Assembly: GCF_025790165.1 (NCBI RefSeq)
Contig: NZ_CP094970.1
Span: forward strand, 3,100,001 to 3,164,000
Direction: 5' to 3'
Length of the DNA: 64,000 bases
DNA from: Solicola gregarius
Lineage (GTDB): Bacteria > Actinomycetota > Actinomycetes > Propionibacteriales > Nocardioidaceae
Part shown: positions 1 through 64,000 of the stretch, one piece after another
How positions within the stretch are numbered: the first letter of the stretch is position 1
Layout of the letters: the number at the start of each line of letters is the position of its first letter
The notes under the pieces: generated by a model
The model's input: only the letters and a program-made list of their open reading frames with translations
Databases searched by the model: none
What the model was told of the DNA's origin: nothing
Program-made: the position numbers and the translations under genes

Positions 1-849
1 CACACCGTGCTCCTCGAGCACGGTGTAGGGGTCGACGCCGTCGTCGCTGCCGCCCGGATGGACCTCGAGGTGGAGGTGCGGGCCGGTGACGTTGCCGGTC
101 GATCCGACGGTGCCCATCGGATCGCCGGGATCGACGGTGTCGCCGACCTCGACGCTCTGATCGGTCTGGTGGCAGTACCAGAGCTCGGTGCCGTCGTCGA
201 GCGTCAGGATGGTGCGGTTGCCGTACGCCGGGTCGTACGCCGTGTCGGTGATCGTGCCATGGGCAACGGCGACGAGGGGCGTACCCGACGCCGCGGCGAA
301 GTCGAGACCGGTGTGATACCCCGACGACCAGTAGGGGCCGGCCTCGCCGAACGTCGCGGTGATCCGGTAGCCCGCGAGCGGGAGCACCCATTGGGTCGCC
401 TTGAGCTTCTTCGCCTGCTGCTGGGTCTTTGCCGCCAGCTCCTGGAGCGCCTGGCGACGCTGTACGGCCTGCTGCTCGGCCTGCTCCTCGAGCAGCTCGC
501 GGTCGGCGTCACGGCTCGGGTCGAAGGCGCCGACGTTCGGATCGCGTGACGTCAGCGATCCTGCGGCGGCGACGTCGCCGCTCAGCGCGGGGTACTGGCG
601 GCCGGAATCCGAGTCGCTGCCGGTTGCGGGCCCCAATGTCACCGCACCGACGCCGGCGATCACCAACGCCGTCGCGCCCGCGGCGATCGGCATCGAGAAG
701 GCCGGTAGGGTGCGCTTCTTAGCCGTCGGTGCGGCGTGGGAGCGCTGCTTGTACGCGCGCTTGCCCCCCGTTGGTTTGGGGGCGCGGTGCGATGTGCGGG
801 AGGCGCGTGATGGCGCGGCCTTGCGCTTCGGTGCGCGGCGCGACGGCAC
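1..849 (-). CDS. M23 family peptidoglycan endopeptidase (3' end missing)
   Basis: Membrane-anchored or secreted M23 (LytM-type) metallopeptidase expected to cut peptidoglycan cross-bridges outside the cell. The window contains 283 codons from the GTG start at 849, which has GGAGG 8 bases upstream; the C-terminus lies beyond the window edge. A basic cytoplasmic head (residues 1-48) leads into one hydrophobic segment (about 50-72), then a glutamine-rich coiled-coil-like stretch (about 105-140). The zinc site is visible as H179 in GYHTGLDF and the HLH pair H258/H260 in HLHLEVH. A TATTCT -10-like hexamer lies at 886-891. Position beside sucC matches mycobacterial Rv0950c, a conserved actinobacterial neighbour. 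Confidence 0.9.
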   Translation of the reverse strand, partial: MPSRRAPKRKAAPSRASRTSHRAPKPTGGKRAYKQRSHAAPTAKKRTLPAFSMPIAAGATALVIAGVGAVTLGPATGSDSDSGRQYPALSGDVAAAGSLTSRDPNVGAFDPSRDADRELLEEQAEQQAVQRRQALQELAAKTQQQAKKLKATQWVLPLAGYRITATFGEAGPYWSSGYHTGLDFAAASGTPLVAVAHGTITDTAYDPAYGNRTILTLDDGTELWYCHQTDQSVEVGDTVDPGDPMGTVGSTGNVTGPHLHLEVHPGGSDDGVDPYTVLEEHGV

Positions 850-961
850 GAAACGAACCTCCGGATTGCGGGCAAGACTCGCCAGAGAATAACGGAAACG
901 ATACTGCGGGGGAAGCCCGGGCGTCCGCGGGTTGCGGATCGGGCCCGCCCCACGGCCCAGA

Positions 962-1837
962 TTACCCTTGACTCAGCGTCATCACCCGAACGCGTTCTGC
1001 GATCTCATCGGGGTGGGTACGCGCCACCCAGTGCCCGGCATCGACCTCGTGCAGCGTGAGGTCGTCGACGAACTGCGGGAGCCGGTGGTAGAGCGCAGGT
1101 ATCAAGAAGTCGTCGTGGATCGGCAGGATCACCTGGACGGGCACGGAGGTGCTGGCCGGTCGTTGGTGTCGCATCCGACCAATGGCATTCGCGCGATAGA
1201 GGCCGACGCCGTTGGCGCCGTCCTCGGCGAAGGTGGCGGGCCAATGCGGGTCGTCGCCGAGGCGCTGGGAGCGGTTGAGCGTCTCCTGCAGCCGGCCGCC
1301 GAACCGGCGGAAGACCCACTCGGGTACGAGCGGCACGTGGAACGCCGCGATGTACCAGGAATGGGCCGCCTGGCGGAGTGCGTCACGGGAGTGACCGGTC
1401 GTACGCGCCGTTCGCATGAAGTCGCCGAAGTGGTCGAGTGACGGCCCGCTGATCGACGTGAAGGAGGCGATGCGGCCACGCAGGCGGTCGTCGGTGGCCT
1501 CGCTGGTCACCGCGTCCCACAGCTGTACGGAGCCCCAGTCGTGCCCGATGAGGTGCACCGCGCCGCTCGGCGCGTGCGCGTCGAGGACGGCGACGAGGTC
1601 GTCGACGAGCCGGCTCGTCCGGTAGCCACTGCGATCGCGTGGCGCCGTCGACGCTCCGGCGCCGCGTACGTCGTACGTGACGACGAAGTGGTCGCTGCAG
1701 AGCCGCTCGGCGAGGGGGTCCCACATCTGTTGTGTGTCGGGGAATCCGTGCACCATGACGAGCGTCGGGCCTGAGGCGTTTCCGCCCGTACGGACGGCGA
1801 GGCCGACCTCGCCCGACCTGACGGTGTGCTCTGCCAT
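962..1837 (-). CDS. alpha/beta hydrolase, epoxide hydrolase-like
   Basis: A 291-residue alpha/beta-hydrolase. VMVHGFPD near residue 27 supplies the oxyanion-hole HG motif. GHDWGS carries an aspartate nucleophile, as in epoxide hydrolases and haloalkane dehalogenases, rather than serine. DAGHW near the C-terminus provides the catalytic histidine. The ATG at 1837 is chosen because AAGGAGA sits just upstream; a longer reading frame begins at 1948 but would cross the promoter region. Transcribed divergently from sucC across a 160-base gap that contains a DosR-like box. Substrate unknown; epoxide or ester hydrolysis is inferred from family only. Confidence 0.85.
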   Translation of the reverse strand: MAEHTVRSGEVGLAVRTGGNASGPTLVMVHGFPDTQQMWDPLAERLCSDHFVVTYDVRGAGASTAPRDRSGYRTSRLVDDLVAVLDAHAPSGAVHLIGHDWGSVQLWDAVTSEATDDRLRGRIASFTSISGPSLDHFGDFMRTARTTGHSRDALRQAAHSWYIAAFHVPLVPEWVFRRFGGRLQETLNRSQRLGDDPHWPATFAEDGANGVGLYRANAIGRMRHQRPASTSVPVQVILPIHDDFLIPALYHRLPQFVDDLTLHEVDAGHWVARTHPDEIAERVRVMTLSQG

Positions 1838-1888
1838 TGCTCTCCTTGGGTCGCGGCGGTGACGTACCCGAATGTCGTGGGCGAATCC

Positions 1889-1925
1889 GACGGGACTAAA
1901 GTCCACAACGCCTACGGAGCATATT
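1889..1925 (+). promoter_or_regulatory. DosR/DevR-like box overlapping a sucC promoter
   Basis: GACGGGACTAAAGTCCACAA (1889-1908) matches about 17 of 20 positions of the mycobacterial DosR consensus TTSGGGACTWWAGTCCCSAA, with core palindrome GGACT-AA-AGTCC. A CATATT -10-like hexamer follows at 1920-1925, and a 17-base spacer would put the -35 hexamer inside the box, the usual activator layout. It could serve sucC, the divergent hydrolase, or both. The regulator is not encoded in this window as far as can be seen. Confidence 0.5.
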
Positions 1926-1997
1926 CCCCGGTCGTGTGGCCACGACAACTCTCCCCGAGCATCCGGTCAGTCGCCAGCTTTAAGGACGGACAGCACA

Positions 1998-3161
1998 GTG
2001 GATTTGATGGAGTACCAGGCGAAGGAGCTCTTCGCCAAGCACGAGGTGCCAGTGACGCTCGGCGTCGTGGCCGAGACGCCCGCCGACGCGAGGGCGGCGG
2101 CCGAGCAGCTGGGCGGCGCCGTCGTCGTCAAGGCTCAGGTCAAGGCCGGCGGCCGCGGTAAGGCCGGCGGCGTCAAGCTGGCGAAGACCCCCGACGAGGC
2201 CGAGGCCCGTGCCGGAGACATCCTCGGGATGCAGATCAAGGGCCTGACCGTCAACCGCGTGTTGATCGCTCCCGCCGCGCAGATCGCCGAGGAGTACTAC
2301 TTCTCCTTCCTCCTCGACAGGTCCAACCGCTCGTACCTCTGCATCGCGAGCGTCGAGGGTGGCGTCGAGATCGAGGAGGTCGCGAAGACCAACCCCGACG
2401 CCGTCAAGCAGATCTCGATCGACGCCGGCACCGGTGTCGACGAGGCGAAGGCCCGCGAGATCGTCGCCGAGGCCGCGTTCCCGGCCGAGCTGACCGACCA
2501 GGCCGTCGTCATGGTGCAGAAGCTCTGGGACGTGTTCACCCGTGAGGATGCGACGCTCGTCGAGGTCAACCCGCTGGCCCGGCTCGAGGGCGACGTGCTC
2601 GAGGCACTCGACGGCAAGGTCTCGCTCGACGAGAACGCCGACTTCCGCCACGAGGGCCACGCCGCGTTCGAGGACAAGGCCGCCGCCGACCCGCTCGAGG
2701 CGAAGGCGAAGGCGAAGGGTCTCAACTACGTGAAGCTCGACGGTGAGGTCGGCATCATCGGCAACGGCGCCGGCCTCGTGATGTCGACGCTCGATGTCGT
2801 CGCGTACGCGGGTGAGAGGCACGCGGGCGTCAAGCCCGCCAACTTCCTCGACATCGGCGGTGGTGCGTCGGCCGAGGTCATGGCGAACGGCCTCGACGTG
2901 ATTCTGAACGACCCGCAGGTCAATGCGGTCTTCGTCAATGTTTTCGGCGGCATCACCGCATGCGATGCGGTCGCCAACGGAATCGTCGGCGCGCTCGACC
3001 TGCTCGGCGACGAGGCGACCAAGCCGCTTGTCGTACGACTGGACGGCAACAACGTCGAGGAGGGGCGCCGGATCCTGACCGAGCGCAGTCACCCCCTCGT
3101 GACGATGGTGGACACGATGGACGGCGCCGCGGACCGCGCGGCCGAGCTGGCGAGCCGCTGA
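1998..3161 (+). CDS. sucC: succinyl-CoA synthetase beta subunit
   Basis: ADP- or GDP-forming succinyl-CoA ligase beta chain of the TCA cycle, 387 residues, the usual length. The GTG at 1998 gives the typical actinobacterial N-terminus [15 protein letters not shown], with AAGGA 11 bases upstream; the in-frame ATG at 2007 is an alternative. The ATP-grasp domain shows [11 protein letters not shown] near residue 46, and the CoA-ligase domain has [12 protein letters not shown] and the phosphohistidine-interacting VFGGITACD. Ten bases separate it from sucD, so the two form an operon. A DosR-like box with a -10 hexamer lies about 75-110 bases upstream. Confidence 0.97.
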
Positions 3162-3171
3162 GGAGGCAGAG

Positions 3172-4062
3172 ATGTCAATCTTTCTGAACAACGACTCCAA
3201 GGTCATCGTCCAGGGCATCACCGGGAGCGAGGGCTCGAAGCACACGGCGCGGATGCTCGCCGCCGGTACCCAGGTCGTGGGCGGCGTGAACGCCCGCAAG
3301 GCCGGCACCACGGTGCAGCACGGCGACGTCGAGCTGCCCGTGTTCGGCACGGTGCAGGAGGCCATGGACAAGACCGGCGCCAACGTGTCGGTCGTGTTCG
3401 TCCCGCCGGCGTTCACCAAGGACGCCGTGATCGAGGCCATCGACGCCGAGATGCCGCTGCTGGTGATCATCACCGAGGGTGTCCCCGTGCAGGACTCCGC
3501 GGAGTTCTGGGCGTACGCCAGCGAGCCGGGCCGCAAGACCCGGATCGTCGGTCCGAACTGCCCGGGCGTCATCACGCCGGGCGAGGCGCTCGCCGGGATC
3601 ACCCCGGCGAACATCACCGGCTCGGGCCCGATCGGGCTCGTCTCGAAGTCGGGCACGCTGACGTACCAGATGATGTTCGAGCTGAACGACTTCGGCTTCT
3701 CGACGGCCCTCGGCATCGGCGGCGACCCGATCATCGGCACGACGCACATCGACGCCCTCGAGGCGTTCGAAGCCGATCCGGAGACCAAGGCGATCGTGAT
3801 GATCGGCGAGATCGGCGGCGACGCCGAGGAGCGGGCCGCCGACTACATCAAGGCGAACGTCTCCAAGCCGGTCGTCGGGTACGTCGCGGGCTTCACCGCA
3901 CCCGAGGGCAAGACGATGGGCCACGCGGGAGCGATCGTGTCGGGCTCGTCCGGCACCGCCGCCGCGAAGAAGGAGGCCCTCGAGGCCGCCGGCGTGAAGG
4001 TCGGCAAGACGCCGTCGGAGACCGCCGAGCTGATGCGGGAGATCCTGAAGAGCCTCGGCTGA
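3172..4062 (+). CDS. sucD: succinyl-CoA synthetase alpha subunit
   Basis: Partner of SucC, 296 residues. The CoA-binding Rossmann domain begins with [28 protein letters not shown] and SKSGTLTYQ are family signatures. The phosphorylated active-site histidine lies in [15 protein letters not shown] near residue 250. AGGAGG precedes the ATG by a few bases. A strong hairpin terminator follows the stop, so the operon probably ends here. Confidence 0.97.
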
Positions 4063-4075
4063 CAGACAGCCTGAA

Positions 4076-4117
4076 CGGCGCATTGTCGCGGGTCGCGCCC
4101 GCGGCAATGCGCCTTTC
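4076..4117 (+). terminator. intrinsic terminator after sucCD
   Basis: GGCGCATTG (4077-4085) pairs perfectly with CAATGCGCC (4105-4113). The stem continues through CGCGGG/CCCGCG to a small loop, and TTTC follows. The hairpin starts 14 bases after the sucD stop. Confidence 0.85.
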
Positions 4118-4148
4118 GTATATACAGGCGCGGCGGAGGGAGCGTCGA

Positions 4149-5045
4149 TTGGCATCGGACGGAGATCGTCAGAAGCGGGCCCGTGACGACGACCGGGATC
4201 GAGTCGTCGCCGCGCTCGACGATGCGTACGTCGACGGCCAGATCGATGCCGACGAACGCGAGGCGCGGATCGCCGCGACGCTGAGTGCACGTACGCTCGC
4301 GGAGCTCGACGCGGTGCTCGCCGATCTCCAGGTCGAGAACGTCCTGCCGGAGCCCGAGCCGTCGAGCTCGAGGGCCCCGGTCATCGCGGCGGTTGCCGCC
4401 GTCGCCGTGCTCGGCTTCATCGGCTGGCAGATCGTCGGCGACGGCCCGGAGCCGCCCGACTCGTCTATCGGGTCCGTGAGCGAGGCGGAGTCGGCGGTCA
4501 CCGGCGAGGACGTGGTGATGTGGAGCGACGTCGAGAATGAGCTGAGCGCCGCGGCTCCTTCGGGCAAAGGCATCCGCGTGCCGGAGATCCAGGGGTGGTC
4601 GGGTAGCGAGGAAGACATCAGGGCGCTGATCGACGCATATCGAGAGAAGCGTGGGGATTACGTCGTCGAGGCGTCGTTCCGTCCGGAGTACGCCACCTTG
4701 AGCGAACCCCTCGGTGGCGCGGATCCGACCAGCCAGGTTTGGTCGTACTACCCCCATGACCCGATGTTGCGTTCATCGGCTGCCGCGTCTGATGGTGTAC
4801 GTGATCGGGTTCTGGTCGACCTGCGCGACCTCAACCTGGACCAGCTGTTCGCGAACTTCGAGTACGCGTTGACCGAGTTGAATGTCGAGGACGCGCAACT
4901 CCTCTACATCAGCGTGAACGAGTGGAACGGCGCTCCGCAGATCCAGATCTACGTCAGGGCGAAGAGGTACTCGAACGAGGTCGGGTACTTGAACACGACG
5001 CTGGAGGGTGAGAGAACCAGCGTGGTCGCGCACGACGGAGCCTGA
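4149..5045 (+). CDS. DUF1707 domain membrane protein
   Basis: A 298-residue protein. The N-terminal 60 residues form a DUF1707 domain (DDDRDRVVAALDDAYVDGQ, then ARTLAELDAVLADLQ), a small helical cytoplasmic module common in actinobacteria. One transmembrane helix follows at about 75-95. The remaining 200 residues are probably outside and match no family I recognise. The TTG at 4149 is chosen because GGAGGG lies 8 bases upstream and the domain begins at once. Upstream in-frame codons fall inside the sucD terminator. Function unknown. Confidence 0.75.
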   Translation: MASDGDRQKRARDDDRDRVVAALDDAYVDGQIDADEREARIAATLSARTLAELDAVLADLQVENVLPEPEPSSSRAPVIAAVAAVAVLGFIGWQIVGDGPEPPDSSIGSVSEAESAVTGEDVVMWSDVENELSAAAPSGKGIRVPEIQGWSGSEEDIRALIDAYREKRGDYVVEASFRPEYATLSEPLGGADPTSQVWSYYPHDPMLRSSAAASDGVRDRVLVDLRDLNLDQLFANFEYALTELNVEDAQLLYISVNEWNGAPQIQIYVRAKRYSNEVGYLNTTLEGERTSVVAHDGA

Positions 5046-5144
5046 GGTAACTCCGTCCCGAGTGGCGCAGATCGGTTGTTCACAACGCCGGTCGACAACA
5101 AACATGCGCCTCTCGCGGTGTCCGGGTAGCGCGCACGCCACCCC

Positions 5145-5214
5145 GGGGTGTAGCCAGCCCTACCCCAGATCGGGCCCTCGGCAGATGTTGACGCGCGCGC
5201 CGCGCAAATAGCGT
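5145..5214 (+). promoter_or_regulatory. candidate operator and promoter upstream of the MMPL gene
   Basis: An interrupted inverted repeat, GGGGTGTAG-CCAG-CCCTACCCC (5145-5166), lies just upstream of a -35/-10-like pair: TTGACG (5188-5193) and TAGCGT (5209-5214), with a short 15-base spacer. The position suits an activator, plausibly the response regulator encoded downstream at 8712. Confidence 0.4.
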
Positions 5215-5303
5215 CAGGGGTGTTCGGGAGACCCGCTCCGGACGGGGGGCGGAGCGGGACGTACGGACGAACATCCACCCACCTGCACCCTCTGAGGAGA
5301 CCC

Positions 5304-7454
5304 ATGTTCGCGTGGATCGGACGCCGCGTCGTCCACCATCCATGGCTCACGATCCTGGTCTGGATCGTCGGAGCCGTCACGGTCGCGTCGTTGGCGCCGT
5401 CGCTGGACACGACCCAGGACCAAGCCGACTTCCTGCCGCCTGCGTACGAGTCGGTCAAGGCGGCAGAGATCGCCGACACGTCGTTCCCGAGCGACAGCGA
5501 CCCGGCCGCGATCTTGGTGTTCAAGCGTGCCGACGGCGGCAAGCTCACCGCTGCCGACCAGAAGCAGATCACCTCGATGGTCGACGACCTCGACGCCAAC
5601 GACTACGGCGATGTGAAGCAGATCGTCACGGGCCCGGAGCAGGTCGCGCCGGACGGCACCATCATGCTGGCCAATGTCGTACCGACCAGCGACTCCGACT
5701 CGGTCATCTTCGGCGAGACGATGGCCGACTCCGTACGCGACCTGCGCGCCGATTCTGCGGAGCTGCTCGCCGACTCCGATCTCCAGATGGGCGTCACCGG
5801 AGATGCCGCGTCGAGCCTCGACGAGCTCGAGGCGACGGGGGATGTCGACCAGATGATCATGCTGGCCACGCTCGGCCTGATCGTGGTGTTGCTGTTGGCG
5901 ATCTTCCGCAGCCCGATCATAGCGATCCTTCCGATCGCCTCGATCGTCGTCGCGATGGTTGCGTCCACGGGCCTCATCGGGTGGGCGAGTGATCGGTTCG
6001 ACCTGCAGGTCGATACGAGCATTCAGCAGCTGTTGATCATCGTGCTGTTCGGTGTCGGCGCCGACTACTTCCTGTTCCTGATGTTCCGGTTCCGCGAGCG
6101 GCTACGCGCCGGCTCTGAGCCGAAGCAGGCGATGATCGAGGCCGTGGCCAGGGTCGGCGAGGCCATCACGTCGGCCGCCGCAGTCGTGATCATCGCGTTC
6201 ATGGCGCTCGCGCTCTCCACGCTCGGCCAGCTGCAGGCGTGGGGGCCGGCGCTCGCGATCGCCGTAGGAGTCACCCTCGCGGCCGGCCTGACCCTCGTAC
6301 CGGCTGTGGTGTCACTGCTCGGTACGAAGGTCTTCTGGCCGTCGAGGTCGTGGCAGCGCGTGCCCAAGGAGCGGGTCGCGGGCAGGCTCGGCGCGCTCGT
6401 CGCGCGCCGGCCGAAGGGGGTCGCGGCGGTCGCCGGTCTGATGATGGCCGTGCTCGCGATGCTCTCGGCGGGCTTCGTCGCCGAGTTCGACCAGTCCGAC
6501 TCCGGCCCGCAGGACACCGAGTCCGCGAAGGCGCTCGACGATCTGGAGTCCGGCTTCGCCGCCGGGCGTACGCGACCGACCGACATCCTCGTCAAGTCCG
6601 ACGATGGTGGATCGCTGGATCCGGCCTCCGTCGAGACCATGGGTCAGAGGCTCGCGGAAGTCGACGGTGTCGGCGACGTGTCGCCGGCGGAGATCAGCCC
6701 GGACGGCTCTGCCGCGCATCTGTCCGTCGTACTCGACGACGCACCCGAGTCCGGCGCTGCGAGGGACCTCGTCCGCGGCGACCTGCGCGACGTCGTCCAC
6801 GACTCCGCACCGGACGGGTCCGAGGCGTACGTCGGCGGGCTCACGTCGGTTCTCGTCGACATCGAGGACGCGGTCAATGTCGACTACAGGGTGGTGTTCC
6901 CCGTCGCCGCCGTCTGCATCCTCGTCGTACTCGCGCTGATGCTGCGTAGCGTGGTCGCGCCGTGGTACCTGATGGCGTCCGTTGCCCTTGGGTTCCTGGC
7001 CTCACTCGGCTCGACGGTGTTCGTCTTCCAGGAGCTGAAGGGCGAGAGCGGGCTGCTGTTCAGCCTGCCGCTGATGATGTACCTGTTCGTGGTCGCGATC
7101 GGCACCGACTACAACATCCTGATGGTCGCCCGACTACGGGAGGAAGCCCGCCAGGGGTACGAGCCGCGCGCCGCAGCGAGCCTCGCGGTCAGGCACACCG
7201 CCCCGACGATCGCCGCGGCAGGGCTCATCCTGGCCGGTACGTTCGGTGTCCTGCTCCTCGCCGAGAACGTCACGCTGCAGCAGATGGGCTTCGGCATCTC
7301 GATCGGCATCCTGATCGTGGCGTTCGTGATGGCGATGTTCCTGACGCCCGCGCTGACGGCCCTCGTCGGCCACAAGGCGTGGTGGCCGGGCCATCAGGAC
7401 CGCGGTCCGCAGCGTGAGCCCGCCCCGGAATCCACCTACGTGGGCGCCCGGTAG
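5304..7454 (+). CDS. MMPL family exporter (RND superfamily)
   Basis: A 716-residue polytopic transporter of the MmpL/RND type, normally moving lipids or hydrophobic compounds across the membrane with proton motive force. It has the duplicated layout: a first helix near residues 13-32, a large outside loop, a five-helix bundle (about 190-345), then a second loop and bundle. Both halves keep the membrane-embedded Asp-Tyr pair, in GVGADYFLFLMFRFRERL and AIGTDYNILMVARLREE, expected for the proton relay. GAGGAGA lies just before the ATG. A sensor kinase and response regulator follow 13 bases downstream, suggesting one regulated export unit. Confidence 0.92.
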   Translation: MFAWIGRRVVHHPWLTILVWIVGAVTVASLAPSLDTTQDQADFLPPAYESVKAAEIADTSFPSDSDPAAILVFKRADGGKLTAADQKQITSMVDDLDANDYGDVKQIVTGPEQVAPDGTIMLANVVPTSDSDSVIFGETMADSVRDLRADSAELLADSDLQMGVTGDAASSLDELEATGDVDQMIMLATLGLIVVLLLAIFRSPIIAILPIASIVVAMVASTGLIGWASDRFDLQVDTSIQQLLIIVLFGVGADYFLFLMFRFRERLRAGSEPKQAMIEAVARVGEAITSAAAVVIIAFMALALSTLGQLQAWGPALAIAVGVTLAAGLTLVPAVVSLLGTKVFWPSRSWQRVPKERVAGRLGALVARRPKGVAAVAGLMMAVLAMLSAGFVAEFDQSDSGPQDTESAKALDDLESGFAAGRTRPTDILVKSDDGGSLDPASVETMGQRLAEVDGVGDVSPAEISPDGSAAHLSVVLDDAPESGAARDLVRGDLRDVVHDSAPDGSEAYVGGLTSVLVDIEDAVNVDYRVVFPVAAVCILVVLALMLRSVVAPWYLMASVALGFLASLGSTVFVFQELKGESGLLFSLPLMMYLFVVAIGTDYNILMVARLREEARQGYEPRAAASLAVRHTAPTIAAAGLILAGTFGVLLLAENVTLQQMGFGISIGILIVAFVMAMFLTPALTALVGHKAWWPGHQDRGPQREPAPESTYVGAR

Positions 7455-7467
7455 CGTCACCATCACA

Positions 7468-8721
7468 ATGGGCAAGCTGTGGCATCTCGGCAGGGCGCGC
7501 GCCGTACGGTCGGCGCGCGTCCTGCCGTTCCTCGCCGTCGAGACGGGCGCATCGCTCATCTCCCTCGCCTGGCTCTTCGTGCTGATCATCATGGCGTTGG
7601 CGACCGTGCCGGGTTGGCTCGCACTGCCGTGGGGCGTCGGCGTGCTGCGGCGGCATGCCGATGTGGCTCGCCGCCGCGTCGGGCGGTTCTCCGGGCGAGC
7701 GATCGACTCGGCGTACGTGCCCCTCACCGGTAACTGGTTCGCTCGCGCGCAGGTCGCGTTCCAGGACCGCGCGACGTACCGCGATCTACTGTGGCTCGTC
7801 GTGCACGGCCTCCCTGGGTTCGTCATCGGGCTGGTCGGCGTGGTTCTGCCGCTCTCGGCGCTCAGCGACATCATCGTGCCCGCGTACTGGTGGGTCTTGC
7901 CGGCGGACGAGCCGGCCGCGCCGGTGTTCGAGGTGACGAGCTGGCCGCTCGCGTTCGCCACCATGGTTTTCGGCATCGCACTCATGGCGGTCGCGATCCT
8001 GGTGCTCCCGGCCCTTGCTGCAATGCGCGTGTGGTGGACGAGCAGGATGCTGCAGCCCAATCAGCAGGCGCTGCTGACCCGGCGCGTCTCCGAGCTGACC
8101 GAGAGCCGCGCATCGGCGCTCGAGGCGCACGGTTCGGAGCTGCGACGGATCGAACGCGATCTGCACGACGGCACCCAGAACAAGCTGGTCGGCGTCGTCA
8201 TGCATCTCGGTATCGTCGAGCGCTCGCTCGGGCGTAGCCCCGACCAGGTACGCCCGGTGTTGCTGAAGGCGCAGGAGGCCGCGGAGACGGCCCTCGCGGA
8301 ACTGCGTGACGTCGTACGCAACATCTACCCGCCGGTCCTGGACGAACGAGGTCTCGGGGGAGCGCTGGCCGCGGCCGTCGCTCGCTGCCCCGTCGACACC
8401 ACGCTGACCACCGAGGGGCTGCGGCGGGCACCGATCGCGGTCGAGTCGGCCGCGTACTTCGTCGTCTCGGAGGCGCTGACCAATATCGCGAAGCACAGCC
8501 GAGCGATGCGGGCGTGGGTCACGGTTGCGACCGTCGACGACAGGGCCGGGGATCGCGTCGTGATCGAGGTCCACGACGATGGGGTCGGCGGTGCGACCGA
8601 CGACGGCGGCACCGGACTGCCGGGCATCCGACGCCGGGTCGAAGCATTCGAGGGAGTTTTCGAGATGACCAGTCCCGACGGCGGTCCGACGACGCTGCAT
8701 GTGGAGATCCCATGCGGGTAG
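7468..8721 (+). CDS. sensor histidine kinase, NarL-type partner
   Basis: A 417-residue sensor kinase. The N-terminal 200 residues hold four hydrophobic segments and resemble the putative sensor domain (PF13796) found in actinobacterial kinases. The HisKA_3 dimerisation box is IERDLHDGTQNKLVGVV with phospho-acceptor H233. The HATPase region carries SEALTNIAKHS and VEVHDDGVGG-type N and G boxes. A TAGCGT -10-like hexamer at 7452-7457 predicts a leader of only about 4 bases. Stop and start overlap the response regulator by 10 bases. MMPL-kinase-regulator linkage suggests control of the exporter in response to a membrane signal. Confidence 0.92.
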   Translation: MGKLWHLGRARAVRSARVLPFLAVETGASLISLAWLFVLIIMALATVPGWLALPWGVGVLRRHADVARRRVGRFSGRAIDSAYVPLTGNWFARAQVAFQDRATYRDLLWLVVHGLPGFVIGLVGVVLPLSALSDIIVPAYWWVLPADEPAAPVFEVTSWPLAFATMVFGIALMAVAILVLPALAAMRVWWTSRMLQPNQQALLTRRVSELTESRASALEAHGSELRRIERDLHDGTQNKLVGVVMHLGIVERSLGRSPDQVRPVLLKAQEAAETALAELRDVVRNIYPPVLDERGLGGALAAAVARCPVDTTLTTEGLRRAPIAVESAAYFVVSEALTNIAKHSRAMRAWVTVATVDDRAGDRVVIEVHDDGVGGATDDGGTGLPGIRRRVEAFEGVFEMTSPDGGPTTLHVEIPCG

Positions 8722-9359
8722 TGATCGCCGAGGACGACGCGCTGCTGCGTCAGGGCCTCACCCTGCTGTTGTCGAACGAGGGCATCGAGGTCGCGTACGC
8801 GGCGGACAACGCGGACGACGTGCTCGCCCGGCTGCCCGAGCTCTCCCCGGACGTGGCCCTGCTCGACGTACGCCTCCCGCCGACGTTCAGCGACGAGGGC
8901 CTCAGGGCCGCCGTGGAAGCGCGGCGGATGATGCCCGAGCTGGCGATCCTCGTGCTTTCGGCGTACGTCGAGGACAGCTACGCCGCCGACCTTCTTGCCG
9001 GCGGAGCCGCGGGCATCGGCTACCTGCTCAAGGAGCGCGTCGGGAAGGTCGACAAGTTCCTCGATGCGCTGCGACGGGTCGTCGACGGCGGCACGGTCAT
9101 GGATCCCGAGGTCGTCTCGCAGCTGATGGTGCGGCGGCGCACCGACGATCCGCTGCATGCGCTCACGCCGCGCGAGCGCGAGGTCCTCGCACTGATGGCG
9201 GAGGGGCACGCGAACGCGCGCATCGCCGAGCTGATGTACGTCTCGGAGACCGCGGTCGGCAAGCACATCGGCAACATCTTCGCCAAGCTCGGGCTGTCAC
9301 CGGCCGAGTCCGGGCACCGGCGGGTGCTCGCCGTACTCGCCTACCTGCGGGCGCACTGA
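8712..9359 (+). CDS. LuxR/NarL family response regulator
   Basis: A 215-residue regulator with an N-terminal receiver domain (acidic pair in IAEDDALLRQG, phospho-acceptor D52 in LLDVRLPP) and a C-terminal LuxR-type helix-turn-helix (LTPREREVLALMAEGHAN, then SETAVGKHIGNIFAKL). It overlaps the kinase gene by 10 bases, so the pair is translationally coupled. A likely target is the inverted repeat in front of the MMPL gene. A complex palindrome follows the stop. Confidence 0.93.
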   Translation: MRVVIAEDDALLRQGLTLLLSNEGIEVAYAADNADDVLARLPELSPDVALLDVRLPPTFSDEGLRAAVEARRMMPELAILVLSAYVEDSYAADLLAGGAAGIGYLLKERVGKVDKFLDALRRVVDGGTVMDPEVVSQLMVRRRTDDPLHALTPREREVLALMAEGHANARIAELMYVSETAVGKHIGNIFAKLGLSPAESGHRRVLAVLAYLRAH

Positions 9360-9395
9360 GGCGACGTCAGCCCGCCGAGGTGGCGAGGTCGGCGG

Positions 9396-9488
9396 GCAGC
9401 GATACCAAGTTCACTTGGTATCGCTGCACCTCCCTAGGCGTTGGTGCCTGGGGAAGTGAGCTAAACCAAGTGAACTTGGTATCGCTGC
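9396..9488. terminator. nested palindrome with two competing hairpins
   Basis: GCAGCGATACCAAGT (9396-9410) pairs perfectly with ACTTGGTATCGCTGC (9412-9426). The same left arm, as 18 bases ending in TTCA, also pairs perfectly with 9471-9488. The middle and right arms share ACTTGGTATCGCTGCACC. A smaller ACCAAGT-GA-ACTTGGT dyad lies at 9465-9480. The element sits between two convergent genes, so a two-way terminator is the simplest reading. Confidence 0.6.
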
Positions 9489-9501
9489 ACCCGGCCGTCG
9501 G

Positions 9502-11313
9502 TCACTCGGCGGGCGTACGGAGCCGCGCACCCGCCCGCGCGACGAGGCGGTCGAAGTCGGCCGGTCGCATGTCGTACTTGTCGAGCGGGGCGAACGTCAC
9601 CTGCGCCACGCGCCCGCCCGCGCGTACCAGGCCGAGGCGGTAGTCGACCGTGTGCTTGTCGTCGACCTCGAACGTGAGTCGCCAGGTGTTGCCGGTGATG
9701 CCCTTGGAGGCGATCCGCTTGCCATCGTGAACCTTCGCCGTGAGGTCGTCCTCCTCACACTTGCCGATGCGCCCGATGGCGTCGCGCATGAAGGCGACGG
9801 CCGCCTTCTGGTTCTTGAAGTCTCCGACCGTCTGGGAGATGCCGAAGGGCGACTGCGCGTCGGAGAGCGCCGGCTCCTCGGGTATGACGAAGGTACGCGC
9901 CTGCGCGCTGTCGATCGTCTTGCCCTTGAACTCGGCCTTGTCACAGGCGGTCGCGGACGGGTTCGGATTCGCACCCTCCGGGTCCGTACCGACCCACATC
10001 TTGTCGACGTTCTTGACCGGAGGCAGGTCGACGACGCCGAGGAACTCCGGCGCAGTGCTGGTGGCCGGCGGCAGCGACGGCCGGACCTTGCCGGGCTTGG
10101 CGCAGCCGCGGTCGTCGTCGTCGCACAGCGGCGCGAGCGACTCGTCGACAGCGCGGGAGAACTTGTCGACGTTTGCCCCGCGGTTGCCCTTCGCGGAGTG
10201 CACGAGTGTCGTCGTCACCAGCTCCGAATGGGTGACGCCGATGGTGTACGTGCGCGTCGGATCGTCCCAGCGGCGCATCTGCATCATCACGGTCTCGCGG
10301 CCGTCGTGACGCAGGGTGTACGACCGCATCAGCTGCAGACGGGGAACGGAGCAGTCGGCGTACCAGCTCACGGTGCGGCGGTATCCGGCCTCGGCGCTCT
10401 TCTCGTCGCGAGAGACCTCCAGCGACTGCACGGCGTACTGGCCTGAGTCGTCGTCCGGCGCGAACGTACGCACCCAGCCTCCGGCCGCGCGAGGATCGGC
10501 GAACCGCTGCGGCGTACACGTCGACAGGTTGTCGCGCTGCCTCATCCCGCTGCTCGTGTCGGTGGCCTTCCACGGCTTTCCGTCGATGTCACGCAGCTGG
10601 GAGTCGTCGAGCATGTCGTCGTCGGCCATGGGCAGCTCGTCGGGGTCGGCGAGCTGGCGCGCGTGTGGACCGGCGGCGTCGGCGGCGTTGTCGAGCGGGC
10701 CGCCCTGAGTGACGACGACCCCGGCACCGACGACCGCGAGCACACCGGCGGCGATCACTCCGACCGTACGACGGCGCCCACGCCGCTGGGCGCGGCGGCG
10801 GGCCAGGGAGGGGCGCTCGAAGGGCACTCCGTCGGTCACGGCCCGCAGGTCGCGCAGGCGCGCCTCGATCGACGGGCGGTCGGTGCCGAGCCGGCGCTCG
10901 AGTGCGGCACCGGCGGTGTCCGTCGCCGACGCGACGGACTCCTCCGTGACGCCGACCTCCCGGGCCGCGTCGTCGGGGCCGAGCTCACCGATGGTCTGGA
11001 GCACCAGCAGACGCCGGGCGTTGGCGGGGAGCTCGTGCAGGGCGTCGAGCAGCTCCTGGTCCTGGCCGTCGGAGTGCTTGCGCCGGCGCAGGTGCGGGCG
11101 GCGATGCAGCACCGACTGGCGCCAGGCCTCCGAGCGCACGAACGCGAGCGGGTCGCGCGAGCGCACCTTCGACCATCCCTGCCACGCCCTGGAATACGCG
11201 TCCTTGACCGAGGTCGTGGCGATACCGAGATCACCGGACAGCGCGTACACCTGGTGGAGTACGTACTGGCGGGTGGAGTCGTAGAACGAGTCGAACTCCT
11301 CGACGCGGGTCAT
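9502..11313 (-). CDS. sigma-factor-like protein fused to membrane anchor and outside domain
   Basis: A 603-residue protein with an unusual plan. Residues 1-160 resemble an ECF sigma factor: a region 2-like part (FDSFYDSTRQYVLHQVYALS, then AYSRAWQGWSKV) and a region 4-like helix-turn-helix (LPANARRLLVLQTIGELG, then AREVGVTEESV). A basic linker leads to one transmembrane helix (about 184-202), and about 400 residues follow outside with several cysteines (C382, C390 and neighbours, approximate). The ATG at 11313 has AAGGAGG five bases upstream; an in-frame GTG at 11334 contains that ribosome site. It could be a membrane-held sigma factor released by proteolysis, or a degenerate sigma fold acting as a sensor. 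Family unknown to me. Confidence 0.75.
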   Translation of the reverse strand: MTRVEEFDSFYDSTRQYVLHQVYALSGDLGIATTSVKDAYSRAWQGWSKVRSRDPLAFVRSEAWRQSVLHRRPHLRRRKHSDGQDQELLDALHELPANARRLLVLQTIGELGPDDAAREVGVTEESVASATDTAGAALERRLGTDRPSIEARLRDLRAVTDGVPFERPSLARRRAQRRGRRRTVGVIAAGVLAVVGAGVVVTQGGPLDNAADAAGPHARQLADPDELPMADDDMLDDSQLRDIDGKPWKATDTSSGMRQRDNLSTCTPQRFADPRAAGGWVRTFAPDDDSGQYAVQSLEVSRDEKSAEAGYRRTVSWYADCSVPRLQLMRSYTLRHDGRETVMMQMRRWDDPTRTYTIGVTHSELVTTTLVHSAKGNRGANVDKFSRAVDESLAPLCDDDDRGCAKPGKVRPSLPPATSTAPEFLGVVDLPPVKNVDKMWVGTDPEGANPNPSATACDKAEFKGKTIDSAQARTFVIPEEPALSDAQSPFGISQTVGDFKNQKAAVAFMRDAIGRIGKCEEDDLTAKVHDGKRIASKGITGNTWRLTFEVDDKHTVDYRLGLVRAGGRVAQVTFAPLDKYDMRPADFDRLVARAGARLRTPAE

Positions 11314-11540
11314 CCACCCCTCCTTCGAGTGCACAGGGACGCCGTGTGATTACTGAACGTTTCGTGTTGCTGCACGCGGAGCAACCCATACGACCGTAGA
11401 GGATGCGCCATGCCCACCCAACCGTGGGCGACGTTGCCTCCGACACACCGGCGTGTTGGCAGAGACCTGGCGGGATTCGCCGGGGACGATGGAGCGGTGA
11501 GGAGACAGCGACGGACGAACGCGACCGGTAGCGCGCTGCG

Positions 11541-12716
11541 ATGACGACCGTACGAGAGCGGGCGGAGGCTGCAGCGGCCCTGGCGCCCGAGGTGCCGCGT
11601 CGCCCGCCGGTCCTTTCGGGGGTGCTCGCCGCCGGCGCCGTCCAGCTCGGCGGGGTGGTGCTGTGCGTCGGTCTCGCCGTCGTGGTGTGGCTCGCCTCGG
11701 GTGCCGGTTCGATCTCGGCGGCGATGCAGATCGGTGCGGGGTTCTGGCTGGCGGGCCATGGTAGTGCCGTGTCGGTCGGCGGCATCGCGATCACGGTCGT
11801 ACCGCTCGGCGTACCGCTGCTCGCCGGTGTCGCCGTCGCGTACGCGGCCTACCGTCTCGGGCCGGAGTCGATCACCCAGCGTGAGGTCGGCACCCTGATG
11901 CTGAGCGCCGCCGCGACGTACGGCCTCGCGCTGGCTGTGACGGCCCTCGTGGCGTCCTCGCCTTCCGCGTCGTTCTCGGCGGTACGCGCCGGGCTGGGCG
12001 GATTCGCGCTCGCGGGGCTGTCCGCGTTCGTCGGTGCCATGTGCGTGGACGGTCGGCTGCGCGAGGTGTGGGAGTCAGCGCCGGGGTTCGTGCGCGGTGT
12101 CGTCTTGGGCGCCGGGTCGGCGTGCGGGGCATTGTTCGGTGCCGCTGTCGTGCTGCTCGCGTACCGGCTGATCGTGGGGTTCGGCGAGGTACACGACTCG
12201 TTCTCGCGGCTCGCCCCGGGCACGATCGGCGGCGCGGCGATCGTGCTCGTGTGTGTGCTACTCCTCCCGAACCTCCTGCTGCTGGCCGTCAGCGTGCTGC
12301 TCGGGCCCGGGTTCGCGTTCGGCACGGACACGTCGGTGACTGTCGTCGATGTGCGGCTCGGTGAGCTGCCGATCTTCCCGGTGACCGCCGCGCTGCCCGA
12401 TTCCGGTACGCCGCCCGGCTGGGTGGCGGCACTCATGGTCGTACCGCTGCTGGCCGGCCTGGTGGGCGGTGTCGTCGCCGGTCGAGCGTTCGACGATGCG
12501 TCGATCTACGACGCGATGGTGCGTGGCGCCACGGCGGGTGGCGCCGCCGGCCTGCTCGTCGGTCTCGTGGTCATGTGTGCGGGCGGCGCCGTCGGTCCGG
12601 GGCGGATGGCCGACGTGGGCGCCGCGATGTGGTGCATGCCGGTCGCCGTCGTCGCTCTGACGGTGGGCGGCGCACTGGGCGGTGCGCTGGGGCACTATCG
12701 TGAGCAGCGGTCGTAG
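11541..12716 (+). CDS. DUF6350 / PerM-like multi-pass membrane protein
   Basis: A 391-residue protein with about ten hydrophobic segments and almost no soluble domain, matching the actinobacterial DUF6350 family. The mycobacterial member PerM (Rv0955) is linked to cell division and persistence and likewise lies directly before purN and purH. The ATG at 11541 follows TAGCGC at the -10 position of a leaderless start (11529-11534) and lacks a clear ribosome site. Role here is inferred from synteny. Confidence 0.8.
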   Translation: MTTVRERAEAAAALAPEVPRRPPVLSGVLAAGAVQLGGVVLCVGLAVVVWLASGAGSISAAMQIGAGFWLAGHGSAVSVGGIAITVVPLGVPLLAGVAVAYAAYRLGPESITQREVGTLMLSAAATYGLALAVTALVASSPSASFSAVRAGLGGFALAGLSAFVGAMCVDGRLREVWESAPGFVRGVVLGAGSACGALFGAAVVLLAYRLIVGFGEVHDSFSRLAPGTIGGAAIVLVCVLLLPNLLLLAVSVLLGPGFAFGTDTSVTVVDVRLGELPIFPVTAALPDSGTPPGWVAALMVVPLLAGLVGGVVAGRAFDDASIYDAMVRGATAGGAAGLLVGLVVMCAGGAVGPGRMADVGAAMWCMPVAVVALTVGGALGGALGHYREQRS

Positions 12717-12737
12717 CGCCCAACAGAAAGTGCCTTC

Positions 12738-13376
12738 GTGCCCGTGTCATTTGGTCCTGTCGTGGACCGACCAGCGCGCGTCGTAGTCCTGGTCTCCGGA
12801 GCCGGCACCAACCTCCAGGCGCTCCTCGACGCGAGCCGCGGGTCGGCGTACGGCTGTGAGGTCGTCGCCGTCGGCTCCGATCGGCCCGGCGTACACGGGC
12901 TGGAGCGGGCCGAGAGCGCGGGCATACCGACGTTCGTGGAGTCGCTGCGCGATCATCCGCACCGCGAGAGCTGGGACGCTGCCCTCGCCAAAGCGGTCGC
13001 GGCGTACGAACCCGATCTCGTCGTCCTCGCGGGGTTCATGCGGTTGACCGGTCGCGCCTTCCTGGCCGCGCACGGCGGGCGTACGGTCAACACCCACCCC
13101 GCACTGTCGCCGTCGTTTCCGGGCATGCACGGCCCGCGCGACGCACTCGCGTACGGCGTGCGGGTCACTGGCGCAACGCTGTTCATCGTCGACGAGGGCG
13201 TCGACACCGGGCCGATCGTCGCGCAGGTCGCCGTGCCGGTCGAGTTCGACGATGACGAGGCGACGCTGCACGAACGCATCAAGGTCGCCGAGCGGGCAAT
13301 GCTCGTCGACACCGTGGGCCGGATGGCCCGCGAGGGGTACGTCATCGACAACAGATTGGTTCGGTTCGCAACGTGA
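12738..13376 (+). CDS. purN: phosphoribosylglycinamide formyltransferase
   Basis: Transfers the formyl group of 10-formyl-tetrahydrofolate to GAR in purine synthesis; 212 residues. [17 protein letters not shown] binds the phosphate. [12 protein letters not shown] contains the catalytic Asn/His (the family usually has NIHPSLLPSFPG). [10 protein letters not shown] holds the catalytic aspartate. The start is GTG with GAAAGT at -12 to -7, compatible with a leaderless mRNA. Its GTGA end overlaps purH by 4 bases. Confidence 0.96.
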
Positions 13377-14941
13377 GCACGACAACAGACGATGGTCGCC
13401 GGCCGCTGCGGCGCGCCCTGATCTCGGTGTACGACAAGACCGGACTCGAGGAGCTCGCGAAGGCATTGCACGACGCGGGAGTCGCGCTGGTCTCGACCGG
13501 TTCGACGGCCGGTCGGATCGCCGACGCGGGTGTTCCCGTCACCAAGGTCGAGGACCTCACCGGGTTTCCCGAGTGCCTCGACGGGCGGGTGAAGACGCTG
13601 CACCCGAAGGTGCACGCGGGCATCCTGGCCGACCGGCGGCGAGAGGACCACGAGCGGCAGCTCGCCGACCTCGGCATCGAGCCGTTCGACCTCGTCGTCA
13701 GCAACCTCTACCCGTTCGTCGAGACGGTGAGGTCGGGCGCGGAGCCCGACGAGGTGGTCGAGCAGATCGACATCGGTGGGCCGTCGATGGTGCGCGCGGC
13801 CGCCAAGAACCATCCGTCGGTCGCGATCGTGGTGTCACCCGACCGGTACGCGGACGTGGTGACGGCCGCCACGAGCGGCGGGTTCACCTTCGAAGAGCGC
13901 AAGCGGCTCGCGGCCGAGGCGTTCGCACACACCGCTTCGTACGACGTGGCGGTCGCGTCGTGGTTCGCGAACCAGTACGCGCCGGACGGCGCGGGATTCC
14001 CGGCGTGGACCGGCGCGACGTGGGAGCGTCAGGCGGTGCTCCGGTACGGCGAGAACCCCCATCAGGGCGCGGCGCTGTACCGGCACTGGCGTGGTGGCCT
14101 TGCGGCGGCCAAGCAGCTGCACGGCAAGGAGATGTCGTACAACAACTACGTCGATGCCGATGCCGCCCGGCGGGCAGCAGCGACGTTCGAGCAACCCGCC
14201 GTCGCGGTGATCAAGCACGCGAACCCGTGCGGCATCGCGGTCGGCGTCGACGTCGCCGAGGCGCATCGTCGTGCGCACGCCTGCGATCCGGTGTCGGCGT
14301 ACGGCGGCGTGATCGCCGTCAACGCGCCGGTTTCGGTCGCGATGGCCGAGCAGGTCGCGGAGGTCTTCACCGAGGTCGTCGTCGCGCCCGCGTACGAGCC
14401 CGGTGCGCTCGAGATCCTCGGCCGGAAGAAGAACATCCGGCTGCTCGAGGTGCCGGCCGACGAGTTCCCCGACCCGGTGGAGTTCCGGGGTATCAGCGGT
14501 GGTGTGCTGATGCAGCAGGTCGACCACGTCAATGCCCCTGGCGACGACCCGGGCACCTGGACCCTCGCGGCCGGCGATCCGGCGCCCGATGACGTACTCG
14601 CCGATCTGGCGTTCGCCTGGCGGGCGTCCCGTTCGGTGAAGTCGAACGCGATCCTGCTCGCCCGCGGCGGCGCCGCCGTCGGGGTCGGGATGGGTCAGGT
14701 CAATCGGGTCGACTCGTGCCGGTTGGCCGTCGAGCGGGCCGGTGCCGACCGAGCGCGTGGCTCGGTTGCGGCGTCGGACGCGTTCTTCCCGTTCCCCGAC
14801 GGCCCGCAGGTGCTGGCGGAGGCGGGCGTACGCGCGATCGTGCAGCCGGGCGGCTCCGTACGCGACGACGAGGTCGTCGAGTACGTCCGCTCCGCCGGCG
14901 TGACGATGTACTTCACCGGAACGCGGCACTTCTTCCACTGA
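13373..14941 (+). CDS. purH: bifunctional AICAR formyltransferase / IMP cyclohydrolase
   Basis: Catalyses the last two steps of IMP synthesis; 522 residues, normal length. The N-terminal IMP cyclohydrolase (MGS-like) domain shows [16 protein letters not shown] and [19 protein letters not shown]. The C-terminal AICAR transformylase domain carries the [11 protein letters not shown] and [12 protein letters not shown] motifs. Translation is coupled to purN by a GTGA overlap. Both enzymes use or release folate one-carbon units, linking them to FolD further downstream. Confidence 0.97.
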
Positions 14942-14961
14942 GATCCGCGCGTCCTGTGCGC

Positions 14962-15783
14962 TCAGCGGGCGGTGCGGCGGGCTGTGAACGCGACCGCCGG
15001 GTGGCGCATCGTGAACCGCCCGCCCGCAGCGTCGATCGCCGCGCCGACGCCGTCCAGCACGGCGGACAGGGTCTCGGGCGAGAACGTCGCCGCGGCCCCT
15101 GAGGTCGGCAGGAAGTCGAGATACTCGTCGCGGGTCGTCTCCTGCTCCCGGACGTAGTTCCACGTCTCGGGCTCGGCGAAGTCGCCGGTACGGCGAACTC
15201 CCTCGACGGCCTTGTCGACCATGGCTGTGTACGCGCTCCCCGCGGCGTTCGCGCGGTGCAGCATCGGCATCTCGGGTACGAACCGGCGATAGACGGCGGC
15301 GAACTCCTCGGCGAGATCCGTCGGTGGCTCGAAGGAGTTCCAGAAGATGGCGAGGCGACCGTGCGGACGAAGCACCTCGGCGGCCTTCGCCGCACCGGCG
15401 ACCGGGTCGATCCAGTGCCAGGTCTGGCCCGATACCACCGCGTCGAAGGTTCGTCCGGCCGGGTCCCACTGCTCGAATGCGGCGACCTCAGCATCGAGGC
15501 CGCGCTCACGGGCGTACGCCGCCATGCGTTCGTCGACGTCGACTCCGAGCACTGCGCACCCGGCGCGCTGAAGCTGTCGCGACGCGATGCCGGTGCCACA
15601 CCCGACATCGAGCACGTCGATGCCCGGCCTCTCGGCGACGATTCGCTTGATCAGGCCCGGCGGATAGCTCGGCCGCGTGCGGTCGTACCGCTGCGGATCG
15701 GTGCCGAACGACTCGGCCATGTCCCGTGCCTGGTGGGGTTGCCGCGGTGTCTCCGCGGGTTCCTTCGACGGTAGAGTGGGCAT
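14962..15783 (-). CDS. class I SAM-dependent methyltransferase
   Basis: A 273-residue methyltransferase. The SAM site is VLDVGCGTGIASRQL, followed by the acidic ribose-binding residue in GVDVDER. GQTWHWID and the GRLAIFWNS strand are typical of the family. The ATG at 15783 is preceded at exactly -12 to -7 by TATGGT, so the mRNA is probably leaderless. ATG 15720 (MAESFG) is an alternative without a ribosome site. It is divergent from a TetR gene across a 32-base palindrome that covers both promoters, so TetR control is likely. Substrate unknown. Confidence 0.85.
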   Translation of the reverse strand: MPTLPSKEPAETPRQPHQARDMAESFGTDPQRYDRTRPSYPPGLIKRIVAERPGIDVLDVGCGTGIASRQLQRAGCAVLGVDVDERMAAYARERGLDAEVAAFEQWDPAGRTFDAVVSGQTWHWIDPVAGAAKAAEVLRPHGRLAIFWNSFEPPTDLAEEFAAVYRRFVPEMPMLHRANAAGSAYTAMVDKAVEGVRRTGDFAEPETWNYVREQETTRDEYLDFLPTSGAAATFSPETLSAVLDGVGAAIDAAGGRFTMRHPAVAFTARRTAR

Positions 15784-15809
15784 GCGCCCACCATAATGGG
15801 CGCATGCCC
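15778..15809. promoter_or_regulatory. palindromic operator with overlapping divergent -10 elements
   Basis: GGGCATGCGCCCA (15778-15790), a 6-base spacer CCATAA, and TGGGCGCATGCCC (15797-15809) form a perfect 13-base inverted repeat. Each half also contains its own GGGC-N4-GCCC dyad. The forward -10 (CATAAT, 15792-15797) and reverse -10 (TATGGT, read leftwards from 15795) overlap inside it. This is the expected binding site of the adjacent TetR protein, and the two promoters should exclude each other. Confidence 0.75.
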
Positions 15810-15854
15810 ACTCGGGCAACGGCACCGAGCCGCACGAGACCGGAGGAGAGACCG

Positions 15855-16451
15855 ATGCCGACCGGTGTCGCAATCCGGGATCCGCGCCAGCAGCTGTTCG
15901 ACGCTGCCGAGCGCATTCTGCTGCGCGACGGCATCAATGCGCTGACCAGTCGCGCGGTCACGGCTGAGGCCGGCTGTGCCAAGGGCGTACTCCACCGGCA
16001 CTTCGCCGACTTCGACGGATTTCTCGCGGAGCTCGTACTCGACCGCGTCCGCCGCGTCGGCGACCAGGCCGACCGCCTGCTCGAGTCGGTGGGCCGTGGG
16101 GCCGTCGTCGACAACGTCGGTGATGCGCTGACCGAGGTGTTCGAGTCCGTTGCCGTGTCGATCGTCGGTCTCATCACCACCCGCGACGCACTTCGTGACC
16201 GCCTGCGCGAGGCCGGACAGTCCGGCGTACCCGTCCTGGGGCAGGCGACGGTGATGCTCTCCGGCTACCTCGCCGCGGAGCGCGACCGCGGCCGCATCGC
16301 CGCGGACGCCGACGTCGATGCGATCGCCCTCGCGCTGATCGGCTCGGCGCACATGCACTATGCGGGTAGGGCGAGTGGGCGCCCGAATCCTCGGGAGGTT
16401 CGCCGGCTCGTGACATCGCTGCTCGGCGGCAGCCTGCTCGAAACTCGTTGA
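15855..16451 (+). CDS. TetR family regulator
   Basis: A 198-residue TetR-type repressor. The N-terminal helix-turn-helix spans RQQLFDAAERILLRDG, SRAVTAEAGCAKGVLHRHF and the stabilising FADFDGFLAELV. The rest is the variable ligand-binding domain. ATG 15855 is chosen because GGAGGAGAG lies 8 bases upstream. An ATG at 15804 would fit a leaderless mRNA and add 17 residues. It probably represses itself and the divergent methyltransferase through the palindrome between them. Confidence 0.88.
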   Translation: MPTGVAIRDPRQQLFDAAERILLRDGINALTSRAVTAEAGCAKGVLHRHFADFDGFLAELVLDRVRRVGDQADRLLESVGRGAVVDNVGDALTEVFESVAVSIVGLITTRDALRDRLREAGQSGVPVLGQATVMLSGYLAAERDRGRIAADADVDAIALALIGSAHMHYAGRASGRPNPREVRRLVTSLLGGSLLETR

Positions 16452-16532
16452 CGTCGGCAGGCCCGCCTGGCACCGTTGAACCATGCTCACCTGTCGATGT
16501 TGAGTCACTGAAGCTCGCCCGGGCGGCACCCG

Positions 16533-17747
16533 ATGAGGGCCGTCCCGCATGCCCTTGCAGTACGCGCGCTCGCGTACTTCTCAGTGCGCGACCTGATCCC
16601 GCTGTACGCGGTGTACGCGCTGCTGTTCGCCGACCACGGACTGTCGACGGGTGAGATCTCGTCGCTGTTCGTGATCTGGTCGGTGACGGCGTTCGCGGCC
16701 GAGGTGCCATCGGGTGCGTGGGCGGACACGGTGCCGCGCCGGCGGCTCCTCGCGCTCAGTTCGTTGATCTATGCCGCCGGGTTCGCGACCTGGATCGTCG
16801 CGCCCGGGTACGCGGGATTCGCCACCGGTTTCGTGCTCTGGGCATTGAGTGGCGCGCTGATGTCGGGGACGTACGAGGCGTACCTGTACGACGAGCTCGC
16901 CGCACTCGGGGCGGCCACGTCGTACCCGCGGCTGCTCGGCTTCGCCCACTCGCTTGCGATGGTCTGCAACCTCGTCGCGACGATCTCAGCAGCGCCGCTG
17001 ATGGCGCTCGGCGGATACGCCTTCGTGGGATGGGTGAGCGTCGCTGTCGCGCTGGTGCAGTTCGGCGTCGCGTTGACCCTTCCGGCGGCACCGCGCGTGG
17101 CATCCGCGCGGGGCAGGTCCGACGAGGGCGTCGGGCGGAGGTACGTGCACATGCTGGTCTCCGGCCTTCGGGAGGTACGTCGCGTGCGTACGGTCCGCAA
17201 CGGGGTCCTCCTGGTTGCCCTGCTGCTCGGCACGACCGCGTACGACGAGTACTTCCCGCTCGTCGCCCTCAACAAGGGGACCGAACCGGCGGGCGTGCCG
17301 ATCCTGATCGCGCTCGTCGTCGCCGGTCAGGCCATCGGTACCGCGCTCGCGGGACGTACGGCCCGGATCGGCGCGAGGACGATGGCCGTGCTCGTCGCGA
17401 TCGCGGGCGGGCTGCTGGTGACCGGTGCGCTGATCGCGCAGCCGCTCGCGTTCGTCGCGATCGGCATCGGGTACGGCGCGGTGAACAACGCGATCATCGT
17501 TGCCGAGGCGCGGCTGCAGGACGCGATCGAGGGCAGTGCGCGGGCGACCGTGACGTCGGTAGCGGGACTGTCCAGCGAGCTCGCGGCGGTCGCGATCTTC
17601 GCCACCTTCGGTGCGTTGTCGACGCGCCTGAGCGAGTCGGCGAGCTTCGGGGTGGTGTGTGGGTTGGTGGTCGTGGTCGCCGCCGTGACGCCGCAGTGGC
17701 TGCCGCGCCCGCCCACGTACGTACCCGAACGCGTCGAGGAGGCGTGA
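16533..17747 (+). CDS. MFS transporter
   Basis: A 404-residue major facilitator protein with about twelve hydrophobic segments. The loop after helix 2 carries the motif A-like GAWADTVPRRRLL. A central basic loop (RGRSDEGVGRR region) separates the two halves. No clear ribosome site precedes the ATG. It converges closely with a TetR gene (9-base gap), a layout often seen for exporters and their regulators, although the TetR is transcribed from the far side. Substrate not predictable. Confidence 0.85.
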   Translation: MRAVPHALAVRALAYFSVRDLIPLYAVYALLFADHGLSTGEISSLFVIWSVTAFAAEVPSGAWADTVPRRRLLALSSLIYAAGFATWIVAPGYAGFATGFVLWALSGALMSGTYEAYLYDELAALGAATSYPRLLGFAHSLAMVCNLVATISAAPLMALGGYAFVGWVSVAVALVQFGVALTLPAAPRVASARGRSDEGVGRRYVHMLVSGLREVRRVRTVRNGVLLVALLLGTTAYDEYFPLVALNKGTEPAGVPILIALVVAGQAIGTALAGRTARIGARTMAVLVAIAGGLLVTGALIAQPLAFVAIGIGYGAVNNAIIVAEARLQDAIEGSARATVTSVAGLSSELAAVAIFATFGALSTRLSESASFGVVCGLVVVVAAVTPQWLPRPPTYVPERVEEA

Positions 17748-17756
17748 CCGCCGGGC

Positions 17757-18410
17757 TCAGCCGGCCGCCGCGTTGGCGCCGAGCCGACCGAGGATGCTGG
17801 TGCGTTCGTCCTTGTCGAGGAGGTCGGCCACAATCAGCGAGCGCAGCGTGCGGAACAGGATCGTCGCTTCTTCCTGGGTGGTGTGGCGTTCGCTGAGGCG
17901 GTCGAGAGCGTGGCCGGCAACGAGCGCGATCGCCGAGGTCGCGATCCGCTCGGGGTGGCGGGCACCCAGCCTGGTCAGGAGGCTGGCGGCGACGTCCTCG
18001 AGCGACTCCAGCATCCGGATCATGGTGGGGCGCAGCTGCGGGTCACGGGCTGCGGCAAGCAGGATCGAGAGCTGCGTGGTGACGAGCTCGGTCGGCCGGG
18101 CGGCGAGGATCTGCGCGATCAGGTCGACCGGGTCCGGCGGCACCGTGCCGATCGACTCGGCGGCGGTCGTCAGGCCTTCGAGCTCGGTGATCCAGTTCTC
18201 CAGGTGCCGCAACAGCGCCTCGCGTACGAGCTCGTCGATCGACGAGAAGTAGTACGTCGTACTCGCGGTCGGCAGACCGGCCCGGGCCGCAACGGCGCGA
18301 TGGGTCACCCCGCGCGTACCCGACTCGGCGAACAGCTCGATCGCCGCATCGAGGAGCGCGTCTCGTCGTTCGCGGCTGCGCTCCTGGCTCAACCGTGCAC
18401 GGATGGGCAT
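17757..18410 (-). CDS. TetR family regulator
   Basis: A 217-residue TetR protein. The DNA-binding head shows [20 protein letters not shown], then [19 protein letters not shown]. The C-terminal region resembles the TetR_C group with paired [10 protein letters not shown] and [11 protein letters not shown] helices. ATG 18410 has AGGAG 9 bases upstream; an upstream in-frame start (18455) lacks one. It is divergent from folD and convergent with the MFS gene, which it may control. Confidence 0.86.
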
Positions 18411-18562
18411 CGCGTCAGCTCCTGGACGTGTGGCGTTTACCCCGCGATTGCCCATTCAACCACCTGCGAGTGCCGTCGCGACCCTGGATCGCCCCAACAC
18501 GGCCACGAGCTCGGGCGAGCGTCTTGGGCACACGTGATCTGTGGTCTGGCAGACTTCCATCC

Positions 18563-19414
18563 GTGACGGCACAGATCCTGGACGGTAAGGCGACCGCGGC
18601 AGCCATCAAGGACGAGCTGCGCGCCCGGGTGACGAAGCTGGCCGAGCGCGGTGTCGTGCCCGGGCTCGGCACGATCCTGGTCGGCGACGACCCCGCGAGC
18701 CAGCAGTACGTCGCGGGCAAGCATCGCGACTGCGCACAGGTCGGCATCGAGTCGATCCGGGTCGACCTGCCCGCCACTGCGGCGCAGGCCGACGTCGAGG
18801 CCGCGGTCGCGCGGCTGAACGCCGATCCGACCTGTCACGGCTACATCGTGCAGCTGCCGCTGCCGAAGGGCCTCGACGAGAACCGCGTACTCGGACTCGT
18901 CGACCCGGTCAAGGACGCCGACGGACTGCACCCGACGAACCTCGGCTGGCTGGTGCTCGGCAAGCCGGCGCCGCTGCCCTGTACGCCGCGCGGCATCGTC
19001 GAGCTGCTGCGTCGGCACGGTGTCGAGATTGCCGGCGCCGAGGTGTGTGTGATCGGGCGCGGCATCACCGTCGGGCGTCCGATGGGTCTGTTGCTCACGC
19101 GGAGGAGCGAGAACGCGACCGTGACCCTGTGCCACACCGGCACCCACGACCTGACCTCCCACGTACGCCGCGCCGACATCGTCATCGCGGCCGCGGGCGT
19201 GCCTGGGATCGTCGCGGCAGACATGGTCAAGCCCGGTGCGGCGCTGCTCGACGTGGGCGTGAGCCGCGACGCATCCGGCATCGTCGGAGACGTCGACCCC
19301 GCGGCGAGCGAGGTCGCCGGTTGGATCTCGCCCAATCCCGGTGGCGTCGGCCCGATGACGCGGGCACTGCTGCTGACGAACGTCGTCGAGGCCGCCGAGC
19401 GAGCCGCCGAGTGA
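18563..19414 (+). CDS. folD: methylenetetrahydrofolate dehydrogenase / cyclohydrolase
   Basis: Interconverts 5,10-methylene-, methenyl- and 10-formyl-tetrahydrofolate; 283 residues, normal length. The catalytic lysine lies in [38 protein letters not shown] and the C-terminal [10 protein letters not shown] are signatures, and [14 protein letters not shown] binds NADP. The start is GTG, giving [11 protein letters not shown]. It supplies formyl-folate for PurN/PurH and can oxidise methylene-folate made by the betaine island at 26-41 kb. It overlaps the next gene by one base. Confidence 0.97.
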
Positions 19415-19701
19415 TGCGGATCGTGTCGCGTCACCTGCCACTGGGCACCGCGGTCTACGTACTCGCGGTCGTGGTCGTCGCGGCCGGTCTCGCGGTCCTG
19501 GCCGCCGGTCCGTGGCGCGTCGGAATGTCGATGTGCGGAGGGGCGTTTGCCGCTGCGGCGGTCGCGCGGATCGCGATCCCCGAACGCACGGTCGGCCTGC
19601 TGCGCGTACGCCGGCGGGTGATCGACGTGCTGTGGATGGGCGCACTCGCGGGCCTGATCATCACGCTGGCGATCGTGATCCCGTCGCAGCCGTCCCCGTA
19701 A
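19414..19701 (+). CDS. DUF3017 small membrane protein
   Basis: A 95-residue protein with three hydrophobic helices (about 7-28, 33-48, 71-90), matching the DUF3017 family that commonly follows folD in actinobacteria. Its ATG shares one base with the folD stop, so translation is coupled. Role unknown. Its stop codon lies at the left edge of a long palindrome. Confidence 0.8.
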   Translation: MRIVSRHLPLGTAVYVLAVVVVAAGLAVLAAGPWRVGMSMCGGAFAAAAVARIAIPERTVGLLRVRRRVIDVLWMGALAGLIITLAIVIPSQPSP

Positions 19702-19801
19702 CGCTGAGGAGAGAGTTCTGGCCCTGTGAGGAGAGAGTACGTAGTCGATCGCGACCGACGACGCAGTCTCTCCTCACAGGGCCAGAACTCTCTCCTCAGC
19801 G

Positions 19802-19802
<1 letters not shown>
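19701..19802. terminator. 36-bp-arm palindrome between convergent genes (family 1)
   Basis: The arm 19701-19736, beginning ACGCTGAGGAGAGAGTTCTG, is perfectly complementary to 19767-19802 around a 30-base loop. Each arm contains TGAGGAGAGA twice. The element fills the space from the DUF3017 stop to the mdh stop and should terminate transcription in both directions. A closely related copy is at 31366-31464. Confidence 0.8.
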
Positions 19803-20809
<1,007 letters not shown>

Positions 20810-20907
20810 TCAGGCGCACCTCTCGTACGCTCGATCGACGCTAGCAACACGGCTCGGGCGCCGGTCCGCCCGGTCGCCCGTCGGGTGGCTGGGTACCGTA
20901 CGTGACC

Positions 20908-21267
20908 ATGAGCCAGCCTTCGGAGCAGAACCCCGGCGCGATGATCTTCGACCAGACCCAGATCGGCCGTGGACTCAAACCTCTTGCCCAGCACGGATTC
21001 GTCGTCATCGAGAACGGTTCGATCACGCTGTACGACAGCAAGCAGCAGCCGATTCACGGCGGTCCCCTGTCGGAGACGACGGCGAAGAAGGTTCCCATGA
21101 CGGGAGGTAAGTCGTTGTCGGTGAACATCGCGGGCGAGAAGTTCAACGTCTCACCCGGTTGGGGCGACCTGAGCGGCCGGTTCGCCCTGAACCGCTCGAT
21201 CAACTCGGCCGTGAAGGCGCTGAAGTACCTGATCGACAACGACGGCCGGATGCCGGACCCGGCGTAG
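20908..21267 (+). CDS. small conserved hypothetical protein
   Basis: A 119-residue soluble protein without signal or membrane segments. The middle, FVVIENGSITLYDSKQQPIH followed by alternating hydrophobic strands, looks like a small beta domain of PH/GRAM type. The end is helical (SINSAVKALKYLIDN). A TACCGT -10-like hexamer at 20894-20899 predicts transcription starting about 2 bases before the ATG at 20908. An in-frame GTG at 20902 would add two residues. Function unknown. Confidence 0.6.
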   Translation: MSQPSEQNPGAMIFDQTQIGRGLKPLAQHGFVVIENGSITLYDSKQQPIHGGPLSETTAKKVPMTGGKSLSVNIAGEKFNVSPGWGDLSGRFALNRSINSAVKALKYLIDNDGRMPDPA

Positions 21268-21340
21268 GCGGTTTCGTCGACCGACGCGGCCGCCGATGTT
21301 CCTCCGCGCTTCGGCGCGTCGCAGTTCCTATGCTGGCAAG

Positions 21341-21865
21341 GTGACCCAGAGCGTTGAGCTGCTGCTGGACGACGATGCGGACGCGGGCGTACGCGGGGAG
21401 TGGTCGGCACTGCAGAAGGCCGGTCTGCCGAGCCAGGGCGCGAACCCCGCCGACACCAACCGGCCGCATGTGACCCTCTGGGCCGGCGATGCGCTGGACC
21501 CGTCGGACGAGGGAGCGCTGGCAGAGCTGGCGTCGGGGCTGCCGATGCCGCTGCGACTGGGCGCATTGGCGTGCTTCGGGCGACGCCGGTTCGTGCTCGT
21601 CCGCTTCGTGGTCACGTCCGTGCCGCTGCTGATGCTGCAGGCGAGCGTTGCGCGTGTTTGTGGGGTGGACCCGCGCTCGACGCTCGCCCCCGGTCAGTGG
21701 ACGCCGCACGTCACCCTTGCGCGACGGCTCACGGCGGCGGAGGTCGGCCGGGCAGTCGACGCTCTCGGACGCGCGCCGGAGCGCGCCGCCGAGGCGATCG
21801 GTTGGCGACGCTGGGACGGCGACGCACGCCGCGAGTGGCCGCTCCCGACCCGCTCGTTATCGTGA
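21341..21865 (+). CDS. 2H phosphoesterase (2'-5' RNA ligase family)
   Basis: A 174-residue protein with the two HxT motifs that define 2H phosphoesterases: RPHVTLW near residue 44 and TPHVTLA near 126. Family members act on 2',3'-cyclic or 2'-5' linked nucleotide phosphates; the substrate here is unknown. The GTG start is preceded at exactly -12 to -7 by TATGCT (21329-21334), indicating a leaderless mRNA. A second member of the family is encoded at 57566. Confidence 0.82.
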   Translation: MTQSVELLLDDDADAGVRGEWSALQKAGLPSQGANPADTNRPHVTLWAGDALDPSDEGALAELASGLPMPLRLGALACFGRRRFVLVRFVVTSVPLLMLQASVARVCGVDPRSTLAPGQWTPHVTLARRLTAAEVGRAVDALGRAPERAAEAIGWRRWDGDARREWPLPTRSLS

Positions 21866-21869
21866 GGCC

Positions 21870-22388
21870 GTGAACTCTCCCGATCGGGGCTCGTTGCGCG
21901 TCGTACGCGCCGCCGCGGTCGCGCTGTGTGTCGTCGGCCTTTCGCTCGTCGGTCACCTCTCTGCCGGAGGGAGCGTTCCCGGCCCGGAGATCCTGCTCGG
22001 GTCGTCGCTCGTGGTGGCCGCGTACGCCGCGGCGCTGACCCGCAACCGACTCGGTCGCCTCGAGCTGGTCGGTGTGCTCGGTGCCGGACAGCTGCTGCTG
22101 CATACCGCGTTCATGACGTCAGGTGGGCATTCGGGTGGCCTCACGATGCTTGCCGCGCACGCATTCGCGGCCGTCGTCATCGCGCTCGTGTTGGCCCGCG
22201 GTGAGGACGCAGCATGGGCGCTCTGGTGTTGGTTGCGGCCGCGACTCGTCATGCCGGCCAGCGACCTGGAGCCGCCGGTGTCCCGCGAGGAATGCCTCGC
22301 GGCGACCGCTGCGACCCGCGTACGACTCACCTGGATCGGCACGTCGCTGACGTGGCGGGGTCCTCCGGCGCTGACCCGCGACCGCTGA
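21870..22388 (+). CDS. small membrane protein next to ycnI
   Basis: A 172-residue protein with about four hydrophobic helices and a histidine-bearing stretch (LLHTAFMTSGGHSGGLTMLA). TATCGT (21858-21863) sits exactly at -12 to -7 before the GTG, so it too looks leaderless and independently transcribed. The YcnI gene follows after 66 bases, which hints at a role in copper handling, but no known family is recognised. The C-terminus carries a soluble tail. Confidence 0.6.
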   Translation: MNSPDRGSLRVVRAAAVALCVVGLSLVGHLSAGGSVPGPEILLGSSLVVAAYAAALTRNRLGRLELVGVLGAGQLLLHTAFMTSGGHSGGLTMLAAHAFAAVVIALVLARGEDAAWALWCWLRPRLVMPASDLEPPVSREECLAATAATRVRLTWIGTSLTWRGPPALTRDR

Positions 22389-22454
22389 TCATCGCCACGC
22401 GCGTACCCCTCGGGCACGCGTGCGCGTACACCCCTGCACGAAGAGGACCATCAC

Positions 22455-23147
22455 ATGCACATCATCGTGCGCCGCGTCGCGGCGCCGCTCATCATCACCG
22501 TCGGCGCGATCGCGCTCGGCACCGTGCCCGCCTCCGCGCATGTCGAGGTGACTCCGTCGACGACCGTCGCCGGCGAGTACGCCCTGCTCACGTTCTCGGT
22601 GCCGCACGGATGCGACGGCTCGGCCACCACCGAGATCGCGATCGACATCCCGAAGGGCATCGACGTCGTGACCCCGACGATCAACGACGGCTGGACGATC
22701 AAGAAGCAGACCGAGCCCGTACCGGGGGAGGGCACCGAGAACGACCGCGTCTCGCGGGTCACGTACACGGCGAAGACGCCGCTGCAGGACGGCTACCGGG
22801 ATGCGTTCGAGCTGTCCATGCCGCTGCCGACCGAGGCCGACACGACGCTGCGGTTCCCGACCCTGCAGACCTGTGAGAAGGGTGCGACGAACTGGAACGA
22901 GGTCGCGAAGGACGGCCAGGACGAGGAGGATCTCGAGGCACCCGCTCCGTCGTTCACGCTGACCGCAGCGGAGGCGGACTCGGCCGAGCAGGCGTCGACC
23001 GACGCTACGCCGACCGACGCGTCGGCCGCTCCGGAGGAGACGTCGGACGACTCCTCCGACGGCTTGTCCTGGACCGCCCTCGGGGTGGGCGTCGCCGGCC
23101 TGGCGGTGGGCGGGGTCGCGCTCGTCCGCTCGCGTACCCGCACCTGA
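22455..23147 (+). CDS. YcnI family copper-binding protein
   Basis: A 230-residue secreted, membrane-tethered protein with a YcnI/DUF1775 domain. A signal peptide ends at PASA, leaving histidine as the first mature residue (HVEVTPSTTV), the position used for copper binding in YcnI. The domain carries VPHGCDGSATTEIAIDIPKG. An acidic Ser/Thr-rich linker and a C-terminal transmembrane helix (about 205-223) with a basic end anchor it outside. Probable role: periplasmic copper binding or delivery. A palindrome follows the stop at once. Confidence 0.87.
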   Translation: MHIIVRRVAAPLIITVGAIALGTVPASAHVEVTPSTTVAGEYALLTFSVPHGCDGSATTEIAIDIPKGIDVVTPTINDGWTIKKQTEPVPGEGTENDRVSRVTYTAKTPLQDGYRDAFELSMPLPTEADTTLRFPTLQTCEKGATNWNEVAKDGQDEEDLEAPAPSFTLTAAEADSAEQASTDATPTDASAAPEETSDDSSDGLSWTALGVGVAGLAVGGVALVRSRTRT

Positions 23148-23219
23148 GGCCCCGCTGGGCATGACGCTTGAGCGCGACACGCCGGGCGTGTCGCACCCGA
23201 ACGTCATGCCCAGCGGGCC
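23148..23219. terminator. palindromic terminator (family 2)
   Basis: CCCGCTGGGCATGACG (23151-23166) pairs with CGTCATGCCCAGCGGG (23202-23217). Inside the loop a second stem, GCGACACG/CGTGTCGC (23174-23194), forms independently. It begins directly after the ycnI stop. The TGGGCATGACG core recurs at 33855 and 59203. Confidence 0.75.
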
Positions 23220-23220
23220 G

Positions 23221-23258
23221 GGGGGACTGCGATGTGAGCGGGGGACTGCGATGTGAGC
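23221..23258 (+). repeat. 19-bp perfect tandem duplication
   Basis: GGGGGACTGCGATGTGAGC occurs twice back to back (23221-23239 and 23240-23258). The second copy contains the GTG proposed as the start of the next gene. Confidence 0.9.
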
Positions 23259-24536
23259 GAGTTCATGGGCGAGGATCGGAACGATCGGCTCCGCGAATGC
23301 ATTGAAACCACGGTGACCACCACGACCTTGAGCCCACCGCAGACGGGTACGCCGCGCACTCCCCGCGTCGCGTACGCGATCGTCGCGCTCGCGCTCGGTG
23401 GGTTCGCGATCGGCACGACCGAGTTCGTGACGATGGGGCTGCTGCCCGATATCGCCTCCGGGATCGATGAGTCCATCCCGAGTACGGGTCACATCATCTC
23501 CGCGTACGCGCTCGGCGTGTTCATCGGTGCGCCGCTGATCGTGTCGGTAGCGGCGACCCTGCCGCGCAAGGCGCTCGCGATCGGGCTGGTACTCGCGCTC
23601 GGCGTCGGAAACCTGCTGACGGCGCTCGCGCAGAGCTACCCGATGCTGATGGCCGCACGGTTCGTCGCAGGGCTGCCGCACGGCGCGTACTTCGGAGTTG
23701 CGTCGCTGATCGCCGCCTCGCTCGTTCCGGCCGACAAGCGCGGCCGGGCGGTCAGCTCAGTGATGCTCGGCCTCGCGGTCGCGAACGTCGCCGGGGTGCC
23801 GGCGGCGACCTGGCTCGGCCAGACCCTCGGCTGGCGCACCGCGTACGTCGCCGTCGTGGTGATCACCATCGCCACGGCGCTACTCGTCCTTGCGTACGTG
23901 CCGCACAGTCCGCGCGACCGAGGCGCCCGCATTCGTACGGAGCTGTCGGCACTGAGGCGCCCGCAGGTGTGGCTGACGCTGGCGATCGGCACCGTCGGCT
24001 TCGGCGGCATGTTCGCCATGTACAGCTACATCGCGCCGGTGGTCACCGACGTCGCACACCAAGGCAAGTCGTTCATCCCCGCCGTGTTGTTCGCGTTCGG
24101 CCTCGGCGGCATCGCCGGCACGGCGCTCGGCGGACGGCTGGCCGACTGGGCGATCCTGCGTTCCCTGATGGGTGCATTGGTCGCGACCGGCGTACTGCTC
24201 GCGGTGTTCACCCAGGTTGCGTCCCATGCGCCGGCCCTGGTCGCGACGGTGTTCCTCGTGTCGATGACCGCTTCGACGCTGGTGGTCTGCTTACAGATGC
24301 GCCTGATGGAGGTCGCCGGCCATGCGGCGATGCTGGGCGCAGCGCTCAACCACTCCTCGCTCAACGCCGCGAACGCGCTCGGCGCGTGGCTCGGCGGGGT
24401 GGTCATCACCAGCGGGTACGGCTACACAGCGCCGAGTGCGGTCGGGGCAGTGCTCGCGGTCGCCGGTCTCGCCATCCTCGCGACGTCCGGTCTGCTGTAT
24501 CGGAACGAGCGACTGGCGATCTCGCTGTCGCACTGA
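23253..24536 (+). CDS. MFS exporter, AraJ/DHA1-like
   Basis: A protein of up to 427 residues with twelve hydrophobic segments. GGFAIGTTEFVTMGLLPDIA at the first helix is typical of the AraJ/YdhP-like drug or sugar efflux branch of DHA1. The start is uncertain: GTG 23253 lies inside the tandem duplication, ATG 23265 and a GTG near 23313 are alternatives, and none has a clear ribosome site. The conserved fold begins at about residue 38. Substrate unknown. Confidence 0.82.
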   Translation: MSEFMGEDRNDRLRECIETTVTTTTLSPPQTGTPRTPRVAYAIVALALGGFAIGTTEFVTMGLLPDIASGIDESIPSTGHIISAYALGVFIGAPLIVSVAATLPRKALAIGLVLALGVGNLLTALAQSYPMLMAARFVAGLPHGAYFGVASLIAASLVPADKRGRAVSSVMLGLAVANVAGVPAATWLGQTLGWRTAYVAVVVITIATALLVLAYVPHSPRDRGARIRTELSALRRPQVWLTLAIGTVGFGGMFAMYSYIAPVVTDVAHQGKSFIPAVLFAFGLGGIAGTALGGRLADWAILRSLMGALVATGVLLAVFTQVASHAPALVATVFLVSMTASTLVVCLQMRLMEVAGHAAMLGAALNHSSLNAANALGAWLGGVVITSGYGYTAPSAVGAVLAVAGLAILATSGLLYRNERLAISLSH

Positions 24537-24547
24537 GGTGGGTGGTG

Positions 24548-24886
24548 TCACTCGGCGCTCGGAAGGGCGGCCCGCAGCGCGCCGAGGAGTCGAGGAAGCT
24601 CTCGCACCAAGACGTTCCAGACGATGCGCTCGTTGACCGCCTGGTACGTGTGTGCCAGGCGATTGCGCATGCCGATGATCGCATCCGCGTCCGGAATCTG
24701 ACTGCGCGTTCGTGGTGACATCGCTCCGAGCGCGGTGGCCACGTCGATGACTACCGAGCGAGCGGCACGCCGCGGGATGTCGTCGGTCGGGTCGAAGAAG
24801 GCAGTCTCGCCAAGTGCCACTATGCGGTCCGCGGTCGCTACGAACCCGGCCACATCGTCGACGAGCTCGGCATCGCCCCGTCTCAA
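24548..24886 (-). CDS. HEPN-domain toxin (HepT-like)
   Basis: A 112-residue all-helical protein of the HEPN/DUF86 type. MRNRLAHTYQAV contains the RX4HXY motif that forms the RNase active site of HepT toxins. It starts at a TTG overlapping the stop of the nucleotidyltransferase gene by 4 bases, the standard antitoxin-first layout of MNT/HEPN modules. Expected action: RNA cleavage, blocked when the partner modifies the tyrosine of this motif. Confidence 0.85.
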   Translation of the reverse strand: MRRGDAELVDDVAGFVATADRIVALGETAFFDPTDDIPRRAARSVVIDVATALGAMSPRTRSQIPDADAIIGMRNRLAHTYQAVNERIVWNVLVRELPRLLGALRAALPSAE

Positions 24887-25338
24887 ACCGCGACCGCCTC
24901 GTTCCGCGCCCCGTTCAGAATGCGTGAGTCACCGTAGTCGTCGACGACGTCGACGCGGACGCCGAGCACACGCTCGAGCTCGTCGGCCATCCGTACCAGG
25001 TCGAGTAGCGTTGCGTCGGCGTCGAACTCGACGAGCAGGTCCAGGTCGCTCTCGGCCGTGTCGTCTCCGCGTGCCGTCGAGCCGAACACCCGGGGCCTGC
25101 GCGCTCGGTGACTTGAGACGATGTCGATCACGGCATCGCGATGGAGATCCAGCGCTTGCGATGGCTTGACTCTGCACGCGTCGAGCAGGCGCTGCACAGT
25201 CGCGGAACGAGCGTCGACGAGACCGCGTTCGATAGCAGAGATGTTCGGTTGACGTACGCCGCTGCGCTCGGCCAGTTCGGCCTGCGTGAGGCCCGCCGCC
25301 ACCCGGGCAGTGCGCACGCGCGCTCCGTTCACGCTCAT
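24883..25338 (-). CDS. XRE-MNT fusion antitoxin
   Basis: A 151-residue two-domain protein. Residues 5-60 form an XRE helix-turn-helix (RVAAGLTQAELAERSGVRQ, then ISAIERGLVDARSATV). Residues 80-140 form a minimal nucleotidyltransferase with GSTARGDDTAESDLD, a perfect GSX10DXD motif. MntA-type antitoxins silence HEPN toxins by adding AMP; here the same chain also carries the DNA-binding domain for self-repression. TATACT lies at exactly -12 to -7 before the ATG. Confidence 0.88.
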   Translation of the reverse strand: MSVNGARVRTARVAAGLTQAELAERSGVRQPNISAIERGLVDARSATVQRLLDACRVKPSQALDLHRDAVIDIVSSHRARRPRVFGSTARGDDTAESDLDLLVEFDADATLLDLVRMADELERVLGVRVDVVDDYGDSRILNGARNEAVAV

Positions 25339-25344
25339 GACCTC

Positions 25345-25366
25345 AGTATAGCGAGAACATATATTC
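25345..25366 (-). promoter_or_regulatory. toxin-antitoxin promoter and operator candidate
   Basis: On the minus strand TATACT (25345-25350) is a near-perfect -10 element 7-12 bases before the ATG. Just upstream lies GAACATATATTC (25355-25366), a 10/12 palindrome in a rare AT-rich patch, where the XRE domain could bind between -35 and -10. Confidence 0.55.
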
Positions 25367-25401
25367 CTCGGAGCTCCCGAACGGCATTGTTGCCTCCGGG
25401 C

Positions 25402-25941
25402 TCACTCCCCGACGCGGTAGTCGGCGAGCAACGTGCCCGACGGCGTCCGCTCGGCGCGGACCAGCTCGAGCGGCCGGTTCGACGGCCCGTCCTCGAACAG
25501 GCGTCGACCGACGCCCGCGATCGTCGGCGAGATGACGAGCCGCAGCTCGTCGACATCGCCGGTGCGCAGCAGCGACTGTGCCAGCGTGAGGCTGCCGTGC
25601 ACACCGATGTCGCCGCCCGGACGTCGCCGCAGATCGGCGATCGACGCTGCGAGCGGGGCGTCCAGCACGGTCGAGTTGCTCCAGGAGAGGTCCAGGTCGG
25701 AGGACGTCACGACGTACTTCGGCACGGAGTTGATGAAGCTCGCGAACGGCTCGAAGTCGGAGTCGGGCCAGTCGCTCGACCACTCGTCGTACATCGTGCG
25801 CCCGAGCAGAACGGCATCCTGGGTCTCGATCACGCGACGCAGATTGGCGAGCATCATCTCGTCGAAGTCGTGTACGAAGTCGCTCGGTGACTCCGCGACA
25901 CCGTCGACCGACAACAGTGTGTAGACGACTACCTTGCGCAT
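25402..25941 (-). CDS. dihydrofolate reductase-like (RibD C-terminal) protein
   Basis: A 179-residue protein of the YyaP/YwjB-like RibD-C family: MRKVVVYTLLSVDGVAESP at the N-terminus, LLGRTMYDEWSSDWP, GGDIGVHGSLTLAQSL and the C-terminal reductase strands. NADPH-dependent reduction is expected, substrate unknown; it is not the housekeeping folate enzyme. The ATG at 25941 has GAGGAG 9 bases upstream. It is divergent from the betaine aldehyde dehydrogenase gene. Confidence 0.85.
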   Translation of the reverse strand: MRKVVVYTLLSVDGVAESPSDFVHDFDEMMLANLRRVIETQDAVLLGRTMYDEWSSDWPDSDFEPFASFINSVPKYVVTSSDLDLSWSNSTVLDAPLAASIADLRRRPGGDIGVHGSLTLAQSLLRTGDVDELRLVISPTIAGVGRRLFEDGPSNRPLELVRAERTPSGTLLADYRVGE

Positions 25942-25961
25942 GGGTCCGACTCCTCGAATGC

Positions 25962-25985
25962 TGGTTCGCAGGGACAGACGAACCA
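25962..25985. promoter_or_regulatory. inverted repeat between reductase and betB
   Basis: TGGTTCG-N10-CGAACCA is a perfect 7-base inverted repeat of operator size. It lies 20 bases upstream of the reductase start and 75 bases upstream of the betB start. No regulator is assigned. Confidence 0.45.
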
Positions 25986-26059
25986 CGTACCGGGAAATCA
26001 TCGGCCGCGGCGGCTCGGCCCGTCTGGCGCGGTTGCGCGCGGCGTGGTGTGATCATGGC

Positions 26060-27553
26060 GTGTCTCAGCTCTTCATCGGTGGCCAGTGGGGCCACGCAGC
26101 AGACGGAAATACTCGGGAGATCCGCTGTCCGGCCGACGGTACGCACGTACGTACCGTGCCGGAGGCGAGCGCAACGGACGCGCAACGTGCGGTGGCGGCG
26201 GCACGTACCGCGTTCGATGACGGCGCCTGGGTCAACGGCTCGTCCCTCGAACGGTCGCGCATCCTGTACCGCGTCGCCGACCTCCTCGCCCGCGACAAGG
26301 ACAGCGTCGCCGAGCTCGAGTCGCGCGACACGGGCAAGCGACTGGTCGAGAGCGAGTACGACGTCGACGACATCGAGGCGGTCTTCCGTCACTACGCCGG
26401 CCTCGCCGGTGCCGAGGCGGGCCGGGTCGTCGACACCGGCCAGCCGAACGTCTCGAGCCGGGTCGTGCACGAACCGGTCGGCGTGTGCTCCCTGATCACG
26501 CCGTGGAACTACCCGCTCCTGCAGACGGCCTGGAAGGTCGCGCCGGCGCTCGCGGCGGGCAACACGTTCGTGCTGAAGCCGAGCGAGCTGACCCCGTCGA
26601 CCGGGATCTGGCTGATGAAGGCACTCACCGAGGCGGGCGTACCGGCGGGTGTCGTCAACCTGGTGCTCGGCTCCGGTGCCGACGTCGGGCCGACGCTCAC
26701 CGGAGACCCGCGCGTCGACCTGGTGTCGTTCACCGGCGGGCTCGTCACCGGGCGATCGATCATGGCCGCGGCGGCGCCGACGGTGAAGAAGGTCGCGCTC
26801 GAGCTCGGTGGCAAGAACCCGAACGTCGTGTTCGCCGACGCCGACCGCGAGACCGCGCTCGACTACGCGCTCACCGCGGTGTTCCTGCACTCGGGCCAGG
26901 TGTGCTCGGCCGGTGCGCGCCTGATCGTCGAGGAGTCGATCCATGACGAGTTCGTCGACGAGCTCGTACGCCGTGCGGGCAACATCCGGCTCGGCGGACC
27001 GTTCGACGAGAGCGCCGAGACCGGGCCGCTGATCTCCGTTGCACATCGCGACAAGGTCGAGGCGTACGTGGCGGCGGGCATCGAGGAGGGCGCGAGGCTG
27101 CGCTGCGGCGGACGCCGGCCCGAGGACCCCGCTCTGGCCGACGGGTTCTACTACCTTCCGACGATCCTCGACGACTGCACGGCCGCGATGTCGGTGACGC
27201 AGGACGAGTCGTTCGGGCCCGTTCTTACCGTCGAGACGTTCCGGTCCGAGGACGAGGCCGTTTCGATCGCGAACGACAGCATCTACGGCCTCGCGGGCGC
27301 GGTCTGGACGAGCGACGCCGGCCGCGCCGAACGCGTCGCTCGCGGGTTGCGGATGGGCACCGTGTGGATCAACGACTTCCATCCGTACGTACCCCAAGCC
27401 GAGTGGGGCGGCTACAAGCAGTCCGGCTTCGGGCGTGAGCTCGGTATCGCCGGGCTCGAGGAGTACCGCGAGACCAAGCACATCTGGCACAACATCGATC
27501 CGAAGCCCGTGCAATGGTTCGCCAACCACAGCGGGCAGGGAGGCCCAGCGTGA
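26060..27553 (+). CDS. betB: betaine aldehyde dehydrogenase
   Basis: NAD-dependent aldehyde dehydrogenase of 497 residues, oxidising betaine aldehyde to glycine betaine. [20 protein letters not shown] binds the cofactor, [12 protein letters not shown] carries the general-base glutamate, and the nucleophile is C282 in [11 protein letters not shown]. Assignment to betaine aldehyde rests on the adjacent choline dehydrogenase and BCCT transporter. The GTG at 26060 gives [16 protein letters not shown] occupies -12 to -7, compatible with leaderless translation. It is the first gene of a betB-betA-betT operon. Confidence 0.9.
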
Positions 27554-27609
27554 CCAAGGACATCGGAACGGCCAGACCGCAGCGAGGAACGAGCGAGGAC
27601 CGAGCGTGA
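27550..27609 (+). CDS. possible 19-codon linking cistron
   Basis: An open frame [19 protein letters not shown] whose GTG overlaps the betB stop (GTGA) and whose TGA overlaps the betA GTG (GTGA). Its first codons repeat the start of betA (both read MTKD). It may carry ribosomes from betB to betA, or be an accident of a local duplication of the betA start. No homologue recognised. Confidence 0.3.
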
Positions 27610-29324
27610 CCAAAGATGCATTCGACATCGTGATCGTGGGCGGTGGCTCGGCCGGCTCGGCGCTCGCCAACCGGCTCAGCGGCGACTCGTCGGTCAGCGT
27701 GCTGGTACTGGAGGCGGGACGAAGCGACTTCAAGCTCGATCCCCTGATCCACATGCCGGCGGCGCTGCCGTACCCGATCGGCAACCGGCTCTACGACTGG
27801 AAGTACGAGTCGGAGCCCGAGCCGTACATGGGTGGGCGCCGCGTCTACCACGCACGCGGCAAGGTGCTCGGCGGGTCGAGCAGCATCAACGGGATGATCT
27901 TCCAGCGGGGCAACCCGATGGACCTCGAACGCTGGGCGGCCGACCCCGGCATGGAGTCGTGGGACTACGCGCACTGTCTGCCGTACTTCAAGCGGATGGA
28001 GAACTGCCTGGCCGGCGCCGATGCCTGGCGCGGCGGTAGCGGGCCGCTGGTGTTGGAGCGCGGGCCGGCGACGAACCCGTTGTTCGGCGCGTTCCTCGAG
28101 GCCACCGAGCAGGCCGGTTACCCGCGCACCGATGACGTCAACGGCTACCGGCAGGAGGGGTTCGCCCCGTTCGACCGCAACGTCCATCGCGGTCGCCGGT
28201 TGAGTGCGGCGCGCGCGTACCTCCATCCCGTGATGGGTCGCAAGAACCTCACGGTGGAGACGCTCGCCCACGTCACGGGTCTGCGGTTCGACGGCAAGCG
28301 CGTCGTCGGCGTCGACTACGTGCGCGGCGGCCGGCTGCACCGCTCGGTGACCGCCGGCGAGGTGATCCTGTGCGGCGGCGCGATCAACACGCCGCAGATC
28401 CTGCAGCTCGCCGGTATTGGACCCGCAGAGCATCTGCGCTCGGTCGGCATCGACCCGCTCGTCGACCTGCCCGGTGTCGGCTCCAATCTGCAGGACCACC
28501 TCGAGGTCTACATGCAGTACGCGAGCAAGCAGCCGGTATCGATAGCGCCATGGCTCAAGCACCGGCACAAGCCACGCGTTGCGTTGGAGTGGCTTGCGCG
28601 TCGCGGTGTCGGCGCGAGCAACCACTTCGAGGCCGGCGGGTTCATCCGCAGCAACGACCGGGTCGACTACCCCAACCAGATGTTCCACTTCCTGCCGATC
28701 GCGATCAGGTACGACGGGTCGCGACCGGCGGCCGAGCACGGGTACCAGGTGCACATCGGGCCGATGTACTCGGACTGTCGCGGTGACGTACTGGTCAAGA
28801 GCGCCAACCCGTACGAGAAGCCGGCGCTGCGGTTCAACTACCTGTCGACCGAGACCGACCGTCGCGAGTGGACCGAGATGGTGCGTGCGGCGCGGCGGAT
28901 CCTGAACCAGCCTGCCTTGGACCCGTTCAACGACGGGGAGATCTCTCCCGGGTCAGACGTCGAGACCGACGAAGAGATCCTGGACTGGGTCGCGCGCGAC
29001 GCCGAGACGTGCCTCCACCCGTCGTGCACCGCGAAGATGGGCACCGACGAGCTGAGCGTTCTCGACCCGAACACCATGCGGGTCAACGGTGTCGACGGGT
29101 TGCGCGTCGTCGACGGGTCTGCGATGCCGTACATCACCAACGGCAACATCTACGCGCCGATCATGATGCTCGCCGAGAAGGCGGCCGACCTGATCGCGGG
29201 AAATACGCCGCTCGAGCCGCTCGATGTCCCGTACTACCGCTATCGTGACGAGTCACCGCTGTACCCACCGGGGGACCCACGCAACGAGATGCCGACTGCC
29301 GGCAGGAGGGAGCCCCCGCGATGA
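27606..29324 (+). CDS. betA: choline dehydrogenase, GMC oxidoreductase
   Basis: FAD-dependent GMC-family enzyme of 572 residues, oxidising choline to betaine aldehyde and possibly further. [18 protein letters not shown] binds the ADP part of [21 protein letters not shown] is GMC signature 1, and [16 protein letters not shown] is signature 2. The active-site histidine lies in [11 protein letters not shown]. The start is GTG 27606 with GAGGAC upstream. It overlaps the transporter gene by 4 bases (ATGA). Confidence 0.92.
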
Positions 29325-31366
29325 GCGTTACCGAGCGCGCCGAGGTGACCAGGGAACCCGACGAGCCGGAGGTACGCCCGAACTGGCCGGTGCTGGTCGG
29401 ATCGTCGATCTGCATCATCGCCATCGCGCTCTGGGCGATCATCGACCCCGAGTCGGCTGCCGTCAGACTCGGCGACCTACTCACCTGGGTGACGGAGTCG
29501 TTCGGATGGTTCTACGTCCTGATCGCCACCGTGTTCGTGGTCTTCGTCGTGCTGCTCGCATTCTCGAGATACGGCAAGGTCAAGCTCGGCCCGGAGCATT
29601 CGACGCCCGACTTCGGGATGTTCTCCTGGGCGTCGATGCTGTTCGCCGCGGGCATCGGCACCGACATCATGTTCTTCGCCGTCTCGGAGCCGGTCACGCA
29701 GTACCTCGCTCCTCCGACCGCCGAACCCGAGTCGGTCGACGCCGCACGCGAAGCGACGGTGTGGACGCTGTTCCACTACGGCATCACCGGCTGGGGCATG
29801 TACGCGCTGATGGGCATCGCCCTCGCGTACTTCGCGTTCCGGATGAACCTCCCGCTGAGCATTCGCTCCGCGGTCTATCCGATCTTCGGTAAGCGCATCT
29901 ACGGTCCGCTCGGCGACGGCATCGACCTCGCCGCCGTGATCGCGACGATCTTCGGCATCGCCGTGTCGCTCGGAATCGGCGTCGCCCAGATCAACTACGG
30001 GCTCGATGAGCTGTTCGGGATCGAGCAGGGCAAGGCGGCCCAGATCGGTTTGGTCGTCGTGGCGGTCGTCGCGGCGTCGGCGTCGGCCGTATCCGGCGTC
30101 GACAAGGGCATCAAGTTCCTGTCGCAGCTCAACGTGATCCTCGCACTCGGGCTCGCGTTCTTCATCGTCGTCACCGGGCGTACGCAGTTTCTGCTGAATG
30201 CCCTCGTCGAGAACACCGGCGACTTCGTCAGCAAGTTCCCGGGCATGACGATGGAGACGTTCGCGCAGGACCCGCAGCCGGAGTGGATGAGCCTGTGGAC
30301 GCTGTTCTTCTGGGCATGGTGGATCGCGTGGGCGTCCTTCGTCGGGATGTTCCTCGCCCGGATCTCGCGCGGGCGTACGATCCGCCAGTTCGTCACCGGC
30401 ACGATGATCATCCCGTTCACGTACATCCTGATGTGGGTGTCCATCTATGGCAACGCCGCGCTCGACAGGGTTCGTGGCGGCGACGCCGATTTCGGTGCCG
30501 CGACCGCTGCCGATCCCGCGAGCGGGCTCTGGGAGCTGCTACGGGACTATCCGTGGTTCCCGTTCATCGCCGGCGTGGCGATCATCGTCGGGCTGTTGTT
30601 CTACGTGACGTCTGCGGACTCCGGTGCCTTGGTGATGGGCAACCTGACGACGTTCCGGCGTACGCCGCGGTCCGACGCCCCACCATGGCTGCGGATCTTC
30701 TGGGCCTCCATCACCGGGCTCCTCACCATCGCGATGCTCGGTGTGGGAGACAACGGGATCATCGCGTTGCAGAACGCGACCGTGGTGATGGGGCTGCCGT
30801 TCGCGTTCGTGATGGTGCTGCTGATGTTCGGGCTGTACAAGGCACTGCGGGTCGAGGGGCACCGTGAGGACAGTCGCGCCGCGATCCTGCCGGCGCAGCT
30901 GTCGGGCCGCGTTCACCACGACGGAGCGCCCGGATCGAAGGTCGGCCGCTTCTGGCAGGAGCGGCTGCGGCGGGCGATGACGTTCGCCGACACGGCAGAG
31001 GTCTCGACCTTCCTCAGTGACACTGCGCTACCGGCCATGCGTGAAGTACGCGAGGAGCTCGCGGAGCACGGGGTCGAGGCCACCTGTCACACGGCCGGCG
31101 ACAGCGAGTCGCCGACGCATGTCGAGCTCGAGGTCGAGCTCAGTGCGGACGACCAGACGTTCCGCTACCGGCTCGTTCCACTGCAGGCGGAGCTGCCCGC
31201 GTACCGGACGAACGGCGACGGCGAGCGGACGTACTCACGCGTCGAGGTGCATCTCGGCGAGGGCGGCCAGGGCTATGACGTGATGGGCTACAGCCATATG
31301 CAGCTGATCGACGACATGCTCGACCAGTACGAGCGCCACCTGGAGTTCCTCCGCCTCGGCCAGTAA
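29321..31366 (+). CDS. betT: BCCT family choline/betaine transporter
   Basis: A 681-residue secondary transporter with about twelve helices (residues 25-510) and a cytoplasmic C-terminal domain of about 150 residues, the long tail seen in BetT-type osmoregulated carriers. [18 protein letters not shown] is the conserved BCCT segment near helix 3-4, and [20 protein letters not shown] contains the tryptophan-rich substrate box. Translation is coupled to betA. Choline is the likely substrate because the two oxidising enzymes share the operon. A family 1 palindrome follows the stop directly. Confidence 0.92.
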
Positions 31367-31464
31367 CGGTGAGGAGAGAGTTCTGGCCCGGTGAGGAGAG
31401 GATCCCGGCCCCGCCGCGCGGCCGGAACTCTCTCCTCACCGGGCCAGAACTCTCTCCTCACCGT
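31366..31464. terminator. 35-bp-arm palindrome between convergent genes (family 1)
   Basis: The arm 31366-31400, beginning ACGGTGAGGAGAGAGTTCTG, is perfectly complementary to 31430-31464. Pairing continues imperfectly to 31410/31420 around a GC-rich loop. The element runs from the betT stop to 2 bases before the stop of the facing gene. It shares its arm sequence with 19701-19802. Confidence 0.8.
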
Positions 31465-31466
31465 GG

Positions 31467-32771
31467 TCAGACGGCCGCGTCGAGGCCCTTCTGCTTCAGC
31501 AGCTCACGCTGGTTGGGGTTGACCGACGGGCGGAACGGCATCTCGACGACCTCGGCGCGGACGGGCTCACCCGGCGTCTCGGCGTACTCGTCGGGGAGAT
31601 GGATCCACAGCTCCGTGCCGAGCTCGGTCAGCGACATCGGTACGTGCCCCATCGCGATGTTGGTGCCAAGCTCGGGGGAGTACCACGGCGAGGTGACGTA
31701 CCCGATCGGCTCGCCGCCCTCGATCGCGCTGATCAGCCAGAAGTCCGGCGCGTAGTCGTCGATCGGCTTGCCGGCGAGCTTCATCCCCACGAGCTTGTGC
31801 GTGAACGGCGGGTCGCCGGCCTCGAGCCGGTCGCGTGCGGCCTCCAGAGCGGCCTTGCCGATGTAGTCGGCGGCCTTCTTGCGCGGCACCTGGTACGCGA
31901 GGTTGACTTGGAACGGCAGGGTCTCGAAGTCCATGTCCTGGCCCCACGAGAGGATTCCCGCCGCGATCCGACGATGATGCGACGGCGCGACGACCTTGAG
32001 GTTGTGTCGCTCGCCCGCCTCGAGGACGGCGGTCCACATCTGCTCGGCGTACTGCGTCGCGTCGCGCAGGTAGATCTCGTAGCCCTTCTCGCCGGTGAAC
32101 CCGGTCTGCGAGATGATCACGTCGCAGCCACCGACGGCCGATGCCATCAGGCCGTACGACGGGATGTCTCGCGCGGCCGGACCGACGAGGTCGACCATCA
32201 GGTCGACCGACTTCGGCCCCTGGATCTGCACGGGCGATACGTCGATCTCGGCGATGTCGACGTCGAATCGCCTTCCCACGTTGACACCCTGCAGCCAGAG
32301 CATCAGGTCGGTGTCGGACAGGCTGAACCAGAACTCGTCCTCGGCGATGCGCAGCAGCACCGGGTCGTTGAGGATTCCGCCTTCCTCGTTGCACAGGATG
32401 ACGTACCGCGCGCGCATGGGCGGGATCTTCGTCGCGTCGCGGGTGATGACGTAGTTGACGAAGGCCTCGGCGTCGGGACCCTTCACCTGGATCTGTCGCT
32501 CGACGGCGACGTTCCACAGCGTCACATCGTTGACGAGCGCGTCGTACTCGGCCATCATGCCGCCCTCTTCGCGGGGTACGTACCCACGAGGGTGGTACAT
32601 GCGGTTGTACACCGACGCACGCCAGCAACCCGCCTGCATGGACAGCTCCCAATAGGGGGATTTGCGTACGCGCGTGTCGATCAGGGTCTCGACCGGCGTC
32701 GGCCCGGACTGCCGAAGGTTGATGGGTACGCGCCGGTCGCTCTGGTCGACCGAGGGGACGTTGTAGTTCAT
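31467..32771 (-). CDS. DmdA-like GcvT-family methyltransferase
   Basis: A 434-residue tetrahydrofolate-dependent methyltransferase of the aminomethyltransferase fold. Stretches such as DVTLWNVAVERQIQVKGPDA, ILNDPVLLRIAEDEFWFSLSD and VQIQGPKSVDLMVDLVG resemble DMSP demethylase DmdA more than glycine-cleavage GcvT. LigM-type O-demethylases are another relative. The ATG at 32771 has GGGAGA 8 bases upstream. It is divergent from a MetF-like gene, the pairing expected when 5-methyl-folate is the product. In this choline/betaine island I infer glycine betaine as substrate; DMSP or a methoxy compound remain possible. Confidence 0.82.
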   Translation of the reverse strand: MNYNVPSVDQSDRRVPINLRQSGPTPVETLIDTRVRKSPYWELSMQAGCWRASVYNRMYHPRGYVPREEGGMMAEYDALVNDVTLWNVAVERQIQVKGPDAEAFVNYVITRDATKIPPMRARYVILCNEEGGILNDPVLLRIAEDEFWFSLSDTDLMLWLQGVNVGRRFDVDIAEIDVSPVQIQGPKSVDLMVDLVGPAARDIPSYGLMASAVGGCDVIISQTGFTGEKGYEIYLRDATQYAEQMWTAVLEAGERHNLKVVAPSHHRRIAAGILSWGQDMDFETLPFQVNLAYQVPRKKAADYIGKAALEAARDRLEAGDPPFTHKLVGMKLAGKPIDDYAPDFWLISAIEGGEPIGYVTSPWYSPELGTNIAMGHVPMSLTELGTELWIHLPDEYAETPGEPVRAEVVEMPFRPSVNPNQRELLKQKGLDAAV

Positions 32772-32876
32772 GGGGCTTTCTCCCGACGCTCTTGGGAACT
32801 CGCCGGACCACGACGTCCGGAGAGCCGATGTGCACTTCATTGGGAACGGGTCCGTGTCGCTGGCTTTATGTTCTAG

Positions 32877-32902
32877 ATTATGGAACTCGATTCCCATATT
32901 AT
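32877..32902. promoter_or_regulatory. IclR-type box between two divergent -10 elements
   Basis: TGGAACTCGATTCCCA (32881-32896) fits TGGAA-N5-TTCC, the plan of the E. coli IclR box. It lies between CATAAT on the minus strand (32877-32882) and TATTAT on the plus strand (32897-32902), in an AT-rich island within GC-rich DNA. One of the two nearby IclR proteins is the likely binder and would repress both genes. Confidence 0.5.
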
Positions 32903-32983
32903 GAGTGTAGAGTTGAAGAGGCATCGGGAGCAAGGGCTTCGCCTCTTTGTCCGACCAGCGTGTCGCAAGGGAAGAGATCGACC

Positions 32984-33847
32984 ATGCGGAACAGATCGGA
33001 AGCCGCGTTCGTACGCGAGCTGCTGGAGTCGGCGAGGTACGAGATCCTGCCGACCAAGTCCATCTCGGAACAGGTCCTCCAACACGTGCCCCTGGGGCGA
33101 ACCCTCACCGTGACCGCATCGATGAGTCTTGGCCTCGGTGCGACCGTCGATGTGGCTGAATCCCTGCAGCGGATGGGATATCGCGCCGTGCCGCATCTCG
33201 CAGCGCGGATGATCGGGAGCCGAGCGGAGCTCGAGGAGATCGTCGCTCGGCTCGTCGCCGCCGGCATCGACAGCGTGTTCGTCCCGGCTGGCGACGCGAC
33301 GCCGCCCACCGGACCGTACGCGTCCTCGCTCGACCTGCTCCGCGACCTCTCCGCGATGGCCGCGCCGTTCCGACACGTCGGCATCGCGGGCTACCCCGAG
33401 TCGCATCCGACGATTCACGACGACATCACCATCCAGGCGATGTGGGACAAACGTGACTACGCGACCCATGTCGTGAGCAACCTGTGCTTCGACCCCGCCG
33501 TGCTGACGTCGTGGGTGCATCGGATCCGTACCCGTGGCACGACGATGCCGCTACTGATCGGGATGCCGGGCCGGGTCGAACGCGCCAAGCTGCTGTCGAT
33601 GGCGGGCAAGATCGGCGTCGGTGAGTCGACCCGGTTCCTCGCCAAGAACAAGTCGACGTTCGCGCGCATCGCTACGCCCGGCGGTTACAACCCGCAGCGT
33701 TTCATCGAGCGGATCACGCCGCTGATCGCACAGCCGCAGGCGAACGTCGAGGGCCTGCACATCTTCACGTTCAACCAGGTCGCCGCGACGGAGCAGTGGC
33801 GGCGACAGTGGGCGGCGCGCCTGGAGGGCCTCGCGGTCGCCCGCTGA
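32984..33847 (+). CDS. methylenetetrahydrofolate reductase-like protein
   Basis: A 287-residue protein of the MetF fold but diverged. YEILPT near residue 19 is the likely counterpart of the catalytic FEFFPP glutamate motif. FVPAGDATPPTGPYASSLDLL matches the GD loop, GIAGYPESHPT the FAD-binding YPE-HP motif, and LHIFTFNQV the C-terminal LHFYTLN strand. GGGAAGAG precedes the ATG. Placed divergently from the DmdA-like gene, it probably runs in the oxidative direction, turning 5-methyl- into 5,10-methylene-tetrahydrofolate, rather than serving methionine synthesis. Confidence 0.82.
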   Translation: MRNRSEAAFVRELLESARYEILPTKSISEQVLQHVPLGRTLTVTASMSLGLGATVDVAESLQRMGYRAVPHLAARMIGSRAELEEIVARLVAAGIDSVFVPAGDATPPTGPYASSLDLLRDLSAMAAPFRHVGIAGYPESHPTIHDDITIQAMWDKRDYATHVVSNLCFDPAVLTSWVHRIRTRGTTMPLLIGMPGRVERAKLLSMAGKIGVGESTRFLAKNKSTFARIATPGGYNPQRFIERITPLIAQPQANVEGLHIFTFNQVAATEQWRRQWAARLEGLAVAR

Positions 33848-33854
33848 GCCGCCC

Positions 33855-33912
33855 TGGGCATGACGTTTCGGCCGCTGTTGTCGCGAAAGAATGGCCTGAA
33901 ACGTCATGCCCA
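33855..33912. terminator. palindromic terminator between convergent genes (family 2)
   Basis: TGGGCATGACGTTTCGGCC (33855-33873) pairs with GGCCTGAAACGTCATGCCCA (33893-33912) with one bulged base. It separates the MetF-like gene and the facing IclR gene. Confidence 0.75.
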
Positions 33913-33926
33913 CGGGGGCGGGTGGG

Positions 33927-34685
33927 TCAGCTCGGGACGTTCTTGCGCAGGCGACGTGAGAGCACCTTGGCGAGCATGTCCGACTCGGCCACCAGCAGCT
34001 CGCCGTAGCGGCGATGCTCCTCCGCGAGGCGAAGCGACGGCCCGGAGATGCCGATCGCCGCGTGCACAGTGCCGTCGGGCCCGCGTACGGGAGCCGCGAC
34101 GGCGTCGAGACCCTCCTCGAACTCCCCATGCGTCACGGCGTACCCGAGCTCGCGCACACCGCGCAGATCGCGATCGAGTGCGGCCCGCGACGTGAGCGTG
34201 TTCTGCGTACGTCCCTGCAGGCGTCCGCGCGGCATCGGCAGCGCCTCGAACGCGTACATCACCTTGCCGAGTGCGGACGTGTGCGGCGGCACCTCGACAT
34301 CGACCCAGTTCGTCGCGCCGAGGACGAACGTCGAGTCGACCTGGGCGACATGCACGACCGTGTCGCCGCTGGGCACGCCGAGATTGACCGTTTCGCCGGT
34401 CTCCTCGCCGACCCGCTCGAGCGCGGGCTCCGCGGCCGCCGCGAGCGACTCGACCCGGTCGAAGCGCGCCGCGTACTGCGCGAACAGCACGCCACCGCGG
34501 AACCGGCCGTCCTTGTCGCGCTCGAGCAGGCCGTTGCGCTCGAGGGCCTGCAGCAGGCGTGAAACCGTCGACCGCGCGAGATCGGTCATCTCGACGACCT
34601 GCGTGTACGTGACAGGCTCCTCCGAGCGAACGACGAGCGACAGCACTTCCGCCGCGCGATCGATCGACTGGGTGCCGTGACTCAT
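33927..34685 (-). CDS. IclR family regulator
   Basis: A 252-residue IclR protein: winged helix at residues 1-65 (TYTQVVEMTDLARSTVSRLL) and effector domain with ETGETVNLGVPSGDTVVHVA and GEFEEGLDAVAAPVRGPDG. GAAGG lies 7 bases before the ATG. It is the first of two IclR genes in the island and is likely to answer choline, betaine or a breakdown product. A GCGTACC-AAT-GGTACGC dyad lies upstream of its start and may mediate self-control. Confidence 0.9.
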   Translation of the reverse strand: MSHGTQSIDRAAEVLSLVVRSEEPVTYTQVVEMTDLARSTVSRLLQALERNGLLERDKDGRFRGGVLFAQYAARFDRVESLAAAAEPALERVGEETGETVNLGVPSGDTVVHVAQVDSTFVLGATNWVDVEVPPHTSALGKVMYAFEALPMPRGRLQGRTQNTLTSRAALDRDLRGVRELGYAVTHGEFEEGLDAVAAPVRGPDGTVHAAIGISGPSLRLAEEHRRYGELLVAESDMLAKVLSRRLRKNVPS

Positions 34686-34765
34686 GCAATGCCTTCTCGG
34701 TCGGGTACGCCCCTCGCTCGCGTGCCCGGGGCGGGCATGCCGCAGCGCCGGGACGGGTCGGGTGT

Positions 34766-34782
34766 GCGTACCAATGGTACGC
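34766..34782. promoter_or_regulatory. dyad upstream of the IclR gene
   Basis: GCGTACC-AAT-GGTACGC, perfect 7-base arms, about 80 bases upstream of the regulator start and 74 bases past the purU stop. Candidate autoregulatory site. Confidence 0.4.
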
Positions 34783-34855
34783 GCGTACGTTCGCTCGTCC
34801 GCGCGCCCCGCCGGTCGGTACGTCTGGTCACGTCCCTCGCTACGCGACTCCCCGC

Positions 34856-35722
34856 TCAGTCGAACACGACGACGCGGGAACCATCGAGCAGCAACCGCGT
34901 CTCGGTGTGCCAGCGCACGGCGCGCGCGAGCACGTTCGACTCCACGTCGCGGCCGGCCTGCACGAGCTCGTCCGGCGTCATGCGGTGGTGCACGCGGGTC
35001 ACTCCCTGCTCGATGATCGGGCCTTCGTCGAGGTCGGCCGTGACGTAGTGCGCCGTGGCGCCGATCAGCTTCACCCCGCGGTCATGCGCCTGGTGGTACG
35101 GCTTCGCGCCCTTGAAGCTGGGGAGGAACGAGTGGTGGATGTTGATGATCCGCCCGGACAGCCGCTTGCAGACGTCGTCCGACAGCACCTGCATGTACCG
35201 CGCCAGTACCACCAGGTCGATGTCGAGTTCGTCGATCAGCTCCAGCAGCGCCGCCTCCGCCTCGTACTTGTTGTCGGCGCCGACCGGTATGTGGTGGAAC
35301 GGCACGTCGTACGTCGCGGTGAGCCGCTCGAAGTCGCGGTGGTTCGACACGACCGCCGGGATCTCGATGTTGAGCGCGCCGGCCTGGTGGCGGAACAACA
35401 GGTCGTTCAGGCAGTGGCCGATCCGCGACACGAGTACGAGCGTGCGATAGGGCTCGTCCGCGGGAAAGAGGTTCCAGGTCATCTGGTACGTGGTCGCGAC
35501 GCCGGTGAAGCTGTCGCGGAGCTGCTCCAATGCAGCGTGCTCGACCTCGAAGTGCACGCGCATGAAGAAGGACCCGGCCATCCGGTCGTCGAACTGCTGG
35601 GAGTCGATGATGTTCGCGCCGTGCTGGACGAGGAATCCGGTGACGGCGTGCACGAGGCCCGGCCGGTCGGTACATGACAGTACGAGGACGTAGCTGGGCA
35701 CAGGAGCGGGAGCGGCTGCCAT
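34856..35722 (-). CDS. purU: formyltetrahydrofolate deformylase
   Basis: Hydrolyses 10-formyl-tetrahydrofolate to formate and free tetrahydrofolate; 288 residues. The N-terminal ACT domain (SYVLVLSCTDRPGLVHAVTG) is followed by a formyltransferase-like domain with INIHHSFLPSFKGA and the catalytic aspartate in VTADLDEGPIIEQ. AAGGAG lies 8 bases before the ATG at 35722. In this island it would regenerate folate when demethylation floods the one-carbon pool. It is divergent from the second IclR gene, 49 bases away. Confidence 0.94.
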   Translation of the reverse strand: MAAAPAPVPSYVLVLSCTDRPGLVHAVTGFLVQHGANIIDSQQFDDRMAGSFFMRVHFEVEHAALEQLRDSFTGVATTYQMTWNLFPADEPYRTLVLVSRIGHCLNDLLFRHQAGALNIEIPAVVSNHRDFERLTATYDVPFHHIPVGADNKYEAEAALLELIDELDIDLVVLARYMQVLSDDVCKRLSGRIINIHHSFLPSFKGAKPYHQAHDRGVKLIGATAHYVTADLDEGPIIEQGVTRVHHRMTPDELVQAGRDVESNVLARAVRWHTETRLLLDGSRVVVFD

Positions 35723-35733
35723 GGGAAGACTCC

Positions 35734-35772
35734 TTACGAAATTGTTGAGCATTCTGCACTAGGGTTTCGGTA
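35734..35772. promoter_or_regulatory. shared purU/IclR control region
   Basis: TTACGAAA (35734-35741) and TTTCGGTA (35765-35772) form an imperfect inverted repeat. Between them TAGGGT (35760-35765) is the -10 element of the IclR gene. A related TTTCG half-site occurs before the dimethylglycine dehydrogenase gene at 36614. Confidence 0.35.
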
Positions 35773-36575
35773 TGAGCAACAACAATGCTGGCGCGCCGTC
35801 GCGTCCGAGTGCGGTCCAGTCGGTCGACCGGGCGATCAGTGTCCTCGAGGTGCTCGCGCACGCCGGCCAGGCCGGCGTCACCGAGATCGCAGCGGAGCTC
35901 GGCGTACACAAGTCGACGGCGTTCCGGCTGGTGTCGGCGCTCGAGGCGCGCGAGCTCGTCGAGCAGGACTCCGACCGAGGGAAGTACCGGCTCGGACTCG
36001 GCATCCTGCGCCTCGCGGGAGCGACGACGGCACGCCTCGACGTCGTACAGGAGGCTCGGCCCAAGGCGCGAACGCTCGCGATCGAAACGGGCGAGACCGT
36101 CAACATCGCCGTACTGAGCGAGGGCGCGGCGCTGTACCTCGACCAGGTCGCGGGCTCGTCTTCGGTGCAGTCGTCGCACAACTGGGTCGGCCAGCGCATC
36201 CCGCTGCACGCCACGTCGAACGGAAAGACGCTGCTGTCGGGGCTCACAGACGACCAGATCCGCCGGGAGACCGGACGGAAGCTCGCCGCGTACACGCCGA
36301 AGACGGTCACCGACCACACGACCCTGCTCGCCGAGGTCGCGGAGGTACGCGCGGACGGCTACTCGGTCGTCTCCGACGAGCTCGAGATCGGGCTCACCGC
36401 TGTCGCCGCGCCACTTCGCAACGCACACGGCGATGTCGTCGCCTCCCTTTCGGTCTCGGGGCCGACCTTCCGCTTCGACGCGGACAAGGTCGACGCGGCC
36501 CGCAAGCACGTGGTCGCGGCCGCCGAGGAGATCTCCGCCCGCCTCGGCTGGCGCCTCTCGCCGGGAAGTGCTTGA
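35772..36575 (+). CDS. IclR family regulator
   Basis: A 267-residue IclR protein: winged helix (TEIAAELGVHKSTAFRLVSA) at about residues 30-75 and effector domain (IETGETVNIAVLSEGAALYL, then SDELEIGLTAVAAPLRNAHG). TAGGGT sits exactly at -12 to -7 before the ATG, so the mRNA is probably leaderless. It lies between purU (divergent) and the dimethylglycine dehydrogenase-EtfBA operon, its most likely targets. Confidence 0.9.
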   Translation: MSNNNAGAPSRPSAVQSVDRAISVLEVLAHAGQAGVTEIAAELGVHKSTAFRLVSALEARELVEQDSDRGKYRLGLGILRLAGATTARLDVVQEARPKARTLAIETGETVNIAVLSEGAALYLDQVAGSSSVQSSHNWVGQRIPLHATSNGKTLLSGLTDDQIRRETGRKLAAYTPKTVTDHTTLLAEVAEVRADGYSVVSDELEIGLTAVAAPLRNAHGDVVASLSVSGPTFRFDADKVDAARKHVVAAAEEISARLGWRLSPGSA

Positions 36576-36612
36576 CAGGGGATTCGGAGGGGAGCGACGA
36601 TTCGGGGAGAGT

Positions 36613-36648
36613 GTTTCGCATAACGCTCCGAGTTGCGTAGTATGAAAC
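36613..36648 (+). promoter_or_regulatory. promoter and imperfect inverted repeat before the dimethylglycine dehydrogenase gene
   Basis: TTTCGCATAACGC (36614-36626) and GCGTAGTATGAAA (36635-36647) are an imperfect inverted repeat. The -10 hexamer TAGTAT (36638-36643) lies in the right arm, so a bound regulator would block transcription. The AGGAAGG ribosome site follows near 36661. Confidence 0.4.
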
Positions 36649-36673
36649 AAGTCGCTTCGTAGGAAGGTCGCAC

Positions 36674-39184
36674 ATGGCCACCGTTCCCGCCTCCGCGAGG
36701 GTCGTCGTCATCGGCGCCGGCATCGTCGGCAACAGCCTCGTCCACCATCTCGCCCGGCTCGGCTGGCGCGACATCGTGCAGATCGACAAGGGCCCGCTTC
36801 CCAACCCCGGCGGGTCGACGGGGCACGCCTCGAACTTCATCTTCCCGGTCGACCACTCCCGCGAGATCACCGATCTGACCCTCGACAGCGTGCGCCAGTA
36901 CCAGGAGCTCGGCGTGTTCACCGAGTCCGGCGGGTACGAGGTCGCGCGCACCGAGGAGCGGATGCAGGAGCTCCGTCGCCGAATGTCGTCGGCCCAGGCG
37001 TGGGGCATCCCATCCGAGCTCGTCTCACCGGCCGAGGTGGTCGAGAAGGTGCCGTACCTCGACCCATCGGTCATCGTCGGCGCGTTCTGGACGCCGAGCG
37101 TCGGTGTCGTCGACTCCGTACGCGCCGGGACCCTCATGCGTGAGAACGCGCAGGAGCTCGGCGCCGTGCAGGTCGTCTCGACCGTCGAGGTGACGGGCAT
37201 CGACACCGAGGCGGGTGAGATCGCCCGCGTACGTACGAGCGGCGGCGACATCGAGACCTCAACGGTCGTTGTCGCCTGCGGCGTGTGGAGTCCGAAGCTC
37301 GCCGCGATGGCAGGTGCATCGATCCCCCTCACCCCCGCCGTGCACCAGATGATCAGCGTCGGGCCCGTACCGCAGCTGGCCGAGAGGTCCGGTGAGATCT
37401 CCTTCCCGATCGTCCGCGACATGGACACGTTCTGCTACGAGCGTCAGCATGGCAGCGACCTCGAGGTCGGGTCGTACGCGCACCGACCGATCCTGCACGA
37501 CGCGGAGACGATCCCCTCGATCGAGCAGGCGAAACTGTCGCCGACCGAGCTGCCGTTCACCGCCGAGGACTTCGACCCGCAGCTCGAGCAGGCGCTGGAA
37601 CTCATGCCCGAGGTGCTCGGAAACCCCGAGGTCGAAATCAGATACGCGATCAACGGCCTGCTGTCGTTGACACCTGACGGTGCACCCATCCTCGGTGAGA
37701 GCCCTGAGGTACGCGGACTCTGGTCGGCAGCAGCGGTCTGGGTCAAGGAGGGGCCAGGGGTCGGGCGCCTGCTCGCCGAGTGGATGACCGACGGCAACCC
37801 CGAGTACGACGCGCACGGCACCGACATCGCGCGCTTCTACCCGCATCAGCGCACCCGCGCCCACGTCAAGGCGCGTACCGGCGAGGCATTCAACAAGACG
37901 TACGGCATCGTGCACCCGTCGGAGCAGTGGGAGAGCGACCGCAAGGTACGACTCTCGCCGATGCACCAGAGCGAGCGAGAGCTCGGAGCGATGTTCTTCG
38001 AGGCCGTCGGATGGGAGCGCCCGCACTGGTACGAGTCGAACGCCGGCCTGCTGAGCGAGTACGGCGATGCCGTGATGCCGCGGGCGGCCGAGTGGGACGC
38101 GCGCTGGTGGTCGCCGATCATCAACGCCGAGCATCTCGCGATGCGCGAACGCGCAGGCATGGTTGACCTTTCGGCATTCGCCATCTTCGACGTCGTCGGC
38201 ACGGGCGCACTCGACGCTGTGCAACGCATCGCGCTCGCCCAGATGGACGTCGTGCCCGGACGTGTCGTCTACACCCCGATTCTCGACGAGCGCGGCGGCA
38301 TTCGCTCCGACCTGACCATCATGCGCCTGGCCGACGACCACTTCCGAGTCGTCACCGGTGGCGCTCCCGGCATGGTCGACCTCAAGTGGTTCCGCGACCA
38401 CGCGGGCGAGGCCGCGCAGGTCGTCGACCGCACCTCTGCCTACACGACGATCGGACTCTGGGGTCCGCGTGCGCGCGACATCCTGGGCGAGCTGACCGAC
38501 GCCGACATCAGCCACGAGGGGTTCCGGTTCGGCCGCTGCCACACGATCGAGGTCGGCTCCCTGTCGGTGCTCGCGTCGCGCATCTCGTACGTCGGCGAGC
38601 TGGGCTGGGAGCTGTACGTACCGATCGAGTCGGGCGCGAAGCTGTGGGACACCGTGCATCAAGCGGGTCAGCCCCATGGCCTCGTACCGGTGGGCATCGG
38701 CGTCTACACCGCGACTGGCCGCATGGAGAAGGGCTATCGCGCGCACGGCGCCGAGCTCGACACCGAGCGCAACCTCGCCGAGGCGGGCATGCTGCGCCCG
38801 AAGGTCAAGGAGGCCGACTTCATCGGCCGGGAGGCGTACGTCAAGCAGCGTTCGGAGGACCCGGTCTCGGTGCTGTGCTCGCTCACCGTCGACGACCACA
38901 CGTCCGCGGACGGTACGAAGCGGTACATGCTCGGCGGTGAGCCGATCCTGAGTGCTGACGGCGAGTCGCTCATCGACGGGCACGGCCACCGCGCGTACGT
39001 CACCTCGGCCGCGTCGGCACCGTCGATCGGCAAGCACATCCTGATGGCGTACCTGCCGCCCGACCGCGCGGTCGTCGGGGAGTCGCTCTCGGTCGAGTAC
39101 CTCGGCGAGCGCTATCCGGTGACCGTCGCGGCGAACGACGCCACCCCGCTGTTCGATCCCGACAACGACCGCATCCGGAGCTGA
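36674..39184 (+). CDS. dimethylglycine dehydrogenase (FAD + folate-binding GcvT domains)
   Basis: An 836-residue two-domain enzyme, the same size as Arthrobacter dimethylglycine oxidase. Residues 1-400 are a DAO-type FAD domain (VVVIGAGIVGNSLVHHLA), with GGSTGHASNF at the place where such enzymes bind FAD covalently through histidine. Residues 430-830 are GcvT and GcvT-C domains, which catch the methyl carbon on tetrahydrofolate as 5,10-methylene-folate. The adjacent EtfBA operon partners suggest electrons go to ETF, i.e. a dehydrogenase rather than an oxidase. Sarcosine is an alternative substrate. Confidence 0.88.
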   Translation: MATVPASARVVVIGAGIVGNSLVHHLARLGWRDIVQIDKGPLPNPGGSTGHASNFIFPVDHSREITDLTLDSVRQYQELGVFTESGGYEVARTEERMQELRRRMSSAQAWGIPSELVSPAEVVEKVPYLDPSVIVGAFWTPSVGVVDSVRAGTLMRENAQELGAVQVVSTVEVTGIDTEAGEIARVRTSGGDIETSTVVVACGVWSPKLAAMAGASIPLTPAVHQMISVGPVPQLAERSGEISFPIVRDMDTFCYERQHGSDLEVGSYAHRPILHDAETIPSIEQAKLSPTELPFTAEDFDPQLEQALELMPEVLGNPEVEIRYAINGLLSLTPDGAPILGESPEVRGLWSAAAVWVKEGPGVGRLLAEWMTDGNPEYDAHGTDIARFYPHQRTRAHVKARTGEAFNKTYGIVHPSEQWESDRKVRLSPMHQSERELGAMFFEAVGWERPHWYESNAGLLSEYGDAVMPRAAEWDARWWSPIINAEHLAMRERAGMVDLSAFAIFDVVGTGALDAVQRIALAQMDVVPGRVVYTPILDERGGIRSDLTIMRLADDHFRVVTGGAPGMVDLKWFRDHAGEAAQVVDRTSAYTTIGLWGPRARDILGELTDADISHEGFRFGRCHTIEVGSLSVLASRISYVGELGWELYVPIESGAKLWDTVHQAGQPHGLVPVGIGVYTATGRMEKGYRAHGAELDTERNLAEAGMLRPKVKEADFIGREAYVKQRSEDPVSVLCSLTVDDHTSADGTKRYMLGGEPILSADGESLIDGHGHRAYVTSAASAPSIGKHILMAYLPPDRAVVGESLSVEYLGERYPVTVAANDATPLFDPDNDRIRS

Positions 39185-39186
39185 CG

Positions 39187-39960
39187 ATGGTGAATGTCTT
39201 GGTGTGTGTGAAGCGCGTGCCCGACACTGCCGGCTCGATCGCCCTCACCGCCGACGAGCAGTCCGTCGACGCGAACCAGCTCGGGCACACCGTCAGCGCG
39301 CACGAGGAGTGTGCGATCGAGCTGGCGGTCCAGACCGCGCAGGCGACCGACGGCGCGGCGAGCGTACTCACGCTCGGATCCGATGATGCCGTCGAGCAGC
39401 TCCGCGACGCTCTCGCGGTCGGATGCGCGGACGCAACGCTGATCGAGGCCGATGCATCGACGTACGGCCCGGCCGATGTGGCCGCGGCGATCGCCGCGGT
39501 CGTCTCCGAACGTTCGGCAGCGGGTACGACGTACGACCTGATCCTGCTCGGCAACGACGCTGCCGACACGGGCGACTTCCAGGTCGGCGTACGCCTCGCC
39601 TACGCGCTCGAAAGGCCAGTACTGACTGGCATCTCGACGATCGAGATCGTCGATGACACGGTAGTCGCGCGCGGCGCGGGGCCCGCCGGCACGGAGGTGT
39701 TCGAGCTGCCGATGCCGGCAGTCGTCGCAGTGCAGGAGGGTGGCGTCGAGCCGCGCTATCCGTCCATCCCCGGCCGGATGAAGGCGAAGCGGGCGCCGAT
39801 CGAGACGATCACGCCAACGGGCGAGCCGGTCGGAAATGCGCGCGTACGCCTGAAGCTGCCGCCGGAGCAGCCGAGCGCGGTGGAGGTCCTCGGGCAAGGC
39901 CCGGAGGCGGCACCGGCACTCGTCGACATCCTGACCGAGATCGGAGTGGTCACGCGATGA
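39187..39960 (+). CDS. etfB: electron transfer flavoprotein beta subunit
   Basis: A 257-residue EtfB: NVLVCVKRVPDTAGSI at the N-terminus, LGNDAADTGDFQVGVRLAYA for AMP binding, and EPRYPSIPGRMKAKRAPIE, the recognition-loop signature. It starts two bases after the dimethylglycine dehydrogenase stop and overlaps etfA by 4 bases. This linkage marks a dedicated ETF for the demethylating dehydrogenase. Confidence 0.93.
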   Translation: MVNVLVCVKRVPDTAGSIALTADEQSVDANQLGHTVSAHEECAIELAVQTAQATDGAASVLTLGSDDAVEQLRDALAVGCADATLIEADASTYGPADVAAAIAAVVSERSAAGTTYDLILLGNDAADTGDFQVGVRLAYALERPVLTGISTIEIVDDTVVARGAGPAGTEVFELPMPAVVAVQEGGVEPRYPSIPGRMKAKRAPIETITPTGEPVGNARVRLKLPPEQPSAVEVLGQGPEAAPALVDILTEIGVVTR

Positions 39961-40937
39961 TCCTCGTCCTTGTCGAAACCGAGGCAGACGGCGTCACGCT
40001 GACGTCGCGGGAGGCGCTGACCTTCGCTCGGGAGCTGTCGACGCGCACCGGCGATGCCGCCGTCGAGGCGGTGGTTGTCGGCCCGCTCGGCAACGAGCGT
40101 GAGGCCGTCGTTCGCGAGCTCGGTGCGCAGGGAGTCTCGCGGGTCCATCACGCCGACTCCGACCGGCTCGGTTCGTACGCCGCGGCCGCGTGGGCGGCTG
40201 CGGTGGCCGAGGTCGCGCCGGCGAGTGGCCTCGTGGTCGCGTCGGGCACGCCCCGTGGCAACGAGGTCTTGGCCCACGTATCCGTCCGACTCGATGTAGT
40301 CATGGCCGCGAACGTCGTGTCGGTCAGCGACTCCGACCCGCTCGTCGTGGCTCGGCAGGTGCTCGGCGGGTCGGCGCTCGAGGAGATGCGGCTCGCCGGC
40401 GACATCGCGGTGCTGTCCGTCGCCGGTCACGCCGTCGAGCCCGCCGCGGCCGCGTCACCGACCGAGCCCGACATCGTCGCGTACGAGCCCGAACTGGCCG
40501 ATCGCGATCTGGTCGGTCGGGTCGTACGTACCGAACAGGCCGAGGGCGATGACACCTCGGCGCTCACCAGTGCTCGGGTCGTGGTCGGGGCAGGGCGAGG
40601 AGCGGGCTCTGCAGACGGCTTCGGCGACCTGCTCGAGCTCGTCGACCTGCTCGACGGTGCGCTCGGCGTCTCGCGGGTCGTGACCAGTCTCGGCTGGCGA
40701 CCGCACCACGAACAGGTGGGCCAGACGGGCAGCCGGATCGCGCCCGACGTCTACATCGCGTGCGGGATCAGCGGCGCAATCCAACACTGGGCCGGATGCC
40801 AGAGCGCGAAGACGATCGTGGCGATCAACAGCGACGAGGACGCGCCCATGGTGACTCGCGCTGACTACGCGATCGTGGGCGATCTGCACGAGATCGTACC
40901 CGCAATCAACGACGAGATTCGTCGGCGTACGACGTGA
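39957..40937 (+). CDS. etfA: electron transfer flavoprotein alpha subunit
   Basis: A 326-residue EtfA. The C-terminal FAD domain is complete: VVVGAGRGAGSADGFGDLLE, VGQTGSRIAPDVYIACGISG, AIQHWAGCQSAKTIVAINSD and ADYAIVGDLHEIVP. The N-terminal Rossmann-like part (ILVLVETEADGVTLTSREAL) is normal. It forms a heterodimer with EtfB and passes electrons to an ETF:quinone oxidoreductase, which is not in this window. Confidence 0.93.
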   Translation: MILVLVETEADGVTLTSREALTFARELSTRTGDAAVEAVVVGPLGNEREAVVRELGAQGVSRVHHADSDRLGSYAAAAWAAAVAEVAPASGLVVASGTPRGNEVLAHVSVRLDVVMAANVVSVSDSDPLVVARQVLGGSALEEMRLAGDIAVLSVAGHAVEPAAAASPTEPDIVAYEPELADRDLVGRVVRTEQAEGDDTSALTSARVVVGAGRGAGSADGFGDLLELVDLLDGALGVSRVVTSLGWRPHHEQVGQTGSRIAPDVYIACGISGAIQHWAGCQSAKTIVAINSDEDAPMVTRADYAIVGDLHEIVPAINDEIRRRTT

Positions 40938-41074
40938 GGTCGGCGCTCGCATAACGACTCCGTTGCCATTCGCCTCGGGCAACCCGATTCGGGGGTTGTG
41001 CGTCGTAGGATTCGGGCGGTACGACGACTCGGGTCGGTGCCGCTCCACGTCATCACATCCCGCATAGGAGTCCC

Positions 41075-41489
41075 ATGCCCAAGAACCGCCTTGTCCTCGG
41101 TGTGGTGCCGGTCGCGGCCGCCGCCCTTGCCGCCGGCCTGCTCGCGCCCGCGTCGAACGCCGACGCCCCCCCAGCTACCGAACGCGAGCATCAAGGCGAC
41201 CGACTATCGCGTCTCGTCGGGTGAGCAGTTCGTTGTCAAGGGCCGGGTCACGCTCGGATACGGCCGTGACAAGATGCCCGCGCCGCCGTCCAGGGTCCGG
41301 GTGCAGGCCAAGCTGCACGGCAAGTGGACCAACCTGTCGGGAGCGCAGGTGACGAGCAACGACAACGGTCGCTACCGCGTCCGAGTCATCCTCGGTATGG
41401 ACGGCAGGCGTTCACTGCGCGTGCACGTCAAGACGCCGGACTTCCGCAAGTGGATCAACAGCCGGGTGATCAGGGTACGCGTGAGCTGA
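41075..41489 (+). pseudogene. secreted beta-rich protein, frame broken at a C7 run
   Basis: ATG 41075 (AGGAG upstream) opens a signal peptide (MPKNRLVLGVVPVAAAALAA, ending near SNADA). After seven C residues (41166-41172) this frame stops early, at a TGA around 41222. Dropping one C joins it to the frame QLPNASIKATDYRVSSGEQF, which runs to 41489 as an Ig/beta-like domain ending VIRVRVS. The whole protein would be about 137 residues. Either a sequencing error, a recent null mutation or slippage-based switching. Function unknown. Confidence 0.65.
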
Positions 41490-41507
41490 TCCGCGAAGAG
41501 TCTCACG

Positions 41508-41544
41508 CCGACCCGCGAGGAACTCCTCGCGGGTCGGTTGGTTT
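41508..41544. terminator. intrinsic terminator between convergent genes
   Basis: CCGACCCGCGAGGA pairs with TCCTCGCGGGTCGG (perfect 13-14 bp stem, minimal loop), followed on the plus strand by TTGGTTT. It serves the broken secreted gene and possibly the DUF305 gene facing it. Confidence 0.85.
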
Positions 41545-41553
41545 CGGGAGTTT

Positions 41554-42270
41554 TCAGCCCCAGCTCTTCCGGATCTGGCGCATGTCGTACACCTGGCGGC
41601 TCTGTGCCGAGATCATGTCGATGGCCAGCTGCCGGATGAACAGGTCACTGCCCCGCGACGCGACGTCCTCGGCCATCCTGATCGCGCCCTTGTGGTGCGG
41701 AATCATCAGGCGCAGGAACGCGCGGTCGAAGGGACGTCCGTCCGACCTCCGCAGGCCGGCGATCTCCTGACGGGTCGCCATCCCCATCTGCTCGAGCATC
41801 TCCGGATCGTCCAGCAGCCGTTGGTAGCTCTCTTCGGCGTCGGTCACCGGGAGGTCTTCGCGCCCCTGCCAGCCCTGCATCGAGATGATGTCGAGGTTCT
41901 GCTCCGTACGAATCCGGTCGGCGATGGTGCGCACGCGTTCGTCACCGGCCCGTTGCGGCGCGAGCCGCGACATGACGATCGCCTGGTAGTGATGCGGGAT
42001 CATCATCATGACGAACTCCCGGTCCGCGGCATTCGCCTGCTCCGCGCTCGCCGAGGCCGTCAGGACCCGCTGGACGAGAGGTGACCGCGGCGCCACGGCA
42101 TCCGATCGCTCGCCCGGCGCCTGCGGCAGGATCACCGGCGCGTCGGCGCCGGTCGTACGCCCGTCATCGGATGCCGCGGTCGCTCCCGGCGCGACGAGTG
42201 TCGCCATGACCACTGTGCCGATGCACGCGGAGGCCATCGCCAGCGCTCGTACGGAGGTGGTGTTGATCAT
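41554..42270 (-). CDS. DUF305 secreted protein
   Basis: A 238-residue exported protein: signal peptide at residues 1-32 (ending GATA), then a duplicated DUF305 helical bundle. Both repeats keep the FxxxMIPHH motif (EFVMMMIPHHYQAIVMS and AFLRLMIPHHKGAIRMA). DUF305 proteins are ferritin-like and often linked to metal handling, especially copper; the paired histidines could bind metal. It lies 33 bases downstream of the LVIVD-repeat gene and is probably co-transcribed with it. Confidence 0.88.
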   Translation of the reverse strand: MINTTSVRALAMASACIGTVVMATLVAPGATAASDDGRTTGADAPVILPQAPGERSDAVAPRSPLVQRVLTASASAEQANAADREFVMMMIPHHYQAIVMSRLAPQRAGDERVRTIADRIRTEQNLDIISMQGWQGREDLPVTDAEESYQRLLDDPEMLEQMGMATRQEIAGLRRSDGRPFDRAFLRLMIPHHKGAIRMAEDVASRGSDLFIRQLAIDMISAQSRQVYDMRQIRKSWG

Positions 42271-42303
42271 CTGGCTCAGCCCTTCTGCCCGACCCGTACG
42301 CCG

Positions 42304-43704
42304 TCACTCCGGGTACTGATACTGGGTCTGACCGTTGAAGACGTCCCATTCGACCCGCTTCGCGCTCCGCAGCCCGCGGACGTTCAACACGTCGAGGCCC
42401 TCGGTGATGTCGCTGGAGTAGACGTACCCGTTGTAGTAGTACGCGGACCACGACCCACCGACCTCGAGCGTGTCGTCGGAGATCGGGCCGCGCTCCCAGT
42501 ACCCGATCTCCCTCGGCTTGGACGAGTCGGTGAAGTCCCAAATGGAGACGCCGCCCTGGTACCACGACTGCACCATGACGTCACGGCCCTTCACCGGGAT
42601 CAGTGCGCCGTTGTGTGCCACACAGTTCTCGGTGTCCTGCTGGTAGCGAGGGATCTTGAAGTAGCTGCGGAACGCCAGCTCCCGCTTCTTGCCCGCTCCG
42701 GTGACGTCGTAGATCGCGTCGGCACCGTGCTTCGGCCCGGTCTCCTCGTTGCAGACGGGGGCGCCTCCGCCGCCGAGCTCATCGGTGAAGACCACCTTCG
42801 TCGCATGGTTGCTGAACGTCGCCGAGTGGTAGAACGCGAAGTTCTCGTCCTGGATCCGGTCGATCACCTTCGGGTGAACGGGGTCGGCGATGTTCATCAG
42901 GATGCCGTCGCCCATGCAGGCACCGGCGGCGATATTGCGGTCCGGGTACGCCGTGATGTCGTGGCAGCCGCTCGTGCCCGGTCCGCCTCCACCGGGGAAG
43001 AGCCGGGGAGTCGACACCACGGACGCGGAACCGGGGTCGTCGAGGGGTACGTCGATGACCGAGATCGAGTCGTGCGGAGGCTTGCAGTTGGTGAAACCCT
43101 TCGACGGACCGTACGACGAGACGTACAGGTAGATCGACTCGCCCGCGTCGTCGGGGATCATCGTGTGCGTGTGCGACCCGCACGACGTACGTACCGCGCC
43201 GACGTACTCCGGTGCGCTCGGATCACTGATGTCGAAGATCCGCATGCCCTCCCAGACGCGCTCGTCGGTCGGGCTCGCCGACTCGCTGTTGCAGGTGTTG
43301 TTCGTACGCTCGTAGTCGACCGACAAGAAGAGCAGGTTGCCGTCGGGGCTCACCGATACGTCGCCCTGGCCACCCGGGCACAACACCTGGCTGACGATCT
43401 GCGGCTTCCTCGGCTTGGCGATGTCGAAGATCGTGAAGCCGGAGTAGTTGCCGCCGTAGGCGTAGTCGCCGTGGAACGCGATATCGCTGTTGAAGTCGCT
43501 GAGGGGACTCCGCTTGGGGACGTGCCCGACCCGGTTGACGTTCTTGCTGTGCGAGACCTCGCCGGCCTTGAGAGCCTCATCGTCGTCGGCCGGCGCCGGG
43601 GCCGACAGCGCCGTGAGCGCTGCGACGACGACGGCAGTTGCGGCGCCGATGACGAGCGCGCGCGGCGGCAGACTGTCGCGGAATCCTGCGAGACGCATAT
43701 TCAT
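42304..43704 (-). CDS. LVIVD-repeat beta-propeller secreted protein
   Basis: A 466-residue exported protein with a signal segment (about residues 16-35) and repeated blades of LVIVD type: GYAYGGNYSGFTIFDIAKPR-like units recur as MRIFDISDPSAPEYVG, GVSIWDFTDSSKPREIG and GLDVLNVRG. A seven-bladed propeller is likely. ATG 43704 is chosen for GGGAGTGGAC just upstream. Cysteines (at least eight) suggest disulfides outside the cell. Co-occurrence with DUF305 is common in actinobacteria; function is not established. Confidence 0.83.
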   Translation of the reverse strand: MNMRLAGFRDSLPPRALVIGAATAVVVAALTALSAPAPADDDEALKAGEVSHSKNVNRVGHVPKRSPLSDFNSDIAFHGDYAYGGNYSGFTIFDIAKPRKPQIVSQVLCPGGQGDVSVSPDGNLLFLSVDYERTNNTCNSESASPTDERVWEGMRIFDISDPSAPEYVGAVRTSCGSHTHTMIPDDAGESIYLYVSSYGPSKGFTNCKPPHDSISVIDVPLDDPGSASVVSTPRLFPGGGGPGTSGCHDITAYPDRNIAAGACMGDGILMNIADPVHPKVIDRIQDENFAFYHSATFSNHATKVVFTDELGGGGAPVCNEETGPKHGADAIYDVTGAGKKRELAFRSYFKIPRYQQDTENCVAHNGALIPVKGRDVMVQSWYQGGVSIWDFTDSSKPREIGYWERGPISDDTLEVGGSWSAYYYNGYVYSSDITEGLDVLNVRGLRSAKRVEWDVFNGQTQYQYPE

Positions 43705-43925
43705 ATGTCCACTCCCAAAGTGACCTCCCCAATACTTTGCGTAACCAGCGCCGGATGTCAACGGGGCGGCGGCGCATCTGGGTCATCGGCTTCCTGCGGC
43801 GAACCGCCGCGTTTTTGCTCGCGTCCGGCCCGAAACGGGTGCTAATCTCGCGGTCGCCGTCTGTCGAACTCCGGTCACCGAACGTGTTGGTCACCGGAGA
43901 ATCGCCGAGTACGCAAGGAACCGCG

Positions 43926-46900
43926 ATGCCGCAGTACGAACTCGGGACCGCCAGCCGACGCCGCCTGCCCCGGTGGCGTCGGGCGACGTACGTGCTGATG
44001 GCGGTGTTCGCGCTCGCCGCCACCCTCGTCGTCCCGGCGATCGACCCTCCGGCGGCGCACGCCCAGACCGATACGTCCTGTGATTTCGCGAACTCTGGCA
44101 CCGGTACCTACGCGGACACCCTGTGCTGGTTCGACCTGTCCGACGTCGACTGGCAGGACGCCCAGAACGGCCAGGACTTCGAGGTGTCGATCCCGGGCGG
44201 TTACACGCTCGCGTTCACTCTGACGGCGGACGGCGGTGAGGCCACCTCGTCGGCGTTCCCCACGTACTCGGATGCGTATCTCGGCAACAACGGTTTCTAC
44301 ACGGGCGTCTCGGGGGAGCCGGCGTTCTATCAGCAGGACAACGCCACCGACACCGATCTCGAGCTGTCCGACATCGAGCTGACGAGCAGTTCCGGTGAGG
44401 TCGTCGACGGCTACGCCCTGGTCGGTGCCGACGCGGAGTCGACCGACGCCGACGAGTCGATCACCTGGAACTCGAGCGACCCCATCACCTCACTGACGGC
44501 AACTCGCACCGGTACCGGTCTCGGGAATGCCTGTGGGGGTGGCTTCACCGGCATCGGCACGAAAGAGGTGACGTGCACCGGCCAGGGCACCTCGACCAAG
44601 ACCGGTACGGCGATCGTCTCGTCCACCAACCCGTCAACGTTCTCGCAGCACATGCAGGGCGGCGGCCTGCAAGCCGTCTCGTTCGGTGTGCTGATCTCGG
44701 CCGTCACGCTGAACAAGGCCGTCGACGGTCGATTCAGCGGCGACAGCGCCGACATCTCGATCCAGGACTCCTCCGGCGCGACCATCGGGTCGGACTCGAC
44801 CGGGCCGACCGGCGACTCGGCGTCTGTCGACGTGCCCGTCGTCGTGGATGCCGAAGGAAGCACCTTCACGCTCGGCGAGACCACGAACGCGAATCTCGAC
44901 AACTACGTGACGGACTGGTCGTGTACGCGCAACGGCGAGGTCGACACCTCGCTGCCGACCGGACGAATAGGTACCAGCGCCGATGTCGATGTCGGCGTCG
45001 GTGACGACATCGAATGTACGATCACCAACTCGGCCAGACCGGTCTCGATCGCGATCGACAAGCAGGCCGGTGACCCCGTCGACGTCAACGGCAACGGCAT
45101 CACCGACGCCGGTGACCAGATCTCGTACGACTTCACGGTCACGAACACCGGCGACCTGCCGCTCGACACCGTCGAAGTCACCGACGACACGGTCGGATCG
45201 GTGACCTGCGAGGCGACCGAGCTCGCTGCGGGTGCAAGCACGAACTGCACGGCCGACCAGGCGTACACGATCACCGACGCCGACGAGTCGAACGGCAGCG
45301 TCGACAACACCGCCACCGCCAGTGGCCACGTCGAGACGACCAACGACACAGTCACGTCGGACCCCGACAGCACATCTACCCCGGTCGAGGGGCCGAACCC
45401 CGAGCTGACGCTGACGAAGTCCGGCTCCCCGTCGAATCCCGATGACTTCGAGGCGGGCCAGCAGATCACTTACGTGTTCTTCGTGCGCAACACCGGCAAC
45501 GTGACGGTGTCCGACGTCGACGTGTCAGAGGTCAGCTTCAGCGGCAGCGGTGAGATGTCGGACATCACCTGTCCCGCCGGCATCCTTGCACCGGGTGGGC
45601 AGATGCCTTGCACGGCCACGTACACGCTCACCCAGGAGGACGTCGACGCGGGAGAGATCGACAACACAGCTGTCGCGGACGGCACCGATCCCGATGGCGG
45701 ACCCGTCGAGAGCAACGAGGACGACTTCGCAATACCCGCGGACCCGGCGCCCGGCATCGACCTGGAGAAGTCCGTCGATCCGGAGACGGTGTCCGGACCC
45801 GGCGAGGAGGTGACGTACTCGTTCGTCGTCACCAATACCGGCAACGTCACGTTGTCCGATCCGGAGCTCACCGAGACCGCGTTCTCGGGTACGGGGCCGC
45901 CGCCGCAGGTCGACTGCCCGACGGTCAACTTCCTTCCGGGCCAGGCAGTGACGTGCACCGCGACATACACCGCGACGGCGGCCGACGCCAATGCCGGCGA
46001 GGTCGACAACACTGCGACGGCGACGGCCACGCCCGCTAACGGAGAGCCGCCGGTCTCCGACCCGGCTTCCGCGGAGTTCACGATCCCGGCCCACCCGGAG
46101 CTCTCGCTGACCAAGACCGTCGACCCGACCGTCGTCGACGAGGCCGGCGACAACGTCACGTACAGCTTCGAGGTCGAGAACACCGGCAACGTGACGGTCA
46201 CCGACGTCTCGGTCGACGACGTCTACTTCGGTGGCTCCGACCCGCTTGGTGACATCACCTGTCCGACCGATCCGCTGCCCGCGGGCGAGACGATGACCTG
46301 CACAGCCGACTACTCGGTCACCCAGGACGACGTCGACTCCCCGGCAATACTGAACGTCGCCCGTGCGTCTGGGCAGCCTCCGACCGGCGACCGGGTCCGG
46401 TCGAACACCGACCGTGCGCTGATCCGGACGGATCGCGATCCGCAGATCGCGATGGAGAAGGCCGCCTCGCCTGCGACGTACGACGCGCCGGGCGACACCA
46501 TCACCTACACCTTCGAGGTGACGAACACCGGCAACGTGTCGCTGTCCGATCCGACGATCGACGAGTCGCAGTTCACGGGCTCCGGCGAGGATCCGTTCGT
46601 GGTGTGTCCGACGCCGGTGATCCTCGCACCGGGTCAGTCGACGGAGTGCACGGCGACGTACGAGACGACCCAGGCAGACGTCGACCGCGGCAGCATCGAG
46701 AACACCGCGACCGCGACAGCAGATCCGCCGTTCCGGATGGACCCGCCTGTCTCCGACCCGGACAACGCGGTGGTGACTGCCGACCAGTCGCCCGAACTGG
46801 CGTTGAACAAGACGGTCCGGCCGACCACCGTCGAGCAGTCCGGCGACCAGGTCAGGTACGCGTTCATCGTCGAGAACACCGGCAACGTGACCGTCAACGG

Positions 46901-49025
46901 CATCGAGATCGCCGAGACCGCGTTCACCGGCAGCGGCCAGCTGTCCGGCGTCCAGTGTCCCGCCGGCTTCCTCGAACCCGGTGACGTCATGCCGTGTACG
47001 GCGACGTACGACGTGACCCAGGCCGACGTCGATCAGGGATCGGTCGACAACACCGCCGTCGCTCAGGGCACGGCGGACGGAGGGCCGGTCGAGTCCAACG
47101 AGGACGATGCGACCGTGACGATCGCGGCCGACCCGGCGCTGACGCTGGTCAAGTCCGCCGACAACACCGACGAGCTGACCGCCGGGGAGACGATCGACTA
47201 CTCGTTCGTGGTGACCAACACCGGCAACGTCACGATGGCCGACGTCGGCGTCGACGAGGTCGCGTTCGACGGGTCGGGCGAGCTGTCCGATATCGAGTGC
47301 CCGCCAGGTGCTGCTTCGGTCGCGCCGGGCGACCAGGTCACGTGCACGGCGACGTACGAGGTGACGCAGGCCGACGTCGACCGCGGCGAGCTGGAGAACA
47401 CCGCGATCGCGAACGGCACACCACCTACTGGTGATCCCGTCGACTCCAACGAGGACTCCGCGACGATCCCGGCCGATCACGAGCCGGGCCTCACGCTGGA
47501 CAAGTCGGCCGACAATACCGACGAGCTGACCGCGGGCGAGACGATCGACTACTCGTTCGTGGTGACGAACACCGGGAATGTGACCGAGAACGAAGTCGAG
47601 GTGGAAGAGCTCTCGTTCGACGGCTCCGGCGAGCTGTCCGAGCTCGACTGCGTGCCGCCCTCCGGTGCGACCCTGGTACCTGGCGAGTCGATGGAGTGCA
47701 CGGCGACGTACGAGGTGACGCAGGCCGACGTGGATCGTGGCGCGCTCGACAACACCGCGATCGCGCACGGTACGACGCCGAGCGACGAGCCGGTCGACTC
47801 CAACGAGGACTCCGTGCAGATTCCGAGCGACAGGGAGCCGAGCCTGGAGCTGGAGAAGACTGCGGACAAGGACGAGATCACCGAGGTGGGCCAGCCGGTC
47901 ACGTACACCTTCGCGGTCACCAACACGGGCAACGTGACGTTGAGCGATGTCGGCGTGGACGAGGTCGAGTTCGATGGTTCGGGCGAGATGTCCGACATCG
48001 TGTGCGCACCTGGCACGGAGTCCTTGGCCCCCGGTGCCTCGGCGACCTGCACGGCGACGTACGAGGTGACGCAGGCCGACGTCGACCGTGGCCGGCTGGA
48101 CAACACCGCGGTCGCGCACGGTACGCCCCCGAGCGATGACCCGGTCGACTCCAACGAGGACTCCGTGACGATCCCGAGCAACCAGCAGCCGGGCCTGAAG
48201 CTGGAGAAGTCCTCCGATACTGACCTGGCAAGCAAGCCCGGTCAGCTCGTGACGTACACATTCGCGATCACCAACACCGGCAATGTGACGCTCAGCGACA
48301 CCGCGGTGAACGAGGGATCGTTCAACGGACATGGCGAGATGAGCACGGCGACGTGCCCGCCGGCCGCCCAGGAGCTCGCTCCCGGCGACACCGTCGAGTG
48401 CACGGCGACGTACCAGGTGGTCGGTGACGATCTGACCGGTGAGCCGCTGCGCAACACGGCGACGGCAACGGGCGGCGACCCGAGCGGCGACCCGGTCGAC
48501 TCCAACCCGGACAACGAGAGCATTCCGACGAAGAAGGCACACGGTCCGCAGCCGGGCATCGACATCGTGAAGACGTCCGACACCGACAAGGTCACCGAGG
48601 CGGGCCAGGTGGTCACGTACTCGTTCAAGATCACCAACACCGGCGACGTGCCGCTGCAGCGTCCGACGGTCAACGAGGAGTCGTTCAACGGGCACGGCGC
48701 GATGAGCCCGGTGACATGCCCGCCTGGGTCTCGCGTGCTCAGCCCGGGCGAGACGGTCGTCTGCACCGCGACATACGCCGTCGTGGAGGACGACCTGACC
48801 GGTGAGCCGCTGACCAACTCCGCGACCGTCACGGCCACGGACCCCGACGACGACCCGATCATCTCCGGCATCGACGACGAGACGGTCGCGACCGTGGACG
48901 ACGATGACGACGATCTGCCCGACACGGGTGCGATGATCGGATGGGGCGCAATCGCCCTGGCAATCGCCTGTCTCGTCGCCGGTGGGGTGTTGATCGCCGC
49001 CGGCCGCTCCAGGCGGAAGGACTGA
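43926..49025 (+). CDS. LPXTG-type repeat adhesin (DUF11/SpaA-like repeats)
   Basis: A 1,699-residue surface protein. A long signal peptide (to about residue 47, ending AHAQ) is followed by a 350-residue head of unknown fold, one divergent repeat (about 373-490), then ten repeats of about 117 residues from 492 to 1655. Each has a P-x-L-x-L-x-K opening, an ITNTGNVT-like strand and a CTATYxVTQxDVD core. The end is LPDTG (1664-1668), a hydrophobic helix and RSRRKD, a complete sortase signal. AAGGAA precedes ATG 43926. The sortase gene follows after 19 bases. Likely a rigid stalk displaying the head. Confidence 0.9.
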   Translation: MPQYELGTASRRRLPRWRRATYVLMAVFALAATLVVPAIDPPAAHAQTDTSCDFANSGTGTYADTLCWFDLSDVDWQDAQNGQDFEVSIPGGYTLAFTLTADGGEATSSAFPTYSDAYLGNNGFYTGVSGEPAFYQQDNATDTDLELSDIELTSSSGEVVDGYALVGADAESTDADESITWNSSDPITSLTATRTGTGLGNACGGGFTGIGTKEVTCTGQGTSTKTGTAIVSSTNPSTFSQHMQGGGLQAVSFGVLISAVTLNKAVDGRFSGDSADISIQDSSGATIGSDSTGPTGDSASVDVPVVVDAEGSTFTLGETTNANLDNYVTDWSCTRNGEVDTSLPTGRIGTSADVDVGVGDDIECTITNSARPVSIAIDKQAGDPVDVNGNGITDAGDQISYDFTVTNTGDLPLDTVEVTDDTVGSVTCEATELAAGASTNCTADQAYTITDADESNGSVDNTATASGHVETTNDTVTSDPDSTSTPVEGPNPELTLTKSGSPSNPDDFEAGQQITYVFFVRNTGNVTVSDVDVSEVSFSGSGEMSDITCPAGILAPGGQMPCTATYTLTQEDVDAGEIDNTAVADGTDPDGGPVESNEDDFAIPADPAPGIDLEKSVDPETVSGPGEEVTYSFVVTNTGNVTLSDPELTETAFSGTGPPPQVDCPTVNFLPGQAVTCTATYTATAADANAGEVDNTATATATPANGEPPVSDPASAEFTIPAHPELSLTKTVDPTVVDEAGDNVTYSFEVENTGNVTVTDVSVDDVYFGGSDPLGDITCPTDPLPAGETMTCTADYSVTQDDVDSPAILNVARASGQPPTGDRVRSNTDRALIRTDRDPQIAMEKAASPATYDAPGDTITYTFEVTNTGNVSLSDPTIDESQFTGSGEDPFVVCPTPVILAPGQSTECTATYETTQADVDRGSIENTATATADPPFRMDPPVSDPDNAVVTADQSPELALNKTVRPTTVEQSGDQVRYAFIVENTGNVTVNGIEIAETAFTGSGQLSGVQCPAGFLEPGDVMPCTATYDVTQADVDQGSVDNTAVAQGTADGGPVESNEDDATVTIAADPALTLVKSADNTDELTAGETIDYSFVVTNTGNVTMADVGVDEVAFDGSGELSDIECPPGAASVAPGDQVTCTATYEVTQADVDRGELENTAIANGTPPTGDPVDSNEDSATIPADHEPGLTLDKSADNTDELTAGETIDYSFVVTNTGNVTENEVEVEELSFDGSGELSELDCVPPSGATLVPGESMECTATYEVTQADVDRGALDNTAIAHGTTPSDEPVDSNEDSVQIPSDREPSLELEKTADKDEITEVGQPVTYTFAVTNTGNVTLSDVGVDEVEFDGSGEMSDIVCAPGTESLAPGASATCTATYEVTQADVDRGRLDNTAVAHGTPPSDDPVDSNEDSVTIPSNQQPGLKLEKSSDTDLASKPGQLVTYTFAITNTGNVTLSDTAVNEGSFNGHGEMSTATCPPAAQELAPGDTVECTATYQVVGDDLTGEPLRNTATATGGDPSGDPVDSNPDNESIPTKKAHGPQPGIDIVKTSDTDKVTEAGQVVTYSFKITNTGDVPLQRPTVNEESFNGHGAMSPVTCPPGSRVLSPGETVVCTATYAVVEDDLTGEPLTNSATVTATDPDDDPIISGIDDETVATVDDDDDDLPDTGAMIGWGAIALAIACLVAGGVLIAAGRSRRKD

Positions 49026-49044
49026 TTCGCGAACGAGGGGCCTG

Positions 49045-49713
49045 ATGACGCGACCGGCGACGCGCACGCGGCGGCGAAAGTGGTTGATGGCGACGGGAAT
49101 CGTGCTCGTCCTGGCCGGTGTCGCAGGGCTCGGCTATGTCGCGTGGGAGTACATCGGCACGAACATCGTGGCGCGACAGACGCAGCAGAACCAGCTCGAC
49201 GACCTACACGAGCGCTGGCAGTCCGGTGAAGCGGCCGGGTCGGGCGAGGCGAGCGCCGTGCTGCGGATTCCACGCTTCGGCGACGACTTCGAGGTGCCGA
49301 TCATCGAGGGCGTCTCCGACGACGATCTGTCTGCCGGAGTCGGCCACCAGCCGGGCACTGCCGGGCCCGGCGAGCGCGGCAACTTCGTGCTCGCCGGTCA
49401 CCGGGTGACGCGTGGGGAGCCGTTCGCGGACTTCCCCGAGCTGCGTGCCGGCGACCGTGTGGAGATCGAGACCCGCACCCGTACGTACGAATATCGACTC
49501 GACATGGACGGCGACGAGCTCGAGGTCGACTTCTCGGAGGGCTGGGTGATGGAGTCGCGGCCGGACTATCCCGCTGTGGCGGACTCCCGCCGGCTGATCA
49601 CGCTCGTCACGTGCGCGGAGCTGTTCCACACGGACGGGCGACTCGTAGCCTTCGGTCACCTGGTCGACACGCGGCCGACGGAGCGTACGACGGCCACCAC
49701 TGCACCGTCATAG
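49045..49713 (+). CDS. class E sortase
   Basis: A 222-residue membrane-bound transpeptidase that cuts between Thr and Gly of the sorting signal and attaches the protein to cell wall. One helix at about 14-34 anchors it. The catalytic triad is visible: H119 in VLAGHRVTRG, C190 in LVTCAELF and the arginine in DGRLVAFG. Class E enzymes usually prefer LAXTG; the neighbouring substrate carries LPDTG. The pair is evidently a dedicated unit. Confidence 0.9.
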   Translation: MTRPATRTRRRKWLMATGIVLVLAGVAGLGYVAWEYIGTNIVARQTQQNQLDDLHERWQSGEAAGSGEASAVLRIPRFGDDFEVPIIEGVSDDDLSAGVGHQPGTAGPGERGNFVLAGHRVTRGEPFADFPELRAGDRVEIETRTRTYEYRLDMDGDELEVDFSEGWVMESRPDYPAVADSRRLITLVTCAELFHTDGRLVAFGHLVDTRPTERTTATTAPS

Positions 49714-49725
49714 CGGCGCGGAGCG

Positions 49726-50850
49726 CTATCCGAGCAGCTGGTACTCGTTCACGTCCGCATAGGTGCCGTCGGACAGTCGCTCGGCCCGATGCCGGGTGCC
49801 GACGAAGTCGAAGCCGGCGTTGCGCGCAACGGCGTTGCTGGGTCCGTTCTCCGTCGCAGCGAACAGCTCGAGGCGACGCCGGCCGACGCCGCCTTGCTCG
49901 ATGGGAGTGAGCGCGTGGCGTACGGCGAGCCGCGTGGCCTCGGACACCATGCCGCGTCCGCGTGCAGAGGGGTGCATCCAGTAGCCGATCTCGCCGGTCT
50001 CCGTACGCGCGTTCATCCGCAGTACCGCGATGTTGCCGGCAAGCTCGTCGGTGTCGGGATCCGCAATGCACCAGGCCGCCATCGAGCCCGTCGCGGCCTG
50101 CCAGGACGCCGCAGCGAGGTACGTACGCGCGTCCGCCTCGGTGTACGGATCGGGCAACAGCGGGATCCACAACCGGGTCGTGGCGTCGGAGCACGCCTCG
50201 ACCATCCGGGGAACATCGGTGTCCTTGAACGGCCGCAGCCGCACCTTCTCGCCCTCGATGACCGGCGAGCGCCACCAGGGCGTACGGGGGGTGCCGTCGG
50301 CGTCGGGACGGATCGAACCCGTCCAGGCGTCGAGGGCGCGACCGCGCTCCCACAGGAAGTCTGGTGCGGTCCCGTGCAGCGTGAACCCGGTCGCCCATGC
50401 GGTACGTAGCGACGCGACGTTGCCGACATGTGCGCGCCAGTGCACGACTTCGATGCCGCCGCGCTCGAACGCCCAGCGCAACGCGAGCCGGATGGCGCGC
50501 GCCATGACACCGCGCCCGCGTGCCGCCGGGTGCAGCCCGAAGCCGACGTCCGCGACGCCGACGCCGCGTACGTCGATGTTGCCGCCGAAGCGCGCCACTC
50601 CGTCGTCGCCGAGGTACTCGATCGCCCAGCCGCGGTGGTGATGGCGCTCCCAGCCCGGGCCCACGATCTCGTCGACGAAGTGCCGCGCGTTGCTCGCGTC
50701 GTACGGGTCGGGAATGGTCGTCCAGCGGATGAACTCCGGGTCACGGGCCATCTCGACCATCGGGCTGATATCGGACTCGCGATGCGCGCGCAGTGTCACG
50801 ACGCCGTCGGTCAGCACGGGCACGTCGTCGGGGAACCTCATGCCCTTCAT
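49726..50850 (-). CDS. tandem GNAT acetyltransferase
   Basis: About 374 residues containing two GNAT domains in a row, both of RimJ/RimL type. The first (residues 10-170) has GFGLHPAARGRGVMARAIRL and the second (about 195-370) GYWMHPSARGRGMVSEATRL, each the acetyl-CoA pyrophosphate loop. The start is unsure: ATG 50850 or ATG 50841 are equally possible, and a TTG lies at 50877. Substrate could be a protein N-terminus or a small amine. Confidence 0.82.
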   Translation of the reverse strand: MKGMRFPDDVPVLTDGVVTLRAHRESDISPMVEMARDPEFIRWTTIPDPYDASNARHFVDEIVGPGWERHHHRGWAIEYLGDDGVARFGGNIDVRGVGVADVGFGLHPAARGRGVMARAIRLALRWAFERGGIEVVHWRAHVGNVASLRTAWATGFTLHGTAPDFLWERGRALDAWTGSIRPDADGTPRTPWWRSPVIEGEKVRLRPFKDTDVPRMVEACSDATTRLWIPLLPDPYTEADARTYLAAASWQAATGSMAAWCIADPDTDELAGNIAVLRMNARTETGEIGYWMHPSARGRGMVSEATRLAVRHALTPIEQGGVGRRRLELFAATENGPSNAVARNAGFDFVGTRHRAERLSDGTYADVNEYQLLG

Positions 50851-50887
50851 CGTTGCAGCGTCGAATGCGACGGGCAACGGAATTCCG

Positions 50888-51736
50888 TCACGCGTGGTGC
50901 TGCTGGTCGAGGCGGAAAGGATGGGCGGGGTAGACGCCGAGGATCGTGACGTCGGTGGTGAAGAACGCGAGCTCCTCGAGCGCGAGGGCGAGCGGCCGGT
51001 CGTCGGGGTGGGCCTCCACGTCGGCGAGGAACTGCGTCGCGAAGAACAGCCCGCCGACCATGTAGCTCTCCAGCTTCGTCATGTTCACGCCGTTGGTGGC
51101 GAAGCCGCCCAGAGCCTTGTACAGGGCGGCCGGCACGTTGCGTACGTTGAAGACGAACGTCGTCACCGTCGGGCCGTCGCCTTGCGGGGCGGGTCGCGGC
51201 TCGGCGCTGAGGATGATGAAGCGGGTCGTGTTGTGCGCTTCGTCCTCGACCCGCGTACGCAGGGTCTTCAGGCCGTAGATCTCACCTGCGAGCGAGGTCG
51301 CGAGGCACGCCTTGGTGGGATCGTCCCACTCGGCGATCTCGCGCGCGGAGCCGGCAGTGTCACCGGCGATCATGGGTGCGAGCCCGAGATCGCGGATCAC
51401 CTGCCGGCACTGACCGAGCGCGTGTTGGTGGCTGTAGACCGACCGGATGGTGTCTTCGGTGGCCGCAGGCACGCACATCAGGTCGAAATGGATCGGCAGG
51501 TAGTACTCGCCGATGATGTGCAGCCCGGACGTCGGCAGCGCATGGTGGATGTCGGCGACGCGGCCGGCGCTGGAGTTGTCGATCGGGATCATCGCGAGCT
51601 CGGCGCTGCCCTCGCCGACGGCGGCGAACGCGTCCTCGAACGACGCACAGGGCATCGGCTCCCAGTCGGGAAAGACGTCGCGGCACGCGATATCGGAGTT
51701 GGCGCCGGGCTCACCTTGGTACGCGATCTTGCTCAC
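50888..51736 (-). CDS. pheA: prephenate dehydratase
   Basis: Converts prephenate to phenylpyruvate in phenylalanine synthesis; 282 residues. KIAYQGEPGANSDIACRDVF opens the catalytic domain, AMIPIDNSSAGRVADIHHAL and the NTTRFIIL (Thr-Arg-Phe) motif contribute to catalysis, and a C-terminal ACT domain (ALGGFATNGVNMTKLESY) should bind phenylalanine for feedback control. The GTG at 51736 has CATGAT at -12 to -7, pointing to a leaderless mRNA. Confidence 0.94.
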   Translation of the reverse strand: MSKIAYQGEPGANSDIACRDVFPDWEPMPCASFEDAFAAVGEGSAELAMIPIDNSSAGRVADIHHALPTSGLHIIGEYYLPIHFDLMCVPAATEDTIRSVYSHQHALGQCRQVIRDLGLAPMIAGDTAGSAREIAEWDDPTKACLATSLAGEIYGLKTLRTRVEDEAHNTTRFIILSAEPRPAPQGDGPTVTTFVFNVRNVPAALYKALGGFATNGVNMTKLESYMVGGLFFATQFLADVEAHPDDRPLALALEELAFFTTDVTILGVYPAHPFRLDQQHHA

Positions 51737-51802
51737 TGCCCCATCATGGCGTGGCTCGCGTACGCGTCGACCGCGGGTCTGTCTTGTGGGCGGGTAGCCG
51801 CG

Positions 51803-51860
51803 CTTGGGTCTATGTGGCATAGCACCAGTCCTATTGGACCGATGCCACATAGACCCCAAG
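51803..51860. terminator. palindromic terminator after galK
   Basis: CTTGGGTCTATGTGGCAT (51803-51820) pairs with ATGCCACATAGACCCCAAG (51842-51860) with one bulge; an inner GTCC-TATT-GGAC stem caps it. It lies 40 bases beyond the galK stop and upstream of the pheA promoter, separating two genes on the same strand. Confidence 0.75.
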
Positions 51861-51899
51861 AGGCGCGGCAGGACCTGTGGACGAAACCGGCGCGAGACG

Positions 51900-53000
51900 T
51901 CAGCCGTCGCGTCGCGCCCCGGCGGCCGGCGCGACCATGAACGTACGCGGTTCGGCGAACTCCGCATGGGCGAACATCGCCCGCACCCGCTCGCCGACCG
52001 CTTCGGCGCGGTCGGCGGGTACGAGTGCGATCGCGCTGCCTCCGAAGCCGCCACCCGTCATGCGGGCACCGAGCGCTCCCGCCTCGAGGCTGGCATCGAC
52101 GGCGATGTCGAGCTCGGGCGCGCTCACCTCGAAGTCGTCGCGTAGTGAGGCGTGCGATGCCGTGAACAGGGTCGCGAGCTGGTTCCACTGCCGCTCGCGC
52201 AATGCGCGTACCGCAGACCGGGTACGCGCGGTCTCGGTGATGACGTGGCGTACGCGCGCCTTGATCACCGGATCCTCGATCCGCAGTACCGCGTCGAGTC
52301 CCGCATCGGCCAGGTGCTTCAACCCGAGCTGCTCGGCCGCAGTGTCGCATTCGGCCCGCCGCTTCGCGTACTCCCCGTCCGCGAGCGAGTGCGATGCTCG
52401 GGTGTCGATCACGAGCAGCCGCAGCCCGTCTGCCGTCCAGTCCGCCGGCACCGGGTCGACCTTCGGCGGCGTAGCGGCCGTGTCGATGAACAGCGCGTGT
52501 CCCTCGGCTCCGCACATCGCGGCGAGCTGGTCCATCGACCCACTAGGTACGCCGACGTAGTCGTTCTCCGCGCGCTGCGCGAGCAGGGCCACCTCGACGG
52601 GCGGAACGTCGACGCCGATCGAGCCGAGCAGCGCCGCCGCGACGCCGCACTCGATCGCGGCCGATGATGACAACCCTGCACCCGTTGGCACATCGGAGCT
52701 GATCACCACGTCGGCACCGGGCACCGGATGGCCGGCCTCGCGCAGCGACCAGACGACACCGGCGACGTACGCGCCCCAGTCGGTCACCTCGCCGGGCTCG
52801 ACGTCGGCGCCGAACTCGATCGAGTGCTCGGCGAGGTCGGACCATGCGCGTACGCGCCCGTCGTCGCGGAGTCTCGCCTTCACGTCGGTGCGACGGTCGA
52901 TCGCGATCGGCAGCACGGGTCCGCCGTTGTAGTCCAGATGCTCACCGATCAGGTTGACCCTCCCGGGTGCTGACCAGCGGCCGACGGGTGGCGCGTCCAT
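51900..53000 (-). CDS. galK: galactokinase
   Basis: GHMP kinase of 366 residues phosphorylating galactose. GRVNLIGEHLDYNGG is the galactokinase signature, PTGAGLSSSAAIECG the ATP loop, and GARMTGGGFGGSAIAL the third GHMP motif. ATG 53000 has GAGACT at -12 to -7; a GTG at 53015 is an alternative. No galT, galE or sugar transporter is adjacent. A 166-bp palindromic element lies directly upstream. Confidence 0.92.
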   Translation of the reverse strand: MDAPPVGRWSAPGRVNLIGEHLDYNGGPVLPIAIDRRTDVKARLRDDGRVRAWSDLAEHSIEFGADVEPGEVTDWGAYVAGVVWSLREAGHPVPGADVVISSDVPTGAGLSSSAAIECGVAAALLGSIGVDVPPVEVALLAQRAENDYVGVPSGSMDQLAAMCGAEGHALFIDTAATPPKVDPVPADWTADGLRLLVIDTRASHSLADGEYAKRRAECDTAAEQLGLKHLADAGLDAVLRIEDPVIKARVRHVITETARTRSAVRALRERQWNQLATLFTASHASLRDDFEVSAPELDIAVDASLEAGALGARMTGGGFGGSAIALVPADRAEAVGERVRAMFAHAEFAEPRTFMVAPAAGARRDG

Positions 53001-53014
53001 GTGCACAGTCTCCA

Positions 53015-53180
53015 CTAGTGCCCCGAATCAGAGGTGCGGCGTCGACAGGCGTCGTCTGAGTGGATGCTCCGCAAGGCCGACGAGGAAAGTCATAGTAGAT
53101 CCTATTTCCGACGAGGAGAACGCTGCGGAGCGCCGCTGAGGCGGCGAAGGGCGCGTCGCACTTCTGATTCGGGGCACTAG
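53015..53180. repeat. 166-bp imperfect palindromic element
   Basis: CTAGTGCCCCGAATCAGA (53015-53032) is repeated inverted and exact at 53163-53180, and pairing continues with mismatches over most of the interior (for example CTCCGCA at 53068 with TGCGGAG at 53124). It has the size and terminal inverted repeats of a non-autonomous mobile element (MITE-like), or of a long structured RNA. It fills the space between the divergent galK and CNNM-type genes. Confidence 0.6.
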
Positions 53181-53209
53181 GCTGTTGACGTGGACGCGGG
53201 AGGTCGTAC

Positions 53210-54487
53210 GTGAGCGACGTACTGCTCAACGTCGGGTTGATCTTCTGCTTCATCGTGATCGGCGGGCTGTTCGCCGCCGCCGAGATCGCACTCGTGTCGT
53301 TGCGCGAAGGGCAGGTCCGCACCCTCGCCGATCGTGGCAGGCGCGGCGCGGCCGTCGCCAGGCTGGCCTCGGAGCCCAACCGGTTCCTGTCGGCGGTGCA
53401 GATCGGCGTGACGCTCGCGGGCTTCCTCTCTGCGGCGTTCGGCGGTGCGACGCTCGCGGACGACCTCGCGCCGACCTTCGTCGACTGGGGGATGAGCGAG
53501 GGCGTCGCGTCGGCGGTCGCACTCGTGCTGATCACGATCGTCATCTCGTACTTCTCCATCGTGCTGAGCGAGCTCGTCGCGAAGCGGCTGGCGCTGCAAC
53601 GCACCGTGCCGGTCGCACTCGCGCTCGCGCCGTCGGTCGATCGGATCGCGCGCATCTCCAAGCCGGTGATCTGGCTGCTGTCGGTGTCGACGGACGCGGT
53701 CGTACGCCTGCTCGGTGGCGACCCGACGGCGGCGCGCGAGGAGATGACAGAGGAAGAGCTACGGCTGCTCGTACGCAGCCAGACCAGCCTGTCGGATGAG
53801 GAGCGGCAGATCGTCGATGATGTGTTCTCCGCTGGTGACCGTCAGGTCCGCGAGGTGATGCTGCCGCGTACCGAGGTCGACTTCATGGACGGCACAATGC
53901 CTGTGTACAAGGCGATCAAGCATGTGGCGAGTCAGGCGCACTCGCGCTATCCGGTGATCGGCGAGACACCCGATGACGTGCTTGGGTTCATCCACGTACG
54001 CGACCTGATGGACCCGTACCTGGAAGGCCGGTCGTCGGTGCACGTGGCCGACCTCGCCCGCGACGTACCGATGGTTCCCGGCACCCTGAACGTGCTGGCC
54101 GCGATGAGCAACATGCGCAGTCTCGGTGCCCATCTCGCGATCGTGATCGACGAGTACGGCGGCACCGACGGCATCGTGACCCTCGAGGACCTCGTCGAGG
54201 AGCTGATCGGCGATATCCGCGACGAGTACGACGCCGAGGGCCAGGTGACCGAGCGGCTCACCGGCGGCGACGTCGAGGTCGACGGGCTGCTGAACCTCGA
54301 CGACTTCGCCGAGGAGACGGGCATCGAGCTCCCCGAGGGCCCGTACGAGACCGTCGCCGGCTACCTGATCGCCGTGCTGGGGCGGGTGCCGACGGTCGAC
54401 GACGAATGCGAGTTCGAGGGCTACCGGCTCCGGGTGTCGGAGATGGACGGCCGTCGGGTCGCCCGGATCCACGTCAGCCGCGCGTAG
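53210..54487 (+). CDS. CNNM/CorC-type transporter-like protein
   Basis: A 425-residue protein with an N-terminal CNNM/DUF21 domain of four helices (residues 1-190), a CBS pair (about 205-330: REVMLPRTEVDFMDGTMPVY, then VIDEYGGTDGIVTLEDLVEE) and a C-terminal CorC_HlyC domain (VEVDGLLNLDDFAEETGIEL). Such proteins were once called haemolysins; relatives take part in magnesium or cobalt efflux. GGGAGG lies 6 bases before the GTG. Confidence 0.92.
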   Translation: MSDVLLNVGLIFCFIVIGGLFAAAEIALVSLREGQVRTLADRGRRGAAVARLASEPNRFLSAVQIGVTLAGFLSAAFGGATLADDLAPTFVDWGMSEGVASAVALVLITIVISYFSIVLSELVAKRLALQRTVPVALALAPSVDRIARISKPVIWLLSVSTDAVVRLLGGDPTAAREEMTEEELRLLVRSQTSLSDEERQIVDDVFSAGDRQVREVMLPRTEVDFMDGTMPVYKAIKHVASQAHSRYPVIGETPDDVLGFIHVRDLMDPYLEGRSSVHVADLARDVPMVPGTLNVLAAMSNMRSLGAHLAIVIDEYGGTDGIVTLEDLVEELIGDIRDEYDAEGQVTERLTGGDVEVDGLLNLDDFAEETGIELPEGPYETVAGYLIAVLGRVPTVDDECEFEGYRLRVSEMDGRRVARIHVSRA

Positions 54488-54507
54488 TCCTGCGGAACCG
54501 CGGCAGC

Positions 54508-55765
54508 TCAGCGGCCCGCGGTCTCCTGCCAGCTGCTGCCGCCGTCGGTCGACACGTACATCCGTGAGCCCTCCGAGATGTACAACGTCGCCTCGTCGTC
54601 GCCGGTCACGGATTGCAGCAGATGCATCGCGTCCGTGCCGTCGCCCGGCAGCCCGTCGTTCGATGGGCGCATCTGCGACCAGTCGAGCCCGGCGCTGATC
54701 ACCGGCCCGCTTGGGCGGTACGTCGGGGGCGCGTCGCCGCCCCAGTCGACCTGCGCCAGGAGAGCGCCGTCGCTGCGTACGACGGCCCAGTCGACTGTTG
54801 CCTCCGGGATCCGGCCGTTGCCGCCGAGGGCGGGCAACCGTTGCCATGTCGCTCCGTCGTCGCGGGAGACGTGTACTGCGACGAACGGGAGGACAGTCGC
54901 ACCATCCGCACCCTCGACGATGGCGATCGTGTCGGGTTCGGCCGAGTCGGCGATCATGAAGATGCCGCCAGCCCGACGGGGTAGCGGATGCTGGCCCCAG
55001 GTCTGACCGCCGTCATCGGACCAGACCGCGCGCCAAGTCGCCGAATTGCCTTCGGAGTATGCGATCCCGACGAGCCGCCCATCCGGTTGTTCGACGAGCC
55101 CGTGCGTGTCGGGAGGGGCGTCGATCGGGTGTTCGGTTGCCGCCTCGGCGTCGATCGCGATGCCGCCGTACCGCGGGACGACTTCGCCGTCGCCGACGGG
55201 ACCGACACGCTCCGTTCTTTCGAGCGGCCTGAGTTCGCCCTCCGCCGAGAGGAGGAAGGATTCGTTGTGGGGCTGAACGGAGAAGGACCCGTTCGGCAAG
55301 GCGGCGATCTGAGCGTATGCGTCGTAGTTCTCGAACTCTTCGTACTCGGCCGTTCGAAAGCCGTCCTCTGTGACGGCAACGACCGTGCGCTCGTGTCGAC
55401 AGCGGTCGTTGGAGCACAGGTGCCACACGCTGGCACGAACGTCTGGGTCGTCCTCGGACACCGCAAAGCTGTAGAGCTGCGCCTCCTCGTCGTTGACAAC
55501 CTGCTCGGGCGTCAGGTCGTCCAGCTTCAGCGACTTCGGCGGCGTCGGCGACGGTGCCGGTTCGGGGCGGTCATCCGAGCCGCGGTCGATGCCGACCACG
55601 CCGAGCACGACGATCACCGCGGCGGCGAGCACGGCGGAGCCGACGACGCGCACGTGCGAGCGCCGCCGGCGTACCGCACCCCGCCGAATCAGTGCATCGA
55701 CGTCGCTCGGACGCGCCGACTCGCGGGCGTACGCCGCGTACGACTCATCGAGTAGGTCATCGAGG

Positions 55766-55773
<8 letters not shown>
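54508..55773 (-). CDS. membrane protein paired with ECF sigma factor
   Basis: A 421-residue protein with a 42-residue basic cytoplasmic head, one helix (about 44-62) and a large outside part containing BNR/sialidase-like repeats (SDDGGQTW, SRDDGATW, STDGGSSW). GGAGGAGG precedes ATG 55773. It overlaps the sigma gene by 8 bases, so it is the natural candidate for its anti-sigma or sensor partner, although no zinc-binding anti-sigma motif is visible. The outside repeats probably form a propeller sensing an envelope signal. Confidence 0.75.
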
Positions 55774-57534
<1,761 letters not shown>

Positions 57535-57565
57535 TACCTCCGGGAGCGCGCTAGTCTCTGCTTCC

Positions 57566-58111
57566 ATGCCGACCATCGGAGTGGCAATCGCGGTGCCCGA
57601 CCCGTACGGAAGTGAGCTGCGTGCCCATCGCGCGTCGTTCGGTGACCCGCTCGCCGAGACGGTCCCGTCGCACGTCACGCTGCTGCCGCCCACCGAGGTC
57701 GAGCGCGACGAGATCGACACCGTCGTCGACCGACTCGACCGGATCGCGTCGAAGCATCCGCCGTTCACGATGCGCCTGCACGGCACCGGTACGTTCCGCC
57801 CGGTCTCGCCGGTGGTGTTCGTGACCGTCAGCGAGGGCATCTCGCCGACCGAGGTACTCGCCGCGTCCGTACGCGGCGAGCTGCTCCAGGGGAAGCTGGA
57901 GTTCCCGTACCACCCCCACATCACCGTCGCCCACCACCTCGACGAGAGCTCCCTCGACAACGCCTTCGAGGCGCTGCGCGACTACGAGTGCCGCTTCGAT
58001 GTGACATCGTTCGCTCTGTACGTACACGATGGATCTGCCGGATGGACGCCGTCTCGGGTGTTCGACCTCGTCGGAGGAGCCGTACATGAGCGAAGCAGGG
58101 GCACCCCCTGA
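57566..58111 (+). CDS. 2H phosphoesterase (2'-5' RNA ligase family)
   Basis: A 181-residue protein with HxT motifs SHVTLLPP (near residue 36) and HPHITVAHH (near 117), the 2H phosphoesterase active site. TAGTCT at 57552-57557 predicts a leader of about two bases. Its end overlaps the next gene by 26 bases. The position after trpS is conserved in relatives. Likely substrate is a 2',3'-cyclic phosphate, possibly on tRNA, but this is not shown by the sequence. Confidence 0.85.
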   Translation: MPTIGVAIAVPDPYGSELRAHRASFGDPLAETVPSHVTLLPPTEVERDEIDTVVDRLDRIASKHPPFTMRLHGTGTFRPVSPVVFVTVSEGISPTEVLAASVRGELLQGKLEFPYHPHITVAHHLDESSLDNAFEALRDYECRFDVTSFALYVHDGSAGWTPSRVFDLVGGAVHERSRGTP

Positions 58112-59189
58112 GCGGGCCAAACCGAAGCTGATCGACCGGCTGAAAGCGCGGATCGCCGACGCGCGGAGCCGGCGGCCGTGGTTCGACCACGTGATGTCGA
58201 CCCAGGAGCATTACACGCGCGTTCACGGCAACCTGCTGTCGGGCGCCGCGACGTACTTCGGGTTCCTGTCCTTCTTCCCGATCCTGGCGCTCGGCTTCGC
58301 GGTGATCGGCAAGGTCTCCGAGTATTACCCCGACGCCCAGGATTCGATGATCGACGCGATCGAGTCGGTCTTTCCCGGGATCGTCAGCGAGAACGGTGCC
58401 GACGGCACGATCAGTCTCGAGCAGATCGAGAACTCCGCGGGAGCTGTCGGCCTGATCGGTGTCGTCGCCTTGCTCTACTCCGGTCTCGGCTGGTTGTCGG
58501 GGTTGCGAGAGGGGCTGGTCGCGGCGTTCGAGGTGCCGGCGACCGAGAAGTACAACTTCGTCGTGGGCAAGCTCGTCGACCTGCTCACCCTTGCGGTGAT
58601 CGGCTTCGTACTGATCCTCTCCGTCGGCGTCGCGGGTGCCGCTACGGGGTTCGCCGACGCCATCCTCGATTTCATCCCGATGGGAGCGGCCGGCGGCGCG
58701 GTGTTGTGGTGCGTGACCGTGATCGTGGGTATCGCGGCGAGCACGCTGTTGTTCTTCGCCATCTACCGGCTGTTGCCCGATCCCGACCTGCCACGGCGCG
58801 CACTCCTGCAGGGCGCGGTGCTGGGTGCGGTCGGCTTCGAGGTGCTCAAGTCGATCGTCGTGCCGATCATGGGCAGCCTGGGAGGCTCACCGTTCGCGGC
58901 GCTCGCGTTGGCGATCACGCTGGTCGTCTGGATCAACTACTTCTCGCGACTCACGGTCTACGGAGCGGCGTGGGCGTACACCGCGCCCGCGACAGTGGCT
59001 CATCAGCGTGCGGTGCAGCGGCAGGCGTACACCCGGCCGGCCGCGACGGTCGTCGACGAGCGGGGCCTCGACGACCCCGTCATGGCGCGCACGACGGGGG
59101 AGCGGATCGTCGCGGCGGCGAGACCCGTCGCCGTGCTGGGGCTGTTCGCTGTCGGGATACGCGAGCTGATCAGACGGTCGGGTGACTGA
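58086..59189 (+). CDS. YihY/BrkB family membrane protein
   Basis: A 367-residue protein with six or seven helices and the family marks NLLSGAATYFGFLSFFPILA, LLYSGLGWLSGLREGL and ITLVVWINYFSRLTVYGAAW. GGAGGAG precedes the ATG, which lies inside the previous gene, so the two are coupled. The family was once mislabelled ribonuclease BN; a transport role is suspected for mycobacterial relatives. A family 2 palindrome follows. Confidence 0.9.
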   Translation: MSEAGAPPERAKPKLIDRLKARIADARSRRPWFDHVMSTQEHYTRVHGNLLSGAATYFGFLSFFPILALGFAVIGKVSEYYPDAQDSMIDAIESVFPGIVSENGADGTISLEQIENSAGAVGLIGVVALLYSGLGWLSGLREGLVAAFEVPATEKYNFVVGKLVDLLTLAVIGFVLILSVGVAGAATGFADAILDFIPMGAAGGAVLWCVTVIVGIAASTLLFFAIYRLLPDPDLPRRALLQGAVLGAVGFEVLKSIVVPIMGSLGGSPFAALALAITLVVWINYFSRLTVYGAAWAYTAPATVAHQRAVQRQAYTRPAATVVDERGLDDPVMARTTGERIVAAARPVAVLGLFAVGIRELIRRSGD

Positions 59190-59196
59190 CCTCCAG

Positions 59197-59266
59197 GCCC
59201 CGTGGGCATGACGTTTCGGCCCCAGAATCGTTCTGTGGCGGGCCGAAACGTCATGCTCACGGGGGC
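59197..59266. terminator. palindromic terminator (family 2)
   Basis: GTGGGCATGACGTTTCGGCC (59202-59221) pairs with GGCCGAAACGTCATGCTCAC (59241-59260) with one G-T type mismatch, extended by GCCCC/GGGGGC outside. A CAGAA-TCG-TTCTG cap fills the loop (59223-59235). It lies 8 bases after the YihY stop. Confidence 0.8.
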
Positions 59267-59304
59267 TGGCGGGAGGCGCGTCACGGCTGAGGGAGGATGA
59301 GCGG

Positions 59305-60237
59305 GTGAGTACAGACCTGCCTCGCCGCTCCGACATCGAGTCCGCCGCCGTACGCCTGACCGGCAAGATCCGCCGGACGCCGCTGCTCGCCGTTCACGGC
59401 GAAGAGCTCGGCGTCGGCGCGCGCGTCCTCCTCAAGCTGGAGCTGACGCAGCACACCGGCTCGTTCAAGGCGCGTGGTGCGCTCAACTCGGTCCTGACCC
59501 TCCCCGAGGGCACCCGCGGCGTCGTCGCCGCATCCGGCGGCAACCACGCCGGTGCGCTCGCCTGGGCGGCCTCGCTCGCCGGGCTCGATGCCGACCTGTT
59601 CGTGCCCGCGTCGTCACCGACGGAGAAGATCGACCGCATCCGCGACTACGGCGCGACGGCGCATGTCGTCGACGGCTACTACCCCGACGCGTACGAAGCG
59701 GCGCTGGAATGGTCCGATGACCGCCCGGTCGCGTACGTACACGCGTACGACCGGTTCAGCACGGTGTGCGGCGCCGGCTCGGTCGGACTCGAGATCGAGG
59801 AGCAGGCGTCCGACGCCGACCTCGCGCTCGTCGCCTGCGGCGGGGGCGGGCTGTACGCGGGCACGGCACTCGCCCTGCGCGGACGCACCCGGGTCGTACC
59901 CGTCGAGCCCGAGAAGTGCGCGAACCTGCACGCCGGGTTGGCCGCGGGAGAGCCCGTCGCGATCGAGGTCGGCGGTGTCGCGGCCGACTCGCTGGGCGCG
60001 GCGACGATCGGCTCGTACGCCTACGAGACCGCCGCGGAGCTCGACACCGAGCCGGTGCTGGTGAGTGATCACTCGATCACCAAGGCGCGCCGATGGTTGT
60101 GGCAACGCTGCCGCGTACTCGCCGAGCCGGGCGCGGCAACGCCACTCGCCGCCCTGATGACCGGCGCGGTGACGGTCCACCCGGGCGACACGGTGGTCGT
60201 GGTGATCAGTGGCGGCAACAACCCCGAGGTGCCCTAG
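59305..60237 (+). CDS. threonine/serine dehydratase-like PLP enzyme
   Basis: A 310-residue fold-type II PLP enzyme. The PLP lysine lies in TGSFKARGA, AASGGNHAGALAWAASLAG contacts the substrate, and CGGGGLYAGTALAL is the phosphate loop. It lacks the C-terminal ACT domain of biosynthetic threonine deaminase, so a catabolic threonine/serine dehydratase or racemase is likely. The GTG start has GGGAGGATGAGCG upstream. It converges with sdhB, stops 3 bases apart. Confidence 0.88.
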   Translation: MSTDLPRRSDIESAAVRLTGKIRRTPLLAVHGEELGVGARVLLKLELTQHTGSFKARGALNSVLTLPEGTRGVVAASGGNHAGALAWAASLAGLDADLFVPASSPTEKIDRIRDYGATAHVVDGYYPDAYEAALEWSDDRPVAYVHAYDRFSTVCGAGSVGLEIEEQASDADLALVACGGGGLYAGTALALRGRTRVVPVEPEKCANLHAGLAAGEPVAIEVGGVAADSLGAATIGSYAYETAAELDTEPVLVSDHSITKARRWLWQRCRVLAEPGAATPLAALMTGAVTVHPGDTVVVVISGGNNPEVP

Positions 60238-60240
60238 GCT

Positions 60241-61014
60241 TCAGACCTCGTCGCGCTCGGGACCCTGACCGCGGCGGAAGATCTTGTTGCCCAGCCATAC
60301 GACCGGATCGTACTTCCGGTCGACCACGCGCTCCTTCATCGGGATGATCGCGTTGTCGGTGATCTTGATGCCCTCGGGGCAGACCTCCGTGCAGCACTTG
60401 GTGATGTTGCACATGCCGAGTCCCGCAGCCTCCTGGGCGAGGTTGCGCCGGTCGTTGGTGTCCAGCGGATGCATGTCGAGCTCGGCATACCGCAGGAAGA
60501 ACCGCGGGCCCGCGTACGCCGGCTTGTTCTCCTCGTGGTCGCGTACGACGTGGCAGACGTCCTGGCACAGGAAACACTCGATGCACTTGCGGAACTCCTG
60601 GCCCCGCTCGACATCCTCCTGCATCATCCGGCGCTTGCCGTCGGCGTCGGGCTCTGCCGGCGCGAACGCGGGCACCTCGCGTGCCTTCTCGTAGTTGAAC
60701 GACACGTCGGTGACGAGGTCGCGGATCACCGGGAACGTACGCATGGGGGTGATCGTGATCGTCTCGTCGGGTTCGAAGTCCGACAGCCGGGTCATGCACA
60801 TCAGCCGCGGCCGACCGTTGATCTCTGCGCTGCACGAACCGCACTTGCCTGCCTTGCAGTTCCAGCGGATCGCGAGGTCGCCTGCCTGCGTCGCCTGCAG
60901 CCGGTGCAGCACGTCGAGGATGACCTCGCCCTCCTCGGCGTCGACGACATAGTCGTCGAGCTCGCCGCCGGAGGAGTCTCCGCGCCATACGCGCAGCTTC
61001 AGGTCGTAGCTCAT
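60241..61014 (-). CDS. sdhB: succinate dehydrogenase iron-sulfur subunit
   Basis: A 257-residue SdhB. Cysteines for the 2Fe-2S cluster lie in RWNCKAGKCGSCSAEI and LMCMTRL, for 4Fe-4S in CIECFLCQDVCHV and for 3Fe-4S in CNITKCCTEVCPEGI. It passes electrons from SdhA to the membrane subunit. Last gene of an sdhC-sdhA-sdhB operon; the 94 bases before it hold a GC-rich spacer without obvious signals. Confidence 0.96.
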   Translation of the reverse strand: MSYDLKLRVWRGDSSGGELDDYVVDAEEGEVILDVLHRLQATQAGDLAIRWNCKAGKCGSCSAEINGRPRLMCMTRLSDFEPDETITITPMRTFPVIRDLVTDVSFNYEKAREVPAFAPAEPDADGKRRMMQEDVERGQEFRKCIECFLCQDVCHVVRDHEENKPAYAGPRFFLRYAELDMHPLDTNDRRNLAQEAAGLGMCNITKCCTEVCPEGIKITDNAIIPMKERVVDRKYDPVVWLGNKIFRRGQGPERDEV

Positions 61015-61108
61015 GCATCGCTCCTATCGCGCTCGTCGACCCGCTCACTCCGCGGACACCGCTCGTGCCTCGCGGCGGCCGCTCCGGTCGCTCTCTCCTC
61101 GCCGCTCA

Positions 61109-62980
61109 TCAGTCGAACAGCTCCTTCAGGTCGTCGGGCATCACCGGCAGCGGTTGGCGCGCAAGGCCGACGGACTCACCGTCGTACGTCAGCACGAGAT
61201 TGATCTGAGCCCACTCGTCGGAGGCCATCGGAAAGTCCTCGCGGGTGTGGCCGCCACGCGACTCCTCGCGCTCGAGCGCCGCCGTCGCGACGCATTCGGA
61301 CACGATCAGCATGTTGGCAAGGTCGATCGCGAGGTGCCAGCCGGGGTTGTACTGGCGGTTGCCCTCCACCGACAGGTGCTCGGCGCGGGCCTTCAGCTCC
61401 TCCAGCTCCGTCAGGGAGGTCACCAGCTCCTCGCGCTTGCGGATGATGCCGACGAGGCGGTGCATCACGTCTTGCAGGTCCTTCTGGATCGTGTACGGGT
61501 TCTCGCCGCCCTCCTCCGCGAACGGAGCGAGAGCGGCGTCAGCCGCCGCCGTCGCGGTCGAGTCGGGCACAGCGGCCCGTTCGTTCGAGTGCTTCGCGGC
61601 GTTCTCGGCGGCGCACTCGCCGGCCCGTCGGCCGAACACGAGCAGATCCGAGAGGGAGTTGCCGCCGAGGCGGTTCGACCCGTGCATGCCGCCCGAGACC
61701 TCTCCCGCGGCGTAGAGGCCGTCGACCGAGCTCTGCTGGGTGTCGGGGTCGACCTCGACACCGCCCATCACGTAGTGGCAGGTCGGCCCGATCTCCATCG
61801 CCTCCTGGGTGATGTCGACACCGGCGAGCTCCTTGAACTGGTGATACATCGACGGGAGCCGGCGGCGGATGAACTCGGGGTCGCGGCGAGACGCGATGTC
61901 GAGGTAGACGCCGCCGTGCTCCGTGCCCCGGCCGGCCTTGACCTCGGAGTTGATCGCTCGGGCGACCTCGTCGCGCGGCAGCAGCTCGGGGGGCCGGCGG
62001 TTGTTCTTCTTGTCTTCGTACCAGCCGTCGGCCTCCTCGACCGAATCGGCGGTCTCGGCCTTGAAGAAGTCGGGGATGTAGTTGAACATGAAGCGCTCGC
62101 CGTCGGAGTTCTTCAAGATGCCGCCGTCGCCGCGTACCGACTCGGTGACCAGCAACCCGCGTACCGACATCGGCCACACCATGCCGGTCGGGTGGAACTG
62201 CACGAACTCCATGTTGATCAGCGACGCACCCGCACGCATCGCGAGCGCGTGCCCGTCGCCGGTGTACTCCCAGGAGTTGCTCGTCACCTGGAAGGAGCGG
62301 CCGATGCCGCCCGTCGCGAGTACGACGCTCGGCGCGTTGAACACGACGAAGCGGCCCGTCTCGCGCCAGTAGCCGACCGCGCCCACGATGCGGTCGTCGG
62401 CCTTGCACAGCTCGGTGACCGTGAACTCCATGAACACGTCGATGCCGAGCGCGACGGCGCGCTGCTGCAGCGTGCGGATCATCTCGAGGCCCGTACGGTC
62501 ACCGACGTGCGCGAGCCGGGCGTACCGGTGGCCGCCGAAGTCGCGCTGCGAGATCAGTCCGTCGGGCGTGCGGTCGAACAGCGCGCCCCACTCCTCGAGC
62601 TCGAGTACGCGGTCGGGGGCCTCCTGGGCATGTACCTGTGCCATGCGCCAGTTGTTCAGCATCTTGCCGCCGCGCATGGTGTCGCGGAAGTGCACCTTCC
62701 AGTTGTCGTCGGGCCACAGGTTGCCCATCGCGGCAGCGGCGCCGCCCTCGGCCATGACGGTGTGCGCCTTGCCGAGCAGCGACTTGCACACGATCGCTAC
62801 CCGTGCGCCCGCATCGTGCGCGGCGATGGCGGCGCGGAGTCCGGCTCCACCGGCGCCGATCACGACGACGTCGTAGTCATGGGTCTCGAACCCGGGTCCC
62901 GACGCCTCCGCCTCGGCGTCGAGGCGGTTGCCGGTCATGGGATGTCTTGTTTCGTCGGCCATGCCTTGCGTCTGCTCCAT
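61109..62980 (-). CDS. sdhA: succinate dehydrogenase flavoprotein subunit
   Basis: A 623-residue flavoprotein. DYDVVVIGAGGAGLRAAIAA binds FAD, and the covalent FAD histidine lies in GKAHTVMAEGGAAAAM. FVQFHPTGMVWP, the catalytic arginine region EFIRRRLPSM and HGSNRLGGNSLSDLLVFGRR are conserved. The start is uncertain: ATG 62980, 62962 and 62938 are in frame and none has a good ribosome site; 62980 keeps the shortest spacing (20 bases) from sdhC. Organisation resembles mycobacterial Sdh1. Confidence 0.95.
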   Translation of the reverse strand: MEQTQGMADETRHPMTGNRLDAEAEASGPGFETHDYDVVVIGAGGAGLRAAIAAHDAGARVAIVCKSLLGKAHTVMAEGGAAAAMGNLWPDDNWKVHFRDTMRGGKMLNNWRMAQVHAQEAPDRVLELEEWGALFDRTPDGLISQRDFGGHRYARLAHVGDRTGLEMIRTLQQRAVALGIDVFMEFTVTELCKADDRIVGAVGYWRETGRFVVFNAPSVVLATGGIGRSFQVTSNSWEYTGDGHALAMRAGASLINMEFVQFHPTGMVWPMSVRGLLVTESVRGDGGILKNSDGERFMFNYIPDFFKAETADSVEEADGWYEDKKNNRRPPELLPRDEVARAINSEVKAGRGTEHGGVYLDIASRRDPEFIRRRLPSMYHQFKELAGVDITQEAMEIGPTCHYVMGGVEVDPDTQQSSVDGLYAAGEVSGGMHGSNRLGGNSLSDLLVFGRRAGECAAENAAKHSNERAAVPDSTATAAADAALAPFAEEGGENPYTIQKDLQDVMHRLVGIIRKREELVTSLTELEELKARAEHLSVEGNRQYNPGWHLAIDLANMLIVSECVATAALEREESRGGHTREDFPMASDEWAQINLVLTYDGESVGLARQPLPVMPDDLKELFD

Positions 62981-63000
62981 CTCGTAAGGGGATGCGTGCG

Positions 63001-63801
63001 CTAGTTCAGGATCCGCGGGTCGGAGAACCAGTCGGCGGAGACCGCCATGATGTACGCGTCTGTTGCGATGACCGTGAACAGCGAGATCATCGCGAAGCGG
63101 CCGTGCCGGGTGTTGAGCTTCGACACGAACGTCCAGTAGCGGTAACGGATCGGATGCTTGGAGAAGCTTCGTAGGCGCCCGCCGACGATGTGGCGGCATG
63201 CGTGGCACGACAGCGTGTAGCAGCCGAGCATGGCCACGTTGACGATGATGATCAGCGTGCCGAGCCCGATCCCGAATCCTCCGTCGACACCGTGGAACGC
63301 GAGGACCATGTCGTAGACGTTGATCAGCAGTACGAGTGCGGCCAGGTAGAAGAAGTACCGGTGCGCGTTCATGATGATCAGCGGGAACCGTGTCTCGCCG
63401 GTGTACTTCGCGTGCGGCTCGGCGACCGCGCAGGCCGTCGGCGACTGCCACAGCGACCGGTAGCCCGCCTTGCGGTAGTAGTAGCAGGTGACCCGGAACC
63501 CGCCCACGATGAACAGCGTGATGATTCCGAGCGGGATGATCGACGGGAAGTCTCCGAACGGAGTGCCGAAGTGGCTCGATCCCTCGACGCAGGAGTTGCT
63601 CAGGCAGGGCGAGTACAGCGGCGTCAGGTAATGCGAGTCATCGACCCAGTACCACTGGTTCATGAAGACGCGCACCGTCGCGTACACGATGAAGAAGACC
63701 AGGATCGCGCCGATGCCGAGAGGCGGGAGCCACCATCGGTCCGGTCGTAGGGTCTTGGCGTTGATCCGAGCCCGGCCAGGACTTCCCACCCCAGTCGCCA
63801 T
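63001..63801 (-). CDS. sdhC: succinate dehydrogenase membrane subunit (Sdh1 type)
   Basis: A 266-residue membrane protein with five or more helices (for example WLPPLGIGAILVFFIVYATV and IIPLGIITLFIVGGF). Histidines in NAHRYFFYL and SCHACRHIVGG could bind haem. Its length and single-gene form match the large membrane subunit of mycobacterial Sdh1 (Rv0249c) rather than a small SdhC/SdhD pair. GAGGAG lies 8 bases before the ATG, making it the first gene of the operon. Confidence 0.88.
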   Translation of the reverse strand: MATGVGSPGRARINAKTLRPDRWWLPPLGIGAILVFFIVYATVRVFMNQWYWVDDSHYLTPLYSPCLSNSCVEGSSHFGTPFGDFPSIIPLGIITLFIVGGFRVTCYYYRKAGYRSLWQSPTACAVAEPHAKYTGETRFPLIIMNAHRYFFYLAALVLLINVYDMVLAFHGVDGGFGIGLGTLIIIVNVAMLGCYTLSCHACRHIVGGRLRSFSKHPIRYRYWTFVSKLNTRHGRFAMISLFTVIATDAYIMAVSADWFSDPRILN

Positions 63802-63911
63802 GCAGTCGACTCCTCGATTCTTGTGACGGTGTTGTCCCGAGTTCGCTGACCGCAGTCTGCACCTAATCGGCCGCGAGCGGAAGGGACATCGCGGCCACGT
63901 TTCGGATCCCT

Positions 63912-63943
63912 CGCGGGGGTACGCGCGTCTCAGAACCCCCGCG
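63912..63943. terminator. hairpin between sdh promoter region and the next gene
   Basis: CGCGGGGGT (63912-63920) pairs with ACCCCCGCG (63935-63943) around a 14-base loop, with no T-run. It probably ends transcription of the minus-strand gene at the window edge, before the sdh promoter. Confidence 0.5.
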
Positions 63944-63967
63944 TACGTTCCAAGACGGGGACGCGGG

Positions 63968-64000
63968 TCAACGGACGGGGAGCAGCTCGAGATCGTCGCC
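63968..64000 (-). CDS. C-terminal fragment of a gene running off the window
   Basis: Ten codons and a TGA on the minus strand (ending GDDLELLPVR) are open to the window edge and are followed by a hairpin. Too short to identify, and a coding role is inferred only from the open frame and the downstream hairpin. Confidence 0.35.
   Translation of the reverse strand, partial: GDDLELLPVR

Follow-up and report, generated by a model that had tools for sequence, protein, structure and literature searches.

A fused, membrane-anchored pseudo-sigma protein at a conserved locus in Actinomycetes

Several ECF sigma factors are known in which the sigma factor and its membrane anti-sigma factor occupy a single chain: IutY (ECF243) and the groups ECF48, ECF52 and ECF53 have this layout and are treated as working sigmas, with a zinc-finger anti-sigma domain in ECF48, ECF52 and ECF53 (PMC8999054). 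For the ECF52 protein SCO4117, release by proteolysis has been proposed (PMC5826349). A second departure from the free sigma factor is PhyR, a response regulator of the general stress response in Alphaproteobacteria, whose sigma-like domain is described as correct in ECF structure, with promoter and core RNA polymerase regions that appear degenerate (PMC8103513). A third point of comparison is provided by SigE-family ECF sigmas (TIGR02983) that are encoded, in the relatives described below, together with an overlapping single-pass membrane partner. To our knowledge, sigma mimicry is known only from PhyR.

The protein described here combines the fused-ECF layout with a degeneration of the PhyR type. 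It is encoded in what is termed the ‘window’, the whole stretch of 64,000 nucleotides of the Solicola gregarius genome that was analysed. A first-pass annotation had singled the gene out on the premise that in known ECF systems the sigma factor and its membrane anti-sigma are separate proteins, which is wrong as a rule, given the fused groups cited above (PMC8999054). Its description of the protein itself, as region 2- and region 4-like parts followed in one chain by a membrane anchor and an outer domain of about 400 residues, was borne out by the matches to TIGR02983 and Sigma70_r4_2, by a transmembrane peak and by the predicted fold. The reading that we prefer, at a probability of roughly 0.7, is that of a membrane-tethered pseudo-sigma which descends from a fused sigma-partner pair and is kept for protein interaction, and which is not an initiator of transcription; its identity as a pseudo-sigma membrane protein is well supported.

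Each of the known systems resembles this protein in part. Like ECF48, ECF52, ECF53 and IutY, it carries a sigma part, a transmembrane helix and an outer extension in one chain; unlike them, its sigma part is degenerate as judged from its sequence, and in contrast to the zinc-finger domain of the three ECF groups, its residues 145-182 contain neither Cys nor His and match no Pfam family at E<=1. With PhyR it shares a sigma fold (VIA Z 13.8 against 4qic) and degenerate promoter and polymerase regions, but PhyR is a response regulator, whereas the present actinomycete protein is membrane-bound, has a transmembrane helix and PknH-like modules, and shows no receiver domain in Pfam at E<=1. With the SigE-family pairs it shares a homologous head, a juxtamembrane segment and outer domain homologous to the partner, and the same syntenic locus in other families; the pairs, however, are two genes with canonical contacts and often a GCAACC motif, whereas the fused form is one chain with degenerate contacts and no motif. 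Finally, its outer modules have the fold of the PknH extracellular domain, TiME and LpqN (4esq Z 15.1, 7cu8 Z 14.2 and 6e5d Z 8.8, respectively), but it has no kinase, and two such modules stand in tandem behind the pseudo-sigma. The PknH_C family of Pfam (PF14032) gives no match in the window protein and reaches 24.0, 14.9 and 18.5 bits in three relatives, under its cut-off of 27. A literature search, which included three Streptomyces-region locus tags and had most subscription papers and the 2021 ECF re-classification outside its scope, returned no recognised description.

A sigma-like head, a membrane helix and two outer modules

The gene occupies positions 9502-11313 on the minus strand and encodes 603 amino acids, from an ATG at 11313 to a stop at 9502; a ribosome-binding-site-like sequence, AAGGAGGGG, lies ahead of the ATG (11317-11325, minus strand), and an alternative GTG 21 nt upstream of it is also in open frame. 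On its left lie two plus-strand genes that we take to be sucC and sucD (1872-4062), and on its right, also on the plus strand, a DUF6350 membrane protein (11541-12716; Pfam PF19877) and two further genes that we take to be purN (12738-13376) and purH (13373-14941). The syntenic order sucCD - X - DUF6350 - purNH, in which X is the gene under study, recurs: in the loci examined the gene adjoins DUF6350-purN-purH, and also sucCD where the stretch is long enough.

The protein begins with a head of 144 residues; next come a short basic stretch, a single transmembrane helix and an outer part of some 400 residues. The head comprises a sigma2-like domain (residues 3-70, positions 11104-11307, with predicted helices at 3-26, 29-45, 47-51 and 55-70), a linker (residues 71-82, 11068-11103) and a sigma4-like domain of four helices (residues 83-142, 10888-11067). 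A cytoplasmic juxtamembrane segment (residues 146-182, 10768-10878) leads to the transmembrane helix (residues ~183-203, 10705-10767), the one hydrophobic segment of the protein, which peaks at residues 183-202 with a Kyte-Doolittle mean of 2.46 over 19 residues, after the basic stretch RRAQRRGRRR. Beyond it lie outer module 1 (residues 226-399, 10117-10638), with a PknH/TiME-like fold (4esq, 2.7 Å over 160 aligned residues; for 7cu8, chain E), and outer module 2 (residues 422-601, 9511-10050), whose fold is related to that of module 1 (best matched by 3lyd_A at Z 11.3, with LpqN below it); all of these features are read on the minus strand. Six cysteines of the outer part (266, 321, 397, 404, 457 and 519) are invariant in 32 homologues and may form disulphides outside the cell.

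Profile searches place the head among sigma factors at a distance. Residues 3-144 match the SigE-family model TIGR02983 with E 1.6e-15 and 57.4 bits, under the curated cut-off of 141.55, and five other fused proteins score 39.9-68.2 bits, all likewise under it, whereas five free relatives reach 139.1-155.4 bits, of which three pass and two fall just short (139.1 and 141.0). Residues 86-129 match Pfam Sigma70_r4_2 (E 3.4e-5; 23.8 bits against a cut-off of 25.7), and no Pfam model of sigma region 2 matches the 603-residue protein at E<=1. When a profile of 32 homologues was compared with the sequences in the PDB, all 21 matches at E<=1 were sigma factors or sigma constructs. These E-values and PDB matches, together with the fold, rule out chance resemblance.

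The first-pass annotation had proposed comparing a predicted structure of the head with sigma factors, and that comparison recovers both sigma folds. An AlphaFold model of the full protein, built from 32 homologues, has a mean pLDDT of 84.5, and an AF2 model of the head alone, from 33 homologues, reaches 87.5 with sigma2 and sigma4 folds both present; the fold predicted for the head groups with ECF sigma factors in both Foldseek and VIA. Taken singly, the sigma2-like domain fits SigL (6tyg_F, over residues 1-75, Z 10.6, 2.2 Å) and the sigma4-like domain fits that of SigD (3vfz_A, Z 10.4, 1.7 Å, 62 residues). Over the whole head, the best VIA match is RpoE-NepR (5uxx_C, Z 17.1, 2.6 Å, 146 aligned residues), and the other closed-form ECFs SigW-RsiW (Z 15.7) and CnrH-CnrY (Z 15.3) follow, while RNA polymerase-bound ECFs fit on both domains only at an rmsd of 21-29 Å, or on sigma2 alone, as SigL does. 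The model thus predicts a closed form in which the two sigma domains are packed together. SigG1 (7qh5, Z 14.6, 3.1 Å) and SigJ (5xe7, Z 10.8) also match, and some anti-sigma-bound ECFs fit badly over both domains (SigK at 9.6 Å, BldN at 11.6 Å), so that a closed model is no proof of a bound anti-sigma; the anti-sigma-bound RpoE-RseA and AlgU-MucA align with the head over sigma4 only.

The architecture is widespread. Matches at E<=1e-15 occur in 133 of 149 genomes of the family (termed f1, and probably Nocardioidaceae, to judge from the labels in a named collection). The annotation had also asked whether homologues all keep the fusion, and most do: by hand count, 122 of 149 genomes encode the head together with some or all of the outer domain in a single open frame, and eight have an outer domain with no detectable head (G008, G025, G075, G088, which carries an in-frame stop, G093, G095, G107 and G112). 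In the same table, frameshifts interrupt G066 and G134, and G082 runs into a contig edge; a separate tally of 51/58 takes in every match, also those to ordinary sigmas. The locus was viewed in nine of the 16 family genomes that lack a match, and in four of these (G003, G012, G016 and G167) sucCD adjoins DUF6350 with nothing between. The named collection, whose query was built from sequences near the Aeromicrobium ones, holds 37 loci, among them 25 full-length fusions, 21 of which are labelled Aeromicrobium. Frameshifted copies of the fusion occur at two loci (L154 and L160). Conservation across genera rules out an artefact of the window genome.

Two-gene relatives and the origin of the fusion

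At the same place in another family (f4; three loci, L059-L061, the first read from a frame translation), a canonical SigE-family sigma is followed by an end-overlapping, single-pass membrane partner of about 350-400 residues, and the two-gene form recurs at the locus in Phycicoccus (L112) and Knoellia (L115), which we take to belong to an order other than that of the window. In the three pairs in which the junction was read, the end of the sigma gene runs a few bases into the partner gene. The partner may be called anti-sigma-like on the strength of its position, its overlap and a weak HMM match to NF052375 (E 9e-4). Within the family of the window, eight loci hold both the fusion (a frameshifted copy in L160) and a canonical sigma-partner pair, which lies directly beside the fusion in four of them (L047, L160, L163 and L164) and, in the other four (L037, L039, L040 and L042), beyond a gene that we take to be kynureninase-like.

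Both halves of the window protein are homologous to this two-gene system. Aligned with hhalign, 25 fused rows and 11 partner rows match the juxtamembrane segment to the partner N-terminus at 95.9% probability over 42 columns (E 5.3e-9, the value for one comparison). Four partners have outer domains to which that of the fused protein aligns weakly (13.8-29.5 bits), and most partners in the set gave no match. In a tree of the sigma parts the 25 fused heads form one clade (100/100), with the f4 sigmas next to it at weak support (94/38); a second, 40-row tree again recovers the fused clade (14 rows, 95/91) and places the f4 sigmas with other canonical sigmas. The window gene thus looks like a fusion of overlapping genes for an ECF sigma and a single-pass membrane partner. 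At L037 a single frame of 636 amino acids spans both genes of the pair with the canonical sigma residues intact, which is either another fusion event or a sequencing error in that draft.

The two forms also differ upstream. All three f4 sigmas and seven of ten pair sigmas have a GCAACC box plus a spaced second element within 250 nt upstream, and with a looser second element the box precedes both the Phycicoccus and the Knoellia sigma. It is absent upstream of all 70 fused genes (59 distinct), against a shuffle mean of 7.8, and a relaxed pattern occurs upstream of five of the 70, against 3.7 expected from shuffles; membership of the fused gene in a GCAACC regulon is accordingly not claimed, with 0/70 upstream regions holding the box. 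Across whole genomes, the exact pattern occurs once in each of two genomes with pairs (G011 and G024), ahead of the pair sigma, and the f4 form occurs once in each of two f4 genomes (G042 and G057), before the sigma, against one and two control matches. The exact two-part pattern is mildly in excess in the window genome (nine matches against four in the control) and in a congener (nine against three), and in neither does a listed match lie at the fused gene. In other orders, four of eight canonical sigmas have GCAACC within 330 nt upstream, so the motif is not universal. Its position and spacing suggest an autoregulatory promoter; if this is true, the fused gene has lost both the reader and the site.

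What emerges is the trail of a transcription factor becoming something else at one syntenic locus, from the canonical overlapping pair with its motif, through an intact one-frame fusion (L037, unless that is a sequencing slip), to a degenerate fused head with no motif.

Contact residues of the head

Regions 2.1 and 2.2 of a sigma factor bind the beta-prime clamp helices of RNA polymerase, residues of sigma4 contact the -35 element, and in Escherichia coli RpoE class I anti-sigmas pair with a sigma4 arginine, R178 (PMC7406223). The corresponding columns were compared between 25 genus-level fused heads and 38 free relatives, the latter consisting of neighbours and of loci found with the SigE model, some of which score below the cut-off of that model. 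(An alternative free set of 36 rows holds one duplicate, L059 being the same as L144, and three of its 30 fetched loci, L130, L141 and L147, yielded no row.) The comparison is given as column frequencies; its Mann-Whitney p-values take no account of relatedness and are set aside. Several columns are kept in the fused heads: F7 (0.92), G27 (0.96), A32 (0.84), R60 (1.00), L95 (1.00), R100 (1.00), L105 (0.96) and L138 (0.80).

The contact columns, in contrast, are nearly all lost. At the region 2.2 position (residues 32-40, ATTSVKDAY; 11194-11220, minus strand) the window protein has T34 and K37 where free sigmas have D and Q; the D is found in 0.04 of fused heads (1/25) against 0.92 of free relatives, and the Q in 0.08 (2/25) against 1.00. 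Region 2.4 reads the -10 element, and of its two arginines, found in 1.00 and 0.84 of the free relatives, the fused heads keep 0.00 and 0.04, the linker being shortened at that site. The former promoter-recognition helix (residues 124-139, EESVASATDTAGAALE; 10897-10944, minus strand) lacks the GTVK of free sigmas, its G, T, V and K occurring in 0.00, 0.04, 0.08 and 0.00 of fused heads against 0.97, 1.00, 0.92 and 0.84, and its net charge is -2.0 (range -5 to 4) where that of free sigmas is +3.7 (2 to 5). The counterpart of RpoE R178, if correctly mapped onto the fused head, is gone as well, so that this surface of sigma4 is altered too. Four further columns conserved in free sigmas and probably structural (L18, P96, V104 and L111) are weakened to 0.32-0.56 in the fused heads, which makes the split between structural and contact columns strong, not perfect. 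Conversely, D54 and R78 are conserved in the fused heads (0.88 each) and are not common to free relatives.

An internal control is available in the window itself, where a SigE-family sigma (55766-56266, minus strand; TIGR02983 135.1 bits, itself below cut-off) has canonical contact residues, with its region 2.2 VVQEAF intact and a GCAACC upstream at ~56314-56319; its overlapping membrane partner (54508-55773, minus strand) has weak BNR matches in its outer part.

Two observations had been named at the outset as speaking against a sigma-like head, the absence of sigma2 and sigma4 folds and the loss of all RNA polymerase-contact residues; the folds are present, and the contact residues are, at the level of sequence, largely gone. 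By this evidence the head is unlikely to act as a working sigma factor. With the sigma shape kept, the working residues nearly all lost and the head retained by most relatives in the family, a different job is probable, perhaps the binding of another protein. Proteins that match sigma models here may thus not be sigma factors, and sigma mimicry would gain a membrane-bound, actinobacterial case.

Possible roles of the head and its distant relatives

In the scheme that we favor, an ECF sigma gene and the overlapping gene for its single-pass membrane partner would have become one, and the sigma part would have become a pseudo-sigma, its helical fold under selection and its surfaces for RNA polymerase and promoter DNA gone. 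The head would pack, closed, against its own juxtamembrane segment, the former partner; a change of state in the two PknH-like outer modules would alter this packing, and the altered packing would change what the head or the segment binds. The initial suggestion of a ‘sensor that kept the sigma fold’ gains from the fold, the contact-residue loss and the selection described next, and sensing itself is something that we infer, as are the self-packing, the signalling and whatever the head may bind.

Selection was gauged with Nei-Gojobori dN/dS, computed on distinct fused genes, from a set of 71 reduced to 70 by removal of L077 (a stop or broken frame in the reading) and containing the 59 distinct genes, mostly Aeromicrobium-like. 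Constraint is stronger on the head: of the 118 pairs at dS 0.1-0.5, 116 give it a lower dN/dS than the outer domain (medians 0.26 and 0.56). At dS 0.5-1.2, where dN/dS is saturated, the head value is lower in 1273 of 1537 pairs (medians 0.73 and 0.94). In the 40 lowest-dS pairs listed, head dN/dS is 0.00-0.15, and a comparison of the window gene with its congener yields 0.23 (head) and 0.33 (outer domain). Simple decay with no constraint is ruled out by these values.

A rather unlikely alternative is that the head is a passive cap or a slow relic, which folds around and stabilises the ex-partner segment while the job lies wholly in the outer modules. The outer domain does persist with no head in the eight family genomes noted above, so that the head is dispensable in places, and in families f2 and f3 the six loci that were examined have a transmembrane helix and outer part with no detectable head. 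The juxtamembrane segment was not found in any of these 14 headless loci, although leave-out HMMs recover it in 25 of 25 fused proteins; the co-loss of adjacent pieces can, however, be one deletion each time. A head more constrained than the outer domain, with conserved columns of its own in D54 and R78, also fits a passive role poorly.

By analogy with PhyR, the head might instead serve as a membrane anti-anti-sigma, a decoy that titrates a separate membrane anti-sigma and so frees a canonical SigE-family sigma. We consider this unlikely: the structural match to PhyR, described as degenerate in the same regions (PMC8103513), and the canonical pairs kept beside the fusion in several family genomes agree with such a decoy, but many genomes with the fusion, among them that of the window, lack such a pair at the locus, and the head already carries a partner-like segment in cis.

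The idea with which the first-pass annotation had begun, a membrane-held sigma factor that is released by cleavage, would have precedents in the layout of IutY and in the proteolysis proposed for SCO4117 (PMC8999054; PMC5826349). It is nonetheless very improbable, and we abandon it, given that the contact columns of regions 2.2, 2.4 and 4.2 are lost in nearly all 25 representatives, that the upstream motif of the two-gene form is absent from the 70 fused genes, and that the head scores far below the TIGR02983 cut-off with no Pfam region 2 match. Least credible of all is a new nucleic-acid or RNA polymerase contact gained by the head, for example in transcription tethered to the membrane: regions 2.2 and 2.4/linker do carry more positive charge (+0.5 and +5.0) than their counterparts in free sigmas (-1.8 and +2.5), but the recognition helix has turned acidic.

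Beyond the family, the membrane-tethered pseudo-sigma may have more distant kin. A class-wide search at E<=1e-25 returns profile matches in 43 of 148 genomes, and most of the listed matches outside the family end inside the sigma part or shortly past it. In genus g51 (genomes of 7.8-9.9 Mb), a match extends to residue 208-240 in all nine matching genomes, and in the six loci that were read (L219-L223 and L225) a degenerate sigma lies beside sucC, sucD or DUF6350, as in the window. These six sigmas have ARESVE[R/Q]AF in place of the Q-E motif (SQEAVERAF in L225) and no GTVK, and a basic segment and then a hydrophobic helix follow; head dN/dS is 0.15-0.40 over 15 pairs. Inspection by eye of the loci other than L219 and L220 showed, in three of them (L221, L223 and L225), an XRE-like helix-turn-helix upstream in the same frame; because coding sequence can precede the sigma part, the GCAACC test says little for this genus. 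The 40-row tree puts fused and g51 heads on one side of a branch (91/77), but with long branches this support is not decisive, and a joint clade is not adopted.

A broader and doubtful speculation is that sigma mimicry arose in Actinomycetes at the membrane, independently of PhyR, with the g51 proteins part of the same ancient lineage; a fused sigma/anti-sigma pair would have become a receptor, its pseudo-sigma head would compete for anti-sigma segments, and signals from outside, sensed by its PknH-like modules, would in this way retune free SigE-family sigmas. A partly altered sigma is also seen in family f23 (L224), where a second sigma with region 2.2 intact and region 4 altered stands behind a GCAACC box and adjoins a canonical sigma, with a downstream gene in the place of the partner.

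A canonical sigma-partner pair in the same window

The window itself provides an internal control for the fusion gene, in the form of a SigE-family sigma factor gene and an overlapping gene for its membrane partner (54508-56266, minus strand), where the sigma residues are canonical and a GCAACC box lies approximately 50 nt upstream of the sigma gene. The partner encoded by this pair displays BNR matches, which are weak.

Fused and degenerate sigma factors in other genomes

Another sigma-partner fusion was observed in a different genome of the same family (L037:3585-5495, minus strand); its sigma residues are canonical, and the gene has the GCAACC motif. This fusion possibly originated in a one-base change at the junction, or else in a sequencing slip. 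At the same locus as the fusion gene, members of a genus with large genomes (g51; L219, L220, L221, L222, L223 and L225) encode a degenerate sigma, after which comes a hydrophobic helix, and in L221, L223 and L225 an XRE-like HTH is found upstream, in frame with that sigma. In a locus of family f23 (L224:1779-5280, minus strand), the order of genes is a sigma, a canonical sigma, a gene for 493 aa at the position otherwise taken by the partner, and a kynureninase-like gene; the first sigma harbors an altered region 4 and an intact region 2.2, with a GCAACC box in front.

Neighboring genes and an adjacent repeat

In several family genomes (L037, L038, L039, L040, L042, L154, L155 and L161, among others), the fusion or its head-less form adjoins a gene that we take to be kynureninase-like. 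The interval between sucD and the fusion gene in the window (4083-9359, plus strand) contains genes presumed to encode DUF1707-like and MMPL-like proteins, a histidine kinase and a response regulator. The congener (L033) also possesses the DUF1707, MMPL and kinase genes, which the remaining family loci compared lack at this position. Between the response regulator and the fusion gene (window 9396-9491) lie two direct copies of a palindromic repeat, GCAGCGATACCAAGT / ACTTGGTATCGCTGC; while a reversed control returned 0 matches, the repeat itself matched the genome 13 times (both strands, at most one mismatch).
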